From Ferrimonas futtsuensis DSM 18154 (GTDB taxonomy: Bacteria > Pseudomonadota > Gammaproteobacteria > Enterobacterales > Shewanellaceae), in the NCBI RefSeq assembly GCF_000422645.1, contig NZ_AUGL01000002.1, positions 124,001-188,000 of the forward strand: 64,000 bases of DNA, given 5' to 3'. Each line of letters opens with the position of its first letter. The first letter of the stretch is position 1. Below the pieces are notes generated by a model. The model was not told the origin of the DNA, did not search any database, and saw only the letters and a program-made list of their open reading frames with translations. Below, piece by piece: positions 1 to 64,000 of the stretch. Made by a program: the position numbers and the translations under genes.

Positions 1-201
1 CAGGTAGAGACCTAGGCCGATAACTGTGGCCAGGGTGAAACTCTGCAGTGCCTCCGGCCAGTTGCCGCCCATCAGGGCGGCCAGCCAGGTGAGCAGCAGC
101 AGCAGCCCCACCTGGCCGTTGGGTATCCGCCGGTGGCGGACATCCCACAGGGCGATCCAACATGCTCCCAATGTAATAACAGCGGATAAAGATGGAAGCA
201 C
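1..201 (-). CDS. Prepilin peptidase (A24, CpaA/TadV-like), C-terminus beyond window
   Basis: The first 67 codons are visible; the rest lies left of the window. The start is GTG at 201, preceded by GGCGGAAG with suitable spacing. After about 16 hydrophobic residues comes the sequence WDVRHRRIPN. This carries the catalytic Asp and the D-x-R-x-x-x-IPN pattern of type IV prepilin peptidases, followed by a further membrane segment. Enzymes of this family cleave Flp prepilins at the inner membrane. The gene sits 19 bases downstream of the Flp pilin gene on the same strand, as in tad loci. Confidence is limited by the truncation. Confidence 0.7.
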   Translation of the reverse strand, partial: MLPSLSAVITLGACWIALWDVRHRRIPNGQVGLLLLLTWLAALMGGNWPEALQSFTLATVIGLGLYL

Positions 202-220
202 AGTGGAACTTCCGCCTTGC

Positions 221-436
221 TTAGGTAGTTGGTGTTGCTGCTGTTAATTTCTTTGCGATGCTTTCAAAAGCTTGCTGAAGTTCGGCAAGAAACTTTCCAT
301 CGGTGGAAGCTAGTACACCGGCCAGCATGGCTGCCATAGCTACACCAATCAGGCCATACTCGATGGCGGTCACACCGCGCTCGTCGCGCTTGAAGGTGGT
401 CAGGGCGGCTTGGACTTTGGCGTAGGTTTTGATCAT
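221..436 (-). CDS. Flp family type IVb pilin
   Basis: Small pilin of 71 residues that would be cut by the adjacent prepilin peptidase and assembled into Tad/Flp pili for adhesion. A short charged leader ends in the Flp processing pattern G-V-T-A-I-E-Y, followed by a single hydrophobic helix (GLIGVAMAAMLAGVL) and a polar tail. The frame opens with ATG at 448, but that codon abuts AAGGAG. GTG at 442 (6-base spacing) or ATG at 436 is more likely, and I use 436. Only these first genes of a tad locus are in the window. Confidence 0.85.
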   Translation of the reverse strand: MIKTYAKVQAALTTFKRDERGVTAIEYGLIGVAMAAMLAGVLASTDGKFLAELQQAFESIAKKLTAATPTT

Positions 437-745
437 GTTCACTGTCATCTCCTTATAAACATATTTAGGCGTGAATGAATCACGGAATTGATGTTATTGA
501 GATGTTGTGACCTTAAAAAGATGGGTTCCATAAGAGAGGCTTATGGATAAGGGCGTGGTTATAGTATTTTCAATAGCTTAGTTATTGGTTGCATCCACCT
601 GATTTATTATTAATTTTTGATGAGTGTACCATTTGGTATAGGTTGAGCAGTGGGATAGTCGGGTATTAGTGTCTGAGTATAGACGAAAAAGGGAGCGAAC
701 AAGTTTCGCTCCCTTTAAAAATCATCAAATTTGATGAGTCAATAA
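437..745. other. Intergenic region upstream of the Flp pilin gene
   Basis: AT-rich stretch with no credible gene. It must contain the minus-strand pilin promoter. At its right end is the terminator of the LysR gene (686-720). I see no other clear structure. Confidence 0.6.
686..720 (-). terminator. Rho-independent terminator of the LysR gene
   Basis: A perfect 12-bp stem (688-699 with 705-716) with a 5-base loop is followed on the minus strand by TTTTT. It lies 26 bases downstream of the LysR stop codon. The plus strand also ends in AAAA, so only the minus orientation fits a terminator. Confidence 0.85.
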
Positions 746-1627
746 TTATTGACGGGCGTTTGCCAGTTTATTAAACAGCCACAGCCCGGCATCATGGAAT
801 TGATGGCCATTGGGCCACAGTAATGTTGCACGCCAATCAAATTGAGAAATTCGGTCGAAGTCAAACTGGATAGGGGTCAGTTTGTTTTTTTCCAAATCCT
901 GCTTAATGACGAAGTCAGGCAGGCAGGAGATGCCTATGCCACTGCGACAGAAACTCAGCAGGGTATTGAGATCCTCTACCTGCCAGACCTGCACCATATC
1001 GGTCATTTTGCGCATGGATTGCTCCGGCAAATTGGTGGGCAAAAGCAGCCTGGAGTGGCACAGGTTGGCGTAACGGATCGGCTGCCCCAAAGATTCGGCC
1101 AGCTGAGGCGAGGCGACCCAGTGACTGCTTATCTGAAAAGCATCAATGGAGGTGAAGTCCACCATATCGGTTTTCGGGAACAGGCCAAGAACTGCATCTA
1201 ATTGTTCATCTGAGATTTTTTGCAGGAGCGACTGACTGTTTTGCTGAACCAGATAGAGCTCCACATGGGGAAAGGTCTCGGCAAATTCTGACATGATGGA
1301 AAGAAGTTCCGGAGTGCCCACCAAGGGGTCGACTCCGATGCGCAGCCTGGGTTCGGCGACGCCCTCCAGGGAGCGGGCCTGTTCCGAGAAGTGCTCCACC
1401 TGAGAGAGCATCATCCTCGCGTCTTTGAGCAGACGCTGTCCCTTTTCTGTGAGTCTGGGGTATTTACCCTGACGGCTAAAGAGATCGAAGCCCAAATCAA
1501 TCTCCAGGTTTTGCACCTGTTGACTGATGGCCGCTTGGGTCTTTTTTAATTGTCGTCCTGCGGCGGTAAAGGATCCTTCCTCGGCGGCAGCAACAAAGGC
1601 TCTGACTGCTTCCAGTTGCAGTTTCAT
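746..1627 (-). CDS. LysR-family transcriptional regulator
   Basis: 293-residue protein with an N-terminal winged helix-turn-helix (SFTAAGRQLKKTQAAISQQV, about residues 18-37) and a C-terminal substrate-binding domain that senses a small co-inducer. The frame extends upstream to 1699, but the ATG at 1627 gives the usual LysR N-terminus (MKLQLEAVRAFV) and has AGGA 9 bases ahead. It is divergent from the LruC-domain gene with about 270 bases between, the usual arrangement for a LysR regulator of its neighbour. The effector is unknown. Confidence 0.9.
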   Translation of the reverse strand: MKLQLEAVRAFVAAAEEGSFTAAGRQLKKTQAAISQQVQNLEIDLGFDLFSRQGKYPRLTEKGQRLLKDARMMLSQVEHFSEQARSLEGVAEPRLRIGVDPLVGTPELLSIMSEFAETFPHVELYLVQQNSQSLLQKISDEQLDAVLGLFPKTDMVDFTSIDAFQISSHWVASPQLAESLGQPIRYANLCHSRLLLPTNLPEQSMRKMTDMVQVWQVEDLNTLLSFCRSGIGISCLPDFVIKQDLEKNKLTPIQFDFDRISQFDWRATLLWPNGHQFHDAGLWLFNKLANARQ

Positions 1628-1899
1628 AAAGCGGTTCCTAATAAAACTTGGGCACAAGTTATTTAGAAGAAATGGGTCGATTATTGGGGGCCCACTCATT
1701 AGAGATAATTATTGTTGGCGTTTTTGTCTGTCAAGATCAATAGTGAATGCCGCTCAGGGGTGACTTTTTTTCATCTGCGTTTGTTGCGTTATGCAAAAAT
1801 GTTGGGCTTTAACTTTTCAAGTCGCTGACTTAATAGAGTTTTTTGTATTGGCACGGAAATTTCATAATCCCTCGCAAACCATTGTTTGGAGAGGAAAAG

Positions 1900-3966
1900 A
1901 TGACCCGAATAGCCACACTGCTACTGACCGTCTCAACGGGCGTCGCTGCCACACCTTTTGAAAACTGTCCAACGGAAGCCTTCCTGTTTCAGAAGGACAC
2001 CACGGTGTATGGAGTGGACCTGGTGACCGGTGATTATGAGGTTTTAAAAGAAGATTTGACCCTGGCTGGCAATGTGAACGCCATCGGTTTCAACCAGACG
2101 GATAACTATATTTACGGATTCAGTAAGAGTCAGCTGAAGGTGGTGCGTGTTGGTGGTGATTACGAAGCCCAAGTGCTCAATGTTTCCGGTCTGCCCTCCG
2201 GTGTTCACTTCTATGTGGGGGACGTCACCAACAACACCTACTGGATCTACCATAAGAATCATGGCCTCTACGCCATCTCCCTGTCGGCGTCCGACCCGAA
2301 CTACCTTAAAGCGGTGAAGATACCGGGAGCGGATACCTCGATGAACCTCACCGACTTTGCCTTTCACCCGGATGATGGAGAGCTGTATGCGGTGGATAAC
2401 GGCAGCGGCGCGGTGTATCAGATTGATACCAGTGACGGCAGTCGTGAGATTCTGGGGTATGGCGGCGTCACCGGCACTTTTGGCGCCGGCTACTTCGACA
2501 AGAGTGGCTATTACTACATCAGCCGCAACCAGGACGGCAATATCTTCCGGCTGGATCTGCGCAATCCCGAGCAGCTGGATCCGACTGCGGAGTTCTACGC
2601 TAATGGCCCCAGTTCCAATCAAAACGATGGTGCCCGCTGCGCCATCGCGCCTGTGGTGGCCGACAATGTCGATTTTGGCGATGCCCCGGACAGCTACGGC
2701 ACCACCATGGAGGAGAACGGTGCCCGTCACAGCCTGGAGCCGCAAGGTCCCATGCTGGGCAGCAAGGTGGATGCCGAGTCGGATGGCTACAAATCTCCCA
2801 GGACCGATGAGTCCGTAGGGCTTAATGACGAGGACGGCATCAGCTTTAAGAATGGCCTGACCGCCGGACAGGCCGCCATTATTGGTGTGTCAGTCAGCCG
2901 ACAAGCGGGTTACCTCCAGGGCTTTTTCGACTGGAACAGCGATGGCGACTTCGATGACGCCGGCGAACACGCGGTGCAGGATGAGTGGCTGGCCGTTGGC
3001 AGCAGCGACATTCAGGTAACCGTACCTGCCGCTGCCTCGGGAGTGGTGCAGACCCGGTTCCGTATCGCGTCCGATGCCGGGGTACGTTCTCGCGGCGGCG
3101 CGCCGGATGGTGAAGTGGAGGATTACGCAGAAGCCGTCCTTGCCCCGGGGGTGACCCAGATTCACTATCCCAGCAGCGGGTGGGCCACCGTCGCCTTTGA
3201 AGACCGCTGGCCCAGGATGCCCGACTACGACATGAATGACGTCGTGGTTGACCTGAAATTCACCCAGTACCTGGAATCCGGGCAGATAACCCGGGTTAAG
3301 GTGACCGGTCAGCTGCGTGCGGTTGGGGCGGCTTACCACAATGGCCTGGCGCTGCATCTGCCTGGCATCAGCCGTACCAACATCGGCAGTGGGTCTACTC
3401 TGACCAAATCGGGCAGCCGGGTGGAGGGGGCAGGTCTCGAAGCGGGACAGAGTAATGCGGTGTTTGTGGTCAGCGAGGATCTGAAAACGGAGTATGTCTC
3501 CAGCTGTCTCTACTATCGCACCGAACAGGGCTGCAATGATGAGATTCAGATGCCGTTTGAGCTGGACATTCAGTTTGCCCAGGGGGTCCCGGCCAACGCC
3601 ATGCCCCGTGCGCCTTTCGACCCTTTTATCTTTGCCAGCCCGGGTAAGGCAAGGACAGGTTTCGATGCTCCCCCAGGTCGTGCCCTGGAGATCCATATGG
3701 CGGACTTCCCGCCCACCGATCTTGCCAGTGACCAATATTTTGGTCGCGAGCAGGATGACAGCAACCCCGGCAGCGGCCGTTACTACCGCACCGGCAACAG
3801 CCTGCCCTGGGCGTTGGAGTTCAATCATCAGTGGAGCTACCCCGCAGAGCAGCAGGACCTGTTGCAGACTTACCCCAACTTCGAAAAGTACCTGGAGTAT
3901 GACGGTGGCCAGTATACCGACTGGCATCAGAAGAGTAATGGCGTGCAGCAGAAGCTGTTTGATTGA
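1900..3966 (+). CDS. Secreted LruC-domain protein (DUF6923 / GEVED / LruC)
   Basis: 688-residue exported protein with a short signal peptide ending near VAATP. Residues about 20-250 look like a beta-propeller-type repeat domain (DUF6923-like, with F-N-x-x-D-x-x-I-Y-G repeats). A middle domain ends in GEVEDYAEAV, the GEVED signature. The last 270 residues carry DYDMNDVVVDLKF, typical of LruC/DUF4842 domains. Known members are surface or secreted proteins of marine bacteria without a defined biochemical role. The upstream codons to 1843 were dropped because ATG 1900 follows GGAGAGG. It is followed 12 bases later by a small lipoprotein gene, probably co-transcribed. Confidence 0.8.
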   Translation: MTRIATLLLTVSTGVAATPFENCPTEAFLFQKDTTVYGVDLVTGDYEVLKEDLTLAGNVNAIGFNQTDNYIYGFSKSQLKVVRVGGDYEAQVLNVSGLPSGVHFYVGDVTNNTYWIYHKNHGLYAISLSASDPNYLKAVKIPGADTSMNLTDFAFHPDDGELYAVDNGSGAVYQIDTSDGSREILGYGGVTGTFGAGYFDKSGYYYISRNQDGNIFRLDLRNPEQLDPTAEFYANGPSSNQNDGARCAIAPVVADNVDFGDAPDSYGTTMEENGARHSLEPQGPMLGSKVDAESDGYKSPRTDESVGLNDEDGISFKNGLTAGQAAIIGVSVSRQAGYLQGFFDWNSDGDFDDAGEHAVQDEWLAVGSSDIQVTVPAAASGVVQTRFRIASDAGVRSRGGAPDGEVEDYAEAVLAPGVTQIHYPSSGWATVAFEDRWPRMPDYDMNDVVVDLKFTQYLESGQITRVKVTGQLRAVGAAYHNGLALHLPGISRTNIGSGSTLTKSGSRVEGAGLEAGQSNAVFVVSEDLKTEYVSSCLYYRTEQGCNDEIQMPFELDIQFAQGVPANAMPRAPFDPFIFASPGKARTGFDAPPGRALEIHMADFPPTDLASDQYFGREQDDSNPGSGRYYRTGNSLPWALEFNHQWSYPAEQQDLLQTYPNFEKYLEYDGGQYTDWHQKSNGVQQKLFD

Positions 3967-3977
3967 GGAGATGGAAT

Positions 3978-4439
3978 ATGAAGAGTTTCAATGCGGCAGT
4001 GTTCACCCTGTTTCTGTGTGCCTGTGGCGGAGGTGGTGGAGACAGTGCGTCGGCACCGGATCCGGTAACCCCCGCGGTGCCGGACGCGCCGGCAACACCG
4101 GATACCCCACAACCACCTCAGACGACAGCGGATCTGGTGGCCTCTCCCCAGATGAATTTTGCCAGCAGCAGTGAACTGACGGTGTTGGTGTCGGTGAATC
4201 CAGACCGTTCCGCTTACGTGGCGCTGTACGCCAGCTTCGGTGGGACGGGGGCAAGTTATCGGCCCGACTACCAGAATCGGCTGGCGGCGGGCGTGACCGA
4301 AGGCGGAAGGTTTGAGGCCGCGCTGATGGCCGCTGACGACCAGCAACAGCTGTTGGTGGAGGTGTGGTATCACGGTGACACTGCGCCTCTGCAGCAGCTG
4401 TTCCCATTGCCAGCCGAGCGTATTGAGTGGGAGTTGTAA
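3978..4439 (+). CDS. Small lipoprotein linked to the LruC protein
   Basis: 153 residues. The signal peptide ends in a lipobox-like LFLCACGGGGG, then a Pro/Thr/Asp-rich linker (about residues 30-55) and a compact C-terminal domain of about 100 residues with no motif I know. The start has GAGGAG 7 bases upstream. The gene lies directly behind the LruC-domain gene, so the two products may act together at the outer membrane; that is an inference from position only. Confidence 0.65.
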   Translation: MKSFNAAVFTLFLCACGGGGGDSASAPDPVTPAVPDAPATPDTPQPPQTTADLVASPQMNFASSSELTVLVSVNPDRSAYVALYASFGGTGASYRPDYQNRLAAGVTEGGRFEAALMAADDQQQLLVEVWYHGDTAPLQQLFPLPAERIEWEL

Positions 4440-4580
4440 CGGAGGATGTTCCGAGGCAGGCAAGGGGGCGGGTGGCCGGATTAAGCACTTGCCTGCTCTG
4501 CTGTTTTGCTCTCCAGAGGCTCGCAATCCAGACTCATCTGGCACACAATGAATCCACTTTCGTTGTTCAGAGGGAAAACA

Positions 4581-5447
4581 ATGGCCAAGGTTGCCTTTAT
4601 TGGATTGGGCGTCATGGGTTACCCCATGGCGGGTCACCTGCAGCAGGCGGGACATGATGTCACCGTATACAACCGTACCACCGCCAAGGCACAGCGCTGG
4701 CAGGAGCAGTATGGCGGCAGCTATACCTTGACCCCCAAGGATGCCGCTCAGGGGTGTGAGTTCGTCTTTGTCTGTGTGGGCAATGATGACGATCTTCGCC
4801 AGGTTGTGGCTGGCACCCAGGGTGCCCTGGCGGGGATGAACTCAGGTGCGGTGCTGGTGGATCACACCACAGCCTCGGCCGATGTGGCCAGGGAGCTGGC
4901 GACCATGGCTGCCGAGCAGGGCATCGGCTTCGTGGATGCGCCGGTTTCCGGGGGACAGGCGGGCGCCGAGAATGGTGCGCTCACCGTGATGGCCGGCGGT
5001 GAACCGGAGCAGTTTGAGGCGGCGCGACCGGTGATCGATGCCTATGCCAGGTGCGCCGAACTGATGGGGCCTGTGGGCAGCGGTCAGCTGTGCAAGATGG
5101 TCAATCAGATCTGCATCGCCGGTGTGGTTCAGGGGTTGGCCGAAGGGATGCATTTTGCCCAGAAGGCGGGCCTGGACGGGGACAAGGTGCTGGAGGTGAT
5201 CGGCAAGGGCGCGGCTCAGTCCTGGCAGATGGACAACCGTGGCCATACCATGCTCAAAGATGAGTATGACTTTGGCTTTGCCGTGGACTGGATGCGCAAA
5301 GATCTCGGCATCGCCCTGGATGAAGCCAGAGGCAACGGGGCTCAGCTGCCATTGACCGCTTTGGTGGACCAGTTCTACGCCGAGGTGCAGCGACTGGGTG
5401 GCAGCCGTATGGACACCTCCTCATTGAAACTGCGCTTACCCAAATAG
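4581..5447 (+). CDS. NAD(P)-dependent beta-hydroxyacid dehydrogenase
   Basis: 288 residues of the 3-hydroxyisobutyrate/tartronate-semialdehyde reductase family. The N-terminus has the Rossmann motif GLGVMGYPMAGHL. Residues about 117-130 hold DAPVSGGQAGAENG, the family substrate-binding signature, and GQLCKMVNQ (about residue 170) contains the catalytic Lys. The start at 4581 follows AGAGGG and gives the usual MAKVAFIGLG N-terminus; the frame opens at 4506. The substrate cannot be told from sequence. It appears to be a single-gene unit ending in a strong terminator. Confidence 0.88.
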   Translation: MAKVAFIGLGVMGYPMAGHLQQAGHDVTVYNRTTAKAQRWQEQYGGSYTLTPKDAAQGCEFVFVCVGNDDDLRQVVAGTQGALAGMNSGAVLVDHTTASADVARELATMAAEQGIGFVDAPVSGGQAGAENGALTVMAGGEPEQFEAARPVIDAYARCAELMGPVGSGQLCKMVNQICIAGVVQGLAEGMHFAQKAGLDGDKVLEVIGKGAAQSWQMDNRGHTMLKDEYDFGFAVDWMRKDLGIALDEARGNGAQLPLTALVDQFYAEVQRLGGSRMDTSSLKLRLPK

Positions 5448-5448
5448 A

Positions 5449-5477
5449 AATGCCGCCCATAGGGGCGGCATTTTTTT
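5449..5477 (+). terminator. Rho-independent terminator after the hydroxyacid dehydrogenase
   Basis: GC-rich hairpin (AATGCCGCC paired with GGGCGGCATT, loop near CATAGG) followed by seven T, beginning two bases after the stop codon. Confidence 0.9.
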
Positions 5478-5585
5478 GTCTTGTCACCAAGAGGTTATGC
5501 GCTCATTTTCCAACCTGGGTCCTGATTCAGACCCCGGTTAAAGACCAGGCGGCGTCGACCCGCCTGCATCTTTTTGACGCTCTTA

Positions 5586-6473
5586 TTAAGCTTCCGCTTT
5601 GAAAACTTCAAGCTTCACCCGACTGACTGTGGCCAGGGCATCGCTGGCGCTGTGAACAAAGCTGATCTGGCCTCGGGCACTCTCCACCAGCACGGCGCGG
5701 TGGATGCTGTCGAAGGACAGTCCCATACGAGCCATACCGTTCAGGGCGATCTGCATCGCAGGCAGGCTGGGGTTGAAGGCGGCGTTTTCGGCGTAGCGAC
5801 CCACAAACACCCGGCCAGTGTCCGTTTCCAGGGCGATGGCCGCCGGAGTCTTGGAGTAGGGGGCGTAGGAGGCGTTGGCTTCACGCAGGGCACGTTGCAC
5901 CAGGGAGTCATCGCTCTCCAGTACCATCTCATGATCGTTGCCGTCCAGCAGGCCATCTTCCATACCCAGGTCCTTGGGCCCGAAGGCGTAGGGCAGGTAG
6001 TGAGTCAGAGGCTGCGGCTGCTGCTCGGGCAGGCGGATGGTCAGGCCGTCGTTGTTGTTCAGCTCGGTCATGAACTGACGACAGTGGCCACAGGGAGAGT
6101 AGTTAACGGTGATCCCCACCAGTTTACGCTCGCCTGCCAGCCAGGCGTGGCTGATGGCAGATTGTTCGGCGTGAACGGAGTGGAACAGGGCTTCCCCTAC
6201 CAACTCCATGTTGGCACCCATATAGGCGTCGCCAGACACCCCATGGGCGATGGCGCCAACAAAGAAGTTGGAGATGGGCGCGTAGGAGAGTGTCGCAGCG
6301 ATGGGCAGCAGAGCCAGGTACAGCTCGGTGCCACTTAAGCCGGATTTCTCACTGAGCTCCTTCAGCTGTTCGGCGGACAGGTGGCCGGCAAAATGCTCGG
6401 TCAACATGGGGGCTACCGCCTCCGCCAAGGCTTCGGGCATCTGAGTCAACGCGTCGGCAAAACGGGTACTCAT
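5586..6473 (-). CDS. cdd: Cytidine deaminase (two-domain, E. coli type)
   Basis: Deaminates cytidine and deoxycytidine to uridine forms in pyrimidine salvage. At 295 residues it matches the long homodimeric enterobacterial type. The catalytic centre is visible as HAEQSA (Zn ligand His and proton-shuttle Glu) and PCGHC (two Cys Zn ligands). The C-terminal half is the usual degenerate repeat of the fold. The start is ATG 6473; the frame opens six bases earlier at TTG. AGGA lies 6 bases upstream. Confidence 0.95.
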   Translation of the reverse strand: MSTRFADALTQMPEALAEAVAPMLTEHFAGHLSAEQLKELSEKSGLSGTELYLALLPIAATLSYAPISNFFVGAIAHGVSGDAYMGANMELVGEALFHSVHAEQSAISHAWLAGERKLVGITVNYSPCGHCRQFMTELNNNDGLTIRLPEQQPQPLTHYLPYAFGPKDLGMEDGLLDGNDHEMVLESDDSLVQRALREANASYAPYSKTPAAIALETDTGRVFVGRYAENAAFNPSLPAMQIALNGMARMGLSFDSIHRAVLVESARGQISFVHSASDALATVSRVKLEVFKAEA

Positions 6474-6589
6474 CCTCAATCCTCAAATTATGAAACTGGG
6501 TTACAGTTTAGGTGGTTGCGGATCGTTCTGATGTGATGCCGATCACACCCACTTCCAAATATAGAGGAAGTGGGCAACATTTCTTTAAT

Positions 6590-7999
6590 TTACAACGATT
6601 GAAGATGATGATAGAGCGCTTTCAGTAACCCCATCTTGGTCTCATCCTGTTGATGAGTCTCCACTAACTGCTCCAGGCGCATCACATATTCGGGATCGTT
6701 GATCCTTTCCTGACAGTGGCTTTGCCAGCGCTTCTGCTCCTGCTCAGACAGGGTTTGCGGGTAGTTGCGGGCCCGGAAGCGGAAGAACAGCGGGGCCAGC
6801 CTGGGATCGCTGAACTGGGGATTGAGCGCTGCCAGGTGCTCAGGGGCGGTGGTGCGGATGAGCTCCATCTGACTGCGGTCGCTATCGGAGAAGAAGCCGC
6901 CGTAAAGCTGCTGGTCCACATCCCGGCTGTCGTCGGAGGGCCACTCTTCGCTGTAGAGGGCGGTGAGCTTCTCCCGAACCTGCTGATGATGAGTGCGCAG
7001 CAATTTGTAGTTGTCCCGGCAGCGCTGCTTATCCAGTCCCAACCTTTGTGCCTGGGCATCCTCCAGGGTGGCCGCCGGGGCGATGAAGGGGCTCTTGTTG
7101 AAGTGCAGCAGCTTCACCGGCACCCGCAGGTCACCCTCGCCGAGCTCACGGCTGGGGGTATAGAGGCGCTCTTTCAGTTGCTCGGCGCTCCACTCGATAA
7201 GCGGGGTGACGTCCTGATGAAGGTCGACCACCACCACGGCATTGCGGTTCTCCGGATGCCAGGCCATGGGCATCACCAGGGTGGCGCAGCCCTGGCTGGC
7301 AGGGAAGCGTGAGGAGACATGCAGCAGGGGCTTCATCGCCAGCACGTCCACCAGTTTGGCCACCGCCTGTTTGCGTCTCAGGCCAAAGAACCAGTCGTAC
7401 AGCTTGGGCTGAGCCTCTTTGATCAGCTTGGCCAGGGCGATGGTGGCCTGCACATCGGACACCGCGTCGTGGGCATTGCCATGATCCAGGCCGTTGGCGG
7501 CGGTCAGGTGCTCCAGCCTGAAACTGGGGTTGCCGTCGTCGCGCAAGGGCCACTCTATGCCTTCGGGACGCAGCGCGTAACAGGCGCGCACCAGATCGAT
7601 GATGTCCCAGCGGCTGTTGCCGTTCTGCCACTCCCGGGCATAGGGATCATGGAAGTTGCGATACAGGGTATAGCGGGTCACTTCATCATCGAAACGGATG
7701 GAGTTGTAACCGACGGTGCAGGTGCCGGGCTTGGCCATCTCCGCTTCCACCTTGGCGATAAACTGCGCCTCGACTTCGCCCAGGCGGTTGGCGCGCTGAG
7801 GGGTAATGCCGGTGACAAACATCGCTTCCGGTGAGGGCAGGTAATCTGCGGGCAGTTTGCAGAACAGCTCAATGGGCTCGCCGATGGGATTGAGATCCAG
7901 ATCGGTGCGGATGGCAGCGAACTGCGCCGGGCGATCGGAGGAAGGGTTGGCACCCCAGGTTTCATAGTCGTGCCACAGCAGGCTTGGGCCGTCGGTCAT
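6590..7999 (-). CDS. sbcB: Exodeoxyribonuclease I
   Basis: 3'-5' single-strand DNA exonuclease used in mismatch repair and recombination. 469 residues, close to the E. coli enzyme (475). The N-terminal HDYETWG gives the first two acidic residues of the DEDDh exonuclease core. VGYNSIRFDDE and HDAVSDVQAT supply the remaining metal ligands. The middle and C-terminal parts are the SH3-like and helical ExoI domains. ATG 7999 is chosen although no strong ribosome site precedes it; the frame runs on to 8536 without family homology. It is the last gene of the rmuC-to-sbcB run, 101 bases after the transglutaminase gene. Confidence 0.95.
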   Translation of the reverse strand: MTDGPSLLWHDYETWGANPSSDRPAQFAAIRTDLDLNPIGEPIELFCKLPADYLPSPEAMFVTGITPQRANRLGEVEAQFIAKVEAEMAKPGTCTVGYNSIRFDDEVTRYTLYRNFHDPYAREWQNGNSRWDIIDLVRACYALRPEGIEWPLRDDGNPSFRLEHLTAANGLDHGNAHDAVSDVQATIALAKLIKEAQPKLYDWFFGLRRKQAVAKLVDVLAMKPLLHVSSRFPASQGCATLVMPMAWHPENRNAVVVVDLHQDVTPLIEWSAEQLKERLYTPSRELGEGDLRVPVKLLHFNKSPFIAPAATLEDAQAQRLGLDKQRCRDNYKLLRTHHQQVREKLTALYSEEWPSDDSRDVDQQLYGGFFSDSDRSQMELIRTTAPEHLAALNPQFSDPRLAPLFFRFRARNYPQTLSEQEQKRWQSHCQERINDPEYVMRLEQLVETHQQDETKMGLLKALYHHLQSL

Positions 8000-8100
8000 C
8001 GAAACTCGGTCTTTTACAGGAATTTGGGCTGAGTATACACCAGTGTGCCGCCGGCGACAGCGTCGGGGGTGTTGGTCCGCTGGCCGGGGCCGATGGCCGT

Positions 8101-10080
8101 TTAGCCACTTGGGCCACTCTTGCTGACATCCATCGGGGAAGCTGTGCCATTGCCTGCTCTTAGGACCTGGCGCAGCTTGCGGAACTGGCGCCACATCGCC
8201 AGCCTGAGGAGTCGTCGCTGACTTGCGGGGGGATCGGCGTAGCGCAGACGGTTGAAGAGGCGTTGCAGGTGGCGAACCGGGAGAGCAGCAGCTGGGCAGT
8301 GGTTCCGGGTTAGGGTCACCAGTTGGGATACCGACGCAGCGGGGGCTGGTCGGGCACCGAGCTGGGTCAGGCGCTTTGACAACCAGCGCCACAGCAGCAG
8401 CTCCAGAGAGGGCAGTCTGGGCGGGGTCAGCATCCTGGCGAGTTTCAGGTGAATCAGCAGGGTGCCGAGCATGATGGCGGCGGCCAGCAGCAGCAGGTGC
8501 TGAACGGAGAGGCGTCCCAGCCACTGGCTCAGCCACTGCTGCTGACTGAGGCGGTCAAAGCCGCTGACCTGCTGATGCCACAGGGCATTGAGGCTGTCGG
8601 CCCAGGCGCCCAGGGTGCGCACCGGGGGGCTCTCCTTCAGCCAGCCCGTCAGCCCCCACCACTGGGCCAATCGCTGCTCCCCCAGTATCTGTACCCGGTC
8701 CGGCGCCACCATGTTGGTGGGGTCACTGCGGACCCATCCCTGAGAGGGCAGCCAGTACTCCACCCAGGCGTGGGCGTTGAGCTGACGCACCTGAAGCCGG
8801 TTGCTGTCGCCCAGCCAGCGCCCTCCTTGGTAGCCGGTGACCAGCCTGGCGGGAATGCCTGCGGCCCTGAGTACAAACACCATGGCGCCGGCATAGTGAC
8901 CGCAGAATCCGGCCTGGGTCTCAAACAGGAAGTCGTCTATCTCATCGGGGCCCGTCGCCGGTGGAGAGAGGGTGTAGTGGAAAGGGTGCTCCCTGAACCT
9001 GAGCAGCACTCTGTGGACAATCTCTCTTTGGCTAAGGCCCATCAGGGATTGTCCCAGTTGTCTGGCTCGGGGATTGCCCGACGGAGGCAGCTTAAGGGCC
9101 TCGGCGATCGCCGCAGGGGCCGCCGGTACTGCCCTGGGCCGCCAGCTCAGCACCTGATCCTGGGGATTCCTTCCCTGCCACAGTCCGTCCCCCAGAGGGC
9201 GCATGCCGGGGGAGAGTCCCTGGCTCATGGCCAGGGTGGGTAGTCTGACTCCGGAATACCAGTGGCTGATGCGGTACAGGTGCCCCTCTTCCGCCCGGGT
9301 CGCGGTCATGGCGTCCAGGGGGTAGGGGCGGGCGCCGTGCCAGGTACGGCCATCATAGAGGTTGTGAATCCACACCCGGAAATAGAGCAGCTCCTGGGGA
9401 GGTCGCAGCTCGAAGCTGGCGTTGAAGGCCATTTCGGTGGACTGGGTCAGCTCGGCAATCTCCCCCAGGGACAGGGTATCACTCAGGCCGGTTTCCGCCC
9501 CCGGGCGCACGCCCTGGTGCCAGAGAGGGTCCACCCTGGGGATCAGCAGATAGAGCAGCAGGGTCATGGGCAGGCTGAACAGGGCCAGCCGCAGGGTGGT
9601 GCCCAGGTTGCTGCGGGCAGAGCTGCTGCTGTGCAGGCTCAGCAGTACGGTGATGTTCAGGGTGAACAGCGCCAGGGCCGAGGCCAGTTTCAGCGGGGAT
9701 TGCTGGGGGATGAGGCTCAGGGAGATCAGGAAAAAGCCCACCAGGGTCAGCACCAGGATGTCCCGCCGGGAGCGCACCTCCAGGGATTTCAGGCTGTAGG
9801 CCAGGGCGATCATCACCGACAGGGTGATGGCCAGCCCTTCCCTCAGGTAGAGAGGCACCAGGCTCAGCAGCACCATCAATGAGATCAGAAACAGCACAAC
9901 CGGGCGGGGCGGCGGGACTTTTCCGAGAAAGATCGCCAGCCGCCAGGCCAGGGTCAGGTTGGCGATGGCCAGAGCCCAGTCCGGCAGGATGCCAATCAGG
10001 TGCACCACCATCATCTGCTGGGTCAGCAGCAGCCACCCCAGGGTTTGGCGCAGGTTTGCCTGAGGGGAGTCAGCCCCCAT
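8101..10080 (-). CDS. TgpA-like membrane transglutaminase (DUF3488 / transglutaminase core)
   Basis: 659 residues. The N-terminal third is a cluster of membrane helices (about residues 15-190). The periplasmic core contains a Cys-His-Asp triad: FCGHYAGAMVFVLRAAGIPARLV with the Cys, NAHAWVEYW with the His, and RSDPT with the Asp. A further membrane helix and a cytoplasmic tail of about 110 residues follow. Relatives include Pseudomonas TgpA; the natural substrate is unsettled. ATG 10080 overlaps the DUF58 stop by 11 bases, so translation is probably coupled. It belongs to the conserved MoxR-DUF58-transglutaminase module. Confidence 0.92.
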   Translation of the reverse strand: MGADSPQANLRQTLGWLLLTQQMMVVHLIGILPDWALAIANLTLAWRLAIFLGKVPPPRPVVLFLISLMVLLSLVPLYLREGLAITLSVMIALAYSLKSLEVRSRRDILVLTLVGFFLISLSLIPQQSPLKLASALALFTLNITVLLSLHSSSSARSNLGTTLRLALFSLPMTLLLYLLIPRVDPLWHQGVRPGAETGLSDTLSLGEIAELTQSTEMAFNASFELRPPQELLYFRVWIHNLYDGRTWHGARPYPLDAMTATRAEEGHLYRISHWYSGVRLPTLAMSQGLSPGMRPLGDGLWQGRNPQDQVLSWRPRAVPAAPAAIAEALKLPPSGNPRARQLGQSLMGLSQREIVHRVLLRFREHPFHYTLSPPATGPDEIDDFLFETQAGFCGHYAGAMVFVLRAAGIPARLVTGYQGGRWLGDSNRLQVRQLNAHAWVEYWLPSQGWVRSDPTNMVAPDRVQILGEQRLAQWWGLTGWLKESPPVRTLGAWADSLNALWHQQVSGFDRLSQQQWLSQWLGRLSVQHLLLLAAAIMLGTLLIHLKLARMLTPPRLPSLELLLWRWLSKRLTQLGARPAPAASVSQLVTLTRNHCPAAALPVRHLQRLFNRLRYADPPASQRRLLRLAMWRQFRKLRQVLRAGNGTASPMDVSKSGPSG

Positions 10081-10984
10081 GGGGCACCTCGGCCAACCTG
10101 TCCAGAACTCTGCCCAGGTGGTCGCCATCCAGCCCTGGGGTGATCGTCATACGAGCTCCCCGGAGCCCAAAGGGAATCCCCTGCTGCTGGCAGTGCAGCG
10201 CCGCACCGGCCAACTGACTGAGGTGCTGCTCCAGATCGCCGTGGCCAGGGTTGAGTTCCAGCCAGTAGGCCTCGTTACTGTGTTCATTGAACTGCTTGAG
10301 CATCTTGCCACGCTGTCTGGCCAGCTGTTTCCAGTCCATTCGAGAGAGGCTGTGGCCGGGTTGCCAGGGACACAGCCCATCCAGCTCCTGCCACTGGCTG
10401 GTCTGGGATGGGGAGGACACCGCAGGGATGGACTGGCTTGGCGGCAGCGGGCTGGGCCAGACCCAACACCCTACCTCTGGCCTGATATGGGCCCAGACCC
10501 GGCACAGACCCAGGGGGTAGTGACTGCTGACGCGAACCCTGCCGGGGCTCAGCCTGCCTCGCTCTCTTCCCGGCTTTCCCAGCTCGAGTCGCTGCCCCGG
10601 GGTGGCCAACAACTGCAGCCGCTGCTGGGCACCTTCGTCCAGGCTCAGTGTCAGTGCGTGGCGTTCACGGTTGCTGATCAGCTCCAGGGGAAACCCCACC
10701 TGCTGGCCGGCAAAGCTGGAGCGACCCTGCTGAAACCTCAATGAGAGTCCGGAGAGGTTGCGAAAGCAGATCAGCAGGCAGGAGCTGAACAGGCTGAACA
10801 TCAGGAAGGAGAGGATCAGGATCAGGTTGTTCTGGTAGTTGGAGCCAAAGACAAACAGCACCCCGGCAAGGGCAAGATAGAAGAGACCAAATCTTGAAGG
10901 CAGGATGAGAATGTCGTTGTGTTCCAGGCGTGCATTAGGGCAGGCCTGAATCTCCGGTGGTTGCCAGAATCTCGGAATCTTCAT
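10070..10984 (-). CDS. DUF58 family protein
   Basis: 304 residues. Two adjacent membrane helices near the N-terminus (about residues 30-80) are followed by a cytoplasmic domain. The family hallmark is near residue 220 as SRMDWKQLARQRGKMLKQF. The DUF58 part resembles a von Willebrand-A-like fold. The start ATG 10984 overlaps the stop of the ATPase gene in an ATGA, and the end overlaps the transglutaminase start. The protein is thought to work as a membrane partner of the MoxR ATPase; the exact role is unknown. Confidence 0.9.
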   Translation of the reverse strand: MKIPRFWQPPEIQACPNARLEHNDILILPSRFGLFYLALAGVLFVFGSNYQNNLILILSFLMFSLFSSCLLICFRNLSGLSLRFQQGRSSFAGQQVGFPLELISNRERHALTLSLDEGAQQRLQLLATPGQRLELGKPGRERGRLSPGRVRVSSHYPLGLCRVWAHIRPEVGCWVWPSPLPPSQSIPAVSSPSQTSQWQELDGLCPWQPGHSLSRMDWKQLARQRGKMLKQFNEHSNEAYWLELNPGHGDLEQHLSQLAGAALHCQQQGIPFGLRGARMTITPGLDGDHLGRVLDRLAEVPHGG

Positions 10985-11886
10985 CGGATGGGATTTACCC
11001 TGTCCAGCAACCGCTGAGCGCCGGAACTGCCCCTCTCTCCGGTCCCCAGCCTGTGGCCAGCCACGGCGGCAAACACCGCCTGAACATCGTCGGGCACGGC
11101 AAAACTGCGACTGTCCATCAATGCCCAGGCGCGGGCGGCGGCCAGCAGGGCTCTGCTGCATCTGGGGGAGAGGGGCAGCAGGCCTTCATTGTTGTCCCGG
11201 CTGAGCTGCACCAGATCCAGCAGATAATCCAGCACGGGTTCGGCAACGGCGATGGCGTCGGCCTGTTGTTGCATCAGGCTGAGATCGGCGGCATTGAGCA
11301 GGGCCGGCAGCTCCCGCACCCTGTCCGCCAGATGATCGCCCCGCAGCAACAGCTTTTCCGAGTGAAGGCTGGGGAAACCCAGGCTGAGTCTCATCATAAA
11401 GCGATCCAGTTGGGATTCGGGCAACGGGAAGGTACCGGATTGCTCCTGAGGGTTCTGAGTGGCAATGACAAAGAAGGGATCGGGCAGGGAGCGGGTGGTG
11501 CCATCGCAGCTGACCTGGCGTTCGGCCATCGCCTCAAGCAGGGCGCTCTGAGTCTTGGGGCTGGCACGATTCACCTCATCGGCCAACACCACCTGACTGA
11601 ACAGTGGACCGGGGTGGAAGCGAAACTCCTGGGAGTCCGGAGAGAAGATGGAGAAGCCGGTGAGATCGGCCGGCAGCATATCTGCGGTGAACTGCACCCG
11701 CTGGTGACTCAGGCCCAGGGTGGTCGCCAGGGCCTGAGACAGGGTGGTCTTTCCCATCCCGGGGAGATCCTCTATCAGCAGGTGGCCACGGGCGATGAGA
11801 CATGCCAGCGCCAGCCTGATCTCCCTGGGCTTATCCAGCACCACCTGCTGCAACTGACCGAGAACGGGGGCCAGGCTCTGCACCAT
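10981..11886 (-). CDS. MoxR-type AAA+ ATPase
   Basis: 301 residues. Walker A (PGMGKTTLS, residues about 42-50), Walker B (VVLADEVNRA, about 98-107), sensor-1 region (FFVIATQNP) and the conserved LPESQLDRF are all visible. MoxR ATPases act as chaperone-like machines that insert cofactors or activate partner complexes. AAGGAG lies ahead of ATG 11886. It is the first gene of the tightly overlapping ATPase-DUF58-transglutaminase set and lies 70 bases downstream of slt. Confidence 0.93.
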   Translation of the reverse strand: MVQSLAPVLGQLQQVVLDKPREIRLALACLIARGHLLIEDLPGMGKTTLSQALATTLGLSHQRVQFTADMLPADLTGFSIFSPDSQEFRFHPGPLFSQVVLADEVNRASPKTQSALLEAMAERQVSCDGTTRSLPDPFFVIATQNPQEQSGTFPLPESQLDRFMMRLSLGFPSLHSEKLLLRGDHLADRVRELPALLNAADLSLMQQQADAIAVAEPVLDYLLDLVQLSRDNNEGLLPLSPRCSRALLAAARAWALMDSRSFAVPDDVQAVFAAVAGHRLGTGERGSSGAQRLLDRVNPIR

Positions 11887-11956
11887 ATTGCGCTCCTTGG
11901 GGTTATCACACCCTCAAGGATAGTCGAGCCCGGCACTGCCGTGAGCCCCAGGCGGC

Positions 11957-13846
11957 TCAGTAGCGGCGGCGCAGCTCCTCTTCGGAGAGCAGCAGACCGG
12001 GCGTGCCCAGCAGGTCGTTGTAGATCAGCTGGTAGCTGAGCACCGCCTTGACGTAGTCGCGGGTTTCCCTGAACGGGATGGTGTCCACCCACTGGTCGGT
12101 GGCCAGGTTACCGTCGGAACGCTTCAGCCAGCGGCTGACCCTGTGGGGGCCGGCATTGTAGGCGGCGGTGGCCAGGATGCGGTTGCCCTCATAGCGCTCC
12201 AGCAGTTGACTGATGTAGGCACTGCCCAGGCGGATGTTGTACCCGGGATCATAGAGCTGGCTGCGTCCGGTGTAGGAGGTGCCGATGCGCCGGGCGGTCT
12301 CCTTGGCCGTGGAGGGCAGCAGCTGCATCAGGCCATAGGCGTTGGCGCCGGAACGGGCCCTGGGGTAGAGGGCGCTTTCCCGTCGGGCGATGGCACGCAG
12401 CAGCTCCGGGTCCAGTTGCCAGTGCTTGCCCTGGCGGTTGAACTCGTCGTTGTAGGCGTTGGGGAAGCGCCATGGGATGGCATTCCAGGCTCTGGCGGTG
12501 ATGGTGCCCTGAACTGTCAGGAAGTGCCAGCCCATCTCATCGGCCAGGGCGGTCAGGGCATGCTGCTCCTCCTTGGTTACCCTGAGCAGTTGCCAGCGCC
12601 ACTCGGCCCGGGCTTCCGGCAGTCTGTCCAAGGCCATCAGCTCGGTAATTCGCAGCAGGGCGGGTAACTGAGCGACCTTGTTGCTGGCCTGGACTGAGGG
12701 GCTGGGCAGGGTGGTGTTCATGTTGTAGGGCAGCCCCAGTTGCTGAGAGACCAGGAAGCCGTAATAGCTGCGCTCCTTCGCCAGTTCACGGTAGGCGGCC
12801 ATCGCCTCCTGCTCCAGTCCCAGCTCCTCCAGCGCCCGGGCGCGCCAGTAGCGCCAGTCGTCCGCTTCCACATCCTGAATCCGCGACAGCCACAGGTTGA
12901 TTTGGGCCCAGTCGCCGTTGCCGATGAGCTGGCGGGTGCGGCGGATGATCAGGTCATCATCGGGATACTGCTCCATCAGGGAGGCCAGCTGCTCCGTCCA
13001 GATGTTGTCACCCAGGGCGCGGCGGATCACCTCCCGTCGTACCGATGTTTCCTGTTCACCCAGCTCTCCCTGCCAGTTGAAGTACTGCTTGAGGGCGTAG
13101 TCGGCGTCTGATCGAGCCAGGCGTTTCAGCGCCGCCGCCGCCATCTGCGGCCCCTGGGGGTAGCGCTGGAGATGGCCTTTTTTGCGCACCTCTCTGGGGT
13201 ATCGGTAGAGGCGCACCAGGCGTTCACCCCGGCTTTGCCACTCCCCCTTGAGCAGGGTGTTGAGGTAGGCCAGGCGTTGCCCCTGACGAGCGTCGAAGGT
13301 CAGCAGCATCCGCTGCCAAATCAGTTCGTTGGTTCTGCGTCCAGCCTTACGCCACTCTTTCAATAGCGGGGTGCAGGCTTCGGGCAGGCTTTTCGGGGTC
13401 AGCCACAGCTCGCTGGCCCCTTCCCAGGCGACTTCTGGTTCGCCCAGGGTCCGCTTGGCGCGATAGAAGTAGCATTTGAGGTCGGTGCTTCTTGGCGGCT
13501 GGGGACTGATGGCCACAAAGCTGTCCCAGCGTTTGCGTTTGCCCGCCTGCATCAGGAATCGGTGTTTAAAGCTGTCGTATAGGGGGGTATTGGTGAGGCT
13601 GGCCAGGATCTCCACCGCCTGCTGGGTGGTCAGCTCACTCATCTGGGTGGTGCGATACTCGAACTCCAGGTAGGGCGCCAGGGGATAGGTCTTAAGCCGT
13701 TTTCTCAGCAGGTGGTATTCAGCCTGGTTTCCGGACTCGATGGCGTTCATCGCCTGTTCGAAGGCCTCCCGTTGAGTCGCTTGTGCCCAACTGTGGGCGC
13801 TCAGCAGAGCCAATACCAATATCAGCGTCCGGGCAATCCAACCCAT
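11957..13846 (-). CDS. slt: Soluble lytic murein transglycosylase (Slt70 type)
   Basis: 629 residues with a signal peptide ending at SWAQA. Residues about 25-440 form the helical doughnut domain of Slt70. The C-terminal lysozyme-like domain has the catalytic Glu in RRESALYPRARS and the motifs AYGLMQLLPSTA and AAYNAGPHRVSRWL. It cleaves peptidoglycan between MurNAc and GlcNAc with 1,6-anhydro product in the periplasm. GGGAGGAG precedes the start. It is 30 bases downstream of rmuC. Confidence 0.95.
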   Translation of the reverse strand: MGWIARTLILVLALLSAHSWAQATQREAFEQAMNAIESGNQAEYHLLRKRLKTYPLAPYLEFEYRTTQMSELTTQQAVEILASLTNTPLYDSFKHRFLMQAGKRKRWDSFVAISPQPPRSTDLKCYFYRAKRTLGEPEVAWEGASELWLTPKSLPEACTPLLKEWRKAGRRTNELIWQRMLLTFDARQGQRLAYLNTLLKGEWQSRGERLVRLYRYPREVRKKGHLQRYPQGPQMAAAALKRLARSDADYALKQYFNWQGELGEQETSVRREVIRRALGDNIWTEQLASLMEQYPDDDLIIRRTRQLIGNGDWAQINLWLSRIQDVEADDWRYWRARALEELGLEQEAMAAYRELAKERSYYGFLVSQQLGLPYNMNTTLPSPSVQASNKVAQLPALLRITELMALDRLPEARAEWRWQLLRVTKEEQHALTALADEMGWHFLTVQGTITARAWNAIPWRFPNAYNDEFNRQGKHWQLDPELLRAIARRESALYPRARSGANAYGLMQLLPSTAKETARRIGTSYTGRSQLYDPGYNIRLGSAYISQLLERYEGNRILATAAYNAGPHRVSRWLKRSDGNLATDQWVDTIPFRETRDYVKAVLSYQLIYNDLLGTPGLLLSEEELRRRY

Positions 13847-13876
13847 TGCTCCTCCCTTGTTCGTGTTCAGTCGCCC

Positions 13877-15196
13877 TTATTCCCCCGCTGCTTCGTCCAG
13901 GGTGGGGTTGAGGGCGTCCTCAAGCAGAGATGCCTGAGGCTGTTTGCTGGTGGTGGCGCCCAGCTGTTTCATCTGTTCCGCCTGACGCAGCAGGTTGCCA
14001 CGCCCGGAGGAGAATTTGTTGACCGCCTTGTCATAACTGCCTTGGGCGGTTTCCAGGGCTCTTCCCACCTTGAGCAGATCGTCGGAAAAGCCCACCAGCT
14101 TGTCGTAGATCTTACCCGCCTGACTGGCGATCTCCTGGGCGTTGCGGCTTTGGTGCTCGAAGCGCCACAGGTTGTTGATGGTACGAAGGGCTACCATCAG
14201 GTTAGTGGGGCTGGTCAGCAAAATGTTCCGCTCCAGTGCGAAATTTACCAAGTCCGGGTCCGATTCGATGGCGGCGATGAAGGCCGGCTCTACCGGGATG
14301 AACATCAGCACATAATCCAGGGTGCGGATCCCTTTCAGCTTGTGGTAATCCTTCTCTGCCAGTCCCTTGATGTGACCCCGGATGCTGGCCAGATGCTCGC
14401 GCATCCCCTGCTCAGCCTCAGCGTCCTGTTCAGCATTGAAGAAGCGCTCGTAGCCCACCAGGGAAACCTTGGAGTCGATCACCACATCCTTGTCGTCCGG
14501 CAGGTGAACCACCACATCGGGTTGGTAGCGTTTGCCATCCTCCTGCTTCAGGGCGGCCTGGGTGTCGTATTCGTGACCTTCACGCAGGCCACTCTGGCTC
14601 AGCAGCCGAGCGAGCACCACCTCGCCCCAGTTCCCCATCGCCTTGTTGTCGCCCTTGAGGGCCCGGGTCAGGTTGAGGGCGTCTTCACTCATCCTCAGGT
14701 TGAGGGCCTTGAGATCCTCAAGCTGGTGTTTCAGGGCGAAACGCTCCCGGGTCTCGCTGGTGTAGCTCTCCTGTACCTGTTTGCGGAAACCGTCGAGCTG
14801 CTGTTGCAACGGGTTGAGCACGGCCCCCAACTGGCTGTTGTTGGCCTCGGTGAGGCGGCGGCTCTGGGAGTCGAAGATGCGGTTGGCCAGGTTTTCAAAC
14901 TCCATGCTAAGGCGCTTTTCGCTCTGCAGCGCCTGTTGCAGCTGTTGGCGCACCCCCTCCTCCTTGGCCCGGCTTTGGGCCAGGGCGCCATGGAGGTCGT
15001 TAAGGTATCTCTCCTTCTCCTGCAGCTGGGACTCCAGTTTCTCCAGTTGCTCTCGCTGGTTGGCGGCGGTGACCTCCAGGGCGGTGGCGTCCTGCTCCGC
15101 ACGCCGACGGGGCCCGAATTGCAGGGCCCAGCCCAGAATCAGTCCCAGCAGGGCAGTGAGGGCCAGCAGGCCCAGGGTAAGGGGGTCCAGAGTCAT
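13877..15196 (-). CDS. rmuC: DNA recombination protein RmuC
   Basis: 439 residues. An N-terminal membrane anchor (LGLLALTALLGLILGWAL), a long coiled coil (about residues 35-160), then the RmuC nuclease-like domain with GNWGEVVLARLL and the PDVVVHLPDDKDVVIDSK stretch, whose Asp/Glu/Lys pattern matches a restriction-endonuclease-like fold. The family limits recombination at inverted repeats. It is the first gene of the minus-strand run. The ribosome site before ATG 15196 is weak. Confidence 0.93.
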   Translation of the reverse strand: MTLDPLTLGLLALTALLGLILGWALQFGPRRRAEQDATALEVTAANQREQLEKLESQLQEKERYLNDLHGALAQSRAKEEGVRQQLQQALQSEKRLSMEFENLANRIFDSQSRRLTEANNSQLGAVLNPLQQQLDGFRKQVQESYTSETRERFALKHQLEDLKALNLRMSEDALNLTRALKGDNKAMGNWGEVVLARLLSQSGLREGHEYDTQAALKQEDGKRYQPDVVVHLPDDKDVVIDSKVSLVGYERFFNAEQDAEAEQGMREHLASIRGHIKGLAEKDYHKLKGIRTLDYVLMFIPVEPAFIAAIESDPDLVNFALERNILLTSPTNLMVALRTINNLWRFEHQSRNAQEIASQAGKIYDKLVGFSDDLLKVGRALETAQGSYDKAVNKFSSGRGNLLRQAEQMKQLGATTSKQPQASLLEDALNPTLDEAAGE

Positions 15197-15442
15197 AGCA
15201 GTTTGATTCTCAAGGGGTGATGAAGCCTAGGGTGGCACCGGGATGCAGCGCTATCAAGGGGCAAGAGGCCAAGCGGTGCAAAAGCAGCCTGCTGAGGGCG
15301 TTGCAGTTTCTGCAAAATGGAAATTCCAATGATTGCATAGCGAACGTCTGTGCTATCACACATTGAAATTTTTTCGTCATTATCTCTTGTGGGCCGGGAG
15401 AACATGGCAAACTATACAGCCTCTTAAACCAGGAGGCTGAAG

Positions 15443-16423
15443 GTGGCCATGAACGACATATTGACCTGGCGAAGGCTGAGGCGGCTCAGTCTGTTTGATC
15501 TGGAAGTCTTTGTGCTTCTCAGCCAGAAGATGAACTCCAATAAGGTGGCTGAATCCCTGGATGTGCTGCCCTCAAAGGTGAGCCGAACCTTAAGCGGCTT
15601 GCGAGACACCTTCAATGACCCTCTGTTTGTCCGTCGGCAACGCGGCTTTGAGCCTACTCCTTTGGCGATGCGTCTCTACCCCAGAGCCGATGCATTGCTG
15701 GAGATGGCCAAGGAGATGCCCCATGAGCTGATGCAGCCAGAGGCCGCCAACTCCAATGCCAGGATTCGAATCTCGACCCCGACGGCCCTGAGTCAGGGAT
15801 TGTTGAAACACCTGCGCACCCTGGCGGAAGCCCGGGGAGAAAAGCTGGATATTGCCGTGGTAACCGGAGGCACCGAGCCTGTGGCCCCCAATGACAGCAA
15901 TCAGGTTGATATGGCCATCTACTATGGGTTTGAGCCCTGGAAGCATGTGGAATCAAGGCTGATCTGTTACAACAACAACCCGATGGTGGTCGCCGTAAAA
16001 GATCACCCTATTTGGCAAAGGAAGGCCGAATTGCACCTGGCTATGTTGGATTTTCCCTTCGTGGTCAATGAGCTTCCCTCCTTCAATGAGGGTCGTGATC
16101 CCATGGAGGATTACGCCAATGCCATGGGGAGAACACTTGAGATTGAGGCGAGGGTGTCCTCATTGCCCGATCTGGTGGCCATTCTTCAGGAAGGGAGGGC
16201 TTACTCCATCATTGGTGGCAGAGGCAGCCAGGAGTATCTGGAGGCGCACGGCAATATTGTGGCGGTTACCATGCCGGCTCTGCTGAGACGCAAGTTGCAC
16301 AGCCTGTTCAGTGGCAACTCCACCAATCTGGGGGTTTACCTGCATTGCAACAAACCCAGCCTCTGTCCTGGATGGTTGGTCGAAGCCCTTACTCAGTTCG
16401 TTAAGCGAAACTACGAAGGCTAA
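15443..16423 (+). CDS. LysR-family transcriptional regulator
   Basis: 326 residues with an N-terminal helix-turn-helix (SNKVAESLDVLPSKVSRTLSG region, about 30-50) and a type-2 periplasmic-binding-protein-like effector domain. GTG 15443 is chosen because AGGAGG lies six bases upstream; ATG 15449, two codons in, is the alternative. The gene is divergent from rmuC and 95 bases upstream of msrP on the same strand. Control of msrPQ is possible, but in other bacteria msrPQ is usually under two-component control, so this is only positional. Confidence 0.85.
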   Translation: MAMNDILTWRRLRRLSLFDLEVFVLLSQKMNSNKVAESLDVLPSKVSRTLSGLRDTFNDPLFVRRQRGFEPTPLAMRLYPRADALLEMAKEMPHELMQPEAANSNARIRISTPTALSQGLLKHLRTLAEARGEKLDIAVVTGGTEPVAPNDSNQVDMAIYYGFEPWKHVESRLICYNNNPMVVAVKDHPIWQRKAELHLAMLDFPFVVNELPSFNEGRDPMEDYANAMGRTLEIEARVSSLPDLVAILQEGRAYSIIGGRGSQEYLEAHGNIVAVTMPALLRRKLHSLFSGNSTNLGVYLHCNKPSLCPGWLVEALTQFVKRNYEG

Positions 16424-16518
16424 CTCGGTACTGATACAGCGTTTTCTTGAAACTGGGTGAAATCATATGGGGCCTTTCTGGGTCTTATTGGTTAACCCAA
16501 GAGTAAGGAAGTGTGTGG

Positions 16519-17538
16519 ATGAAGTACTTAGCCAGAAAAGCGTGGGACAAACACCGAGAGAAGGATGTCACGCCGGAGGAGGTGTTCAGGGCCAGGCGTC
16601 AGATCGCCAAGGCGTTGGGGCTGGGCGCCATCAGTGCCAGCCTGCCTCTGAATGTACAGGCCGGTCTGCTGGATTGGCTGAAGCCGGAGAGCGAGAGCGT
16701 CGATCTGGCTCCACGCCGCGATCTCGCTTTCGAGGTCAGCCGCAACTATGGCATTACTGATGAGCTGACACCCGAGGAGAAGATCCTCACTCATAACAAC
16801 TTCTATGAGTTTGGCACCAGCAAGACCGACCCGGTGAAACACGCCCAGGGGCTGAAGACCAGCCCCTGGACACTGACCATCGATGGGGAGGTGGACACCC
16901 CTCTGACCCTGGATGTGGAGGAGTTGATAGGCTCCATGCCCCTGGAGGAGCGCATCTACCGCCTGCGTTGCGTGGAAGCCTGGTCTATGGTGATCCCCTG
17001 GCTGGGTTTCCCCCTGGCGGAGCTGATCAAACGGGCCAACCCCAATAGCCGGGCCAAGTATGTCGCTTTTGAAACCCTCTATGACCCCAAGCAGATGCCG
17101 GGGCAGGCCTCCCGCTTTGTGGGTGGTGGTATCGATTACCCCTATGTGGAGGGGCTGCGTATGGACGAGGCGATGAATCCGCTGACCCTGGTGTCCGTAG
17201 GGCTCTATGGCCGAACCCTGCCACCGCAGAATGGGGCGCCTATTCGCCTGGTGGTGCCCTGGAAATATGGCTTTAAGAGCATCAAGTCCATCGTGCGCAT
17301 CAAGCTGGTGGAGAAGATGCCGCCGACCACCTGGAATCTTCTGGCCAGTCATGAGTATGGCTTCTACGCCAACGTCAACCCGCAAGTGGATCACCCACGT
17401 TGGTCCCAGGCCAGTGAGCGCCGTATCGGCGCCGGGGGCCTGCTTTCCGCCAAGCGGATCCCTACGGAGATGTTCAATGGTTATGGTGAGCATGTGGCCC
17501 AGATGTACACCGAGCTGAATTTGAGGCGCTGGTATTGA
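16519..17538 (+). CDS. msrP: Periplasmic methionine sulfoxide reductase, molybdopterin subunit
   Basis: 339 residues. Reduces methionine sulfoxide in oxidised periplasmic proteins using Mo-molybdopterin. The N-terminal [18 protein letters not shown] is a Tat signal. [14 protein letters not shown] carries the Cys (about residue 151) that coordinates Mo. The C-terminal part is typical (YGFYANVNP and [13 protein letters not shown]). ATG 16519 has AAGGAA 8 bases upstream; the GTG two codons earlier is less well placed. It overlaps the msrQ start by one base (TGATG). Confidence 0.95.
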
Positions 17539-18170
17539 TGAAACTGACCCAAGGGCGGATTCTGGCCCTGAAAACCCTGTTGCACCTTGGTTTCCTGCTG
17601 CCGCTGGCTTACCTGTGGCTGGCGGTGCAGGCCGGGGCTGCCGGGGGGGATCCTGTGCAGTATGTCATCCACTTTCTGGGAATGGGGGCCATTCATGGCC
17701 TGATCCTCAGTTTGTTGGTTTCCCCGTTGGCCAAGGGGCTGAAGATGGGGGGGCTGATGCGGGTGCGCCGGCTGGTGGGGCTCTGGGCCTTCGCCTATGC
17801 CCTGCTGCATGTGGCGGCGTTTCTCGGCTTGGATCTGCTGGGGGATGTGGGACTGCTGCTGGGCGAAATCGTCAAACGCCCCTACATTCTGGTAGGGATG
17901 GCGGCGTTGCTGATTCTGATTGCCCTGGCGGCGACCTCCACCAGTGCCATGCAGCGGCGGCTGGGGCGTCGCTGGCAGACACTGCATAACTGGGTCTATC
18001 TGGCTGCGGTACTGGTACCGGTGCATTTCTGGTGGTCGGTGAAGTCCGGCTGGTACGAACCGGCACTCTATCTGCTGGCCTGCCTGGGACTGCTGGCCTG
18101 GCGCCGCAAGCGAATAGTGTTGTATCAACAAATTGTTACCAACTTTAACCGCGGCCTAGACCGGGGCTGA
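17538..18170 (+). CDS. msrQ: Haem-binding membrane subunit MsrQ
   Basis: 210-residue inner-membrane b-type cytochrome of the ferric-reductase-like family that passes electrons to MsrP. Several hydrophobic helices carry conserved His residues (HFLGMGAIHG, ALLHVAAF, LHNWVYLA, PVHFWW) suited to haem ligation. It is coupled to msrP by a one-base TGATG overlap. The stop codon lies inside a terminator hairpin. Confidence 0.94.
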   Translation: MKLTQGRILALKTLLHLGFLLPLAYLWLAVQAGAAGGDPVQYVIHFLGMGAIHGLILSLLVSPLAKGLKMGGLMRVRRLVGLWAFAYALLHVAAFLGLDLLGDVGLLLGEIVKRPYILVGMAALLILIALAATSTSAMQRRLGRRWQTLHNWVYLAAVLVPVHFWWSVKSGWYEPALYLLACLGLLAWRRKRIVLYQQIVTNFNRGLDRG

Positions 18171-18186
18171 CAGCGGCCCCGTTTTT
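18162..18186 (+). terminator. Terminator of msrPQ
   Basis: CGGGGC and GGCCCCG arms around a short loop, followed by TTTTT. The left arm includes the msrQ stop codon. Confidence 0.75.
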
Positions 18187-18227
18187 CTGGTTTACTTGCC
18201 ACATTCAATCCATCAGGGAAGTGAACC

Positions 18228-20000
18228 ATGAAAACCCAAGTTGCCGCCCTGGCACTGCTGGCCAGTCTGGGGCTGGCGGGCTGCCAGAGCCAGTCTGCCG
18301 CCGAATTGACCCCGCCCCCCTGCCTGGCCGAGTGTCAGGCTCAAAAGTTTGATGCCGTCAGCCAGTCCTTCGTCGACGATCTGTGGCGCCACTCTCCCAC
18401 CTGGGCTCTCTACAGCGGTTTTTACGAATACGCCGATCAACTGGTGATCCCGGACAACGACAGCCGTTTGCAGGATGCCCAGTTTGTGGCCAAGTGGCGT
18501 GCCCAAATGGCGCCGTTCAGTCAAGTGGAGATGACCGCAGGGGCTCGCATCGATCTGGCCCTGATCACCAATGTGCTGGACAAGATGGAGTGGGAAAACA
18601 CCAGATTCAAATCCTGGCAGTGGAACCCCGCCAACTACAATGTGGCCGGTCCCTTTGCCCGGCTGATGAACGAACCCTATGCGCCGCTGGAAACGCGGCT
18701 GACGGCGATTATCGGTCGTATGGAGAGGGTGCCTGAGTACTACCGCGCCGCCCGTGACAACATCAACAACCCCACCCTGGAGCATACCGAGCTGGCGCTG
18801 CTGCAGAACAAAGGGGCGTTGAGTGTCTTTTCCGACGCCATGCTGGCTCAGGCGATGGAGTCTGGCCTGAGCGACAGCGACAAAGCCCTGTTCCAGGATC
18901 GTTTCTTCGTGGCCAAACAGGCGATCCAGAGCCACATCGGTTGGTTGGAGGCCCAGGTGGCCCAGTTGAACAAGGGCAACCCGCGCTCCTTCCGCATCGG
19001 CGAAACCCTGTATGAGGAGAAGTTTGCCCTGGATATCCAGGCGGGGATGACCGCAAAGCAGCTTTATAAAAAGGCGCTGGCGGACCGGGATCAGGCTCAG
19101 AAGCAGATGATCACCATCACCCAGCAACTGTGGCCCAAATATTTCCCCGGCAAAGGGATGCCGATGGATGACCTTGAGGCGGTCCGGGAACTGGTGGATC
19201 ACCTGTCTGCCCGCCATGTGAAACGGGAGGACTTTGTTGCCGAAGTGCGCAAACAGATCCCTGAGCTGGTGCAGTTCGTCAATGAGACTCAGCTGGTCAC
19301 CCTGGATCCCAGCAAGCCTCTGGTGGTGCGTGAAACCCCCGCCTACATGCGTGGGTTTGCCGGTGCCTCCATCTCTGCTCCGGGCCCCTACGATAAGCAG
19401 GCCAACACCTACTACAACGTGACGCCTCTCGATGGCATGACCGAAGAGCAGGCGGAGAGCTACCTGAGGGAGTACAACCATTGGATTCTGCAGATCCTCA
19501 ACATCCATGAGGCGATCCCCGGTCACTACACCCAGCTGGTCTACTCCAATGAGTCCCCCAGCCTGGTGAAGAGCCTGTTTGGCAATGGTGCCATGATCGA
19601 GGGCTGGGCGGTGTACGCCGAGCGGGTGATGCTGGAGCAGGGCTACGGCGGCTTCGAGCCGGAGCTGTGGCTGATGTACTGGAAGTGGAACCTGAGGGTG
19701 ATCACCAACACCATTCTCGATTATGAGATTCAGGTGAAGGGGATCTCCCGTGAACAGGCCCTGGCCCATATGGTGGACGGCGCGTTCCAGCAGCAGGAGG
19801 AGGCAGAGCAGAAGTGGCGCCGTGCCACTCTGAGCCAGGTGCAGCTGACCTCCTACTACTCCGGTTTCCGTGAGATCTACGACCTGAGGGAAGCGCAGAA
19901 GAGCAGGCAGGGGAACAACTTTGACCTGCAGCGATTCCACGAGACCTTCCTGAGCTACGGCTCATCACCGGTGAAGTACATCCGTCAGTTGATGCAGTAG
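18228..20000 (+). CDS. DUF885 family lipoprotein, putative metallopeptidase
   Basis: 590 residues. The signal peptide ends with the lipobox LAGC, so the protein is probably anchored in the outer membrane facing the periplasm. DUF885 proteins are mostly helical gluzincin-like peptidases. Near residue 425 NIHEAIPGHYTQ gives the H-E-x-x-x-G-H zinc motif, and about 30 residues on IEGWAVYAERVM supplies the downstream Glu. The length matches the family. It stands alone between two terminators. Substrate unknown. Confidence 0.88.
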   Translation: MKTQVAALALLASLGLAGCQSQSAAELTPPPCLAECQAQKFDAVSQSFVDDLWRHSPTWALYSGFYEYADQLVIPDNDSRLQDAQFVAKWRAQMAPFSQVEMTAGARIDLALITNVLDKMEWENTRFKSWQWNPANYNVAGPFARLMNEPYAPLETRLTAIIGRMERVPEYYRAARDNINNPTLEHTELALLQNKGALSVFSDAMLAQAMESGLSDSDKALFQDRFFVAKQAIQSHIGWLEAQVAQLNKGNPRSFRIGETLYEEKFALDIQAGMTAKQLYKKALADRDQAQKQMITITQQLWPKYFPGKGMPMDDLEAVRELVDHLSARHVKREDFVAEVRKQIPELVQFVNETQLVTLDPSKPLVVRETPAYMRGFAGASISAPGPYDKQANTYYNVTPLDGMTEEQAESYLREYNHWILQILNIHEAIPGHYTQLVYSNESPSLVKSLFGNGAMIEGWAVYAERVMLEQGYGGFEPELWLMYWKWNLRVITNTILDYEIQVKGISREQALAHMVDGAFQQQEEAEQKWRRATLSQVQLTSYYSGFREIYDLREAQKSRQGNNFDLQRFHETFLSYGSSPVKYIRQLMQ

Positions 20001-20011
20001 TCGACGCAGAC

Positions 20012-20039
20012 AATCCGGCCCAGGTGGCCGGATTTTTTT
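20012..20039 (+). terminator. Terminator after the DUF885 gene
   Basis: AATCCGGCC / GGCCGGATT stem with a 5-base loop and seven T on the plus strand. It lies between convergent genes and may also help stop the HU-like gene on the minus strand, where the T tract is poor. Confidence 0.88.
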
Positions 20040-20042
20040 GAC

Positions 20043-20318
20043 CTAGCCTTTGAGGGCGGCCTTCAAGGCATCGCTGGGACGGAAGGCGGCACTGGAGCGG
20101 AACGGAATCTCGATGGTCTCCCCGGTGATGGGGTTGCGACCGCTCTTGGGCAGGTGGTGGCGGACTTCGAATACGCCGAGTTTGGGCAGATAGACCTTCT
20201 CCCCCTCATGCAGTGCTTGTGCGATGGTGTTCAGCAGTTGGGACAGACTGGCTTGGCATTGGGATTGGTTCAGGCCGCTGCGGGCCGCCATGGTTTGAAT
20301 CAATTGTTTCCGATTCAT
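20043..20318 (-). CDS. HU family DNA-binding protein
   Basis: 91 residues. Matches the HU/IHF fold: N-terminal helices (MNRKQLIQTMAARSGLN), then GVFEVRHHLPKSGRNPITGE, which has the G-R-N-P-x-T-G-E signature of the DNA-bending arm. Its C-terminal FRPSDALKAALK fits HU. The arm differs from housekeeping HU, so it may be an accessory paralogue. The ATG 20318 start gives the standard HU length; the frame opens further upstream at 20528. Confidence 0.9.
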   Translation of the reverse strand: MNRKQLIQTMAARSGLNQSQCQASLSQLLNTIAQALHEGEKVYLPKLGVFEVRHHLPKSGRNPITGETIEIPFRSSAAFRPSDALKAALKG

Positions 20319-21032
20319 GGGTCTCTCAGGTTGATGCGCAGGAGCGGCTTTATACCTGAATTTTGTCGCCGAATCGACGGTGGTGGGGGCTGACTGGTGC
20401 CCCTTTACTCGATTCGGGGCAAAAGAAAGCGCTACCCTAAAAAGGACAGCGCAATATGACATGCTTGGGAACATTAAACGCTTTGAAGTGTATGAGGTTT
20501 GTTGCATGTTTGCTGTGAACTGGCTCACGGCGAGGGCGAAAAAAGAGAAGGGGTCGGCGGGATGGGTCCAGAATCCTCTATTGTCTGTTTAAGTGGCTGA
20601 TATCAGATGATTATTATGCTCTGGTGGATGTGTTCTCTGTGATCGGTTTTAGGCTGTGGATGCCAAGCGTGATCTTGCGCCAGCCTGTGGTCGGCAGAGT
20701 GTCGATCATTGTTGTCATATGACTGCAATCTTACGGCCTTAAAGTGAGCATCGACGGGCCGACATGCCCTCTCGTTATTGTTTTGACCTTGAAATCCCTG
20801 GCCCCCGGATGCTCATTCCGGGGGCTTTTTTTATCTGACTCATTCCTATGGGAAATGCGCTAAGAAAATCAATACTCTGACAGCCCCAGAGGCGATTTTT
20901 CCTCTGCCTTTGCCAAAGGCTTGCCATACTTATCTTCTTCCCTGGTGAAACAGGGCACAAAAAATACTGGTCTGATTTTATTGTGGGGCGTGATTGACTT
21001 ACGCCGTCCTTACCAAGATAAGGAGGCAGCTT
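20319..21032. other. Intergenic region with an orphan terminator
   Basis: About 710 bases without a credible protein gene. A 70-codon plus-strand frame (20380-20592) and a 61-codon minus frame (20775-20960) lack ribosome sites or family features. The notable element is the strong plus-strand terminator at 20800-20832, which has no gene in front of it. The right end holds the leader of the L,D-transpeptidase gene. Confidence 0.6.
20800..20832 (+). terminator. Orphan rho-independent terminator (sRNA end or leader attenuator)
   Basis: GCCCCCGGA and TCCGGGGGC arms around a short loop, followed by seven T. No open reading frame ends shortly before it. It could end a small RNA starting between about 20600 and 20750, or attenuate transcription into the L,D-transpeptidase gene, whose start is 200 bases further on. 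Confidence 0.8.
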
Positions 21033-22511
21033 TTGATTAAGCGGCTTTGTCTGATGGCGATATTCTGGACTCTGGGGTGTGCTGCCCAGCCCATGCCCCT
21101 GTGGAAGGCGGTTCAGGATCAGCGTCGAGCCGCCGAAGAGCTGACCCTACAGCTGGCTTTCCTGTCTGCCGCCAATGTGTCCCCCCAGTTCCATTCTCTG
21201 CATCAGAATCTGAGCTTGCCTGACTTGCCGGTGGAGGAGAGGGACAGGTTGCTGCTGCTTGGGTTTCAGTTGATCGAGCAGTTTAACCTCCAATTGAGTG
21301 AGCGCCCCCTGGGCAGCGATGGCCTGGGAGAAGCCCCGTTTCTGCTGATGGCTTCGGAGGGGGGGGAATATCCTCTGTTGAAAGCGGCGGAGCAGGGGAG
21401 ATTGGAGCAGCGGGTCTTAGACCTGATTCCAGAAGCTATGGTGTATCGCCTGGCACGGAGTCGCGTGGCCAGGTTGATGGAGCTTGCGGACCTCGCCTGG
21501 CCAGAGTTCGATCCGGCGCCGCTACTGGAACCCGGCGACGCCCACCCTCAGGTTGACCATCTGCGCTGGGTGCTGACACAGCTGGGAGATTACCAAGGTC
21601 AGGTAAGCGGCTCACTCTATGATGAGGGGCTGCTCCTGTCAGTGCAGGCGTTTCAGCGTCGCCATGGCCTGGTTGCCGACGGAGTGGTGGGACCCAGGAC
21701 CCGAGCCTGGCTCAGAGTGTCCCCCAGAGTCCGAGCACAGAGGCTGGCCAGGAACACCCTGAGGCAGTGGCATGATCGGACCCGGTTTGCCGAAAGCTAT
21801 CTGTTGGTCAATATCCCAGAGTACCGATTGCGTTGGGTCACCCCACAAGGGGAGAAGTTCAGCACCAGAGTGATTGTCGGGCGAAACAGCAGACGCACTC
21901 CCCGAATGACAACCGAGGTGGTCAGCCTGGTGGTGAACCCCAACTGGAACGTGCCCCGCTCCATTATCTGGCGGGATCTCCTGCCCAAGATCCGCCTGAG
22001 CGGTGATTACCTGACCAGGCAACGGTTTGATGCCTATGACCGACAGGGAGAGCCGGTGCAGTATTCGGCCGAACAGTGGCAGCTGGCCGCCGGTGGCCAC
22101 TTTCCCTACCGCCTGTCTCAGCGGCCCGGGGATGACAATGCCCTGGGACGATATAAGTTTCATCTGACCAACAGTAAGGCGATCTACCTGCACGACACCC
22201 CGGAGAAGCAGCTGTTTGACCGGTCCCGGCGAGCCTTGAGCTCGGGCTGTGTCAGGGTAGAGGGGGCCGACCTCCTGGCTCGCCAACTGGCTTTCGAAGG
22301 AGAGGTGGATCTGAAGCGCTTTAATCATGCCAGGGGGCTGGGGGAGACAAGGTGGTTCAGGTTGAAGCGGCCGCTGCCGGTGTACCTGGTGTATTGGAGT
22401 GCCTGGGTCTCCCACAATGGCGTAGCCCATTATCGCAGGGACATCTACCATCAGGATGGTGATGCGGATCACAAAAATGCCATTGCAATGAGATCGACTT
22501 TCGGCGGTTAA
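21033..22511 (+). CDS. L,D-transpeptidase (YcbB/LdtD-like)
   Basis: 492 residues. Forms 3-3 cross-links in periplasmic peptidoglycan. Start TTG 21033 is favoured because AAGGAGG lies six bases upstream; the frame opens at 20994. A hydrophobic N-terminus (signal or anchor) is followed by a peptidoglycan-binding domain (VQAFQRRHGLVADGVVGPRT, about residue 210) and a YkuD domain. The catalytic stretch is ALSSGCVRVEG with Cys about residue 410; the conserved His lies upstream in YLHDTPEKQLF. E. coli has ldtD directly before mepK, and the same order is seen here. Confidence 0.9.
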   Translation: MIKRLCLMAIFWTLGCAAQPMPLWKAVQDQRRAAEELTLQLAFLSAANVSPQFHSLHQNLSLPDLPVEERDRLLLLGFQLIEQFNLQLSERPLGSDGLGEAPFLLMASEGGEYPLLKAAEQGRLEQRVLDLIPEAMVYRLARSRVARLMELADLAWPEFDPAPLLEPGDAHPQVDHLRWVLTQLGDYQGQVSGSLYDEGLLLSVQAFQRRHGLVADGVVGPRTRAWLRVSPRVRAQRLARNTLRQWHDRTRFAESYLLVNIPEYRLRWVTPQGEKFSTRVIVGRNSRRTPRMTTEVVSLVVNPNWNVPRSIIWRDLLPKIRLSGDYLTRQRFDAYDRQGEPVQYSAEQWQLAAGGHFPYRLSQRPGDDNALGRYKFHLTNSKAIYLHDTPEKQLFDRSRRALSSGCVRVEGADLLARQLAFEGEVDLKRFNHARGLGETRWFRLKRPLPVYLVYWSAWVSHNGVAHYRRDIYHQDGDADHKNAIAMRSTFGG

Positions 22512-22653
22512 AGGGGATTGATTCTCAACACCTTATCGTTTCCATCGAAGTGGTAGCACCCATTTCAGTTCTTGCCAGTACAATTTATAGCCGTTAGTTT
22601 AGTGGCGCCGGCACCCTTGCCGGCCTCTTTTAGAGATGTACTGGAACCGCTGA

Positions 22654-23196
22654 ATGACCGCTTTTGATAACAATAGACGCAAGATTCTTATGGGGATTGG
22701 AGCCGCCGCCGCCTTGAGCCAGCTGCCCTTGACGGCCCATGCCAGCCTGTCCGCCCCCAAGCGCCTGAGTTTCTACAATCGCCATACTGGCGAGAGCACC
22801 AGCCAGACCTTCTGGACCCCAAGTCAATACGACTCATCGGCCCTGGAGGCTTTCAATCAGGTTCTCAGGGATCATCGCACCGGTGAGGCGATGCCCATGG
22901 ATAACGGCCTCTATGAACTCCTTTACGACCTGACCCGAACCCTGGGTACCGATCGCCGTATCGAGATTATCTCCGGTTATCGCAGCCCCAAGACCAACGC
23001 CATGCTGGCCGGCCAGTCCTCCAAGGTGGCTAAGAAGAGCTACCATATGAAGGGAATGGCCATAGACATCGCCATTCCGGGTGTGGAACTGTCCCGCCTG
23101 AGAAACGCGGCCTTGTCATTGAAGCGAGGCGGAGTGGGTTACTATCCCAAGTCAGGGTTTGTTCATGTGGATACCGGCCGGGTCAGACAATGGTGA
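22654..23196 (+). CDS. DUF882 / YcbK-like (MepK-type) peptidoglycan endopeptidase
   Basis: 180 residues. The N-terminus NNRRKILMGIGAAAALS is a Tat signal, as in E. coli YcbK. The domain of the M15-like fold shows SGYRSPKTNAML, SYHMKGMAIDIAIP (His and Asp zinc ligands) and SGFVHVDTG (second His). The E. coli homologue MepK cleaves 3-3 cross-links made by L,D-transpeptidases, which fits its place next to one. The two genes are 142 bases apart, so each may have its own promoter. Confidence 0.9.
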   Translation: MTAFDNNRRKILMGIGAAAALSQLPLTAHASLSAPKRLSFYNRHTGESTSQTFWTPSQYDSSALEAFNQVLRDHRTGEAMPMDNGLYELLYDLTRTLGTDRRIEIISGYRSPKTNAMLAGQSSKVAKKSYHMKGMAIDIAIPGVELSRLRNAALSLKRGGVGYYPKSGFVHVDTGRVRQW

Positions 23197-23227
23197 TCAC
23201 AGGACGCTGGTGATCCTCCGCCGCTCA

Positions 23228-23282
23228 TGGTAGACTCCGTCCGCTTTTTGCAAAGTGCCACTGCTGGTCGCAAGCGGTGGCA
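23228..23282 (+). promoter_or_regulatory. rplY promoter and structured leader
   Basis: TGGTAGACT at 23228-23236 looks like an extended -10 element followed by a GC-rich discriminator, typical of stringently controlled ribosomal genes; no convincing -35 is seen. Downstream, TGCCACTGC (23256-23264) and GCGGTGGCA (23274-23282) form a 9-bp hairpin with one T-G pair, followed by TTAATTTTT, 30 bases before the L25 start codon. Autoregulation of rplY by L25 through its leader is reported for E. coli relatives; that this hairpin serves that role is inference. Confidence 0.5.
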
Positions 23283-23312
23283 TTAATTTTTCTGACATTG
23301 AAGGTAATAACT

Positions 23313-23600
23313 ATGTCTTTAGTATTTGAAGCTGTTGTACGTACTGACCTGGGGAAAGGTGCGAGCCGCCGCCTGCGTCATGCTGACAAAGTACCCGCCA
23401 TCATCTATGGCGGCAGCGAAGAAGCCGTTGCTATCGAGCTGGAGCACAACGTAATCCTGCAAGCCCAGGAGAACGAGAACTTCTACACTGACGAGCTGAC
23501 CATCAACATCGATGGCAAAGCCGTTAAGGTGAAGGCTCAGGACATGCAGCGTCACCCCTACAAGCCTAAAGTTACCCACATCGACTTTAAGCGCGTTTAA
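23313..23600 (+). CDS. rplY: Ribosomal protein L25
   Basis: 95 residues, the short gammaproteobacterial form without the CTC extension. Binds 5S rRNA in the large subunit. The N-terminal [24 protein letters not shown] is characteristic, and [19 protein letters not shown] closes the protein. ATG 23313 with GAAGG upstream gives the normal start; the frame opens 12 codons earlier inside the leader. Single-gene unit with its own terminator. Confidence 0.97.
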
Positions 23601-23619
23601 TCTCGCGCAGGTTTGAGAG

Positions 23620-23644
23620 AAGCGCCCCCAGGGGCGCTTTTTTT
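23620..23644 (+). terminator. Terminator of rplY
   Basis: AAGCGCCCC / GGGGCGCTT stem with a short loop and a run of T, 20 bases after the stop codon. Confidence 0.9.
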
Positions 23645-23797
23645 GTGTCCGTCGCTCTCTGACTCCGTCCCGGTTGGTTTACAGGTGTGATCTGGCTCTC
23701 TTTTTTTAAGAGACTAAAATAGAGTGAGTTTTGGGTACAATCCCATCCCTTCGTGAATGGAAGTGATGCCACTGGCGTGGCGGATAAGGAGAGTCCA

Positions 23798-25105
23798 ATG
23801 ACGGTGTATGCCACCCTATGTACCCTGGCAGCCCTTGCCATGATGATCGCCTTTATCAACAGCAAGGTGGGGCGGTTGCAGATGACCATCGCCATCACCG
23901 CCGGTGCCCTGATGCTCTCCCTGTTGATCGTCATCGCCGGTAAGGCGGGCTGGTTCTCACTGAAGAGTGTGGCCGCCGAGGCGATCGATCGCATCAATTT
24001 CGAAACCTTCCTGCTGAACGGCATGCTGGGCTTTCTGCTGTTTGCCGGCGGCCTGGGCATCAAACTGTCCAATCTCAAGGCGCAGAAGTGGGAGATTGCG
24101 ACCCTGGCGCTGGTTGGCACCCTGATCTCCACCCTGCTTATCGGCGGGGCCCTGTGGCAGTTTTTCCGCCTGATTGGTGTGGAGTTTGATCTGGTGTACT
24201 GCCTGCTGTTCGGTGCCCTAATCTCTCCGACCGACCCCATTGCGGTGTTGGCCATCGTCAAGAAGATGAAGGCACCTGAACAGATCAGTGTGCAGATCGA
24301 GGGGGAGTCCCTGTTCAATGATGGTTTTGGCCTGGTGCTGTTTGTGACCCTGTTTGCCATCGCCTTCGGTGGCGAGGCGCCCACTCTGGCAGGCATTACG
24401 CAGCTGTTTATCCATGAAGCCCTGGGGGGCATCCTCTATGGGCTGGCCATCGGCCTGCTGTTTCACACCCTGATCAGTTCCACCGACGATCACTCCATGG
24501 AGCTTCTGCTGACCCTGGGTATCCCCACAGGCGGCTATGTTCTGGCCAGTGCCCTGGAGGTGTCTGGTCCGCTGGCCATGGTGGTGTCCGGCATCATTAT
24601 TGGCAACTGGACCCGTCATACCGGCATGTCCACCGAAACCCGGGAACACCTGGACAGCTTCTGGGAGTTGGTGGATGAGTTTCTCAACAGCGTGCTGTTC
24701 CTGCTGATCGGCCTGGCCATGCTCACCTTTAGCTTCCATCAGGAGGATTGGATTCTGATGGTGGTCTCCATCCCTGTGGTCCTGGTGGCCCGTTACCTGA
24801 GCGTTCGCCTCTGCTATCTGGGCTTCGCCCGGTTCCGTCACTACAATCCCTTGTCGGTGACCATCCTGACCTGGGGGGGATTGCGCGGTGGCCTGGCGCT
24901 GGCGATGGCGATGTCGGTGCCCTCAGGTGTGGTGGTGGTGGCCAGCAAAGGGATAGATGTTCGTGAGATCCTGCTGGTGATGACCTATTCGGTGGTGGTG
25001 TTCTCCATCCTGGTGCAAGGCTCTACCATTGCGCCACTGCTGAACCGGGCCAATCTCTGGGAGGCAAATCGCAATCGCACCGACAGCCAGGCTGAGCTGG
25101 CATGA
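23798..25105 (+). CDS. CPA1-family (NhaP-type) sodium/proton antiporter
   Basis: 435 residues with about 12 membrane helices. The ion site is intact: ISPTDPIAV (Thr-Asp, about residues 144-146) and IEGESLFNDG (Glu, Asn-Asp, about 168-176), as in NhaP and the broader monovalent-cation antiporters. TWGGLRGGLALAMA near residue 370 holds the conserved Arg. It exchanges Na+ or K+ for H+ at the inner membrane. ATG 23798 has AAGGAG ahead; the frame opens at 23753. It provides a useful comparison for the altered antiporter at 37167. Confidence 0.93.
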   Translation: MTVYATLCTLAALAMMIAFINSKVGRLQMTIAITAGALMLSLLIVIAGKAGWFSLKSVAAEAIDRINFETFLLNGMLGFLLFAGGLGIKLSNLKAQKWEIATLALVGTLISTLLIGGALWQFFRLIGVEFDLVYCLLFGALISPTDPIAVLAIVKKMKAPEQISVQIEGESLFNDGFGLVLFVTLFAIAFGGEAPTLAGITQLFIHEALGGILYGLAIGLLFHTLISSTDDHSMELLLTLGIPTGGYVLASALEVSGPLAMVVSGIIIGNWTRHTGMSTETREHLDSFWELVDEFLNSVLFLLIGLAMLTFSFHQEDWILMVVSIPVVLVARYLSVRLCYLGFARFRHYNPLSVTILTWGGLRGGLALAMAMSVPSGVVVVASKGIDVREILLVMTYSVVVFSILVQGSTIAPLLNRANLWEANRNRTDSQAELA

Positions 25106-25381
25106 TGGGAACTGGAGTTGTGCCCCGGATGCTGCGACAGCGTTTCTTTGGGGTGGCGTTTTAGTAAAGCGGGTGTGAGCTTCTGCCGGGGCATCTGTTG
25201 GCCGATGGATTCTCTGTTCTTTGGGAGATATTAAGCAGCTTTTTCTGCATAAATTAGCGGGTTTTAGGGCGAGCTGAAGGCGCACTTGAATCTGCTTCGT
25301 GTACAATAACTGCCCTAACTTGGGGTTAGGATCAGTACGCCACCGGCGCACCAGCTGCCCCTCGCGTCAGAGCAGGTGCCG

Positions 25382-26500
25382 ATGAGCCAGAGCCACTACC
25401 CCGAAGTGATACAGCTGATGCAGCAGAAGCACCTGCGTCAGGGGACCCTGTGGGTGGCCTTCACTACCCTGCTGGTGCAGCTGCTGTTCTTTGTGAACCT
25501 CTGGGAGCACCTTCCTCAGCCCTTACTGCAAACCCGCCTCTTGGCGGTGGCTCAGGCAGTGGTCTCGCTGCTGGTACTGGCCGTGACAGCCTATCTGGTG
25601 AACTACACCGGTGAGGTTAAAAGGCCCATTCGTGCTGGCATGGCATCGCTGGTCGGCCTGGCATGGTGTCTGGTTTCCATCAACAGCATGGAGAGCTGGG
25701 GGGAGTACCATTCTTCCAAGCAGATCTTCATGTTGGGTTGTCTGACGGTGGTGATCGGCTGGTACACCTCAAGGCTGATGATGTGCCTGAGCTGCTGCAT
25801 CATATTGGTCGCCTATGCCTATTTGACTTTGCTGCATACTGGCTTCGAGTCGGTGACCTACTATCTGGCGGTACTGAAGTTTCCCTTGCTGATCTGCCTC
25901 TCCTCCCTCTATCTGCGACGTTGGTACTTCTTTGGCCTGGATCGACACAGTCAGAGCCTGGAACTTCTGGAGCGGTTCAGGCGGGAGACCACTCTGGACC
26001 CTCTTACCCAGGTGATGAACCGCCGTGGCTTCGACGAGGCCCTGTCCGACGCGGTGGCGTCGGCCCGACGTCTGGGGATTCCTGCCACGCTGATGCTGGT
26101 GGATATTGACCACTTCAAACAGTACAACGATGCCCTGGGGCACGATCAGGGGGACAAGGGACTCAAGCTGGTGGCCAACACGCTGTCGGCCCTGATGGCT
26201 CGTCAGACAGAGGTATTCTGCCGGGTCGGCGGGGAGGAGTTTGCGGTGATACTCGCCGGTACGGATACGCAAGGGGCCAAGGTGATGGCCCAGCGGATGC
26301 AGCAGGCGATGGAAGCGCTGAACCTTCCCCATCCTGATTCCATCACCTCGGAGAGGGTGACCCTGAGTATCGGCATTGCCCAGTGGCGTGAACAGGACAC
26401 CACTGCGTCTCTTTATCGCAAAGCCGACCAGGCGCTTTATCATGCCAAGTCTCAGGGGAGAGATTGCTGGGCCGTGGACCGGTTGTCCCTCTCGCTCTGA
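25382..26500 (+). CDS. Membrane-bound GGDEF diguanylate cyclase
   Basis: 372 residues. Residues about 20-180 contain six or so hydrophobic helices with short loops, a membrane sensor of no named family. A GGDEF domain follows with DPLTQVMNRRGFDEAL, DIDHFKQYND and an active-site GGEEF at about 283-287, so c-di-GMP synthesis is expected. Five residues before GGEEF the inhibitory RxxD site reads RQTE, so product inhibition may be weakened. ATG 25382 is used; the frame opens at GTG 25376. No partner genes. Confidence 0.9.
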   Translation: MSQSHYPEVIQLMQQKHLRQGTLWVAFTTLLVQLLFFVNLWEHLPQPLLQTRLLAVAQAVVSLLVLAVTAYLVNYTGEVKRPIRAGMASLVGLAWCLVSINSMESWGEYHSSKQIFMLGCLTVVIGWYTSRLMMCLSCCIILVAYAYLTLLHTGFESVTYYLAVLKFPLLICLSSLYLRRWYFFGLDRHSQSLELLERFRRETTLDPLTQVMNRRGFDEALSDAVASARRLGIPATLMLVDIDHFKQYNDALGHDQGDKGLKLVANTLSALMARQTEVFCRVGGEEFAVILAGTDTQGAKVMAQRMQQAMEALNLPHPDSITSERVTLSIGIAQWREQDTTASLYRKADQALYHAKSQGRDCWAVDRLSLSL

Positions 26501-26621
26501 GCCCCTTCCCTTTTCCCAGGGCAAAGATAATTCGGCCCTGGCTATTGCCTTGCCAGATGAATTGAGTCCAAAATGTGAATAGAGACTTGGCTTTTCTATA
26601 ATTATTCTGATTCTGGCAACG

Positions 26622-27527
26622 ATGGACCTACTTAAATCGATACGGATATTCCGGGCTGTCCTGGAGCAGCAGAGCTTCTCCGCCGCGGCCGCGTCCCTCA
26701 ACCTGGTGCCGTCGGCGGTCAGCCGGCAGGTCAGCGAACTGGAGCGCCACCTGGGTGTGCAGCTGCTGCAACGCACCACACGCTCTGTGCGTTTGACCGA
26801 CGAGGGGCAGCGTTACCTGGCGAAGATGGAGTCCATCTGCAAAGAGGTGGACGGGCTCTATGGCAGCACGCAGAGCGGAGATGGCCTGGCGGGTACCATA
26901 CGCATGGTGGCCCCGGTGCTCTTTGGCCAGTCGATTCTGCCTACGGCCCTGGCGGAGTTTGGCCGGGAGCATCCCGGGGTGGCCATTGAGCTGCAACTGC
27001 TCAACCGCCAGTGTGACCTGGTGGATGAAGGCTATGATTTTGCCATCCGCACCGGAAAACAGCCGGACAGCGGGGTGGTGGCCACCAAGCTGACCACCAT
27101 GCGCATGCTCACCGGTGCTTCCCCGGGCTATCTGGCCCTCAACGGTGTGCCCCAGCATCCGGCGGATCTCACCCGGCACAACTGCCTGATCAACAATGTT
27201 CACCGTACCCCCAGGTCCTGGCTCTATCAGGATCAGGGTCACCGAATCCCGGTGAAGGTGGATGGGGATTTCGAGAGCAATGACAGCCTCTGTATCCGGG
27301 CCCAGGCTCAGGCAGACAGGGGGGTGGTGCAGCTGGCGGACTTCCAGCTGTGGCGGGCCTTCGATACCGGAGCATTGCAGCCGATTCTCAGTGATTATGA
27401 GCCGGCAGCCGTGCCTGTGTGGCTGCTGCATCCGGCCCAGCGCTTCCTGCCCGGTGTGCAGCGTGCCCTGATGCAGTTCCTGGTGGAGTACCTGAAGCGC
27501 AATGCCCTGAAGCGGATGCCCGTGTAA
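26622..27527 (+). CDS. LysR-family transcriptional regulator (CrgA/YafC-like subgroup)
   Basis: 301 residues. Helix-turn-helix SFSAAAASLNLVPSAVSRQV (about residues 18-37) and an effector domain with NCLINNVHRTPRSW, common in the large subgroup that controls oxidoreductases. It has no divergent partner, because the neighbour upstream is the co-directional GGDEF gene. Target unknown. It ends at a strong shared terminator. Confidence 0.9.
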   Translation: MDLLKSIRIFRAVLEQQSFSAAAASLNLVPSAVSRQVSELERHLGVQLLQRTTRSVRLTDEGQRYLAKMESICKEVDGLYGSTQSGDGLAGTIRMVAPVLFGQSILPTALAEFGREHPGVAIELQLLNRQCDLVDEGYDFAIRTGKQPDSGVVATKLTTMRMLTGASPGYLALNGVPQHPADLTRHNCLINNVHRTPRSWLYQDQGHRIPVKVDGDFESNDSLCIRAQAQADRGVVQLADFQLWRAFDTGALQPILSDYEPAAVPVWLLHPAQRFLPGVQRALMQFLVEYLKRNALKRMPV

Positions 27528-27549
27528 GGACAAGCGCCCTGTTTGCTCG

Positions 27550-27590
27550 ACAATCAAAAACGGCTACCTTGGGTAGCCGTTTTTGATTGT
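27550..27590. terminator. Bidirectional terminator between convergent genes
   Basis: A perfect 19-bp inverted repeat (27550-27568 with 27572-27590, loop TTG) whose arms contain AAAAA and TTTTT. It can therefore end both the LysR gene (plus) and the UPF0149 gene (minus). Confidence 0.93.
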
Positions 27591-27604
27591 TGTCCTGGGT
27601 GTCG

Positions 27605-28246
27605 TCAGTGGCTTCCCAGTTCAGGGTTGACCATGGCATTGACCGGATTGTTCTCCTCGTCCAGCTCCATCTGACTCCAGCCGTGCATATACGCCATCGC
27701 CTCCTCGATGGTGGCGATCAACTGCTCTGGCACCGGGTCTGCGCCTTCCCGCCAGGCCAGGGCATGCTCCTCGTCACTGCCCAGGGTGGCCAGGTAGCCC
27801 ATAAACTGGCAGCAGGATTCCACCTCTTCGAGCTGTTCGGGTGTGCAGATCTCCTGCCACTTCTCCTTGAGCACCGCGAAGCCGGTGAGGAAGCCGGCGC
27901 ACCAGTGGCGCAGATCCATGGGAACCTGCCTCTGCTGCAGGTCATCCAGCAGCGGACGGCACTTGGGCGAGAGCACCTCGCCTTTTTCCACCACCTCGGT
28001 GTGCAGCTGGTTGTAGAGGGCAAACAGTTGCTCCATTACCTTATTTTCGAAAGGCCACAGCTCCTGTTCCGGCTTGGTGTTGGCGATGTGGGCGCTCCAG
28101 ACTCCGGGGTCGATGGTCTTGGGGAAGCAGTGCAGGTGAGCCAGGTAGCCGCGGCTCTGCATCAGGGTCATGCCACCGTACTGGGCAGCGTCATCCAGGG
28201 TTTTCGCCAGTTGCTTCTCGTCGGATTTGGTCAGTTTTTCATTCAT
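27605..28246 (-). CDS. UPF0149 (YecA/YgfB-like) family protein
   Basis: 213 residues of the UPF0149 family. All-helical, acidic, with the conserved W-C-x-G-F-x-x-G-F motif (HWCAGFLTGFAV, about residue 115). No SEC-C zinc tail is present. Function is poorly defined; relatives in other bacteria affect regulation and protein handling. The start ATG 28246 has only a weak ribosome site. Confidence 0.8.
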   Translation of the reverse strand: MNEKLTKSDEKQLAKTLDDAAQYGGMTLMQSRGYLAHLHCFPKTIDPGVWSAHIANTKPEQELWPFENKVMEQLFALYNQLHTEVVEKGEVLSPKCRPLLDDLQQRQVPMDLRHWCAGFLTGFAVLKEKWQEICTPEQLEEVESCCQFMGYLATLGSDEEHALAWREGADPVPEQLIATIEEAMAYMHGWSQMELDEENNPVNAMVNPELGSH

Positions 28247-28370
28247 TTGCGTTCGAGCCCGGTGGGTAACTGTCTCAGGAAGAGGGCTGATAATGCCAGT
28301 TGTTCACTGCCATTTTAATGCTCTGGCGCAAGGTTGGGGAAAATTAGTTCGTTTTTTCGCTGGAAAATCA

Positions 28371-28388
28371 GGGGGGCGATCGCCCCCC
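28371..28388 (-). terminator. GC palindrome downstream of the tungstate-binding gene
   Basis: A perfect 18-base palindrome, GGGGGGCGATCGCCCCCC, 22 bases after the stop at 28410. On the minus strand it is followed by TGATTTTCC, a modest T tract. It probably acts as a terminator. Because it is fully self-complementary with no loop bases, the RNA hairpin must open at its centre. Confidence 0.6.
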
Positions 28389-28409
28389 AAACTGGTCAGC
28401 AGGGTGAGA

Positions 28410-29252
28410 TCAGCGGTGGGCCGGGCTGTCATTGATGCCGGTATACATGGCATCGCCAAATTGCGCTTTGCCATAGTTGCTGAGGATCTGTTGGCCGGTT
28501 TGTGAGCCAACGAACTCAATGAATTGACGGGCAATCTCCAGGGCCTCAGTGTTCCCCTCTACGCCCCTCAGGGCATGGTAGGTGTTGACCAGGATGGGGT
28601 CGCCGGAGAACAGCACCTTAAGCTCACCCAGGTTGGCTTTCTCCGCCACCCAGGTGGAGCTGTCGGTCATGAAATAGCCCTGCTGTTCGTTGGCCTGACG
28701 CAGTGTTGCCCGCATAAACTCATGGGTGACCCGGTACCACTGGCCTTGAGGTTGCTTCTCTGCCAGGCCCCAGATCATCATCTCCTTCTTGTGGGTGCCG
28801 GAGTTATCGCCACGAGAGAGGAACAGGGCGTGGCTGTCTGCCACTTTGCGGTAGGCCTCTTTGATGGAGCCGGCGTCCTTGACTCTGGCGGGATCTGTCT
28901 TGGGGCCCACCAGGTAGAACTCATTGCTGCCGATGAGCTTTCTCTGGGTCGCCCAGCCCTGGTCTACCGCTCTCTTCTCTGCCGCGGGGGCGTGAACCAT
29001 CGCCATGTCGACTTTTCCCTGCTTGAGCAGGGAGAGTGACTTGCCGGACCCTGCCTTGACCCAACACAGGCGACTGTCATGAGTGGCATTGAATTCACTG
29101 GCCAGCGCCTTTAGTAGGCCCAGCTCTCCCGGACTGCCGGTGGCCAATCGAAAATTGACCTTGCCGGTTCCGTAGCTGGCCTTGCACTCGGTGGCCTGGG
29201 CGGGGAGGGCGGCCAGGCAAACCAGGCCCAGGGTGATTGCGCTTTTGATCAT
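28410..29252 (-). CDS. Tungstate-type ABC substrate-binding protein (TupA-like), orphan
   Basis: 280 residues with a signal peptide ending at LPAQA. Family marks include VDMAMVHAPAAEKRAV, LVGPKTDPA and FLSRGDNSGTHKKE, all typical of TupA. The N-terminal oxyanion loop reads RLATGSPGELGLL instead of the usual Thr/Ser-rich TTTST-type loop, so specificity could differ. No permease or ATPase gene lies beside it: UPF0149 is downstream and YbaK divergent upstream. AGGAG precedes the start. Confidence 0.82.
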   Translation of the reverse strand: MIKSAITLGLVCLAALPAQATECKASYGTGKVNFRLATGSPGELGLLKALASEFNATHDSRLCWVKAGSGKSLSLLKQGKVDMAMVHAPAAEKRAVDQGWATQRKLIGSNEFYLVGPKTDPARVKDAGSIKEAYRKVADSHALFLSRGDNSGTHKKEMMIWGLAEKQPQGQWYRVTHEFMRATLRQANEQQGYFMTDSSTWVAEKANLGELKVLFSGDPILVNTYHALRGVEGNTEALEIARQFIEFVGSQTGQQILSNYGKAQFGDAMYTGINDSPAHR

Positions 29253-29828
29253 GAGAACTCCTATGATGGGACACTGCTGGTTGTGGCCCGGCAGTGCCGA
29301 TACAGATACTGGAGACAGGGTTGATCTGCTTCACCTTTTTGGCAATTGGTCTCTTCTGCTCTCCGGAGCTGGGTCAACACAAAATCCACCAATGGGAGTG
29401 GAATAACCAAAAGTGACAACGGGGTAGGGACAATTTGGCCGTGTCGGGGAGTGGGGGTTGAATGTCGGGAAGAGTGGCCAGCCAAACCGGTTTGCACCGG
29501 CTCAGCCAGCCGGAGCGACTGGGCAGCATCGAAAAAAGGGGGGCCGGACGGATTCGCCAGCAAATAGGTGTCTCGGCCCCGAAAAAACTGATGGCGCCAG
29601 TCTGGCCATACGGCAAAATTCTTCAATTCGATTGCGGGCGAATTGTGATCGGTGTCTTGGTGTAAATCATTGGAAAAATTCAAATTACTTCTAATGACAC
29701 CCTGGCAGGACAAAATGTCTCTACTGGAGCTGCGGGTGTTTGCCCTGAGCAGTGGGGAGCAGAAGATCACAGTGGCCATTTTTCTCTTGTGGCATACTGC
29801 TTGGCTTGACCCAAATTCTGGAGATTCC
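29253..29828. other. Intergenic region between the tungstate-binding gene and ybaK
   Basis: About 575 bases holding two divergent promoter regions. A 200-codon minus-strand frame (29261-29863) has no family features, overlaps the ybaK start and is probably not a gene. I see no convincing operator or RNA structure. Confidence 0.5.
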
Positions 29829-30320
29829 ATGACCCCTGCCGTTAACGCCGCCAAGAAGGCCAAGGTGCCTTTTCAGCTCCATCAGTATCAGCACGACCCC
29901 AATGCCCCCTCCTACGGACTGGAGGCTGCCGAAGCCCTGGGGCAGGATCCGGCTCGGGTGTTCAAGACCCTGCTGGCTGCAGACGATGCAGGCAAGCTGT
30001 ATGTGGCAGTGGTACCGGTGACGGGTCAGTTGGACCTCAAGGCTCTGGCGAAGGCGGTAAAGGCCAAGCGCCTGGCGATGGCGGACCCCAAGGCCGCCGA
30101 GAAGGCCACTGGCTATGTGGTGGGTGGCATCAGCCCTCTGGGTCAGAAGAAGCGTCTGGCGCTGGTGCTGGACGCTTCAGCTCAGGCCTTTGACACCATC
30201 TGTGTCTCTGGTGGCCGCCGTGGCCTGGAGATTGAGCTGGCCCCGAGGGATCTGCTCAAGCTCACCGGGGGCGTCTTTGCCGTGGTTGGCTACTCCAAGG
30301 GGGACTCGACCACCACATAG
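29829..30320 (+). CDS. ybaK: Cys-tRNA(Pro)/Cys-tRNA(Cys) deacylase, YbaK/EbsC type
   Basis: 163 residues. Hydrolyses mischarged Cys-tRNA(Pro). The family pattern is clear: MTPAVNAAKKAKVPFQLHQY at the N-terminus, VFKTLLA with the conserved Lys, and YVVGGISPLGQKKRLALVLD in the second half. ATG 29829 follows GGAG with six-base spacing. Its last 31 bases overlap the end of the convergent His-rich gene. Confidence 0.93.
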   Translation: MTPAVNAAKKAKVPFQLHQYQHDPNAPSYGLEAAEALGQDPARVFKTLLAADDAGKLYVAVVPVTGQLDLKALAKAVKAKRLAMADPKAAEKATGYVVGGISPLGQKKRLALVLDASAQAFDTICVSGGRRGLEIELAPRDLLKLTGGVFAVVGYSKGDSTTT

Positions 30321-30760
30321 CTTTGGCCACCGGCCAGGGGGACAAACCAGTGCTCTCCCAGGTTGTGGTAGCTGATGCCATCGACCACTACACTGTGGCT
30401 TCCTGAGGGGAGTTGACCGAGACGCTGGCCCAGGGTGTAACCGCTTCCGGCATCGCCGGCCTGGATGACGCTGTAGTGCCCGGCGGGGGGGGATTCCACG
30501 TAGAGGTAATGATCCCCGTGTTTACGGTAGTAGGCATCGTCGACAATGGCGTAGGTGACGCCTGAGTACACCGCGAAGGTGGCGATCCGGGTCAACTCCT
30601 TGTGGTGATAGGCGTAATGGTTGTGATGAGGCTTGTGGTGGGCACCGGGCTTAACCACGATCACCTTGGCTTTGTGCTGCGGACCATGGTGAGGTTTGGC
30701 CTGGACTTGTGGGGCTGCGAGCAGCGGCAGAATGAGGGCGGTGATCATCATGGGGCGCAT
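30290..30760 (-). CDS. His-rich periplasmic protein, DUF6515-like
   Basis: 156 residues with a signal peptide ending at PQVQA. Residues about 22-55 form a His/Lys-rich stretch (HHGPQHK, HHKPHHNHYAYHHK) that could bind metal. The rest is a small beta-rich domain with Y-x-Y and G-x-x-Y repeats, resembling families of cell-envelope proteins with no assigned role. GGAG precedes ATG 30760. It overlaps the end of ybaK by 31 bases tail to tail. Confidence 0.7.
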   Translation of the reverse strand: MRPMMITALILPLLAAPQVQAKPHHGPQHKAKVIVVKPGAHHKPHHNHYAYHHKELTRIATFAVYSGVTYAIVDDAYYRKHGDHYLYVESPPAGHYSVIQAGDAGSGYTLGQRLGQLPSGSHSVVVDGISYHNLGEHWFVPLAGGQSYVVVESPLE

Positions 30761-30873
30761 GGTCTTGCTCCGTTGGGAAGGTCTGTTTCCCCCATGTTAG
30801 CCGCTGCAATGTAAAGGCGTGGCAGCCTGGGTAAAACTGGATAAAGAGTGAGCTGACAAAAGCGCCTCCCATT

Positions 30874-30901
30874 AAAAAGGCCACCGCGAGGTGGCCTTTT
30901 T
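30874..30901 (-). terminator. Terminator of the D-lactate dehydrogenase gene
   Basis: Perfect 12-bp stem AAAAAGGCCACC / GGTGGCCTTTTT with loop GCGA. The arms' A and T runs let it work in both directions. It lies 18 bases after the dehydrogenase stop. Confidence 0.92.
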
Positions 30902-30918
30902 CAGTTCAAGAGACAGTC

Positions 30919-33765
30919 TTAGCGCTTAGGCTTGGACGCGCGGTCCAGCAGGCTCAGAATGTTCTTGTAAGGGATGCCGGAGTGAGTGGTCAGGCCAATC
31001 TCACAGGTGGCGGATACGGAGTAACCGCTGGTGCAACCCTTGTCCTTGGTTTCTGCTTTCAGGTGACGCAGACCGTGCTCGTTCAGCTCTGGGAAGTTCA
31101 TGCCACGGTTACCGGCCATACCACAGCAGCCAACCTTGTCGCGGTCAGGAACCACCACGTCAGAGGCACATAGCTTGGCCAGGCCAACCAGGTCATCAAC
31201 GATGCCCATCTTACGGCAGGTACAGGTTGGGTGAACCGCGATCTTCTCTTCGATCTTGTTGATGTCCAGACGGTCAACCATGTACTGCATGGCGAACTCT
31301 TCTGGACCCAACATGTTCAGGCGCTTGTCACAGGAACGACGCATACGCTCCAGACAGGCGGTGGTTTCTACCAGGATGGGGTGCTCACCGTTGTTGGACA
31401 CTTCCAGCAGCCACTTGGACAGCTCATCGGACTTGCGGTCCGCCTGCTCGTTGTGACCGTAGGACTCCCAGGACTGACCACAGCACAGACCCTGAGGCTT
31501 TTCGCCACACAGCATCTCGATGTTGCACTTCTCGAACAGAGCCTTGATGGTCTCAGGAACGGAGCGCTGGTCAGGGTTGTTGGGGGCGGTACCCAGCATA
31601 CGGTTCAGACAGGCTGGGAAGTAAACGGCCTTGATGTCACCGGCAGTCTTCATCTCAGGCAGGGCTTTACCGCGCTTAGGCATACCGGAGGTCCACAGAG
31701 GGATAGGCATGCCAGGCATCACCTTACGGGCAATCTTGGTGATGCCACCCATACCGCCTTCGCCGATGACGGCACGGGCGATGTCGGTTGCACCCAGGGC
31801 GAAGCGAGCTACGCCTTCCAGGTTGTCGTACTGGTTAGCCGTGAAGTTGGCTACCTTCTTGTCGGTACCGGTGGCGTACTTGGCCCGTTGAACCTTGATG
31901 AACTTACCGGTGTCGATGCCCATGGGACAGCCCAGCTTACACAGGCCGTCTGCGGCACAGGTGTCCATGGCGAAGTACTTGTAGTTCGCCTGCAGGTCAG
32001 CCAGAACCTCGGGCTCTTTGCCTGTGGTCTCTAGGGTCTTCATCACACGGGCTACCGCGGTACGCTGACGAGGAGACAGGGTCAGGCTGTGGGCCACGCA
32101 GTGCTGCTCACAGAAACCACACTCGATACACTTGTCGATGATGTCGTGTACCTGAGGCAGAGGCTTAAAGCCCTTGGAGTGACAGTGTGGGTCGTCGTTG
32201 ATGATCACGCCTGGGTTCAGGATGCCGGCAGGGTCCAGAGCGTTCTTGGTGCGCTTCATCAGGTCGTAGATGCGGGTGCCCCACTCTTTCTCTACGAAGG
32301 CCGCCATACCGAAGCCGGTACCGTGCTCAGCTTTCAGAGAGCCGTCGTACTTGGTGGCAACCAGCTCTACTACCGCTTCCATGAAGTTGTCGAAGCGGTC
32401 TACTTCAGCCTGGGTGCTGAAATCCTGAGAGAAGATTACGTGGTAGTTACCTTCCAGGGCGTGACCGTAGATCACCGCGTCGTTATAGCCGTGCTCGAAG
32501 GAGAGGTTCTGCAGGTCGATGGTGGCCTGAGGCAATACTTCGATTGGGAAGGCGATGTCTTCAATGATGCAGGAGGTGCCGGCGGGACGCATGGAACCAG
32601 CCAGAGGGAATACCGCCTTACGGATCGCCCACATGTTGGCAATTTCAGAGCCATTCTGGGTGAACTCAACAGGACGGTACAGACCGTGCTTCTCCATGAT
32701 GGCGTTCATCTTGGCAGTGTTGCGGTCGATCTCTTCCTGGCTCATGCCGAAGGTTTCGAACAGTACCGCGGTCACGTCCTTATGGATGTCGCCCAGGAAA
32801 TCTGGAGTCTGGTACTTGGACGCAGCCACCGCCTTCAGAGCGAAGTTGTCCAGCAGCTCGGCGGCGTTGGTCTCGTCGAAGGCGTCTTTACGCAGTTCAA
32901 CGATCGCTTCACAGGCGCCGCGCAGTGAGTCGAAGTACACCATGGCGGACGCGGAGTGAGTCGCCTTGGGCACGCTCTTCATGGTCATCTCGGACAGGAA
33001 GCCCAGAGTACCTTCAGAGCCCACCATCAGGTGCAGGATGATGTCGAACGGGTCGGAGAAGTCCACGAAGGAGTTCATGCCGTAACCGGTTACGTTCTTA
33101 ATGGAGTACTTACGATTGATGCGGTCAACCACTTCCTGGTCAGCCATGATCTCATCGCGGATCGCTTCGATGCCCTTGATCACTTCAGGGTACTTGGCGG
33201 TGAACTCTTTGCGGCTGGCGTCGCTGGCGGTGTCCAGGACGAAACCATCGGCCATGACGATGCGGGCGGACTCAATCAGCTGGTAGGAGTTGGCGTGGGT
33301 ACCGCAGTTCATGCCGGAGGCGTTGTTGGACACAATACCGGCAACCATGGCAGACGCGATGGTGGCGGGATCGGGACCGAACTTCCAGCCCAGCGGGTTC
33401 AGTATCTGGTTGACCTTGGAACCGATAACACCGGCCTGCAGGCGGATACGCTCACCGCCATCCAGAACTTCGTACTTGTCCCAGTCACCACCGGCTACCA
33501 TCAGAATGGAGTCGGAGATCGCCTGACCACACAGGGCGGTACCGGCGGCACGGAAGGTAACAGGAGTCTTGTTGGCATGACACTCTGCCAGTGAAGCGGA
33601 GACTTCAGCTTCGGTCTTGGGGTGGACCACGATCTGTGGACGCTTCTGGTAGAAAGAGGCGTCGGTACCCCAAGCAACTCGGCGGAGGTTGTCGGTATGG
33701 ACGCGATTAGCATCAAGAATCTGGCTAAGCTTGTTAGCCACTTCACTATAGTTAGCAGTTAGCAC
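30919..33765 (-). CDS. dld: FAD/Fe-S D-lactate dehydrogenase (Dld-II type)
   Basis: 948 residues. Oxidises D-lactate to pyruvate at the membrane and passes electrons to quinone. Residues about 30-260 are an FAD-binding type 4 domain (FRAAGTALCGQA, GWKFGPDPATIASAMVAGIVSNNASG), then an FAD-oxidase C-terminal domain to about 540. Two 4Fe-4S motifs follow (CIECGFCEQHC and CAADGLCKLGCPMG). The last 250 residues hold CCG-type cysteine domains (CCGQSW, CCGMAGNRG). This layout matches the Shewanella Dld-II enzyme. Start GTG 33765 has AAGGG about 9 bases upstream. It pairs with the lactate permease about 1 kb upstream on the same strand; its codons look strongly biased. Confidence 0.93.
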   Translation of the reverse strand: MLTANYSEVANKLSQILDANRVHTDNLRRVAWGTDASFYQKRPQIVVHPKTEAEVSASLAECHANKTPVTFRAAGTALCGQAISDSILMVAGGDWDKYEVLDGGERIRLQAGVIGSKVNQILNPLGWKFGPDPATIASAMVAGIVSNNASGMNCGTHANSYQLIESARIVMADGFVLDTASDASRKEFTAKYPEVIKGIEAIRDEIMADQEVVDRINRKYSIKNVTGYGMNSFVDFSDPFDIILHLMVGSEGTLGFLSEMTMKSVPKATHSASAMVYFDSLRGACEAIVELRKDAFDETNAAELLDNFALKAVAASKYQTPDFLGDIHKDVTAVLFETFGMSQEEIDRNTAKMNAIMEKHGLYRPVEFTQNGSEIANMWAIRKAVFPLAGSMRPAGTSCIIEDIAFPIEVLPQATIDLQNLSFEHGYNDAVIYGHALEGNYHVIFSQDFSTQAEVDRFDNFMEAVVELVATKYDGSLKAEHGTGFGMAAFVEKEWGTRIYDLMKRTKNALDPAGILNPGVIINDDPHCHSKGFKPLPQVHDIIDKCIECGFCEQHCVAHSLTLSPRQRTAVARVMKTLETTGKEPEVLADLQANYKYFAMDTCAADGLCKLGCPMGIDTGKFIKVQRAKYATGTDKKVANFTANQYDNLEGVARFALGATDIARAVIGEGGMGGITKIARKVMPGMPIPLWTSGMPKRGKALPEMKTAGDIKAVYFPACLNRMLGTAPNNPDQRSVPETIKALFEKCNIEMLCGEKPQGLCCGQSWESYGHNEQADRKSDELSKWLLEVSNNGEHPILVETTACLERMRRSCDKRLNMLGPEEFAMQYMVDRLDINKIEEKIAVHPTCTCRKMGIVDDLVGLAKLCASDVVVPDRDKVGCCGMAGNRGMNFPELNEHGLRHLKAETKDKGCTSGYSVSATCEIGLTTHSGIPYKNILSLLDRASKPKR

Positions 33766-34797
33766 TTTTATATACCCTTATATTTTGTACCAAGGGAGTG
33801 AAATATTTGAACAAATATTCATTATCCTTGGTAAAAGCCGCACCTGGATCACATTCATTCAGTATAAATATTATGCCATAAGCGAATTCAGGGTCTTTGG
33901 GCGGATGACTGAATATAGAGTCAAAATTGACCAAGATTTTTGTGCATTTGAACAAATTAAGTGAAGAAAGATCACTAATGAACGGTGGAGGCCAAAGCGC
34001 GTTCACCTGATCGGATGAGTGGAAAGGTGGTGTAGATGGCTGCCCTTCAGGGGGCGTAATTTTGTGTGTGGCCACTTAGTTGGGGTCGTCATGATATTCA
34101 GCTTTTGCCGAATGCTGAGGGAGCTCGGTTTTGCAATGAGCAGGCTGACTCAAGTAACTCAGTAAGGTGATCTTTGTGGCGCTGGATCTGCGCCACCAGT
34201 TCGGCTTCACTTACGACCATTCTGGCAATTGAACCCCTAAGTAACCAAGGCCAAACGGCTGTTTTAGCGTGATTTTTGGCAGTCACCGAAGCCCTGGGCA
34301 TTCCTCAAAATGGCGTTTGCTGCTCGAGGCATGGAAGTGGCTTTTACCCTTGGCGGCCAGGGCATCGGCGAACGACTGAAGAGAGGCGTCCCCATGGCCA
34401 GATTTACCCTTGTTGTGTTTTCGGTTAAGCCGACTGGTGTGTTCTTGACCCGAGGATTCAATCTTAGGGTTTGAGCGCCGCACTCGAAACGCGAATGCCA
34501 CTCATGAAGCTTACTCGGCCTGTCGGGAGCTGGCGTCATTGAGCTTTGCTGACTTGTCAATATGCACAACTCTGTTTTGGGGTGCCTCGAGCGGCAGTCG
34601 GCGCTGAAGGGGAGAAGCGCTTTAGTCGGAAGTGAGTAATGCGGGATGCTGAATATGAGGTTAAATTAGGCGCATTAAATATTTGGCTAGTCAGATTAAC
34701 TAGGGTGAACTTTAACCGGGTCAGGCAGGTTAAGTGTGATTGAAATTAAAAAAGCCGGACCAAAGGGCCCGGCTTTTTTTAAGTCTTGCTGGAGGTG
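33766..34797. other. Long intergenic region between dld and the lactate permease
   Basis: About 1 kb with no confident gene. The left 300 bases are AT-rich and should carry the dld promoter. Between 34098 and 34570 the minus strand has three short overlapping frames (67, 72 and 101 codons), none recognised. They may be chance or the remains of a gene. A 7-bp hairpin, GTGGCGC / GCGCCAC, sits near 34176-34196. The right edge has the permease terminator. Confidence 0.5.
34748..34780 (-). terminator. Terminator of the lactate permease gene
   Basis: AAAAAAGCCGG / CCGGCTTTTTT stem around ACCAAAGGGC, 18 bases after the permease stop. The A and T runs make it usable in both directions. Confidence 0.9.
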
Positions 34798-36477
34798 TTA
34801 GTAGCCACCCCAGAAGAAGGCGATGGTACCGGCAACCATGGCGTAGGCCAGGGCAACAGGCATGGTCTTACGAATAATCTCAGACTCACGGCCCGCCATA
34901 CCTACTACGGTAGCAGCAGCAACAACGTTCATTACACACATCATGTTACCGGCGTTAGCACCAATACCCTGCAGGGCCAGTACCAGGGCGTGGTTCATGC
35001 CCAGGTTGTCGGCTACGGAGTACTGCAGGCCGGAGAACATCATGTTGGAGAAGGTCGCGGAGCCGGACAGGAAGGCACCGAAGATACCTACTACCGGAGC
35101 AGTCCACTCCCACACGGCGCCCATGGAGTTAGCCAGCATGTCAGCCAGTGCCTTAGGCATGGACATCAGGCCAGCGTCGTTGGCGCCAGAGTTCAGGAAG
35201 ATCTTCACCATAGGTACGGAAGCACCCAGGGAGATGATGGTAGGGATCATGGACTTGCAAGAGTCAGTGAACGCACCAGAGAAGGCCTTTGGCTTCATCT
35301 TGAAGATGAAGAAGCCCAGGATACACACGGCCACGAAGAACGCGCCAGGAGCGTACAGAGTCTTGAAGCCGGAACCCAGCTCAGTACCCAGCAGGTTGGG
35401 GAAGCTCAGGTTGAAGCTCAGCAGGAAGCTCTTCAGAGGAGCCACTACGCGAGACAGAACCAGCAGGCCGGCCATTACCAGGTAAGGGGTCCAGGCAGCC
35501 AGCTGAGAGAACTGAGGCTTGGCAGCAGCGGCACCAGCAGACTGAGGCTGACCAGCGGTAGCGGAGGAAGCTTTGCCGTCGTTCTCGGCGAAGTCATTCC
35601 AAGGCTGAGCGGGCAGCAGGAAGCCTTTCTTGGCAGCAGGAATCACGATGGCCATACCAACCAGGGCGCCAATTACAGATGGGAACTCTGGACCGGCGAA
35701 GAAGTTGATCAGCCAGGCTGGGATGGTGAACGCCAGACCGGCGAACAGAGCGAACTTCCAGATCTGCAGACCTTCGGCGAAGGACTTCTTACGGCCGAAG
35801 AAGCCAGTCAGCACTGCAACCATGGTCAGGGGTACCAGAGTACCGGTGAACAGGTCGATGGTGATCATGTGCTTGGCAATCAGCTGAGCGTAGTCGGCGA
35901 AGCCAGCAGTGGCACCCAGGGCAGCAATCTGCTCGGCAGCCATGGAAACGCCACCAGCGTCCAGACCCTTGTCCATACCGAAGAGTACGGGCAGGCCGAT
36001 GGCGCCGAAGGATACGGAGGTGGAGTCAGCAATCAGTGCCACACAGGCCGCAGCCAGAGGCGGAATGCCCAGCAGAACCAGCAGAGGAGCGCCGATAGCA
36101 GCAGGGGTACCGAAACCGGCGGAACCTTCGATGAAGGAACCGAACAGCCAGCAGATGATGATGACCTGAACACGGGCGTCAGCACTAATGTTAGTGAAGC
36201 CCGCACGGATGGTATCCATGGCACCGGAAGCGGCCAGCGTCTTCAGCAGGAAAATCGCGCCGAAGATGATGGTCAGAGGGGTAATGGCGTCCAACATACC
36301 CTGGACGACGGATGCGCTGAGAATTGCGGTATCCATCTGCCAGATGAAGGCAGCCGCCAAACCGGTTAATACTGCGGAGATTGGCATTGCCTTGGAAGCA
36401 GGCAAGCGCAAGAGCACCAAGAATACGAGTACCGAAATAATCGGTGTGAGCGTTGCGATGGTCTGTATGAGATTCAC
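34798..36477 (-). CDS. Lactate permease (LctP/LldP family)
   Basis: 559 residues with about 13 membrane helices. Family marks include [19 protein letters not shown], the best conserved stretch of LctP permeases, and [15 protein letters not shown] near residue 440. Takes up lactate with protons at the inner membrane. Start GTG 36477 has AAGGG with 8-base spacing. Together with dld downstream it makes a lactate-use unit, but they have separate terminators. The leader region carries CRP-like and FNR-like boxes. Confidence 0.95.
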
Positions 36478-36606
36478 GCCGTTTTCCCTTCTATTGAGGA
36501 ATGATTACTTTGTTTCAGTTTCACTATAGTCAACCAAATTTGAATCATGCTTGGTTGAACGATAGTAATTGGTAGCGTATTCAATAGCGGAAAGCACCTC
36601 AGAAAA

Positions 36607-36620
36607 TTGATCCAGGTCAA
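36607..36620. promoter_or_regulatory. FNR-type box upstream of the lactate permease
   Basis: TTGATCCAGGTCAA matches the TTGAT-N4-ATCAA consensus at nine of ten positions. About 130 bases upstream of the permease start. It would link permease expression to oxygen; binding is inferred. Confidence 0.5.
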
Positions 36621-36718
36621 TGTCGATGAACTTCACATTTTAGTAGCAATCGGGAATGAGTTTCTCGTCCCAAACGGTCTGAAACTGTGATCTTGGCATG
36701 TTGCGCGGGATTTTTGAC

Positions 36719-36734
36719 TGTGATCTCCATCACA
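36719..36734. promoter_or_regulatory. CRP-type site upstream of the lactate permease
   Basis: TGTGATCTCCATCACA is an exact TGTGA-N6-TCACA match. It lies 242 bases upstream of the permease start codon in an AT-rich divergent region, so it could act on either side. Confidence 0.7.
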
Positions 36735-37086
36735 ATAAAAAAGCTGTTTTTATAACCATTTTTTCACAATCGCAAAAAGTCCAATAAAAACATATGGATA
36801 GCCCGGTCTGGCGTTAGGGTGGTGTTGCAAGCTTAGAGTCACTAAAGGGGCGCGATGGGTGTTTTTGGAATATATAAATGAACATTAATCATAAAAGTGA
36901 ATAAGGCGACTCAGTTAGTGGCAAATTCGATTTCAGCGAAAATTTGCCAAGAGAGGAAAATATTCGGCAGTGGCGGCTTAATAATGTAGGAAAATAACTA
37001 GATAAATTGGGTTATTGCCAAATTTCAGCTCAATTGCTGAATTATAATTACAAAACCTCGTCATGTTTAGTTTTTGCACAATCCAC

Positions 37087-37102
37087 CTTGAGCCAGATCA
37101 CA
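37087..37102. promoter_or_regulatory. CRP-like site upstream of the antiporter-like gene
   Basis: CTTGAGCCAGATCACA matches 12 of 16 positions of the symmetric CRP consensus, with one arm intact (ATCACA). It lies 65 bases before the chosen start. Confidence 0.35.
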
Positions 37103-37166
37103 AAGTGCCCATGGTGGTCCATACTAAGCTTTGGTAAATCAAGCTCCTACGGATTTGAGGTGGATT

Positions 37167-38291
37167 TTGCAGGGAAATTGGCTACTGATAATGGCCGCCG
37201 TGACTCTGGTGACGGCAGTGCGAAACGTCGGGCTGATGGCCAGGCATATCATCCTGTTAACAGTTGGCTTACTTGTGGGTCAACTTGTCAGTACATTCCA
37301 ATGGCAGACCGGCATCACTGCAACCGGGCTGACTCAGACCATCTACTTCCTGATTTTGCCCTGGTTACTGGTGCATGCGGCACGGATGATCTCCCGGCGG
37401 AGGCTGCGAACACTGTGGCCCTGGGTCGTTGTCCCCGCCAGTCTGGTGTTTAGTCTCACCCTGCTGCTGGTGAGTTGGGGCCTCTATCTGCTGATTGATC
37501 ATCCTGGCTTTCCTTTGATCTCGGCACTGATTGCCGGTTTGCTGCTGGCCGCATCCGATCCCAGTTGGAGCAGTCAGATGATCGAGCGCCAGCGGTCTTT
37601 GCTGGTGCTGCTGGAGGGGGAAGGGCTCTGGGTAGAGCTCTTTGCCCTGGTGGGATTGATGGTACTGGTAAAGGTAGGGTCACTGGATGAGCTTCGTGTT
37701 GCTGAGTTTGCCTTGATCTTCACCCGGCTGTTGCTCAGCTCGCTGCTGGTCGCCTGGCTGCTCTCCTTTATTGTTCGTCCGCTCATCACGTGGAACCCGG
37801 GACTGACTCTGCCACTGGCTTACCTGAGTTTCTGGGGGGCGGAGTGGGGACTGGGCCTGCCTGGAGCCGCGGTGTGCCTGTCGCTGGTTCTGTTAAGTCG
37901 CCCTCAGTTGGTGAGAGGCGGAAATCAGCTTATAGAGCCGGGCGCACGCCTGGGGGCGGATCTTCTGGTGCTGATACTGGGCTTCTCTCTGACTCTCTCC
38001 ATGTTCACCGAGCGCTACTGGGTGATGCTGGCGGCCATAGGTCTGTGCCTGATGGCCAGGTTGCCCCTGCTTTGGGCCACTTCCCGTTGGTTCCGTCACC
38101 CTTTGAGCCAGAGGTCTGCTTCGCTGTGGTGGCGACTGCCAGTTCATGGGCCCGTCACCCTGGCCCTGGTGCTTTCCATTCCGGTGTCGGTGACTGCCTG
38201 GTGGACCATACAGGCCGCTTGTTATGGGGTGGTTCTGTTTGAGTTATTGATTCAGCGCCCATTGGCGTCTCGCAGTGTGAGCGGATCGTGA
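37167..38291 (+). CDS. CPA1-like membrane protein with altered ion-site motif
   Basis: 374 residues with about 11 membrane helices, arranged like a cation/proton antiporter. The helix that normally carries TDP reads AASDPSW (about residues 128-134). The helix that normally carries E-G-E-S-L-F-N-D-G reads LEGEGLWVEL (about 149-158), so Asn-Asp is replaced by Val-Glu. Transport of a different ion, or loss of transport, is possible. The frame opens with TTG 37131; I prefer TTG 37167, which has GAGG six bases before it. ATG 37191 is another option. A TetR gene follows after 110 bases. Confidence 0.72.
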   Translation: MQGNWLLIMAAVTLVTAVRNVGLMARHIILLTVGLLVGQLVSTFQWQTGITATGLTQTIYFLILPWLLVHAARMISRRRLRTLWPWVVVPASLVFSLTLLLVSWGLYLLIDHPGFPLISALIAGLLLAASDPSWSSQMIERQRSLLVLLEGEGLWVELFALVGLMVLVKVGSLDELRVAEFALIFTRLLLSSLLVAWLLSFIVRPLITWNPGLTLPLAYLSFWGAEWGLGLPGAAVCLSLVLLSRPQLVRGGNQLIEPGARLGADLLVLILGFSLTLSMFTERYWVMLAAIGLCLMARLPLLWATSRWFRHPLSQRSASLWWRLPVHGPVTLALVLSIPVSVTAWWTIQAACYGVVLFELLIQRPLASRSVSGS

Positions 38292-38401
38292 TTCTGGAAA
38301 GGCGGCGCCAGAGGGGGGATGCAGATGTGATGAGGGTCCGGAGAGTTTGACCGGCCTTCAGTAAAATGGTCCTTTGGGTTTCTGCTTTTTAGGTCCACTG
38401 C

Positions 38402-39154
38402 ATGCGCTGTCCCCACACCGATGCCCTCAGGGTGAAATGTCAGGCCGTCCTCGATGTGACCGAAGGGATGATCGATCAGCAGGGGTTGATCTCATTCAAG
38501 TTGTCTCAGGTCGCCAAGGAGGCGGAGATTGCCAACTCCACCTTCTATAAGCTGTTCGAGAGTAAGGAGGACCTGTTGGTGTGCTGCTTCATGCGCAACG
38601 CCACCTGCAATCACTTTGACGATTTCGAAGCCGAACATCCGGGAATGTCCGCTATAGAGCGGGTGCTGCTGCCCATCATATTCACCTTTGAGGCGACTTA
38701 CTTCTCCCCCAGCTTCAATCTGGTTCGTCAGGTGGCGGTCAACAGCCGGGTGTGGCGCCTGGCCAGTGCCGACAAGGCCAAGGCGTTCGAGAATCGAATC
38801 AACCTCTATTGGGAGAGGATCACCGGATACCTGAAGCAGGCGGTGACCGAGGGCGAGCTGGTCGCTTCGGACGATGAGGTGAGGGAACTGGCCCAGGCGA
38901 TCACCTTTTACCTGAGTGGTGCCCTGTCTGCCTATGAGTGCCGTCTCATTGGCAAGGAGTTCCTGCAGGAGAAGCGACAGACCCTGTTTCGTCAGCTGCA
39001 AAATGTGTTTAAACCCTATGGTTGGCGAGAGCCTTTGACCCTGGCGCTGTTCGAACGGGTGGGCGTTCGGGTACACATGTACTACCAGGCCCATCACCGA
39101 GACTTTAACAGCTGCGCCCGCTGCATGGCGATGCAGGCGAAGCTGAGCGGTTAG
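38402..39154 (+). CDS. TetR-family regulator with terminal cysteine motifs
   Basis: 250 residues. The N-terminal helix-turn-helix reads KLSQVAKEAEIANSTFYKLF (about residues 33-52), followed by an all-helical ligand domain. It is longer than most TetR proteins: a C-terminal extension ends in HHRDFNSCARCMAMQ with a C-x-x-C pair, and the N-terminus has MRCPH plus another Cys at residue 13. Redox or metal sensing is therefore possible but not shown. It is co-directional with the antiporter-like gene. The ribosome site (AGG) is weak. Confidence 0.85.
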   Translation: MRCPHTDALRVKCQAVLDVTEGMIDQQGLISFKLSQVAKEAEIANSTFYKLFESKEDLLVCCFMRNATCNHFDDFEAEHPGMSAIERVLLPIIFTFEATYFSPSFNLVRQVAVNSRVWRLASADKAKAFENRINLYWERITGYLKQAVTEGELVASDDEVRELAQAITFYLSGALSAYECRLIGKEFLQEKRQTLFRQLQNVFKPYGWREPLTLALFERVGVRVHMYYQAHHRDFNSCARCMAMQAKLSG

Positions 39155-39852
39155 GTTGTTAGGCGCGCAGGGGCAGGCTCCCCTTTGGGGGCCTTTTATT
39201 TTCAGCCTGACATTGCTTTCAAAGAAGGAGGTGTTCGCTGGGTGCCTGAAGTGCCCATGTTAGACGTCACAGCGTGAGTTATCAGCAAGCTGATTAGATA
39301 CCAATAGGCATTCGCCGTTCTATACCTTCCTATACCTTCTTCGCTTTCACTTCCACAGGACACCGAAGTCTTAAACGAAACCTTATGAAGGAGTGGTGCC
39401 GTGTTGTTGGCTTACTGTAAATCGCTTATCGGAAGGATATTGGCCTTGGTGAAGACTTTGTGCTCTTCGGTCTCTCAAGGGACCATTGGTTTAGTCGGGT
39501 TTGAACCGAAAGACGCAATTCCTACTTTGCCCTAAAAAGCCTCGTTTCCACAGGTAACGCCCTTTCGGGCCTACTCCGACACTCTGAACCATCTGCTGAC
39601 AAAGGGAAGCCGATTGCGGTGTGGTCAGCGGTCCACGGGTCTGAACATCAATTTGAGCCTTTAACGGATCTCTCAATAGCTCGAAATACTCTGTTTAGAT
39701 ATTTCATTTTCCGGTCTTTACTCTTTGCCAGATCAGAGCTAACTTCTAACTGATGTTGCAATTAAATCTTTGATTTATAAGGTTTTTATAATCCGAAATT
39801 TGTATATTTCAAAATGTTGAAATGCAAATTCTAATGTCATGGAGAGATGAAA
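39155..39852. other. Intergenic region before the split-Soret-like gene
   Basis: About 700 bases. No known gene is recognised. One 44-codon plus-strand frame (GTG 39401 to TAA 39535) has AAGGAG seven bases before its start and a hydrophobic N-terminal half; a 61-codon minus frame (39491-39676) has nothing to support it. The last 150 bases are AT-rich, as expected for a promoter. TATACCTTC occurs twice in tandem near 39325-39345. Confidence 0.5.
39174..39200 (+). terminator. Terminator of the TetR gene
   Basis: GGCTCCCC / GGGGGCC hairpin with loop TTT, followed by TTTTATTTT, 20 bases after the stop codon. Confidence 0.75.
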
Positions 39853-40779
39853 ATGAATGTAGACCGACGTCAGGCGATGGGAAGAATAGTGGGTTTGGCC
39901 GGAATGGCAGTGGGTACCTCAGTGGTGTCGAACTCTGTATTTTCTGCAGAAGGTTGCCCGGTCGATACTGCCATCGGGCTTGGAAGTGACGGTGGCGGAG
40001 AGCTGAAGGAGAGCCTACTCCAGTATGTCCCTCTGGATCCGATGAAGGTGGCCAAGCGGGGCTACGAAGGTTACGGGCGAGGCGGCTGCATGTACGGTGT
40101 ATTTGATGCCATCATCAAGGAGCTGGCCGAACAGGGGCATGAGGACGCCTGCAACTTCGCAGCCATTCCGACTAATATCACCATTTACGGTGGTGGTGGT
40201 GTCAAGGGCTGGGGTTCTATCTGCGGCTGTGTTAATGCTGCAGCCATGGCAGTAAACGTGCTGGCTGGCGTGGATCAGGCGGCGGTCATCGATGCGGTGT
40301 TCCGATACTATGAAAAGACGCCCATGCCCCGTGGGGATGAGGCGTTCCTAGGTGCCATCGGGGCACCGACGCGACAGGCCGATGACGGTACGCCGCTTGG
40401 GGCGGAACTGATTGGCCAATCGGTAGCCAATACGCTGCTGTGTCACACTTCCGTGTCTCATTGGTCCAGCGCCAGCAAGTTTGGAGCTTCTCATGCCGCC
40501 AAGCTGGAGCGCTGCGCCCAGGTTACTGCAGAGGTGGCCTTCATTACCGCAGATTTTCTGAATAAATCGTTGGCGGGAACTCTGGATTCCGAAAGAAAGG
40601 CCCCCGAAAACGACGAATGTAGCGCCTGTCACATGCCGACTAAGCGCGAGCCTGAGGACTACATTGGTACCGATGTTAACGCCAAAATGGAGTGTAAGAC
40701 TTGTCACTCCGCTCACGAAAAGGTCGGTCCTATTCCTGACCATGCCGACAATGGGCAATGCGAATCATGTCACAAGTGA
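39853..40779 (+). CDS. Split-Soret-like trihaem c-type cytochrome (C_GCAxxG_C_C family)
   Basis: 308 residues. The Tat signal has DRRQAMGRIVGLAGMAVG at the N-terminus. The body (about residues 35-245) has the Cys spacing of the C_GCAxxG_C_C family: GRGGCMYGVFDAI, GWGSICGCVNAAAM and a later ERCAQ. The tail has three haem-binding motifs, CSACH (about 256), CKTCH (about 281) and CESCH (about 303). The relation to Desulfovibrio split-Soret cytochrome is by family; the extra haem motif is seen here. Probably periplasmic electron transfer. ATG 39853 is preferred to 39847 because GGAGAG is six bases upstream. A lipoprotein follows after 11 bases. Confidence 0.85.
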   Translation: MNVDRRQAMGRIVGLAGMAVGTSVVSNSVFSAEGCPVDTAIGLGSDGGGELKESLLQYVPLDPMKVAKRGYEGYGRGGCMYGVFDAIIKELAEQGHEDACNFAAIPTNITIYGGGGVKGWGSICGCVNAAAMAVNVLAGVDQAAVIDAVFRYYEKTPMPRGDEAFLGAIGAPTRQADDGTPLGAELIGQSVANTLLCHTSVSHWSSASKFGASHAAKLERCAQVTAEVAFITADFLNKSLAGTLDSERKAPENDECSACHMPTKREPEDYIGTDVNAKMECKTCHSAHEKVGPIPDHADNGQCESCHK

Positions 40780-40790
40780 GGGGGAGAGTG

Positions 40791-41264
40791 ATGCGTAATC
40801 TATTCATTATTGGTTGCCTGACCCTGTTACTGGCGGCATGCGGATCCGATGACAATACGCCAGAACCGGCGACCAGCGTCACCCTGGACCAGGCCAACAG
40901 CGTTGTGTTAATCGCGGGGGCTGTGGATGCGGACAGCCTGGCTATCGCCTTCCGCTTGGCCAACGAGGATGGCCTTGCCATTACCGATGCCGGGAGCAAC
41001 TTTGAGGTGATGTACCTTGGTTTTCCCGGTGAGTATGACTCATCTTTTGATATGCCATGGCACCAGGCCGAACAGTTTGTCTGTGTTGGAGGGGGAGTAG
41101 AGTGTGGCGGTGACCTCATTGAGCTGGAGCCGGGCTCTTACCTGTTTACCCCGGCAAACCTGCCGGAGCTGGCTCAAACCATGGCTAGGTTGCGTTACTC
41201 TATAAGGGTACATGGTGCACTGGCCAGCAATACACAAGAGCTGTTTGATATTCCAAGGAGCTAA
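40791..41264 (+). CDS. Lipoprotein co-transcribed with the split-Soret-like cytochrome
   Basis: 157 residues. Signal peptide with lipobox LLAACG, then an Asp/Pro-rich linker and one beta-rich domain (about residues 25-140). No haem motif. Two close Cys pairs (FVCVGGGVECGG) may form a disulfide. The domain recalls the haem-free beta domains of MtrC/OmcA-type outer-membrane cytochromes (an extended strand followed by N-F-E-V-x-Y-L-G), but that is a weak visual likeness. GGGGGAGAG precedes the start. It may anchor its partner cytochrome at the outer membrane. Confidence 0.65.
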   Translation: MRNLFIIGCLTLLLAACGSDDNTPEPATSVTLDQANSVVLIAGAVDADSLAIAFRLANEDGLAITDAGSNFEVMYLGFPGEYDSSFDMPWHQAEQFVCVGGGVECGGDLIELEPGSYLFTPANLPELAQTMARLRYSIRVHGALASNTQELFDIPRS

Positions 41265-41268
41265 TTTA

Positions 41269-41304
41269 CAGACAACACGGACCCCTTGGGGTCTGGGTTG
41301 TCTG
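41269..41304 (+). terminator. Hairpin after the split-Soret operon
   Basis: A 17-bp stem with two mismatches (41269-41285 with 41288-41304). It begins five bases after the lipoprotein stop but lacks a T tract, so it may stabilise the 3' end instead of terminating by itself. Confidence 0.5.
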
Positions 41305-41398
41305 TCCGGCTATCATCACTGTCTTAATACCTCAGGAAACAGGATCTGTTTAAAAGCCCCTTTAAGGGAATTTCGATACGGAGCTCTGTCACCGTCTG

Positions 41399-41424
41399 AA
41401 AAAAGGCTCCCTTGCGGGAGCCTT
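41399..41424 (-). terminator. Terminator of the flavoprotein-cytochrome-cupin-porin operon
   Basis: AAGGCTCCC / GGGAGCCTT stem, loop TTGC, with TTTTTT following on the minus strand. 28 bases after the porin stop. Confidence 0.9.
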
Positions 41425-41451
41425 GGCGTGTGTCAGGAGTTGAGAGTCGGC

Positions 41452-42579
41452 TTAGAAGTAGTAGCCGAAGTTGATGTTGATGCGCTGGTCCCAGCCGTCG
41501 CCCGCTTCCTTGAGGCCAACGTGGTCATCCATCTCGGTGGAGAAGGTCATGTTCTTGCCCATCACGAAATCCGCCATGATGTACAGGGGGCCAGCGGCGA
41601 TGGCGGCACCGGTGACGTTCTGGTAGCTGTTGTCATAGCTGTCGTCGTCAGTGTCCGGGGTCATCACGCCGAAATCGTTGTAGATCTTCACACTGCCCCA
41701 GTCGGTGGGAATGGTTTTGGCGATGTTGAAGTTGTAGGCCTGGCCCTTGGAGGCGATCTCGTACTGCCAGCTCACCACGGAGACGCCGATCTTGTTGGGA
41801 TCCACCCCCTCCTGGTTCTTGGCATCGTACTCATATTGCATTGCCTGCAGCTGGATGTTCCAACCGTTGAAGCTGGAGTCCAGGTGAGCGGCGATGGCGT
41901 AGCGGTCGCCATTGTCTTCGGTCTTGCTGTTGTAGATCTGACCCCACTGCACCGAGCCACCAAGGGTGGTGCTGCCGCCGTCGTGCTCCAGGGTGTAGGT
42001 CTGGCGCAGGTTCAGCTGGTTGGTCTCTTCGTTGTAGTACTCGGTGCCGTTGATGGTGCCGGTGTACAGGTCGGTGGCGTAACGCTTGTTCTCAGACGCG
42101 CCGTATTCAGGGTTCTTGTAGAAGCCCAGATCGGTGTGCCACTTGCCGTTGTCGAAGGTGGCCTTGATGCCCACATCATGGTCATCCTCGAAGCCCAGGT
42201 AGTAGGGGATACCGAACCACCAGCTGTTGGAGATGAAATCGCGGTTACCGAAGGGCACCTTGTTGATGCCGAACTGGATCTGCCACTCCGGGGTGGCGTC
42301 GTAGTAGCCGTAGCCGTACTTGATGTAGTGGGTGCCTGAGGTGAAACGGTACTCGGAGGAGAGGCCCCAGTCGCCGTGCTTGCCGTTGAACTTGATGGCG
42401 GCCATGTCGAAGGTCAGGTCACCGGCCTTGTCCTTGGAGCTGTCGCTGTAGAATTTGAGGCCGTAGTTCACCCGTACGGCACCGCCGACGCTGATGCCGT
42501 CTTCCTGGGCCTGGGCCACGGGGTTGAGCAGGGCGAAGATGGCGCCTGCCACCAGGGAAAGCTTGGTTGCGTGTTTCAT
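41452..42579 (-). CDS. Outer-membrane beta-barrel porin
   Basis: 375 residues. Signal peptide ends at AQAQ. The rest shows alternating hydrophobic strands, many Tyr/Trp/Gly/Asp and a C-terminal aromatic strand (INFGYYF) ending in Phe, the outer-membrane insertion signal. No cysteine in the mature part. ATG 42579 is chosen; the frame runs on far upstream through the cupin gene without meaning. It is the last gene of the operon and probably admits the operon's substrate. Family could be OprP/porin-like; specificity unknown. Confidence 0.85.
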   Translation of the reverse strand: MKHATKLSLVAGAIFALLNPVAQAQEDGISVGGAVRVNYGLKFYSDSSKDKAGDLTFDMAAIKFNGKHGDWGLSSEYRFTSGTHYIKYGYGYYDATPEWQIQFGINKVPFGNRDFISNSWWFGIPYYLGFEDDHDVGIKATFDNGKWHTDLGFYKNPEYGASENKRYATDLYTGTINGTEYYNEETNQLNLRQTYTLEHDGGSTTLGGSVQWGQIYNSKTEDNGDRYAIAAHLDSSFNGWNIQLQAMQYEYDAKNQEGVDPNKIGVSVVSWQYEIASKGQAYNFNIAKTIPTDWGSVKIYNDFGVMTPDTDDDSYDNSYQNVTGAAIAAGPLYIMADFVMGKNMTFSTEMDDHVGLKEAGDGWDQRININFGYYF

Positions 42580-42599
42580 GGTATTCACTGCCTTAATCC

Positions 42600-42618
42600 G
42601 AGCCGGCAAGGCCGGCTC
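42600..42618 (-). promoter_or_regulatory. Intercistronic hairpin, cupin to porin
   Basis: GAGCCGGC / GCCGGCTC with a 3-base loop, 20 bases after the cupin stop and 20 before the porin start. No T tract follows, so mRNA processing or 3'-end protection is more likely than termination. Confidence 0.55.
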
Positions 42619-42638
42619 AACAATCTGATAGGTTGTAT

Positions 42639-43376
42639 TTATTTTTTGAATTTGTCTTGGTTGGTGCCGTAGGGCCCCAGGTCCATGGCGGCCTTGCGCA
42701 GGGCGTCGACGCGGTCGAAGGCCTCTTCGGCAACACGCAGGTTCTTCACGTCTTTGCGCCAGTAGTACTTGAAGCCATCGAAGTGGGCGTTCTTGGGATA
42801 CCAGTACATCACGCCGAAGCCCTGTTCGTCGGTGATGGGGGTGTTGTGGATGGTGTTGCCGGGGATGTAGAAGTACATGCCCTTCTCCATCCACTTGTAC
42901 TGGCCGTCCGCCAGGGTACGGGCACGGCCGGAGACGGCGTAGTAGCACTCAGGCTGGCCGTGGAAGTGTGGGGCGTGATCAGATTTGCCGCCGTTGGTGA
43001 TGCCGATAACCACGGGGGCGTCGGACAGCTCCTTCCACAGATAGCCCACCGGGGCGTTGTCCAGTTTGCAGTCTTCGGCTTCCATGATGTTGCCGTCGTC
43101 GTCCATGGTCTTACAGAAACGCTGGTCTTTGGCGATGGAGTCGTTGGACTTGATGGTGTTGAAATCCACACGGCCCGCTTCCCAGTCGGCGATGTACTGC
43201 TCGACCAAGGGGTCACGACACTGCTCGGGCATGGTGGCCTGCGGAGAGTAGGGGGTGGAGTCATAAGGAATGGCGGTGGCCTGCTGGTAGGGCAACTGGG
43301 CGTGTTCCAGGTGAGCGTTGGCCATAACGGAACCGGAGCACAGGGCGCCGAGGATCAGTGCGAGTTTCTTCATCAT
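42639..43376 (-). CDS. Exported cupin protein, possibly DMSP-lyase-like
   Basis: 245 residues with a signal peptide ending at SVMANA. A cupin domain (about residues 105-200) shows H137-F-H139 then E143, Y145 and, in motif 2 (YIPGNTIH), H177. This is a full metal-ligand set with a nearby Tyr. From memory, the DMSP lyase DddQ has the same His-His-Glu-Tyr-His spacing, but part of that spacing is general to cupins, so the activity is only a hypothesis. The protein is shorter than DddY. Four Cys suit a periplasmic location. Its place between a flavoprotein/cytochrome pair and a porin suggests it supplies the reductase substrate. Confidence 0.75.
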   Translation of the reverse strand: MMKKLALILGALCSGSVMANAHLEHAQLPYQQATAIPYDSTPYSPQATMPEQCRDPLVEQYIADWEAGRVDFNTIKSNDSIAKDQRFCKTMDDDGNIMEAEDCKLDNAPVGYLWKELSDAPVVIGITNGGKSDHAPHFHGQPECYYAVSGRARTLADGQYKWMEKGMYFYIPGNTIHNTPITDEQGFGVMYWYPKNAHFDGFKYYWRKDVKNLRVAEEAFDRVDALRKAAMDLGPYGTNQDKFKK

Positions 43377-43403
43377 TCTCTTCCTATATATTGTTGTGTT
43401 TGA

Positions 43404-43428
43404 GGCGGCAGGCGCGGGGCCTGCCGCC
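43404..43428 (-). promoter_or_regulatory. Intercistronic hairpin, cytochrome to cupin
   Basis: Perfect 10-bp stem GGCGGCAGGC / GCCTGCCGCC with a 5-base loop, starting eight bases after the cytochrome stop. No T tract. Likely protects or trims the upstream mRNA so the first two genes are expressed differently from the last two. Confidence 0.55.
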
Positions 43429-43435
43429 AAATGGG

Positions 43436-43801
43436 TTACATCTCGTCGAACCAGGTGCGGTGGCACTCGGAGCAGACCGGAGCCTTGGTTTGGTGTTCGC
43501 CATGACAGGCCAGGCAGCTGGCGCCCTGATTGAAGTGGATGCTCTTGTGAGGGTTGGCTTCCTCGAGCACCAGTTCACGGGTCACTTCGATGTCGTTGAT
43601 GTTGCCGTGGCAGTCGATGCAGGCGCTGTCGTCCACGTATTTGCGGGCAGAGCCCTGGTGGCAGGTTTTGCAGCCCTCTTCGTAGATAAAATGGTGGTTG
43701 GTGCGGCCTTTGGTGGCCCCCTTTACCTTGACCAGATCACCGGCCTGGGCGGTATTGCACAGGGCCAGCATCAGTCCCAGGGAGATCAGTACTCGTTTCA
43801 T
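43436..43801 (-). CDS. Periplasmic tetrahaem cytochrome c
   Basis: 121 residues with a signal peptide ending at AQA. Four haem-binding motifs are visible: CKTCH (44-48), CIDCH (61-65), CLACH (96-100) and CSECH (110-114), with several further His for the distal ligands. Size and spacing match the small tetrahaem cytochromes and the haem domain of Shewanella flavocytochrome c. It starts 10 bases after the flavoprotein gene with GAGGAG ahead. It most likely carries electrons from an inner-membrane quinol dehydrogenase to the flavoprotein, as a separate subunit instead of a fusion. Confidence 0.93.
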   Translation of the reverse strand: MKRVLISLGLMLALCNTAQAGDLVKVKGATKGRTNHHFIYEEGCKTCHQGSARKYVDDSACIDCHGNINDIEVTRELVLEEANPHKSIHFNQGASCLACHGEHQTKAPVCSECHRTWFDEM

Positions 43802-43811
43802 GGCGTTCTCC

Positions 43812-45320
43812 TCAGGCGTCCGCTTTGATGGTCTTGGGCACGATCATGCCCATGGTCAGGCACTCCAGGCAGGAGGTGGAGCTCAGGCGTGCGTGGCCGT
43901 GTACCCCACCGGTTACCTCTCCGGCACCGTACAGCTTTTTGATGGGCTTCATGGTGCGGCAATCCAGCACCCGGCCACCCATGTCGGTTTTCAGGCCGCC
44001 CATGCAGTAGTGAACCTTGGGCCAGATGCGGCTGACCACGAAGGGGGGCTTAAGCTCGACGGCGGTGTCCATCTTGCGACCGAAGTCGGGATCGTTGCGT
44101 TTGGGTACCTGGGCGTTCCACTGGGCCAGGGTCTGCTTCAGCTCGGCCAGAGGGACGTTGAACTTCTCGGCCAGCTGCTCCAGGCTGTCCACCCTCCAGG
44201 CCATTTCGTCCCGCAGGGCGCGGACCACACGGTCATCGTCGGGGTGGTCGTTGTAGTTGAACAGCACCAGCGGATAGGCAGGGGTGCCGTCCTGATGGCG
44301 GTTTTTCATGATGGCGGTGGAGCAGGTCAGCCGGTCGGCGCGCTCGTTCATGTAACGTTTGCCGCTCAGTACGCTGACGGAGATCCCCTCGTGCCAACCG
44401 ATGGAGAGCAGGGCGTTGGACCAGCCGAAGCCGCCTTCATCAGGAGAGCCCCAGTGACCGGTCTGGATCATGTTGAGGTGAACCGGCAGGGCTCCGTGGG
44501 CCATGGCGGCCAGCATCACTTCGCCGGTGGCGCCCAGGTGGTTGGTGCCGTCCAGGGTGGGATCCAGGGATGGGTCCACGGCGGCGCGCAGGGCCATGTT
44601 GCGGGTGAAGCCACCGGAGGCGCAGATCACTGCCTTATTGGCCTTGATGCGCACCAGGGAACCGGTTTTCTGGTCGGGGAAGCGATAGCCGCGGCGAACC
44701 ACCACACCTTCTACTTCACCCTGGTCGTTGAGGATGAAGTCCTCGATGTAGTGCTGCAGGCGATACTCCACGCCCTCTTTCTTACCCGCTTCATACAGCT
44801 TGGTGGTGATGTCACCGCCGGTGCCGTGCTTGGTGCGGATGGCGCGGGCCTTGTTGTGGCCACCGACCTGGATGTTGAAGTTTTTGCGGAACTCGACCCC
44901 GGCATCGACGCACATGTGGTAGGCGCCCAGTGCGTGTTCGGCGATCTGGGTCAGCATCGCCTCATCGGCCATACCCCGGCCGGAGATCATCTGATCCTTC
45001 ACCAGTTCGGCCGGGCTGTCGTCTTCGATTCCCTGAGAAAGTTGGATGGGGTTGTTGGGCACGGCAAACCAACCGCCGTTGATGGCGGAGTTACCCCCAA
45101 TAACTTGCATCTTCTCCAGGACCAGGACCTTGCCCAGCCCCTGACGTTTGGCATTCAGTGCGCTGGAGAGGCCGGCGAAGCCGGAACCGATCACCAGTAC
45201 ATCAACCTCTTCATCCCATTTGGTGGCTGGGCCGGCGGTTGCCACCGCGGGCAATCCTGCTGCCAGGCCACCGGCGGCCAGGCCGGCACCGAGTCGCAGG
45301 AATGAACGTCTGTTCGACAT
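43812..45320 (-). CDS. Tat-exported flavoprotein reductase (fumarate-reductase superfamily)
   Basis: 502 residues. Tat signal NRRSFLRLGAGLAAGG, then the FAD-binding GSGFAGLSSA (about 46-55). Compared with Shewanella fumarate reductase, the catalytic proton-donor Arg (R330 in NERADRLTCST) and the second carboxylate-binding Arg (R478 in GHARLSS) are kept. One substrate His is replaced (VHHTMGG becomes VHYCMGG, Y438), and the WIQ-x-H-P region reads MIQTGHW. So it probably reduces a different unsaturated acid, such as acrylate, urocanate or an aryl acrylate. GGAGAA precedes the start. First gene of the four-gene operon. Confidence 0.92.
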   Translation of the reverse strand: MSNRRSFLRLGAGLAAGGLAAGLPAVATAGPATKWDEEVDVLVIGSGFAGLSSALNAKRQGLGKVLVLEKMQVIGGNSAINGGWFAVPNNPIQLSQGIEDDSPAELVKDQMISGRGMADEAMLTQIAEHALGAYHMCVDAGVEFRKNFNIQVGGHNKARAIRTKHGTGGDITTKLYEAGKKEGVEYRLQHYIEDFILNDQGEVEGVVVRRGYRFPDQKTGSLVRIKANKAVICASGGFTRNMALRAAVDPSLDPTLDGTNHLGATGEVMLAAMAHGALPVHLNMIQTGHWGSPDEGGFGWSNALLSIGWHEGISVSVLSGKRYMNERADRLTCSTAIMKNRHQDGTPAYPLVLFNYNDHPDDDRVVRALRDEMAWRVDSLEQLAEKFNVPLAELKQTLAQWNAQVPKRNDPDFGRKMDTAVELKPPFVVSRIWPKVHYCMGGLKTDMGGRVLDCRTMKPIKKLYGAGEVTGGVHGHARLSSTSCLECLTMGMIVPKTIKADA

Positions 45321-45923
45321 GATTTCTCCAAAGTCGAGAGTGTGTGTGGGATGCAGGTTACGGGGATGCCGCTTCCCGTGCCGTGATGGCTCTATGGAGA
45401 AACTGTTCTCATCGGCGACGGCCAGGATGAACTATTTTACTGAGATGGCAGATGAAATTAGAGCTGAGTTGAAATGAATCCGAGTCGCCTCTCAGATTCC
45501 GGGCAGAGTGTGGCTTGGATCGCCGAATGGGGGACAGAAGATTCCGTGACCTCCTTCAAAACAGTTTTTTCACTCCTCTCTGATTAGTAAGAAAAAAAGG
45601 TTCTGGTCTGTCCAGGTTAATGAAATGTTGCAAGGTGTTGGTGTGAAAGGTTTTCTGGCAAATCACACTGGAAATTGAAGGGTGGGCCGATGAAAAAAAC
45701 TGAAATCGGTGCTGGTTTTGGTTTTTGTTGGAGATTATGCCTTTCAATTCGCTAAAGCGTGGCGAATTGTTCGTTGTAAAAGGCCCGTGATGATGCATCG
45801 GGCTGAAAACGACAATCATTCGGCCTTTACACACCAGAAATGGCGGCCTAGGTTGCTCTTTGTCACAGTGTGAAGTCGTGGCCTGAAGGAAGTAATAATC
45901 ATAACTATCAATGGGTAGAACCT
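45321..45923. other. Divergent regulatory region, flavoprotein operon and subtilase
   Basis: About 600 bases with no gene recognised. It must hold both promoters. The visible structure is the inverted repeat at 45745-45769. Several TGTGA/TCACA half-sites occur (45640, 45664, 45862 areas) without correct pairing. Confidence 0.55.
45745..45769. promoter_or_regulatory. Candidate operator: inverted repeat
   Basis: CAATTCGC and GCGAATTG, perfect 8-bp arms separated by 9 bases, total 25 bases. Such spacing suits a dimeric regulator. It lies about 155 bases before the subtilase start and 425 from the flavoprotein start. Confidence 0.4.
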
Positions 45924-47507
45924 ATGACTCTGATAAAGAAAAGTGCCCTGGCTGCCACTACTTTGGCGGCTCTTGGTCTGGTGAACCTCAGCCACGCGGC
46001 CGAGATGGAACGCTATATCGTTAAATTCAAGGCAGGCAAAGGACAGGGAGTGGCGGCCAGTGTTGCCCAGGGCAAGGGCAAGGTTGAGCGGATGCTCGCC
46101 AATCATAACGCCATGTCCGTCAGTCTGCCGGCCCAGGCATTGAAGGGGTTACAGAACAACCCCAACGTTGAGTACCTGGAAGCGGACGTTAAGCGGTACA
46201 TGATGTCTGAAACCGTTCCCTACGGCATTCCCATGGTGCAGGCAGACATGCTGTCCGATGCGGCCGCCTCTAATACACTGGTGTGCATCATCGACTCAGG
46301 CTATGACGGCGGACACGAAGACCTCAATCACAACGGCGCGGTGCAGGGTACCGATGATCCCGGCACAGGCAGTTGGAACACCGATGAGAACAGCCACGGT
46401 ACCCACGTGGCCGGCACCATCGCTGGTGTGGCCAACAACGTCGGTGTCGTAGGTGTGCTGCCCAACAGCAACCTGAACCTGCACATCATCAAGGTGTTTG
46501 GTGCCGATGGCTGGGCTTACTCCTCGGGCCTGGTGGCGGCATTGGATGCCTGTAAGGCGGCCCAGGCAGACCGCCAGCTGGATCGCATGGTGATCAACAT
46601 GAGCCTTGGGGGCTCACGCTCCAACCGCACCGAGATGCGCGCTTTCGATCAGGCTTTTTCTGAGGGAATTCTGAGCATTGCGGCGGCGGGTAACGATGGC
46701 AATACCCGTCACTCCTATCCGGCGTCCTACGATTCCGTGGTGTCTGTTGCCGCCATCGATGAGAATAAGATGGTGGCTGACTTCTCTCAGCAGACCAATC
46801 AGGTTGAGTTGTCCGGCCCTGGTGTCGGTGTGCTCTCTAGCGTGCCCATGAACAGCGCCGCCAAGTCGGATCTGACCGTGAATGGTGGAGCCATCGCGTC
46901 TGCCATGATGGATGGTTCACCCATCCAGTCGGCGTCCGGCGATCTGGTGGACTGTGGTACCGGCGAGGCCAGCTGCGCCGCCTCCGGCAAGATCTGTCTG
47001 ATCGCCCGGGGCAATGTCAGCTTCTCTGATAAGGTGCTCAACTGCGAAAGCAATGGTGGCATCGGTGCGGTGATCTACAACAATGAACCAGGCATGTTGT
47101 ATGGCACCCTTGGAGAGGTGGCCACCCAGATTCCGTCTGTGGGGATCAGTGACACCGACGGCGCCGCGCTGCAGGCCAGCCTGGGCAGCGCCAATCTGGC
47201 GGTATCCACGGATCACTATGCCTACTTCGACGGTACCTCTATGGCCACGCCACACGTTGTGGGTGTGGCGGCCCTGGTGTGGAGCAACAACCCCACCTGC
47301 AGCAATGCCGAGCTTCGTTCTGCCCTGAGCAGTACTGCCGAAGATCTGGGGGCGGCCGGTCGCGATGATGCCTATGGACACGGACTGGTGCGCGCCTACG
47401 ATGCTCACCTGGCCCTGGCCAGCTGCACCGGAGGCTCCGGTGGCGGTGACACCGGTGGCGGCGGTAATGGTAAGCCTGATAAGGGCCCTAAAGGTAAGCC
47501 CAACTAA
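45924..47507 (+). CDS. Secreted subtilisin-family (S8) serine protease with PA insert
   Basis: 527 residues. Signal peptide ends at SHAA. An inhibitor I9-type propeptide (about 28-92) precedes the catalytic domain with Asp124 (IIDSGYDG), His158 (SHGTHVAGT) and Ser439 (DGTSMATPH). A PA domain (about 315-425, with CLIARGNVSFSDK) is inserted before the Ser. The C-terminus is a Gly-rich then Lys/Pro-rich tail (GGDTGGGGNGKPDKG), possibly a cleaved linker. Extracellular protein degradation is the likely role. ATG 45924 is used; the frame opens at 45870. Confidence 0.93.
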   Translation: MTLIKKSALAATTLAALGLVNLSHAAEMERYIVKFKAGKGQGVAASVAQGKGKVERMLANHNAMSVSLPAQALKGLQNNPNVEYLEADVKRYMMSETVPYGIPMVQADMLSDAAASNTLVCIIDSGYDGGHEDLNHNGAVQGTDDPGTGSWNTDENSHGTHVAGTIAGVANNVGVVGVLPNSNLNLHIIKVFGADGWAYSSGLVAALDACKAAQADRQLDRMVINMSLGGSRSNRTEMRAFDQAFSEGILSIAAAGNDGNTRHSYPASYDSVVSVAAIDENKMVADFSQQTNQVELSGPGVGVLSSVPMNSAAKSDLTVNGGAIASAMMDGSPIQSASGDLVDCGTGEASCAASGKICLIARGNVSFSDKVLNCESNGGIGAVIYNNEPGMLYGTLGEVATQIPSVGISDTDGAALQASLGSANLAVSTDHYAYFDGTSMATPHVVGVAALVWSNNPTCSNAELRSALSSTAEDLGAAGRDDAYGHGLVRAYDAHLALASCTGGSGGGDTGGGGNGKPDKGPKGKPN

Positions 47508-47538
47508 AGCGTGTTAGAGGTGATTTCCTGAAAGAGTT

Positions 47539-47563
47539 GGGCCGGCGTTTGCCGGCCCTTTTT
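47539..47563 (+). terminator. Terminator of the subtilase gene
   Basis: GGGCCGGC / GCCGGCCC stem with loop GTTT and TTTTT, between convergent genes. Confidence 0.9.
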
Positions 47564-47571
47564 CGTCACAG

Positions 47572-49083
47572 TCATAACTGGTCCTCGATGGGCAGCCATT
47601 GCAGGAACCAGGCCCCGAATCGCCGCCAAAACCCTGCGTCCGGCTCACTTTCCTGGGTGACCCCCGTTGCCAGATCGTGCCACCTGAGTTCCCCCTGCTC
47701 CAGGGACAGCTTGTAGGCCACCTGGCTCAGTGCTTCATTCAGGCCGTCGTTCACCGCTCCGGCCAGCTCATTTGAGTGGATGAACACCCCCATCTCGGTG
47801 TTGATCTGGGCAGAGCGGGGATCGAGGTTAAAGGAGCCGACAAACAGGACCTCGCCGTCAAACACCATGGTTTTGGCGTGCAGGCTCGCCTGAGAGGAGG
47901 CGTTCCAGGCGCCCGGTTCCAGGCCTGGCAGGCGTTTGGTTTCCCACAGATCCACCCCGGCCTCCAGCATCCCCTGGCGATACCCTTTGTAGCCGGAGTG
48001 CACGGCGACCACATCGGTGGCGGCCAGGGAGTTGGTGAGCACCCGCACCCTGACTCCCTGTTTGACCAATTGGGCCAGCGCTTTGACCCCGTCTTCACCT
48101 GGGACAAAGTAGGGGGAAACCAGCAACAGGTCGTGCTTGGTGGCTTCGAAGTAGCGGGTCAGGGCATCCACCATCAGGGTGGGCGTCTGTTCCTGGACCG
48201 CCGCCTTTTCCGGTGCGTCGGCCACCACGTGAATCTCACCCCAATAGAGGGGCAGGGTCTTCTCGGTCAGGTGGCGAACCAGAGGCGTATCGCGCAGGGA
48301 GTCGATATAGGCCTGCTGTCGGGCCTGATCCCGCTCAATCACTTCGGCAAACTCACGGGTTATCTGGTCCGTAGAGATCGCCTCCTGCTCGAGGATAAGG
48401 TGCTCGACGCCTATGGCAAAGCCACTGTTCCAGTACAAGTCGAACTGGCTGGCGGTTTCGGTGACCGCAGGCCCCAGCAGCATCACGTCGAAGTCACCAA
48501 AACTGACCTGCTGATTGGCGGCAAAGTACTCATCGCCAATATTGCGGCCGCCGGTAATCGCCAGCGTGCCGTCCACCACCATGGATTTGTTGTGCATTCG
48601 ACGGTTGGTCCTATCGAAACTGGCCAGCATCTCCAGGGAGCGCCATCGTCTGTTTGTGAAAGGGTTAAACAAGCGAACCTGAATGTTAGGGTGCTGATTA
48701 AGGCGTGACAGGGCATCGTCTTTGCCGCTCTGCATGTCGTCCAGCAGCAGTCTCACCCGGACACCTCGCTCCGCCGCTTGCCACAGGCTCCAGAGCAGGG
48801 CGCGGCCAGTGTCATCGCCCCGATAGATGTAGGTCTGCAGATCGATGCTGCTGACCGCCTGGCTGGCGGCCAGTAGCCGGATGATCAGTGCCTCACGGCC
48901 ATCCGAGATGGGGTAGACGCCGCTGAGCCCGGCTTGTTCAGACACCAGAGGGGCAAAGGCCTGGTATAGGGGGCTGTGTTCCGGTGCCGGCCGGCTGTGA
49001 CTGGGAGTCTGAGCCACCTGCGGCAGCGAGGTGGCACAGCCGGCAAGCAGCAGGCAGAAAAGCATCAGCAGGTGTTTGGCCAT
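47572..49083 (-). CDS. Phospholipase D family lipoprotein (ClsC-like)
   Basis: 503 residues with lipobox LLLAGC. Two HKD motifs are present: HNKSMVVDG (about residue 165) and HAKTMVFDG (about 395). Length and layout fit the YmdC/ClsC group, which makes cardiolipin from phosphatidylglycerol and phosphatidylethanolamine; a general phospholipase is the alternative. No ymdB-type partner is adjacent. The ribosome site is weak. A terminator-like hairpin in its leader (49146-49170) may attenuate it. Confidence 0.88.
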   Translation of the reverse strand: MAKHLLMLFCLLLAGCATSLPQVAQTPSHSRPAPEHSPLYQAFAPLVSEQAGLSGVYPISDGREALIIRLLAASQAVSSIDLQTYIYRGDDTGRALLWSLWQAAERGVRVRLLLDDMQSGKDDALSRLNQHPNIQVRLFNPFTNRRWRSLEMLASFDRTNRRMHNKSMVVDGTLAITGGRNIGDEYFAANQQVSFGDFDVMLLGPAVTETASQFDLYWNSGFAIGVEHLILEQEAISTDQITREFAEVIERDQARQQAYIDSLRDTPLVRHLTEKTLPLYWGEIHVVADAPEKAAVQEQTPTLMVDALTRYFEATKHDLLLVSPYFVPGEDGVKALAQLVKQGVRVRVLTNSLAATDVVAVHSGYKGYRQGMLEAGVDLWETKRLPGLEPGAWNASSQASLHAKTMVFDGEVLFVGSFNLDPRSAQINTEMGVFIHSNELAGAVNDGLNEALSQVAYKLSLEQGELRWHDLATGVTQESEPDAGFWRRFGAWFLQWLPIEDQL

Positions 49084-49535
49084 TGGGCTGGGTCCATATA
49101 GGAATGAATATTAAGCCTAGCAATGGGTTAGCCTGAGTAACAAGCAAAAAAAAACGGCCAGAGGGCCGTTAAGGCGGGTTGTCGTGAACAACAGGTGATC
49201 ATCAATGTCTACGGACCCCAGGGTTTAAAGGATCACGGTTTCCTGCTCAGCCTTGTTGTGACCCAGATCTCAATGGTGTTCATTTTGTCGGCGGGGTCTG
49301 ACTTTGGCGGTGTCGTTGAAAGAGGGGAGCGCCCTCTCCGGTCTGTATGGGGGCCCAGTCTTAGCACCTTCTTGCCTCGCCCTCCCCTGAGCCTGATTCA
49401 AACTTCCTCTTTGTTCTCAAGCTGTTCTAACTTGCTTATTCATCAAATTGGGCCCAAAGTGGGAATTAATCCTCTGGTGAATTAATGCCTGAAGCCTAGA
49501 CTGTCGTCATTCACAGATTATGGAGTGACCCACAG
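49084..49535. other. Divergent region between the PLD gene and the HlyD gene
   Basis: About 450 bases without a supported gene. A 96-codon plus-strand frame has no ribosome site or family features. The main element is the minus-strand terminator at 49146-49170. Confidence 0.5.
49146..49170 (-). terminator. Orphan terminator upstream of the PLD gene
   Basis: AACGGCC / GGCCGTT stem (49153-49159 with 49164-49170) followed on the minus strand by a run of nine T. No minus-strand gene precedes it, and it lies 63 bases ahead of the PLD start. Either a leader attenuator or the end of a small RNA. Confidence 0.75.
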
Positions 49536-50486
49536 ATGAGAGCCCTGTTCTCCCTCTTTCTTTCTCTTCCTCTTCTGGCAGCCTGTAGTGGTGACGGCGC
49601 CTCCATGGCGCTGGGTACCCTGGAGCGGGACCGGGTGATTCTTACTGCCACCGCCAATCAGATAGTACGCAGCACGCCCATAGCCGAAGGCAGTCCTGTC
49701 CATCAAGGCGATGTGCTGGTGGTGCTGGACGATACTCAGCAGAAAGCGATTGTTGCCCGGGCCCGCGCCGAGGTGGCTAAAGCCAACGCCTATCTGCTCA
49801 GGCTGACCAACGGAGAGCGTCCCGAGGACATTGCCGCCGCCCAGGCCAATCTGCATCGGGTGGAAGCCACCCTGGTGGAGGCCCGGGCCAACTATCAGCG
49901 TGCCGTCACCCTGGTGCAGAGAAAGCTCGCCAGCCAGGCGGAACTGGACAGTGCGCTGGCCAACCGGGATGCCGCCATCGCCGAGCGTGAGTCCGCCAAT
50001 GAGCAGCTGATCAAGTTGACCCGGGGCAGCCGGGTGGAGGACATCACTCAGGCTCAGGCTTCCCTGGAGGCAGCACAAGCTGAGCAGGCGCTGCAGGAGC
50101 AGATTTTGAGTGACCTGACTGTGGTGGCCACCCGAGATGGGATTTTGGACAGCCTGCCCTATAACGTGGGTGAGCGGGTGCCCATGAGCGGCATCGTGGC
50201 GGCCATTCAGGCGGAGATGGCCCCCTTTGCCCGGGTTTATGTGCCTGAGCCATACCGGGTGGCGATGATCCCGGGGATGACCCTCACCGTCCATGTGGAT
50301 GGGGTGGAGGCCTCCTTTGAAGGCACGTTGCGCTGGATCGCCACCGAGCCCGCATTTACCCCCTATTATGCCCTGAATGAGCAGGACCGGGCGCGCCTGG
50401 TCTACCTGGCCGAGGTGCTTCTGCCAGACTCGGCCATGAGACTGCCCTCCGGTGTGCCTGCCCAGGTGGAGATGCCCCATGACTAA
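49536..50486 (+). CDS. HlyD-family periplasmic adaptor (lipoprotein)
   Basis: 316 residues with lipobox LLAAC. It shows the adaptor layout: lipoyl half (GSPVHQGDVLVVLDDTQQ), a long coiled-coil hairpin (about residues 70-200, RARAEVAKANA, EAAQAEQAL), the second lipoyl half (VVATRDGILDSLPYNVGERV) and a beta barrel. Resembles YbhG. It is the first gene of an efflux operon; its stop overlaps the ATPase start by 8 bases. Confidence 0.9.
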   Translation: MRALFSLFLSLPLLAACSGDGASMALGTLERDRVILTATANQIVRSTPIAEGSPVHQGDVLVVLDDTQQKAIVARARAEVAKANAYLLRLTNGERPEDIAAAQANLHRVEATLVEARANYQRAVTLVQRKLASQAELDSALANRDAAIAERESANEQLIKLTRGSRVEDITQAQASLEAAQAEQALQEQILSDLTVVATRDGILDSLPYNVGERVPMSGIVAAIQAEMAPFARVYVPEPYRVAMIPGMTLTVHVDGVEASFEGTLRWIATEPAFTPYYALNEQDRARLVYLAEVLLPDSAMRLPSGVPAQVEMPHD

Positions 50487-51405
50487 CTACGCCATCGAAG
50501 CCGATGGCCTGGTGAGGCGATTTGGTGACTTCAAGGCGGTGGACGGGCTCAACCTCAAGGTGCCCAAGGGCAGCATCTACGGCTTTTTGGGGCCCAACGG
50601 TTGCGGCAAGTCCACCACCATCCGCATGTTGACCGGCTTGTTGATGCCCAGTGAAGGCAGTGTGTCTGTGCTGGGGTTGGAGATCCCCCGTCAGGCGGAG
50701 GAGCTGCGCCTGCGTATCGGCTACATGACCCAGAAGTTCTCCCTCTACGACGATCTGACCGTGAAGGAAAACCTGGAGTTTATTGGCCAGATCTATGGCA
50801 TGGGCCGGGCTGAACTGAGGCAAAGGATAGAAGACCAGCTGGCGACCTATGGCCTGACCCGCCTGATTAACCAGAGGGCCGGAGGAATGAGTGGTGGTCA
50901 GAAGCAGCGGCTCGGGCTGGCGGCGGCCACCATGCACAAGCCGGACCTGCTGTTCCTGGATGAGCCCACTTCGGCGGTGGACCCGGAGAATCGTCGCGAA
51001 TTCTGGGAGCAGTTGTTCGATCTCTCCGATGGGGGCACCACCATCTTGGTGACCACCCACTATATGGATGAGGCAGAGCGTTGCCACGGTTTGGCTATTA
51101 TGGAGTCGGGCGTGGTGCGTGCCGACGGCGCCCCGGAAACCCTGATGCAGGAGATGGGGGTCAGCGTGGTGGAGGTGGAAGCACCGGAACTGCGCAGGCT
51201 CAAGTCGGCACTGCTGTCTTTGGATGAGATCCGCTCTGCCGCCCAGCTGGGAATACGCTTGCGGGTGTTGGTGGACAAATCGGTGTCGGAACCCATTCGT
51301 TGGTTGCGCCAGCAGTTCCCCGAATTGACCGATGCCGAGCTGACTCTGGCCCGGCCCAGCCTGGAAGATGTGTTTGTCACCTGTACCGGGGAGGGCCGAC
51401 AGTGA
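50479..51405 (+). CDS. ABC-2 type exporter ATPase
   Basis: 308 residues. Walker A GPNGCGKST, signature MSGGQKQRL, Walker B LLFLDEPTSAVD and the switch His (TTHYMDEAERC) are complete. The C-terminal 80 residues match the DUF4162-like tail of drug and lipid exporters. Unlike E. coli YbhF it has a single nucleotide-binding domain. ATG 50479 overlaps the adaptor gene; its stop overlaps the permease GTG by four bases. Confidence 0.93.
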   Translation: MTNYAIEADGLVRRFGDFKAVDGLNLKVPKGSIYGFLGPNGCGKSTTIRMLTGLLMPSEGSVSVLGLEIPRQAEELRLRIGYMTQKFSLYDDLTVKENLEFIGQIYGMGRAELRQRIEDQLATYGLTRLINQRAGGMSGGQKQRLGLAAATMHKPDLLFLDEPTSAVDPENRREFWEQLFDLSDGGTTILVTTHYMDEAERCHGLAIMESGVVRADGAPETLMQEMGVSVVEVEAPELRRLKSALLSLDEIRSAAQLGIRLRVLVDKSVSEPIRWLRQQFPELTDAELTLARPSLEDVFVTCTGEGRQ

Positions 51406-52496
51406 ACAGTATTAATCGTATGCTGGCCATTGTGTTCAAGGAGCTGCGCCAACTGTCCCGGGATCGCATCACCTTTGGCATGGTGGTGATGATCCCGCTG
51501 ATTCAGCTGTTGCTGTTTGGCTTTGCCATCAATACCGATGTGCGCAACATTCCTGTGGCCGTGGTGGACCAGAGTCAGGCGACCCTGGGACGGGTGGTCA
51601 CCGAGTCGGTGAAGGCCACTCAGGTGGTTGAGGTGACTGAGAAGCTGGCCACTGTGGTCGAGGCGGAGCAGGCGATCGCCGCCGGTCGGGTGCGGGCTGC
51701 CCTGGTACTGCCCCATGACCTCACCCAGAGGGCGGCTCAGGGGCGCACCCTGGGTCAGTGGCTGGTGGACGGTTCGGACACCATGATCAGTTCCGCTTTG
51801 CTGCAGCTGCAGACCATGCCACTGAGCGATCTTATTGTCTCCAAACCCAAGGCGCCCAACACCTTCGAGGTGGCGCTGTTCTACAACCCGTCAAGGCGCT
51901 CGGCGGTGAACATTGTCCCGGGGCTGCTGGGGGTGATCCTGACCATGACCATGATCCTGTTTACCTCGGCAGCCATCGTTCGGGAGCGGGAGAGGGGCAA
52001 CCTGGAGCTGCTGATCACCACTCCGGTACACTCTCTGGAGCTGATGGTGGCGAAGATCATCCCCTATATCTTTATTGGTCTGCTGCAGGTCGCGATCATC
52101 CTGGGGTTGGGGGTGTCGGTATTTGGTGTCCCCATCAACGGGGATCTGACCCAGTTGCTGTTCGCCACTCTGCTGTTTATCGCCGCCAGTCTGACCCTGG
52201 GCCTGGTGATCTCCACCATCGCCACCACCCAGCTGCAGGCGATGCAGATGACGGTGTTCGTGCTGCTGCCCTCGATTCTGTTGTCCGGCTTCATGTTTCC
52301 CTATGAGGCGATGCCGAATGCGGCCCAGTGGATAGCCGAGGTGCTGCCAGCCACCCACTTTATGCGGTTGATTCGCGGGGTGGTGCTGCGAGGCTCGGAT
52401 CTGGGGGCCATGTGGCCAGACTCTCTCTGGCTGGCGGGGTTCACCGTGCTGGGTTTGATGCTGGCGTCACTGAGATTCAAGAAGAGCCTGGATTAA
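51402..52496 (+). CDS. ABC-2 type exporter permease
   Basis: 364 residues. One N-terminal helix, a large periplasmic domain (about 45-175), then five C-terminal helices with the ABC-2 signature ERERGNLELLITTPVHSLEL. Similar to YbhS/YbhR, but only one permease gene is present, so the exporter is presumably a homodimer. GTG 51402 has GGAGGG seven bases ahead. Confidence 0.92.
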   Translation: MNSINRMLAIVFKELRQLSRDRITFGMVVMIPLIQLLLFGFAINTDVRNIPVAVVDQSQATLGRVVTESVKATQVVEVTEKLATVVEAEQAIAAGRVRAALVLPHDLTQRAAQGRTLGQWLVDGSDTMISSALLQLQTMPLSDLIVSKPKAPNTFEVALFYNPSRRSAVNIVPGLLGVILTMTMILFTSAAIVRERERGNLELLITTPVHSLELMVAKIIPYIFIGLLQVAIILGLGVSVFGVPINGDLTQLLFATLLFIAASLTLGLVISTIATTQLQAMQMTVFVLLPSILLSGFMFPYEAMPNAAQWIAEVLPATHFMRLIRGVVLRGSDLGAMWPDSLWLAGFTVLGLMLASLRFKKSLD

Positions 52497-52509
52497 CGCC
52501 AACGCACAA

Positions 52510-52528
52510 GGCCCCGCACTGCGGGGCC
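52510..52528. terminator. GC hairpin between convergent permease and TetR genes
   Basis: GGCCCCGC / GCGGGGCC with loop ACT. Neither side has a real T tract, so termination is plausible but not assured. Confidence 0.5.
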
Positions 52529-52535
52529 CGATGAA

Positions 52536-53258
52536 TTAGGAGGCTTCACACATGCCGTCGGTGATGCAGCGAGGCCAGGGCAGGGCCACCTCCTCCAGAG
52601 TTGCCGGAGTGGGAAGCTTATCGAGAGGGATCCCCAGAGGGTTGGCCAGCAGGCGACAGGCGAGCATCCAGTGCTGAACCCGGGCATCGTTCAGATCGGT
52701 GTCATAGACGTCAACCAGCAGTGGTGCCAGAGTGGCGGGCGCGTCGCTGAACATGCAGATCAGCCACTTCATCTCTTTGACTTGCATTCCGGGCAGGTAG
52801 CCCTGAGCCTGGACGGCCCTGAGCTCCGAGTCCATCAGCTGCTCGATGTCGGCGGGGGCCTCCTGGAAGTAGTTAAACAGCATTTCGTTGTCCCGAACCG
52901 CGTCCACCATCAGTCGCATGGGGCGAGGGTCCTGGAGCTGAGTCGCCAGGAAACGGGAGATCAGATAAAAGTAGCGCTCGTTGGCGGGTACCTTTGGGTC
53001 CAGTTCCGCCAGAATCGTCTTGACCTGGAGTAGTACATCTTCCAGCACCAGATCGCAGATCTGCTCCCAGATCTGCTGTTTGCTGCCGAAATGATGGCGG
53101 ATCAGTCCGTGGGAAACGCCGGCCTTGTCGGCGAGCTCCCGGACGGAGACCCGATCAAACCCCTTTTCGACAAAAAGCTCGGCGGCCGCGCACAGTATCC
53201 CTTTTCGGGTCTGCTGAGCCGAGCTGGCGCTCTGTCTTCCGGATCGTTTTGCTGTCAT
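52536..53258 (-). CDS. TetR-family regulator of the RND pump
   Basis: 240 residues. Helix-turn-helix VRELADKAGVSHGLIRHHF (about 40-58), and an all-helical ligand domain. It is divergent from the RND operon with 154 bases between, and palindromes at 53323-53343 and 53362-53377 lie in that gap. Local repression of the pump is the likely role. GAGGA precedes the start. The ABC exporter genes end against it but are not divergent from it. Confidence 0.9.
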   Translation of the reverse strand: MTAKRSGRQSASSAQQTRKGILCAAAELFVEKGFDRVSVRELADKAGVSHGLIRHHFGSKQQIWEQICDLVLEDVLLQVKTILAELDPKVPANERYFYLISRFLATQLQDPRPMRLMVDAVRDNEMLFNYFQEAPADIEQLMDSELRAVQAQGYLPGMQVKEMKWLICMFSDAPATLAPLLVDVYDTDLNDARVQHWMLACRLLANPLGIPLDKLPTPATLEEVALPWPRCITDGMCEAS

Positions 53259-53322
53259 TGGTCCTCACTCATTAACCACGCCTAAGCGGGCGCATTAGCC
53301 GAACTTTATTTGCTACACATTT

Positions 53323-53343
53323 GGATAGTAACGCTTGCTATCC
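53323..53343. promoter_or_regulatory. Candidate TetR operator 1
   Basis: GGATAG (53323-53328) and CTATCC (53338-53343) with 9 bases between, in the divergent gap. Shares the TATAG-type half-site style of operator 2. Confidence 0.45.
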
Positions 53344-53361
53344 GCCTGTGCAGTATATAGG

Positions 53362-53377
53362 CTATACGCTCGTATAG
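53362..53377. promoter_or_regulatory. Candidate TetR operator 2
   Basis: CTATACGCTCGTATAG, a 16-base palindrome with two central mismatches, about 36 bases before the first adaptor start. Well placed to block the pump promoter. Confidence 0.55.
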
Positions 53378-53412
53378 TAAATCCACTTTTAACAGCGTAT
53401 GCGTGGCTCACC

Positions 53413-54489
53413 ATGTTAAATACTGCAGTTACTTCGAAAATCACGTCCCATTCGAAGCGAATCTTATTGATGACCATTGTAATGGCATGGAGCGCCGTTG
53501 CCCAACCCCAGAGGGAGTCCGAGCCGGCCCAATCTATCCAGCCGGTCAAGGCGATGGTGGTCGGTAATCAGCAACAGGTCACTCCTTTTGCGGCGGAGGT
53601 GTCCGCCACCCTGCATGCCGCCATGGCATTTCGCATCTCAGGCGAATTGCGGGGCCTCTATGTGCGCATGGGCCAGTTTGTTCGTCAGGGCCAACTGCTG
53701 GCGGAGCTGGATCCCACCGACTATGAACTGGCCGTACAGGCCAGACAGGCGGAACTGGATCTGGCGGCTATCCGCTCAGAACGTGATGCCAAGCTGTTTG
53801 AGCGCAAGCTGATCAGTGAAGACCAGTATGATCGCTCCAGGACCGACCTTCAGGTCGCCAGGGCTCGTCTTGCCCAGGCGCAGACCGACCTTAACGACAC
53901 CAGGCTGCGGGCGCCCTTCGATGGCTACGTCGCCCTGACCCATGCCCGCGCCGGAGAGGTGATGGCCGCCAACCAGATGATGATGCAGCTGGAGAACAAT
54001 GATCAGGTGGACATCAGCTTTAACCTGCCGGTGCAGTACGGTGCCGAGATGCTGGAGGCGGACACCCTGGCTGCCACCGTCAGCTTCACCGGTCGTCCCG
54101 GTCGTTATCTGGGGGCCAGGGTCAAGGAGTTTGCCTCTCAGCCCGACCCAGACACCAACAGCTACCGGGTAACTCTCTCTCTTCCAAGGCCTCACAAGGT
54201 TAATGCCCTGACCGGCATGAATGCCTGGGTCGAGCTGAGCACTCTCAATGAGGAGATGCAGCCTGTTCCCCTGCCCAAGGGGGCGGTGGTGAAGTACAAG
54301 GGGGACAACCCCGTGGTGTGGCGCATCGATCCTGCCACCGACACCCTCAGCGAAGTCGAGGTGACGGTGGATGAGCAGGGTCTGGTGGTTTCTGGCCTCA
54401 GCCGTGGCGATCGCATAGTGGCCGCCGGTGCCAGTCGACTGATGAAGGGGCAGAAGGTTCGCGTATGGGAGCGGGAGCGAGGAATTTAA
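53413..54489 (+). CDS. RND efflux adaptor, first copy
   Basis: 358 residues. Hydrophobic N-terminus ending near AVAQP. Order of parts: lipoyl half (GLYVRMGQFVRQGQLLAELDPTDY), coiled coil (about 105-165), lipoyl half (LRAPFDGYVALTHARAGEVM), beta barrel and membrane-proximal domain. ATG 53413 is used; the frame opens at 53335 inside the operator zone. Its stop is one base before the second adaptor start. Confidence 0.9.
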   Translation: MLNTAVTSKITSHSKRILLMTIVMAWSAVAQPQRESEPAQSIQPVKAMVVGNQQQVTPFAAEVSATLHAAMAFRISGELRGLYVRMGQFVRQGQLLAELDPTDYELAVQARQAELDLAAIRSERDAKLFERKLISEDQYDRSRTDLQVARARLAQAQTDLNDTRLRAPFDGYVALTHARAGEVMAANQMMMQLENNDQVDISFNLPVQYGAEMLEADTLAATVSFTGRPGRYLGARVKEFASQPDPDTNSYRVTLSLPRPHKVNALTGMNAWVELSTLNEEMQPVPLPKGAVVKYKGDNPVVWRIDPATDTLSEVEVTVDEQGLVVSGLSRGDRIVAAGASRLMKGQKVRVWERERGI

Positions 54490-54490
54490 G

Positions 54491-55552
54491 ATGAAAACGT
54501 TGAAGAGATTGGCGCTGACTTCCGTGCTGCTGGCCCTGATGTCCGGTTGTTCCCAAGACACCACAATTGAACCAGCGGCGGCTCAGAGGGTGGAAGCCCA
54601 ACTACTGACTGCCCCCGAGCAGGTGTCAGAGCGCCTGTTCAACGGCCAGGTGTCCGTGGCCGAGATGACCCGCATGGCGTTTCGTATCGAGGGCAAGCTG
54701 GAGAGCCTCAACGTCCTGCCCGGCCAACAGGTGAAAAAGGGCCAGATATTGGCCCGGCTGGACGACGACATCCCCCAACAGCAGTGGCAGGACGCCAAGG
54801 CACAGAAGGAGTTGTTGCAACGACAGTGGCAACGTTCCTCAGTACTGCTGGATAAGGGGCTGGTGGCCCAAGCGGAGTTTGATGAACTGACCGCTCAGCT
54901 GAGGCTGGCCAGGGTCAACCTCAAGTCTGCCGAAGCGAGGCTCACCTACACCGAGTTGCGCGCTCCCTTCGACGGGGTGGTGGATGCCCTGGATAAGCAG
55001 GCCTATGAGACCGCCTCTCCCGGTGAAACCGTCATGACCCTGTATCGCAGCGACCGCACCGACGTGGAGATGGACATTCCAGATACTTTGCTCAGTCATG
55101 CGGTTAACTTCATTCCCAACGCCAATTACCGGCCTAGAGTGACCGTTCTTGGTAAAGAGGGGGCGCTGGAGATGACCTATCTGGAGCACTCCCTGAAGCT
55201 GGATGAGCAGCGAGGCAGCTACATCGCCCGCTTGGCGGCGTTTGGCACGGATCTGGGCCTGTTGCCCGGTCAGGCGGTGGAGGTGCATCTGGACCTGCGT
55301 CAGGCCGGATTGCCTTCCACCAGTGGCTATCGGCTGCCGATCACCGCCCTGCAGTCCAGGGGGGATCAGCCCGGCTTCCAGGTGTGGATTCTCCAAGGGG
55401 AGACTGTGCAGCCAGTGCCGGTGGAGGTGGTGCAGATGGGGCAGGAGGGTGCCCTGGTGGTGGGCCGCATCTCCAGCGGTGATCGGGTGATCACCACAGG
55501 ATTGTCTCGACTGAGACCCAATAAGCGCGTGGTAGTGGTCGAGAAGGACTGA
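54491..55552 (+). CDS. RND efflux adaptor, second copy (lipoprotein)
   Basis: 353 residues with a lipobox (LMSGC). The adaptor layout is repeated: lipoyl (LNVLPGQQVKKGQILARLDD), coiled coil, LRAPFDGVVDALDKQAYE, then beta barrel. The sequence differs clearly from the first copy, so the pump probably uses a mixed adaptor ring. GAGCGAGGA precedes the start. Known two-adaptor RND operons occur in Vibrio and Shewanella relatives. Confidence 0.9.
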   Translation: MKTLKRLALTSVLLALMSGCSQDTTIEPAAAQRVEAQLLTAPEQVSERLFNGQVSVAEMTRMAFRIEGKLESLNVLPGQQVKKGQILARLDDDIPQQQWQDAKAQKELLQRQWQRSSVLLDKGLVAQAEFDELTAQLRLARVNLKSAEARLTYTELRAPFDGVVDALDKQAYETASPGETVMTLYRSDRTDVEMDIPDTLLSHAVNFIPNANYRPRVTVLGKEGALEMTYLEHSLKLDEQRGSYIARLAAFGTDLGLLPGQAVEVHLDLRQAGLPSTSGYRLPITALQSRGDQPGFQVWILQGETVQPVPVEVVQMGQEGALVVGRISSGDRVITTGLSRLRPNKRVVVVEKD

Positions 55553-55560
55553 AACAGATA

Positions 55561-58500
55561 ATGAATATTGCACAGTACACAATCAAACATCGCGTCATCA
55601 GCTGGATGTTCCTGATCTTGCTAGCGCTGGGGGGCAGCTCCTCCTTTATGAATCTGGGACGCCTGGAGGACCCCGCCTTCACCATTAAAAAGGCGATGGT
55701 GATCTCCATGTATCCCGGGGCCACCGCCGAGGAGGTGGAGGAGGAGCTGACCTATCCCATTGAGAAGGCGATCCGACTGCTGCCCTACGTCAAGAAGATC
55801 ACCTCCACCTCAGCCCCTGGGCTGTCTCAGATCACCGTGGAGATGGACTCCATTTATGGCGCCGAGGAGTTGCCTCAGATCTGGGATGAGCTGCGTCGTA
55901 AGGTCAACGATCTGGGGTCTCAACTGCCCTCCGGTGCCTACCCTCCCCAGGTGGTGGATGACTTTGGCGATGTGTTTGGTGTGCTCTATCTGGTGACTGG
56001 CAACAGCTTCCAGTATGACGACCTGAAGCAGTATGTGGATATGCTGCGCCGTGAGCTGGAACTGATCGATGGCGTGGGCAAGGTCGACATCTCCGGCGAG
56101 CAGCAGGAGCAGGCATTTATCGAGCTTTCGTTGACCCGCCTGGCGGCGCTGAATCTGGATATGGCTCAGGTAATCAACCTGCTGACTCAGCAGAATGCGG
56201 TGCTGGACGCCGGCAAGATGACCATCAATGGGGAATCTCTCTATCTGCGCCCCACCGCTCAGGGTTCCAGCATGGATCCCATCATCCATGGCCGGGACAC
56301 TGGCCAGCTGGTGCGTCTGAGTGATGTGGCCACTCTGCACCGGGGATTTCAGGAGGTCCCAACCCATCTGCTGCGCTTCAATGGCCAGCAGGCGCTGAGC
56401 CTGGGCATCGCCTTCTCCGATGGCGTCAACGTGGTGGAGGTGGGACGTGCCATCGATCAGCGCATGGCGGAACTGATGCAGGACAGGCCTGTGGGCATCG
56501 AGTTGCATCCCCTGTATCACCAGCCTCAGGAGGTGGAGAGTTCGGTCAATGGCTTCCTGATCAGCCTGGCGGAAGCGGTGGCCATTGTCATCGTCATCCT
56601 GCTGTTCACCATGGGGCTGCGCAGTGGCCTGATCATCGGCATCGTGCTGCTGCTGACCATGCTGGGCACCTTCATCATGATGGAGTACGACGGCATTGAG
56701 CTGCAGCGCATCTCCCTGGGGGCACTGATCATCGCCCTGGGGATGCTGGTGGACAACGCCATCGTGGTGGTCGAGGGGATCCTGGTGGGGATGCAGCGTG
56801 GCCGCAGCAAACTGGACGCCTGTAAGGATATCGTCAAGCAGTCCCAGTGGCCTCTGCTTGGTGCCACGGTGATCGCCATCGTGGCCTTCGCCCCCATCGG
56901 CCTGTCCGCCGATGCCACCGGCGAGTTTATGAACTCTCTGTTTTATGTCCTGCTGTTCTCGCTTTTCCTGAGCTGGGTAACCGCCTTGACTTTGACACCT
57001 TTCCTGGCGGACCTGATGTTACCAACGCCCCAGGGTGAGCAGAGCAGTGAGGACCCCTATCAAGGCGGCATCTTCAAGGTGTTTGGTGCCTTGTTGAACT
57101 GGTGCCTCAACTACCGCAAGACCACTGTGGTGGCCATGGTGCTGATGTTGGCGGGGGCCATTGTGGGTTTCGGTAACGTCAAACAGGCGTTCTTCCCACC
57201 CTCCAACACTCCGATGTTCTATCTGGACCTGTGGCTGCCCGAGGGCACCGATATCCGCCGCACAGAGCAGGTGGTCAAAGAGATCGAGGCCTATGTACTG
57301 GAGCAGAGGGAGACCGAGTTTGTCGCCGCCACCGTGGGCCAGGGGATGCCCCGATTTACCCTGACCTACGCACCGGAGAACAGTTACGCCTCTTACGCCC
57401 AACTGGCCATTCGCAGCCCGGATCAGGAGAAGATGTTTGAGCTGGCCAATCGTCTGGACGAAGCGATGCCCGAACGCTTCCCTCAGGCTCAGTTCCAGTT
57501 GAAGTTGATGGAGATTGGTCCATCACCCAAGTCCAAGATTGAGGCGCGCATCTCCGGTGCCGATCCTCGTGTGCTGCGTCAGCTGGCTGCCGAGGTGGAG
57601 AACATCCTGGCTCAGGATCCCGGCACACGGGGCATTCGCCACGATTGGCGTGAGCAGACCAAGGAGCTGGTGCCGGTAATGGATGAGTCCCAGGCTCGCC
57701 GGCTCGGCATCGGCACCGATGCGGTGGCCCAGACCCTGAAGATGGCCTTTGGCGGCACCGAAGTGGGGATGTACCGGGACGGTACCCGGATGCTGCCCAT
57801 CGTCACCCGGCTGGAGCAGCAGTACCGGGATGACTACGCCACCCTGGACAACCTCAAGCTGTGGAGCCCCACACTGCAGAACTATGTGCCCATCCAGCAG
57901 GTGGTGCGCGACACCGAGCTGGTGTGGACCGAGTCGCTGATTCAGCGTAAGAACCGCAAGCGCACTATTACTGTGCTGGCGGATCACAACGTGCTGGGCG
58001 AGGAGACCGCCGACGCCCTGTTCCGTCGCATCCGCCCTCAGGTGGAAGCCCTGCCGCTGCCACCCGGATACAGCCTGGAGTGGGGCGGGGAGTATGAATC
58101 CGCCGGCGACGCCCAGTCGATGTTGTTCGGCTCTCTGCCCATGGGCTACCTGTTCATGTTCATCATCACCGTATTCCTGTTTGACTCCTTCAGGAAACCG
58201 GCGGTGATCTGGTTGACCGTGCCTCTGTCGTTGATTGGGGTGACCGTGGGGCTGCTGGTGACCAATCAGCCCTTTACCTTCACCGCCCTGTTGGGGCTGC
58301 TTAGCCTCAGCGGCATGGTATTGAAGAACGGCATCGTGTTGATGGACCAGATCAACCTGGAGATGGCCAGCGGCAAAGCGCCCTATCAGGCCATTGTCGA
58401 CAGCGCCATCAGCCGGGTGCGGCCGGTGACCAATGCGGCCATGACCACCATCCTGGGGATGATCCCTCTGGTGTTTGATGTGTTCTTCGCGTCGCTGGCG

Positions 58501-58596
58501 GTGACCATCATGTTCGGCCTGGGTTTTGCGACCCTGTTGACCCTGGTGGTGGTACCGGTGCTCTACGCCATCTTCTATAAGGTGAAGGCCCCCTGA
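55561..58596 (+). CDS. RND-family efflux pump, inner-membrane transporter
   Basis: 1011 residues with the AcrB-like plan of 12 helices and two large periplasmic loops. LGMLVDNAIVVVEG (about residue 395) carries the Asp pair of helix 4. The N-terminal motif HRVISWMFLILLALGG and GGEYESAGDAQ are also family features. Proton-driven drug or metabolite export. Eight bases after the second adaptor. No outer-membrane channel gene is present, so a TolC-type protein elsewhere is needed. Confidence 0.94.
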   Translation: MNIAQYTIKHRVISWMFLILLALGGSSSFMNLGRLEDPAFTIKKAMVISMYPGATAEEVEEELTYPIEKAIRLLPYVKKITSTSAPGLSQITVEMDSIYGAEELPQIWDELRRKVNDLGSQLPSGAYPPQVVDDFGDVFGVLYLVTGNSFQYDDLKQYVDMLRRELELIDGVGKVDISGEQQEQAFIELSLTRLAALNLDMAQVINLLTQQNAVLDAGKMTINGESLYLRPTAQGSSMDPIIHGRDTGQLVRLSDVATLHRGFQEVPTHLLRFNGQQALSLGIAFSDGVNVVEVGRAIDQRMAELMQDRPVGIELHPLYHQPQEVESSVNGFLISLAEAVAIVIVILLFTMGLRSGLIIGIVLLLTMLGTFIMMEYDGIELQRISLGALIIALGMLVDNAIVVVEGILVGMQRGRSKLDACKDIVKQSQWPLLGATVIAIVAFAPIGLSADATGEFMNSLFYVLLFSLFLSWVTALTLTPFLADLMLPTPQGEQSSEDPYQGGIFKVFGALLNWCLNYRKTTVVAMVLMLAGAIVGFGNVKQAFFPPSNTPMFYLDLWLPEGTDIRRTEQVVKEIEAYVLEQRETEFVAATVGQGMPRFTLTYAPENSYASYAQLAIRSPDQEKMFELANRLDEAMPERFPQAQFQLKLMEIGPSPKSKIEARISGADPRVLRQLAAEVENILAQDPGTRGIRHDWREQTKELVPVMDESQARRLGIGTDAVAQTLKMAFGGTEVGMYRDGTRMLPIVTRLEQQYRDDYATLDNLKLWSPTLQNYVPIQQVVRDTELVWTESLIQRKNRKRTITVLADHNVLGEETADALFRRIRPQVEALPLPPGYSLEWGGEYESAGDAQSMLFGSLPMGYLFMFIITVFLFDSFRKPAVIWLTVPLSLIGVTVGLLVTNQPFTFTALLGLLSLSGMVLKNGIVLMDQINLEMASGKAPYQAIVDSAISRVRPVTNAAMTTILGMIPLVFDVFFASLAVTIMFGLGFATLLTLVVVPVLYAIFYKVKAP

Positions 58597-58597
58597 T

Positions 58598-59167
58598 TCA
58601 TCGACCCTTGGGAGACTCAGTTCCCTTGCCTTCCAAAGGCGCTTGGCCGGTCAGCTCCCTGACCGGCCTTTTTTTGTTTGTCTGCTGAAGTGCTCGGCCC
58701 CCTTCCAAAGCCTGCTCCACCAGGGTTCTGGCACGCCTCTTGCCAATCAGGTCACCGCGAATCACCACAGAGCGGGGCTGATGATTGGGCATCGTTTCCC
58801 TGCTGCTGTAGAGGCGGTATTCGCTGACAAAGTACTGGCGCCAGCCTGGCTGGGGGCAGCGGGTCAGATCCAGCTCACGGATCAAAAAGCGGTGTCTCGG
58901 TTTGTTGGCCGGGGTGGAGTCCCTATCGCCGCTGGGGCCCTCGATGGCGTCGGCGGTCAGGCTGACGGCGTAGTGATGGGGATGACGAGTGAGTTTGATG
59001 GTCCAGACAGCTGCAGATACGAGAGGCGTCACAATAAACAGCACCACCAGCTCGGGTGCACCGAACAGTCAGAGAACAAGCAGGGGAATGGGAAGCTCAT
59101 AGGCCTGCCGCCTCAATGTCTCCCTGAGGTGGCTTGCCGGGGTTGGGGTGATCAGTTGTTGGTTCAT
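58598..59167 (-). pseudogene. Membrane protein gene interrupted by an in-frame TGA
   Basis: Reading from ATG 59167 (AAGGATG context, ATGA overlap with the frame upstream) gives 32 codons (MNQQLITPTPASH...LPIPLLVL), then TGA at 59069-59071. The same frame then stays open for 156 more codons (LFGAPELVVLFIVTPLVSAA...) to 58598. Bridged, this is a 190-codon protein with a helix pair across the stop and a soluble domain after it (HHYAVSLTADAIEG). A Trp codon changed to TGA would fit the hydrophobic context. No family recognised. The 3' end runs through the RND terminator. Confidence 0.6.
58645..58675 (+). terminator. Terminator of the RND operon
   Basis: GGCCGGTCAG / CTGACCGGCC stem with loop CTCC and seven T. 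It lies inside the 3' part of the convergent interrupted gene. Confidence 0.92.
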
Positions 59168-59352
59168 CCTTGTTGCTCCCGGATTCTCAATGCTCTCTGA
59201 TAGTCGGCGATCCTGTGGCGATCCCAGTTAGGGAACATCAAGGCGAACGGGCCTGCACCCATACCGGCGTTCCAGGCGGGGCGCCGGTAACTTGTGGCGG
59301 TTCCAGTCAAGAAAACTCCATGTAAAAAACTGAAATAAAACAGTAACTTCAT
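59164..59352 (-). CDS. Short frame ending in an ATGA overlap with the interrupted gene
   Basis: 62 codons from ATG 59352, or 32 from ATG 59262. The stop overlaps the start of the next gene in ATGA, which suggests that at least the 3' part (FPNWDRHRIADYQRALRIREQQG and the residues before it) is or was coding. A neighbouring frame shows a similar FLDWNRHKL, perhaps an old local duplication. Not recognised; may be the remaining end of a decayed gene. Confidence 0.3.
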   Translation of the reverse strand: MKLLFYFSFLHGVFLTGTATSYRRPAWNAGMGAGPFALMFPNWDRHRIADYQRALRIREQQG

Positions 59353-59422
59353 TTACATGCGCCAGGGAGTCTAGTGCTTTTCGGAAATATGTGCGCCAAA
59401 CAAGACAGCGCCACCCAGTGGT

Positions 59423-59540
59423 GGCGTAGCGGGCCGCCTGATTGAGGTCGTGGAGGACGGCGACGCCCCCCCACGCCCTGTTCGTGGGCCAGGGCCCGGG
59501 CCGAGGTGGGCTTGTTGACGCCAAAGAATCCATCTGCCAC
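59423..59540 (-). pseudogene. Remnant of a haem/iron-type ABC transporter ATPase
   Basis: One frame reads KPTSARALAHEQG and the next frame, one base over, reads GVAVLHDLNQAARYA. Together they match the Walker-B-to-switch region of FecE/HmuV-type ATPases (DEPTS...ALA-x-E-x-G, then VLHDLN-x-AARYA). The shift falls at a run of seven C (59466-59472, plus strand). The upstream Walker A part and the C-terminus are missing, so this is a fragment, not a single error. Confidence 0.6.
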
Positions 59541-59683
59541 AGGGGCAGATCCCGCAGGGCGATCTCATGGGCGATGAAGGTCAGAAAACCCCTGATTTAT
59601 TGAGATCCCCTTTCGGGACCGTTTTTGTTTATGATGGGTGACACTCTCTGTGCCACCCGATTTTTTTGGAGACTCATCCGTCG

Positions 59684-61432
59684 ATGAAGCGCGCCCCCCT
59701 TACCTCTGTCGTACCCTGGATCCTGTCACTGCTCAAACCCTACCGGGGGCGGGTGATTGCCGCCTGTGTGGCGCTGGCGGTGGGTTCCCTCAGTTGGCTG
59801 GCTCTGGGCCAGGGGGGCAAGATGCTGGTGGATGAGGGGTTTTTGTCGGACAACAGCCAACGCCTAAATCAGATCATGTTGCTGGTGTTGGGGATCAATC
59901 TGCTGGGGGCGCTGGCGGCCTTTTGCCGTTTCTACCTGATGTCCTGGCTGGGGGAGCGGGTCAGTGCCGATATCCGCCGAACCGTCTACAACCACCTGTT
60001 GACCCTTTCCCCCGGATTTTACGAGACCACCCGTACCGGTGAGGTGATCTCCCGTTTTACCAGTGATACCACGGTGATCCAGACCGTGGTGGGAATGAGC
60101 CTCTCCATGGCGCTGCGTTCCAGTGTCACCCTGGTGGGGGGGCTGTTGATGATGCTGGTGACCAGCCCGATGATGACTCTGTATACCGCAGTCGCAGTGC
60201 CCCTGGTGCTGGTGCCCATTCGTGTGCTGGGCGCCAAGGTGAGACTTTACGCCAAGGCCAGCCAGGACAGGGTGGCGGACATCGGTGCCTATGTGGATGA
60301 AACCCTTCATGAGATCCACACGGTGCAATCCTACACCCATGAAACGGTGGACAGGGGCAACTTCAATGATCGGGTGGAAGCGGTGATCGAGGCCGCCGCC
60401 AATAGGATTCGTCATCGGGGCCTGCTGATCGCCCTGGTGATGGGGCTCAGCGTTGGCGCCATCACCCTGGTGGCCTGGTTGGGGGCTCTGGAAGTGCTGA
60501 GTGGTGGCATGAGTGCTGGTGAATTGACCGCGTTTCTCTTCTATGCGGTGATGGTCGCCGGTGCAGTGGCCACCGTCTCCGAGGTCATCGGTGAGGTGCA
60601 GCGGGCCGCCGGGGCCACCGAACGCCTGTTGGAACTGCTCAGTACCCAGCCGGAGATTCGGGCCCCGGAGTCGCCCCTGGCTTTGCCTGAGCCTGTGTGC
60701 GGCGAGCTGACTCTGGATAACCTCTCTTTTGCCTACCCCAGTGCCCCGGATAAGGCGGTGCTCGAACAGCTGAATCTGACCCTCAAACCCGGTGAGCGGG
60801 TAGCACTGGTGGGACCCAGTGGTGCCGGCAAATCCACCCTGTTTCAGCTGCTGCAACAGTTCTACCTGCCCAATCAGGGCAGGGTGCTGCTTGATGGCGT
60901 AGACCTGACCTCACTGGATCCTCAGGATATTCGCCGTCAGTTTGCCCTGGTGCCCCAGGAGTCGGTGATCTTTGCCAGCAGCGCCTTGGAGAATGTGCGT
61001 TATGGCCGGCCTGACGCCACTCTGGAGGAGGTCAAGGGCGCCTGTCGCGCTGCCCGGGCCCATGAATTCATTGAAGCCCTGCCTCAGGGGTATGACACCA
61101 ACCTGGGAGAGCGCGGCGTGCGCCTCTCCGGCGGTCAGAAACAGCGGATCGCCATCGCCCGGGCATTGCTGGCCGACAGGCCGGTATTGCTGCTGGATGA
61201 GGCCACCAGTGCCCTGGATGCCGCCAGTGAACAACTGGTGAAGCTGGCCCTGGACGAGCTGATGCGGGGCAAGACTACGGTGATCATCGCCCATCGCCTG
61301 GCCACCGTGGTCAATGCGGACCGTATCGTGGTGATGGAGCAGGGACGAATCATCGCCGTGGGTACCCATAGCGAACTGGTGGCCAGAAACGCCCTCTATA
61401 AGGAGCTGGCGGATCTGCAACTGGTGAGTTAA
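59684..61432 (+). CDS. MsbA-type ABC exporter (fused membrane and ATPase domains)
   Basis: 582 residues. Six-helix ABC membrane domain (about 15-310, with the coupling stretch FYETTRTGEVISRFTSDT), then the ATPase with Walker A GPSGAGKST, signature LSGGQKQRIAIARAL, Walker B LLLDEATSALD and HRLATV. It belongs to the multidrug/lipid half-transporters that work as homodimers. ATG 59684 is chosen; TTG 59666 opens the frame. GGAG lies 12 bases before the ATG. No lpxK follows, so it is not the housekeeping msbA locus. Confidence 0.92.
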   Translation: MKRAPLTSVVPWILSLLKPYRGRVIAACVALAVGSLSWLALGQGGKMLVDEGFLSDNSQRLNQIMLLVLGINLLGALAAFCRFYLMSWLGERVSADIRRTVYNHLLTLSPGFYETTRTGEVISRFTSDTTVIQTVVGMSLSMALRSSVTLVGGLLMMLVTSPMMTLYTAVAVPLVLVPIRVLGAKVRLYAKASQDRVADIGAYVDETLHEIHTVQSYTHETVDRGNFNDRVEAVIEAAANRIRHRGLLIALVMGLSVGAITLVAWLGALEVLSGGMSAGELTAFLFYAVMVAGAVATVSEVIGEVQRAAGATERLLELLSTQPEIRAPESPLALPEPVCGELTLDNLSFAYPSAPDKAVLEQLNLTLKPGERVALVGPSGAGKSTLFQLLQQFYLPNQGRVLLDGVDLTSLDPQDIRRQFALVPQESVIFASSALENVRYGRPDATLEEVKGACRAARAHEFIEALPQGYDTNLGERGVRLSGGQKQRIAIARALLADRPVLLLDEATSALDAASEQLVKLALDELMRGKTTVIIAHRLATVVNADRIVVMEQGRIIAVGTHSELVARNALYKELADLQLVS

Positions 61433-61547
61433 GTCGTACAATGCAGGCCATTGCCTGCGAATTTTGCCGGCAGCTTGATCCACCGCACCGTCAGCCACCG
61501 TCCCGGCGCGGCATAATGGCTCCCTTTGATTGCTACTGAGAGCCACC

Positions 61548-62765
61548 ATGGACAAGCTGCTAGATCGCTTTCTTCACTACGTAACCTTTGATACCCAGGC
61601 TGATGCCGAGTCCGACACCCTGCCCAGCACCCCCGGGCAACTGGTGCTGGCCCGAGCCCTGTTTGATGAACTGACCAACCTGGGATTTGAGGATGTCTCT
61701 CTGGACGACAACGGCTATGTGATGGCCACCCTGCCGGCCAATACCGAGCGTCAGGTGCCGACCATCGGCTTTATCGCCCACATGGATACTGCCCCCGATG
61801 CGTCCGGTAAGGATGTGCGACCGCAGATTATCCCTGACTACGACGGCGGGGTGGTGGTCCTGGGTGAGAAGGGGGAGAAACTGGACCCTGCCCAGTATCC
61901 GGCGCTGAACGCTCTGATTGGCAAAACCCTGATCACCACCGATGGCAGCACTCTGTTGGGGGCGGACAACAAGGCTGGCATTGCCGAGATCATCACCGCC
62001 ATGATGGTGATCAAGGCCAATCCGCAGATCGAGCATGGCCCCATCCGCATCGGCTTTACGCCCGACGAGGAGATCGGTCTGGGCGCCAGCGAATTCGATG
62101 TGGCCAAATTCGGTGCCCAGTGGGCCTACACCATCGATGGCGGCCCAGTGGGTGAGCTGGAGTATGAGAACTTCAATGCCGCCAGCGCCACCCTGGTGTT
62201 CAGTGGCAACTCGGTGCACCCAGGCAGTGCCAAAGGCAAGCTGGTGAACGCCCTGACACTGGCCACCGGCTTTCATCAGCAGATGCCAGCCAGTGAGACG
62301 CCGGAGCACACCGAAGGCTACGAAGGGTTCTATCACCTGGTTGGGATCAAGGGGGGGACCGCCGAGGCCAGCCTGCACTACATCGTCCGGGACTTCTGCC
62401 TCGACTCCCTGGCTCGTCGGCGCGCCTACCTGCAGGCTCAGGCCGACGCCTTCACCCGGGCGGGCAACCCCTGTGAATTGCAATGGAGTGATGGCTACCG
62501 CAACATGAAAGAGCAGGTGGAGCCTTATCCTCACATCATTGAGCTGGCCAAAGAGGCGATGCAGCAGTGCGGTGTTGAGCCGGACATCAAGCCCATCCGT
62601 GGTGGAACCGACGGGGCGGTGCTTTCCTATAAAGGGCTACCCTGTCCTAATATCTTTACTGGAGGCTACAACTTCCACGGAAAGCATGAGTTCATCACCC
62701 TGGAGGGGATGGAGCAGGCAGTGGCGGTCATCGTCAGGCTCTGTCAGCTGACGGCGACACGTTAA
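61548..62765 (+). CDS. pepT: Peptidase T (tripeptidase)
   Basis: 405 residues, the standard length. M20 zinc aminopeptidase removing the N-terminal residue from tripeptides in the cytosol. Metal and catalytic motifs: [14 protein letters not shown] (His, catalytic Asp), [10 protein letters not shown] (bridging Asp), [10 protein letters not shown] (catalytic Glu-Glu), YTIDGG and NFHGKHEF (final His). ATG 61548 gives the usual [11 protein letters not shown] start. A short hairpin with a weak T tract (61443-61458) separates it from the exporter gene. Confidence 0.96.
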
Positions 62766-62774
62766 ATCGATGAC

Positions 62775-62793
62775 GGCGGGGCTTGGCCCCGCC
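62775..62793 (+). terminator. Hairpin between pepT and the small monooxygenase-fold gene
   Basis: GGCGGGGC / GCCCCGCC with loop TTG, without a T tract and 11 bases before the next start codon. It may limit readthrough or cover the ribosome site region. Confidence 0.4.
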
Positions 62794-62804
62794 ATGGAGC
62801 ACCT

Positions 62805-63143
62805 ATGATTGCGGTGATACTGGAGATCTATCCGACACAATCCGGCAAGGAGGCGTTTACCGCCCTGGCGGAACGGTTACTGGTGATGATCAGTGGTCAC
62901 CGGGGGCTGGTCTCCATCGAGCGGTTTCAGAGTCTGATGGATGAGCATAAGTTGCTCAGCCTCTCCTTCTGGCTGACCCGGGAAGATGTTCAGCAGTGGC
63001 AACGGCACCTGCAACAGGAGCTGTCCGAGGACCCTGCCGCCAAGGCATTGATTCGCCACTATCGCGTGCGCACCGCTTTGGTGGAGCGGGATCATGCCGG
63101 CGATCACCGCCAAATTGACGCCTATTTTGACCATCTGGCCTGA
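62805..63143 (+). CDS. Antibiotic-biosynthesis-monooxygenase (ABM) fold protein
   Basis: 112 residues. The fold shows an N-terminal strand MIAVILEIYP, a helix, GLVSIERFQSL and LLSLSFWLTREDVQQW, typical of ABM dimeric alpha-beta barrels. Members range from quinol monooxygenases to haem-degrading enzymes, and no residue here settles the reaction. GGAG precedes ATG 62805. Possibly read through from pepT. Confidence 0.82.
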   Translation: MIAVILEIYPTQSGKEAFTALAERLLVMISGHRGLVSIERFQSLMDEHKLLSLSFWLTREDVQQWQRHLQQELSEDPAAKALIRHYRVRTALVERDHAGDHRQIDAYFDHLA

Positions 63144-63225
63144 AATTCGGTCGCTTTCAACCCTTCCGGTTTGCCTCTGGCGTGTTCAGCCGTTAGCTTG
63201 AGGCCAGCATCTGAGGAGGGGCAGC

Positions 63226-63897
63226 ATGTCACAGCAGGGATTTCAGCACGAGTATCGGCGCGGGATCGCAACGGGTTATTCCGGTTACCTTCACGCCGGT
63301 GCCGTGCTGGTCATCGGAGTGGTCGCCCTAGGCTACAGCGCCATTCAGCTCCAATCCCCCTCTCTCTGGCAGTGGCTGACGCTGCCGGCAGCCCTGGTAA
63401 CCGGTAATCTGCTTGAGTATGGGGCTCATCGTTGGCTGGGGCACCGCCGGACCCGGTTGCTGCCGCTGTTCTATCAGCGCCACAGTGGCGATCATCATAG
63501 GTTTTTTACCCATTTGGATATGCTTTGGCAGAGCCACCGCGACTGGCGGGTGGTGCTGTTTCCCCTCTATCTAATCCTGTTGGTGATCCTGGCCAATGGC
63601 GCATTGGGGTGGGGTTTGGCTCAGTTGTTTTCAGCGAACCTGGGGTGGTTGTGGTTGATGGGCACGGTGTTCGCCTATCTGCTCTATGAGATCTGTCACT
63701 TCACCTGGCACCTTCCCGCGGATCACCCGCTGTTTCGCATTGGTGCGCTGGACGCCATGAGGGAGCGGCACAGGTTGCATCACCACCCTAAATGGATGAA
63801 TCGCATCAACTTCAATATTACCTGGCCGTTGACCGACTGGCTGCTGGGTACCGACTCTCCCCGTGAGCCCGGGGGGCAAACGTCATCAAAAGAGTAA
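63226..63897 (+). CDS. Fatty-acid hydroxylase / sterol desaturase family membrane protein
   Basis: 223 residues with four or so membrane helices. The di-iron His boxes are all present: HRWLGH (about 68), RHSGDHH (about 85), HFTWH (about 162) and RHRLHHH (about 184). The family introduces hydroxyl or double bonds in lipids. Substrate unknown. GGAGGGGC precedes the start. Followed after 9 bases by the next gene. Confidence 0.88.
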   Translation: MSQQGFQHEYRRGIATGYSGYLHAGAVLVIGVVALGYSAIQLQSPSLWQWLTLPAALVTGNLLEYGAHRWLGHRRTRLLPLFYQRHSGDHHRFFTHLDMLWQSHRDWRVVLFPLYLILLVILANGALGWGLAQLFSANLGWLWLMGTVFAYLLYEICHFTWHLPADHPLFRIGALDAMRERHRLHHHPKWMNRINFNITWPLTDWLLGTDSPREPGGQTSSKE

Positions 63898-63906
63898 GGA
63901 GTACTC

Positions 63907-64000
63907 ATGTCAGAAACGGATCTGCACGCCCAGGGCGGCTTTACTGAAAAAGAGGACAGCGCTAAAACCCATGGGCTTATCGCCTATGGGTTAATGTTGG
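63907..64000 (+). CDS. Small membrane protein, DUF4870-like (N-terminus only)
   Basis: The first 31 codons are visible; the gene leaves the window. AAGGAG is ideally placed before ATG 63907. After a charged leader (FTEKEDSAK) comes THGLIAYGLML, which resembles the first helix of DUF4870 membrane proteins. Probably co-transcribed with the hydroxylase gene. Confidence 0.6.
   Translation, partial: MSETDLHAQGGFTEKEDSAKTHGLIAYGLML

Follow-up and report, generated by a model that had tools for sequence, protein, structure and literature searches.

What does an exported cupin do in an operon that it shares with a periplasmic flavoprotein reductase, a cytochrome and a porin? The question is raised by the 64-kb stretch of DNA analysed here (the window), in which the first-pass annotation had described, at 41452-45320, a single four-gene unit on the minus strand with one terminator, and had proposed that the cupin makes the substrate of the reductase, with acrylate from DMSP as its leading guess. 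Open reading frame coordinates and folding bear out this layout, and the four-gene operon exists as described, its genes running 5' to 3' on the minus strand in the order Tat flavoprotein, tetrahaem cytochrome, exported cupin and porin:

43812..45320, minus strand: flavoprotein, 502 aa, with a twin-arginine start MSNRRSFLRLGAG
43436..43801, minus strand: small tetrahaem cytochrome c, 121 aa, four CXXCH motifs, Sec-exported
42639..43376, minus strand: cupin A, 245 aa, single-domain, Sec-like start
41452..42579, minus strand: outer-membrane porin (PORIN_A), 375 aa
41403..41424, minus strand: terminator hairpin, 9-bp stem and GCAA loop, then a run of U
38402..39154, plus strand: TetR-family regulator, homologous to the regulator adjoining the operon in relatives

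The four genes are separated by about 10 bases (flavoprotein/cytochrome), 59 bases (cytochrome/cupin) and 59 bases (cupin/porin). The minus strand at 41393-41432 folds at -17.6 kcal/mol (z -4.88), and it was by this folding that the operon-end hairpin was detected, the pattern scan not listing it; the pattern scan also gave no promoter-like (sigma-70-like) site. The TetR gene at 38402-39154 was absent from the first-pass annotation. In 38 of the 43 A-type loci, a set which includes one cupin fragment (L060), a TetR homologue lies no farther than 6.5 kb from the cupin.

The flavoprotein belongs to the flavocytochrome c superfamily of NCBIfam TIGR01813, both by its score (522.7 bits for a cut-off of 285.45) and by the residues R330, H437 and R478 found by alignment. 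Residues were mapped on alignments with UrdA and Fcc3 (the UrdA chain numbering is offset by 128 from that of PMC7921117), and the alignment to UrdA pairs Arg411 with R330, His520 with H437, Arg560 with R478 and Tyr373 with G288. The earlier statement that the catalytic arginines are retained is correct (R330 and R478), but the one that a substrate histidine became a tyrosine at Y438 is not: the His that binds the carboxylate (UrdA His520) has its counterpart in H437 and is not lost, so that Y438 is ruled out as the lost residue and the altered site is G288. The motif HYC occurs in 70 of 73 flavoprotein rows (those with fewer than 440 aligned residues or with stops being excluded), the exceptions being three fumarate- or urocanate-like rows, and we take E. 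coli FrdA and SdhA to have likewise His-Tyr at the H437-Y438 position. The fumarate-specific histidine (Fcc3 His364/365, for the second carboxylate; UrdA Tyr373) is replaced by G288, and a His is kept at this position in two Fcc3-like rows of the host genome (L155, L156). Fumarate thus remains an unlikely substrate, as had been proposed, but because of G288 and not of Y438. The two marks of UrdA, the Tyr373 hinge and the FMN domain, are also missing, with G288 at the former position and no additional N-terminal domain.

The pocket stretch IQ[TS]GHWGSPDEGGFGW is present in all 40 A flavoprotein rows, and IQSGPWASPDEGGFGY is found in 10 of 10 DddY-type and 18 of 19 B rows. In a tree built on 34 of the 73 rows, for which the program warns of long branches, the A, B, DddY-set and ergothionase-linked flavoproteins form one group (support 100/100), outside which the fumarate- and urocanate-like flavoproteins of the host genome fall. 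The window flavoprotein is set apart from the DddY-type acrylate reductases, whose acrylate activity is itself presumed although it serves as the standard of comparison, by a separate clade, an identity of 42-43% and the other pocket stretch. The small cytochrome matches Pfam Cytochrom_c3_2 with its four CXXCH motifs and is presumed to be the electron donor to the flavoprotein.

Cupins as a class are catalytically very diverse. Cupin A matches Pfam Cupin_2 (28.7 bits, cut-off 27.2) and no NCBIfam family at E ≤ 1. In a whole-genome search with PF16867 (DMSP_lyase; gathering score 27) it gave no match, the second cupin of the genome (cupin B, 21.1 bits) and an unrelated ChrR-type cupin (22.6 bits) both staying under the cut-off; among 34 cupin relatives, 25 matched this profile at E ≤ 1, the best being cupin B with an E of 2.9e-4. 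The PF16867 match at C1:310228 (L001, L010) is uninformative, as it corresponds to the ChrR-type cupin (Cupin_7, 119.9 bits). Cupin A is not a DddY either: it has only 245 aa, no NCBIfam match and no profile similarity, does not reach the cut-off of the DddY equivalogs NF053571 and NF043049, and the hhalign comparison of the cupin profile with 14 DddY-type sequences gave a probability of 19.6% over 19 columns, nothing meaningful.

In structure, the nearest match is a different DMSP lyase. The six top Foldseek chains for cupin A are all DddK (E from 3.5e-8 to 1.1e-7), with an rmsd of 1.6 over 102 columns, followed by phosphoglucose isomerase (6.1e-7), the quercetinase YxaG (7.7e-7) and KdgF (1.4e-6). 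The list from the sequence profile search is headed by YxaG, with an E of 1.1e-7 summed over its two domains, and DddK ranks first in it among single-stretch matches (32.2 bits). According to the consulted part of PMC10686828, DddK has four metal ligands (His56, His58, Glu62 and His96), a catalytic Tyr64 and a carboxylate-binding Tyr122; the alignment gives cupin A a DddK-like active site made of H137, H139, E143, Y145, H177 and Y204, and the equivalents of the six DddK residues are kept throughout the 71 cupins compared (68 different sequences, fragment L060 excluded). At the position of Tyr145 (DddK Tyr64), YxaG has Phe in its better domain (domain 2) and Ile in domain 1. Of the aromatic cage that DddK places around the sulfonium (Tyr21, Trp26, Phe108, Trp110, Phe117), the three mapped positions are Val189, Tyr191 and Phe199 in group A and Tyr, Tyr and Phe in group B, the Val in place of Phe108 being present in all 47 A cupins. 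Comparison of the cupin with DMSP-lyase profiles, suggested at first pass, was thus negative for DddY and PF16867 and positive for the fold and six key residues of DddK, and cupin A is presumed to be an eliminating lyase.

For PORIN_A, Pfam and NCBIfam searches gave no match at E ≤ 1. Its AlphaFold model is a beta barrel (pLDDT 90.8) with MOMP, DcaP, OmpT and Omp32 as best PDB matches in Foldseek, and its C-terminus has the aromatic end YYF, as expected of an outer-membrane porin. With the porin encoded in the host's DddY operon it shares 59% identity. Many Shewanella A operons contain another porin gene, PORIN2.

The association of these genes is largely maintained in other genomes. Among the named genomes, the cupin has both flavoprotein and cytochrome at no more than 6.5 kb in 37 of the 43 A-type loci and in 18 of the 18 B loci. 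Of the six A loci that lack this arrangement, L027, L039 and L060 lie at contig ends, while L054, L057 and L058 do not, and L058 has a flavoprotein piece and a cytochrome about 9.5 kb away. The group E cupins L164 and L165 likewise stand without flavoprotein, and because of these five loci we think that the cupin has a role in a second setting as well, of whose substrate their neighbourhoods gave no clear clue. The cupin looks mostly restricted to Shewanellaceae (Shewanella, Ferrimonas, Paraferrimonas), since in the phylum sample it was found at E ≤ 1e-15 in only 3 of 398 genomes, from 2 genera. The named scan, which requires one of two peptide patterns, gave as outliers by title Falsirhodobacter, Granulosicoccaceae and a contig titled Marinobacter nauticus; in the plasmid collection, a search at E ≤ 1e-5 gave no relative of cupin A. 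In 152 genomes of the family, labelled by identity (A at least 65%, B 31-39%; one genome labelled B, G304, is really group E and also carries A, and group C rows were left out, their three genomes also having A), 43 have both cupin A and DddY, 17 cupin A only, 23 DddY only and 69 neither, a co-occurrence above chance (Fisher p 1.7e-8, uncorrected for kinship).

The host genome itself contains several sets of the same plan. On contig C11, an operon encodes a flavoprotein, a tetrahaem cytochrome, a DddY which surpasses the NCBIfam equivalog cut-off (706.4 for 650) and a porin; a LysR gene and a match to acuI, split into two pieces, lie close by. Contig C1 carries cupin B with its own flavoprotein, cytochrome and porin. 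A further set contains an exported Lyase_aromatic (HAL-family) protein (414 bits), whose closest solved relative is ergothionase (PDB 6s7j, E 2.8e-85), and a flavoprotein of the operon kind adjoins such ergothionase-like lyases in 29 of the 30 best-matching loci. Since the DddY, cupin and ergothionase-like sets share one plan, different lyases appear to accompany one reductase chassis. Cupin and reductase are not strictly kept together, as module C pairs a cupin closer to A with a flavoprotein closer to B. Around six reductase-cytochrome pairs (L159, L196, L198, L199, L201, L204), the flanks of about 1-1.5 kb examined (an 18 kb locus for L159) show no match to DddY, to the cupins or to the ergothionase-like lyases, as would be expected if the lyase is a feeder.

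Taken together, these data make it reasonably probable that the operon encodes a periplasmic respiratory cassette which is complete in itself and resembles the DddY operon but uses a different lyase, and in which an enoate made by the cupin feeds the flavoprotein. The pairing of a lyase with a reductase, with the tetrahaem cytochrome as likely donor, had been proposed at first pass and gains support from the C11 operon of like plan, from the HAL-family protein that replaces the lyase elsewhere and from the DddK-like fold and residues of the cupin. The porin would let a small organic acid cross the outer membrane, and the exported metal cupin would eliminate a leaving group from this acid, much as DddK does: judging from the conserved residues, the metal and Tyr204 may hold the carboxylate and Tyr145 may take the alpha proton, giving an alpha,beta-unsaturated acid. 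By analogy with its family, the flavoprotein would then reduce this acid with electrons from the tetrahaem cytochrome, so that the acid would become a terminal electron acceptor. For the cupin, the probable substrate is a carboxylate of the onium (betaine-like) type, akin to DMSP but not primarily DMSP itself, which is doubtful because DddY is already present and the flavoprotein pocket is unlike the DddY-linked one.

The first-pass guess, that cupin A is a further lyase of DMSP (or DMSOP) whose product acrylate is reduced by the flavoprotein, accordingly becomes an unlikely one, with no curated DMSP-lyase match to sustain it. DddK as top fold match and the six kept residues argue for it, and in the 17 of 60 cupin A genomes without DddY, cupin A could meet the need for this enzyme; according to PMC10686828, DMSOP too is cleaved by every known DMSP lyase, DddK being more efficient with it. 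Against it, the host already possesses a DddY operon that includes a reductase of its own, and DddY is present in 43 of the 60 cupin A genomes; the reductase pocket is unlike the DddY-type (IQ[TS]GHWGSPDEGGFGW versus IQSGPWASPDEGGFGY); Phe108 of the DddK cage is Val; and acuI has no match at E ≤ 1e-10 in the 64-kb window or in 49 named cupin loci. We find it more improbable that the reductase merely detoxifies an unsaturated acid as an electron sink, outside energy-conserving respiration. Respiratory reductases of the family are usually built in this way, as periplasmic enzymes accompanied by a tetrahaem cytochrome of their own, which speaks for respiration, though gene order alone fits both; in favor of detoxification, it has been proposed as the origin of related reductases in the case of acrylate (PMC4427408, in part), and acuI, described as an acrylate-resistance gene in the consulted part of PMC3338564, adjoins DddY operons. 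Least probable of all is a non-lyase cupin acting before or after the reductase (a quercetinase-type dioxygenase, an isomerase or a uronate-opening enzyme), to which YxaG at the top of the profile list, the nearby sugar isomerases and KdgF in the fold list and the weak resemblance of PORIN2 to DcaP (24.4 bits, cut-off 27; one member tested) would point, but YxaG has Phe or Ile at the Tyr145 position, an oxygenase would be ill-suited to an anaerobic reductase operon, and DddY and the HAL-family lyase occupy the place of the cupin elsewhere.

Returning to the cassette fed by a cupin-made enoate, we tentatively extend it to a wider proposal, which we can believe almost as readily as doubt: Shewanella and Ferrimonas would possess, as a general device, exchangeable lyase-reductase cassettes in the periplasm. 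A common chassis of reductase, cytochrome and porin would be joined by one or another exported lyase (DddY, at least three cupin groups of a new family, or ergothionase-like lyases), each converting a different onium solute, for example an osmolyte or antioxidant, into a private acceptor outside the inner membrane, and cupin A would found a new family of periplasmic betaine/onium lyases. If true, these bacteria, besides respiring the acceptors that they find, would produce further ones from marine solutes in the periplasm, each genome having several cassettes in parallel; the turnover of osmolytes and antioxidants and the release of DMS, trimethylamine or related gases would be tied to anaerobic respiration, and new lyases could be found directly as neighbours of such a reductase and porin. 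In the open-licence papers searched, we found only the DddY arrangement described (PMC3338564, PMC4427408), and neither cupin A nor the pairing of such a reductase with an exported ergothionase-like lyase.

Among known systems, the DddY clusters are the closest, the one of Shewanella sp. MR-4 comprising dddY, acuI, fccA and fccB (PMC3338564, in part). They share with the window operon a Tat flavoprotein of the same subfamily, a tetrahaem cytochrome, an exported cupin-type lyase and the lineage, and a porin adjoins too in the loci examined; they differ by a DddY of more than 400 aa without detectable profile similarity to cupin A, by LysR instead of TetR, by acuI nearby and by a flavoprotein only 42-43% identical, with another pocket. 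DddK from SAR11 (PDB 5tfz, 6a53) has the same metal ligands and catalytic and carboxylate-binding tyrosines with the same spacing, but is only 22-24% identical over the barrel, and cupin A differs from it by a Sec-like signal, about 90 additional residues before the barrel, a C-terminal helix and Val for Phe108. Mrd/Mcc of Geobacter sulfurreducens AM-1, likened here by its description in the consulted part of PMC4427408, also combines in one operon a haem-free Tat flavoprotein and a separate tetrahaem cytochrome and has also lost the fumarate-binding His, which is Trp there; that part mentions no lyase or porin. Fcc3 and UrdA share with the window flavoprotein the superfamily and the equivalents of R330, H437 and R478, but have His and Tyr, respectively, at the position of G288, which is found in a protein without haem or FMN domain, and the Fcc3/UrdA-type rows of the host genome belong to another clade. 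Finally, ergothionase (PDB 6s7j), which unlike cupin A is of the Lyase_aromatic family and stands outside the window operon, has an exported homologue as the putative lyase of a parallel cassette in the host genome.

The operon proposed in the first-pass annotation was recovered with all four genes where it had placed them and on one strand. Its terminator was confirmed as a 9-bp hairpin and U run closing the unit, which a pattern scan of the window had left unlisted while finding no promoter-like site.

43812-45320, minus strand: flavoprotein, twin-arginine signal at its start (read from the sequence), TIGR01813 (flavocytochrome c) far above cut-off
43436-43801, minus strand: cytochrome, Sec-like start (read from the sequence), Cytochrom_c3_2
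42639-43376, minus strand: cupin, Sec-like start (read from the sequence), Cupin_2 barely above cut-off
41452-42579, minus strand: porin, Sec-like start (read from the sequence), barrel in its AlphaFold model
38402-39154: TetR gene, two genes away from the porin

The porin has no family match, and its barrel model (pLDDT 90.8) matches MOMP, DcaP, OmpT and Omp32. Between the operon and its TetR gene, a gene at 39847-40779, whose exported product combines a C_GCAxxG_C_C domain with three CXXCH motifs, overlaps a small lipoprotein-like gene (40758-41264); neither has a counterpart in the compared loci.

On balance we favour the reading of this operon as a lyase-reductase cassette. The analysis shows the gene layout, its conservation, the resemblance between operons and the kept residues; from these we infer the chemical steps as follows: the substrate would enter through the porin, the cupin would eliminate to give an unsaturated acid, and the flavoprotein would reduce this product with electrons from the cytochrome.

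The closest named relatives are found in Ferrimonas, with a cupin at 94-97% identity (F. sediminicola, F. sediminum and F. kyonanensis). A scan of 84,980 species, with one genome per species, gave 49 cupin loci, and 64 of the 152 family genomes carry a cupin of this kind (E <= 1e-10). The recurrent content of this module A is TetR, flavoprotein, tetrahaem cytochrome, porin, cupin and often a second porin, in variable order. In many Shewanella it adjoins a paralogous module B (TetR, flavoprotein, cytochrome, cupin B, a DUF3299 protein and porin), also present in the window's own genome on contig C1. A search out to 6.5 kb finds both flavoprotein and cytochrome for 37/43 A cupins and 18/18 B cupins; for the A cupins the same distance includes a porin in 33/43 and TetR in 38/43. 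Among the six A loci lacking the pair at this distance, three are at contig ends (L027, L039, L060) and three are genuine (L054, L057, L058), L058 having a flavoprotein piece and a cytochrome about 9.5 kb from the cupin. Many Shewanella A operons have a second porin, PORIN2 (L014:8382-9515), whose tested member shows weak likeness to DcaP (24.4 bits, cut-off 27). A contig titled Marinobacter nauticus (L020) carries a module A very near that of Ferrimonas balearica and is possibly from a mislabelled genome.

The main argument for the window cupin being a lyase comes from related operons, in which DddY, cupins and ergothionase-like lyases alternate beside the reductase-cytochrome pair, or none of these is matched in the fetched flank; the pair thus appears to serve as a chassis, with the lyase as its changeable feeder. 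In a Shewanellaceae genome, L109 has acuI, LysR, flavoprotein, cytochrome, DddY and porin, its DddY matching PDB 5y4k (E 4.1e-59) and passing the NCBIfam DddY equivalog cut-off. The same operon stands on contig C11 of the window's own genome, with a DddY scoring 706.4 (cut-off 650) and a porin 59% identical to that of the window. The match to acuI near this operon (L141:13153-13923) is split into two pieces whose frames differ, possibly through a broken gene or a sequencing fault. DddY occurs in 66/152 family genomes. Of the 152, 43 have it with cupin A, 23 have DddY only, 17 cupin A only and 69 neither (Fisher p 1.7e-8, ignoring kinship). Elsewhere, two DddY-type genes stand in tandem ahead of a porin (L144:8828-11341), the second copy being 42-43% identical to the L109 DddY.

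The third kind of lyase is found on C1:

C1, about 204-212 kb: porin, followed after 2.2 kb by an exported Lyase_aromatic protein, flavoprotein and tetrahaem cytochrome
L160:5994-7640 and L160:7900-9944, within this C1 set: the exported ergothionase-like lyase adjoining its Tat flavoprotein and tetrahaem cytochrome

The porin of this set, 2.2 kb upstream, is 65% identical to the window porin. The best solved relative of the lyase is ergothionase (E 2.8e-85), histidine ammonia-lyases ranking lower, and it falls under the NCBIfam HutH cut-off (268.6 vs 539). Ergothionase converts ergothioneine to thiourocanate and trimethylamine, and the set possibly serves periplasmic ergothioneine respiration. 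Among the best-matching loci fetched, 29/30 homologues adjoin such a flavoprotein, none being seen in the flank of L175; full-length matches of at least 65% identity were counted in 52/152 family genomes. A second, more distant exported Lyase_aromatic protein (L161) is likewise accompanied by flavoprotein and cytochrome. Two loci (L162, L163) pair a cupin nearer A (45-49%) with a flavoprotein nearer B (58-61%). No DddY, cupin or ergothionase-like match was found beside the pair in flanks of about 1-1.5 kb at L196, L198, L199, L201 and L204. Likewise, L159 (6989-8941, contig C4 of the window's own genome) carries another, almost identical DddY-type flavoprotein with its cytochrome, and the 18 kb examined there gave no match to DddY, a cupin, an ergothionase-like lyase or a porin. 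A group C cupin at L161:9438-10148 has one in-frame stop, the adjoining flavoprotein and cytochrome being open. Group E cupins (L164:8843-9583, L165:8311-9048) are accompanied by TetR and by a DUF3299 protein, and 18 kb of their surroundings gave no flavoprotein match; L164 neighbours a diaminopropionate ammonia-lyase and an M24 peptidase, and RidA-like and M20-like genes were noted by eye near group E.

The AlphaFold model of cupin A (pLDDT 84.6) has DddK as its top six Foldseek hits among all PDB chains (best E 3.5e-8), followed by phosphoglucose isomerase (6.1e-7), YxaG (7.7e-7) and KdgF (1.4e-6). A profile of 34 relatives reached YxaG at 1.1e-7, summed over two domains of which the better scored 24.1 bits, and DddK at 4.8e-7, in one stretch of 32.2 bits. 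By profile alignment, DddK His56, His58, Glu62, His96, Tyr64 and Tyr122, whose roles are taken from PMC10686828 and PMC12582016, correspond to H137, H139, E143, H177, Y145 and Y204; none of the six varies among the 71 cupins compared from groups A, B, C and E, 68 of which are distinct. PF16867 leaves cupin A unmatched and stays below its cut-off of 27 for B (21.1 bits), C (14.9) and E (18.4), an unrelated ChrR-type cupin of the same genome scoring about 22.5; relatedness between DddY and the cupins was undetectable. Judged by its residues, cupin A would thus work like a cupin DMSP lyase, yet it stands outside the curated DMSP-lyase families.

That DMSP or DMSOP is the substrate, DMSP lysis to acrylate and its reduction having been the initial guess, appears unlikely to us. 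The DddK cage positions Phe108, Trp110 and Phe117 are Val, Tyr and Phe in group A, and Tyr, Tyr and Phe in B. In the flavoprotein, UrdA Arg411, His520 and Arg560, which according to PMC7921117 hold the substrate carboxylate and donate the proton, are all kept as R330, H437 and R478. Y438 had been taken for a lost substrate His; this proved mistaken, Tyr standing there in 70/73 rows, DddY-linked ones included, and the His520 equivalent being H437. The binder of fumarate's second carboxylate (His364/365 in Fcc3, Tyr373 in UrdA) is instead G288. In a tree carrying a long-branch warning, the A, B and DddY-linked flavoproteins are each split off by a branch of their own, with support of 100/100, 100/100 and 86/88. 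A further branch (100/100) separates these three groups and the ergothionase-linked flavoprotein from three rows of the window's own genome labelled fumarate-/urocanate-like from motifs. The pocket loop reads IQSGPWASPDEGGFGY in 10/10 DddY-type rows, 18/19 B rows (L051 is short of two residues) and three C rows, whereas 40/40 A rows have IQ[TS]GHWGSPDEGGFGW. Gene order suggests that the DddY-linked flavoprotein reduces acrylate. Because the loop is shared by DddY-type, B and C but differs in A, the B and C flavoproteins probably reduce acrylate or a close relative, and that of A would reduce another small enoate.

The literature searched yielded no description of the cupin family or of the lyase exchange. 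For DddY, PMC3338564 gives the cluster dddY-acuI-fccA-fccB and notes the reductase-lyase arrangement, which PMC4427408 also discusses. The arrangement with DddY was thus already known, and, within the literature searched, the cupin family and the swapping of lyases appear to be new.
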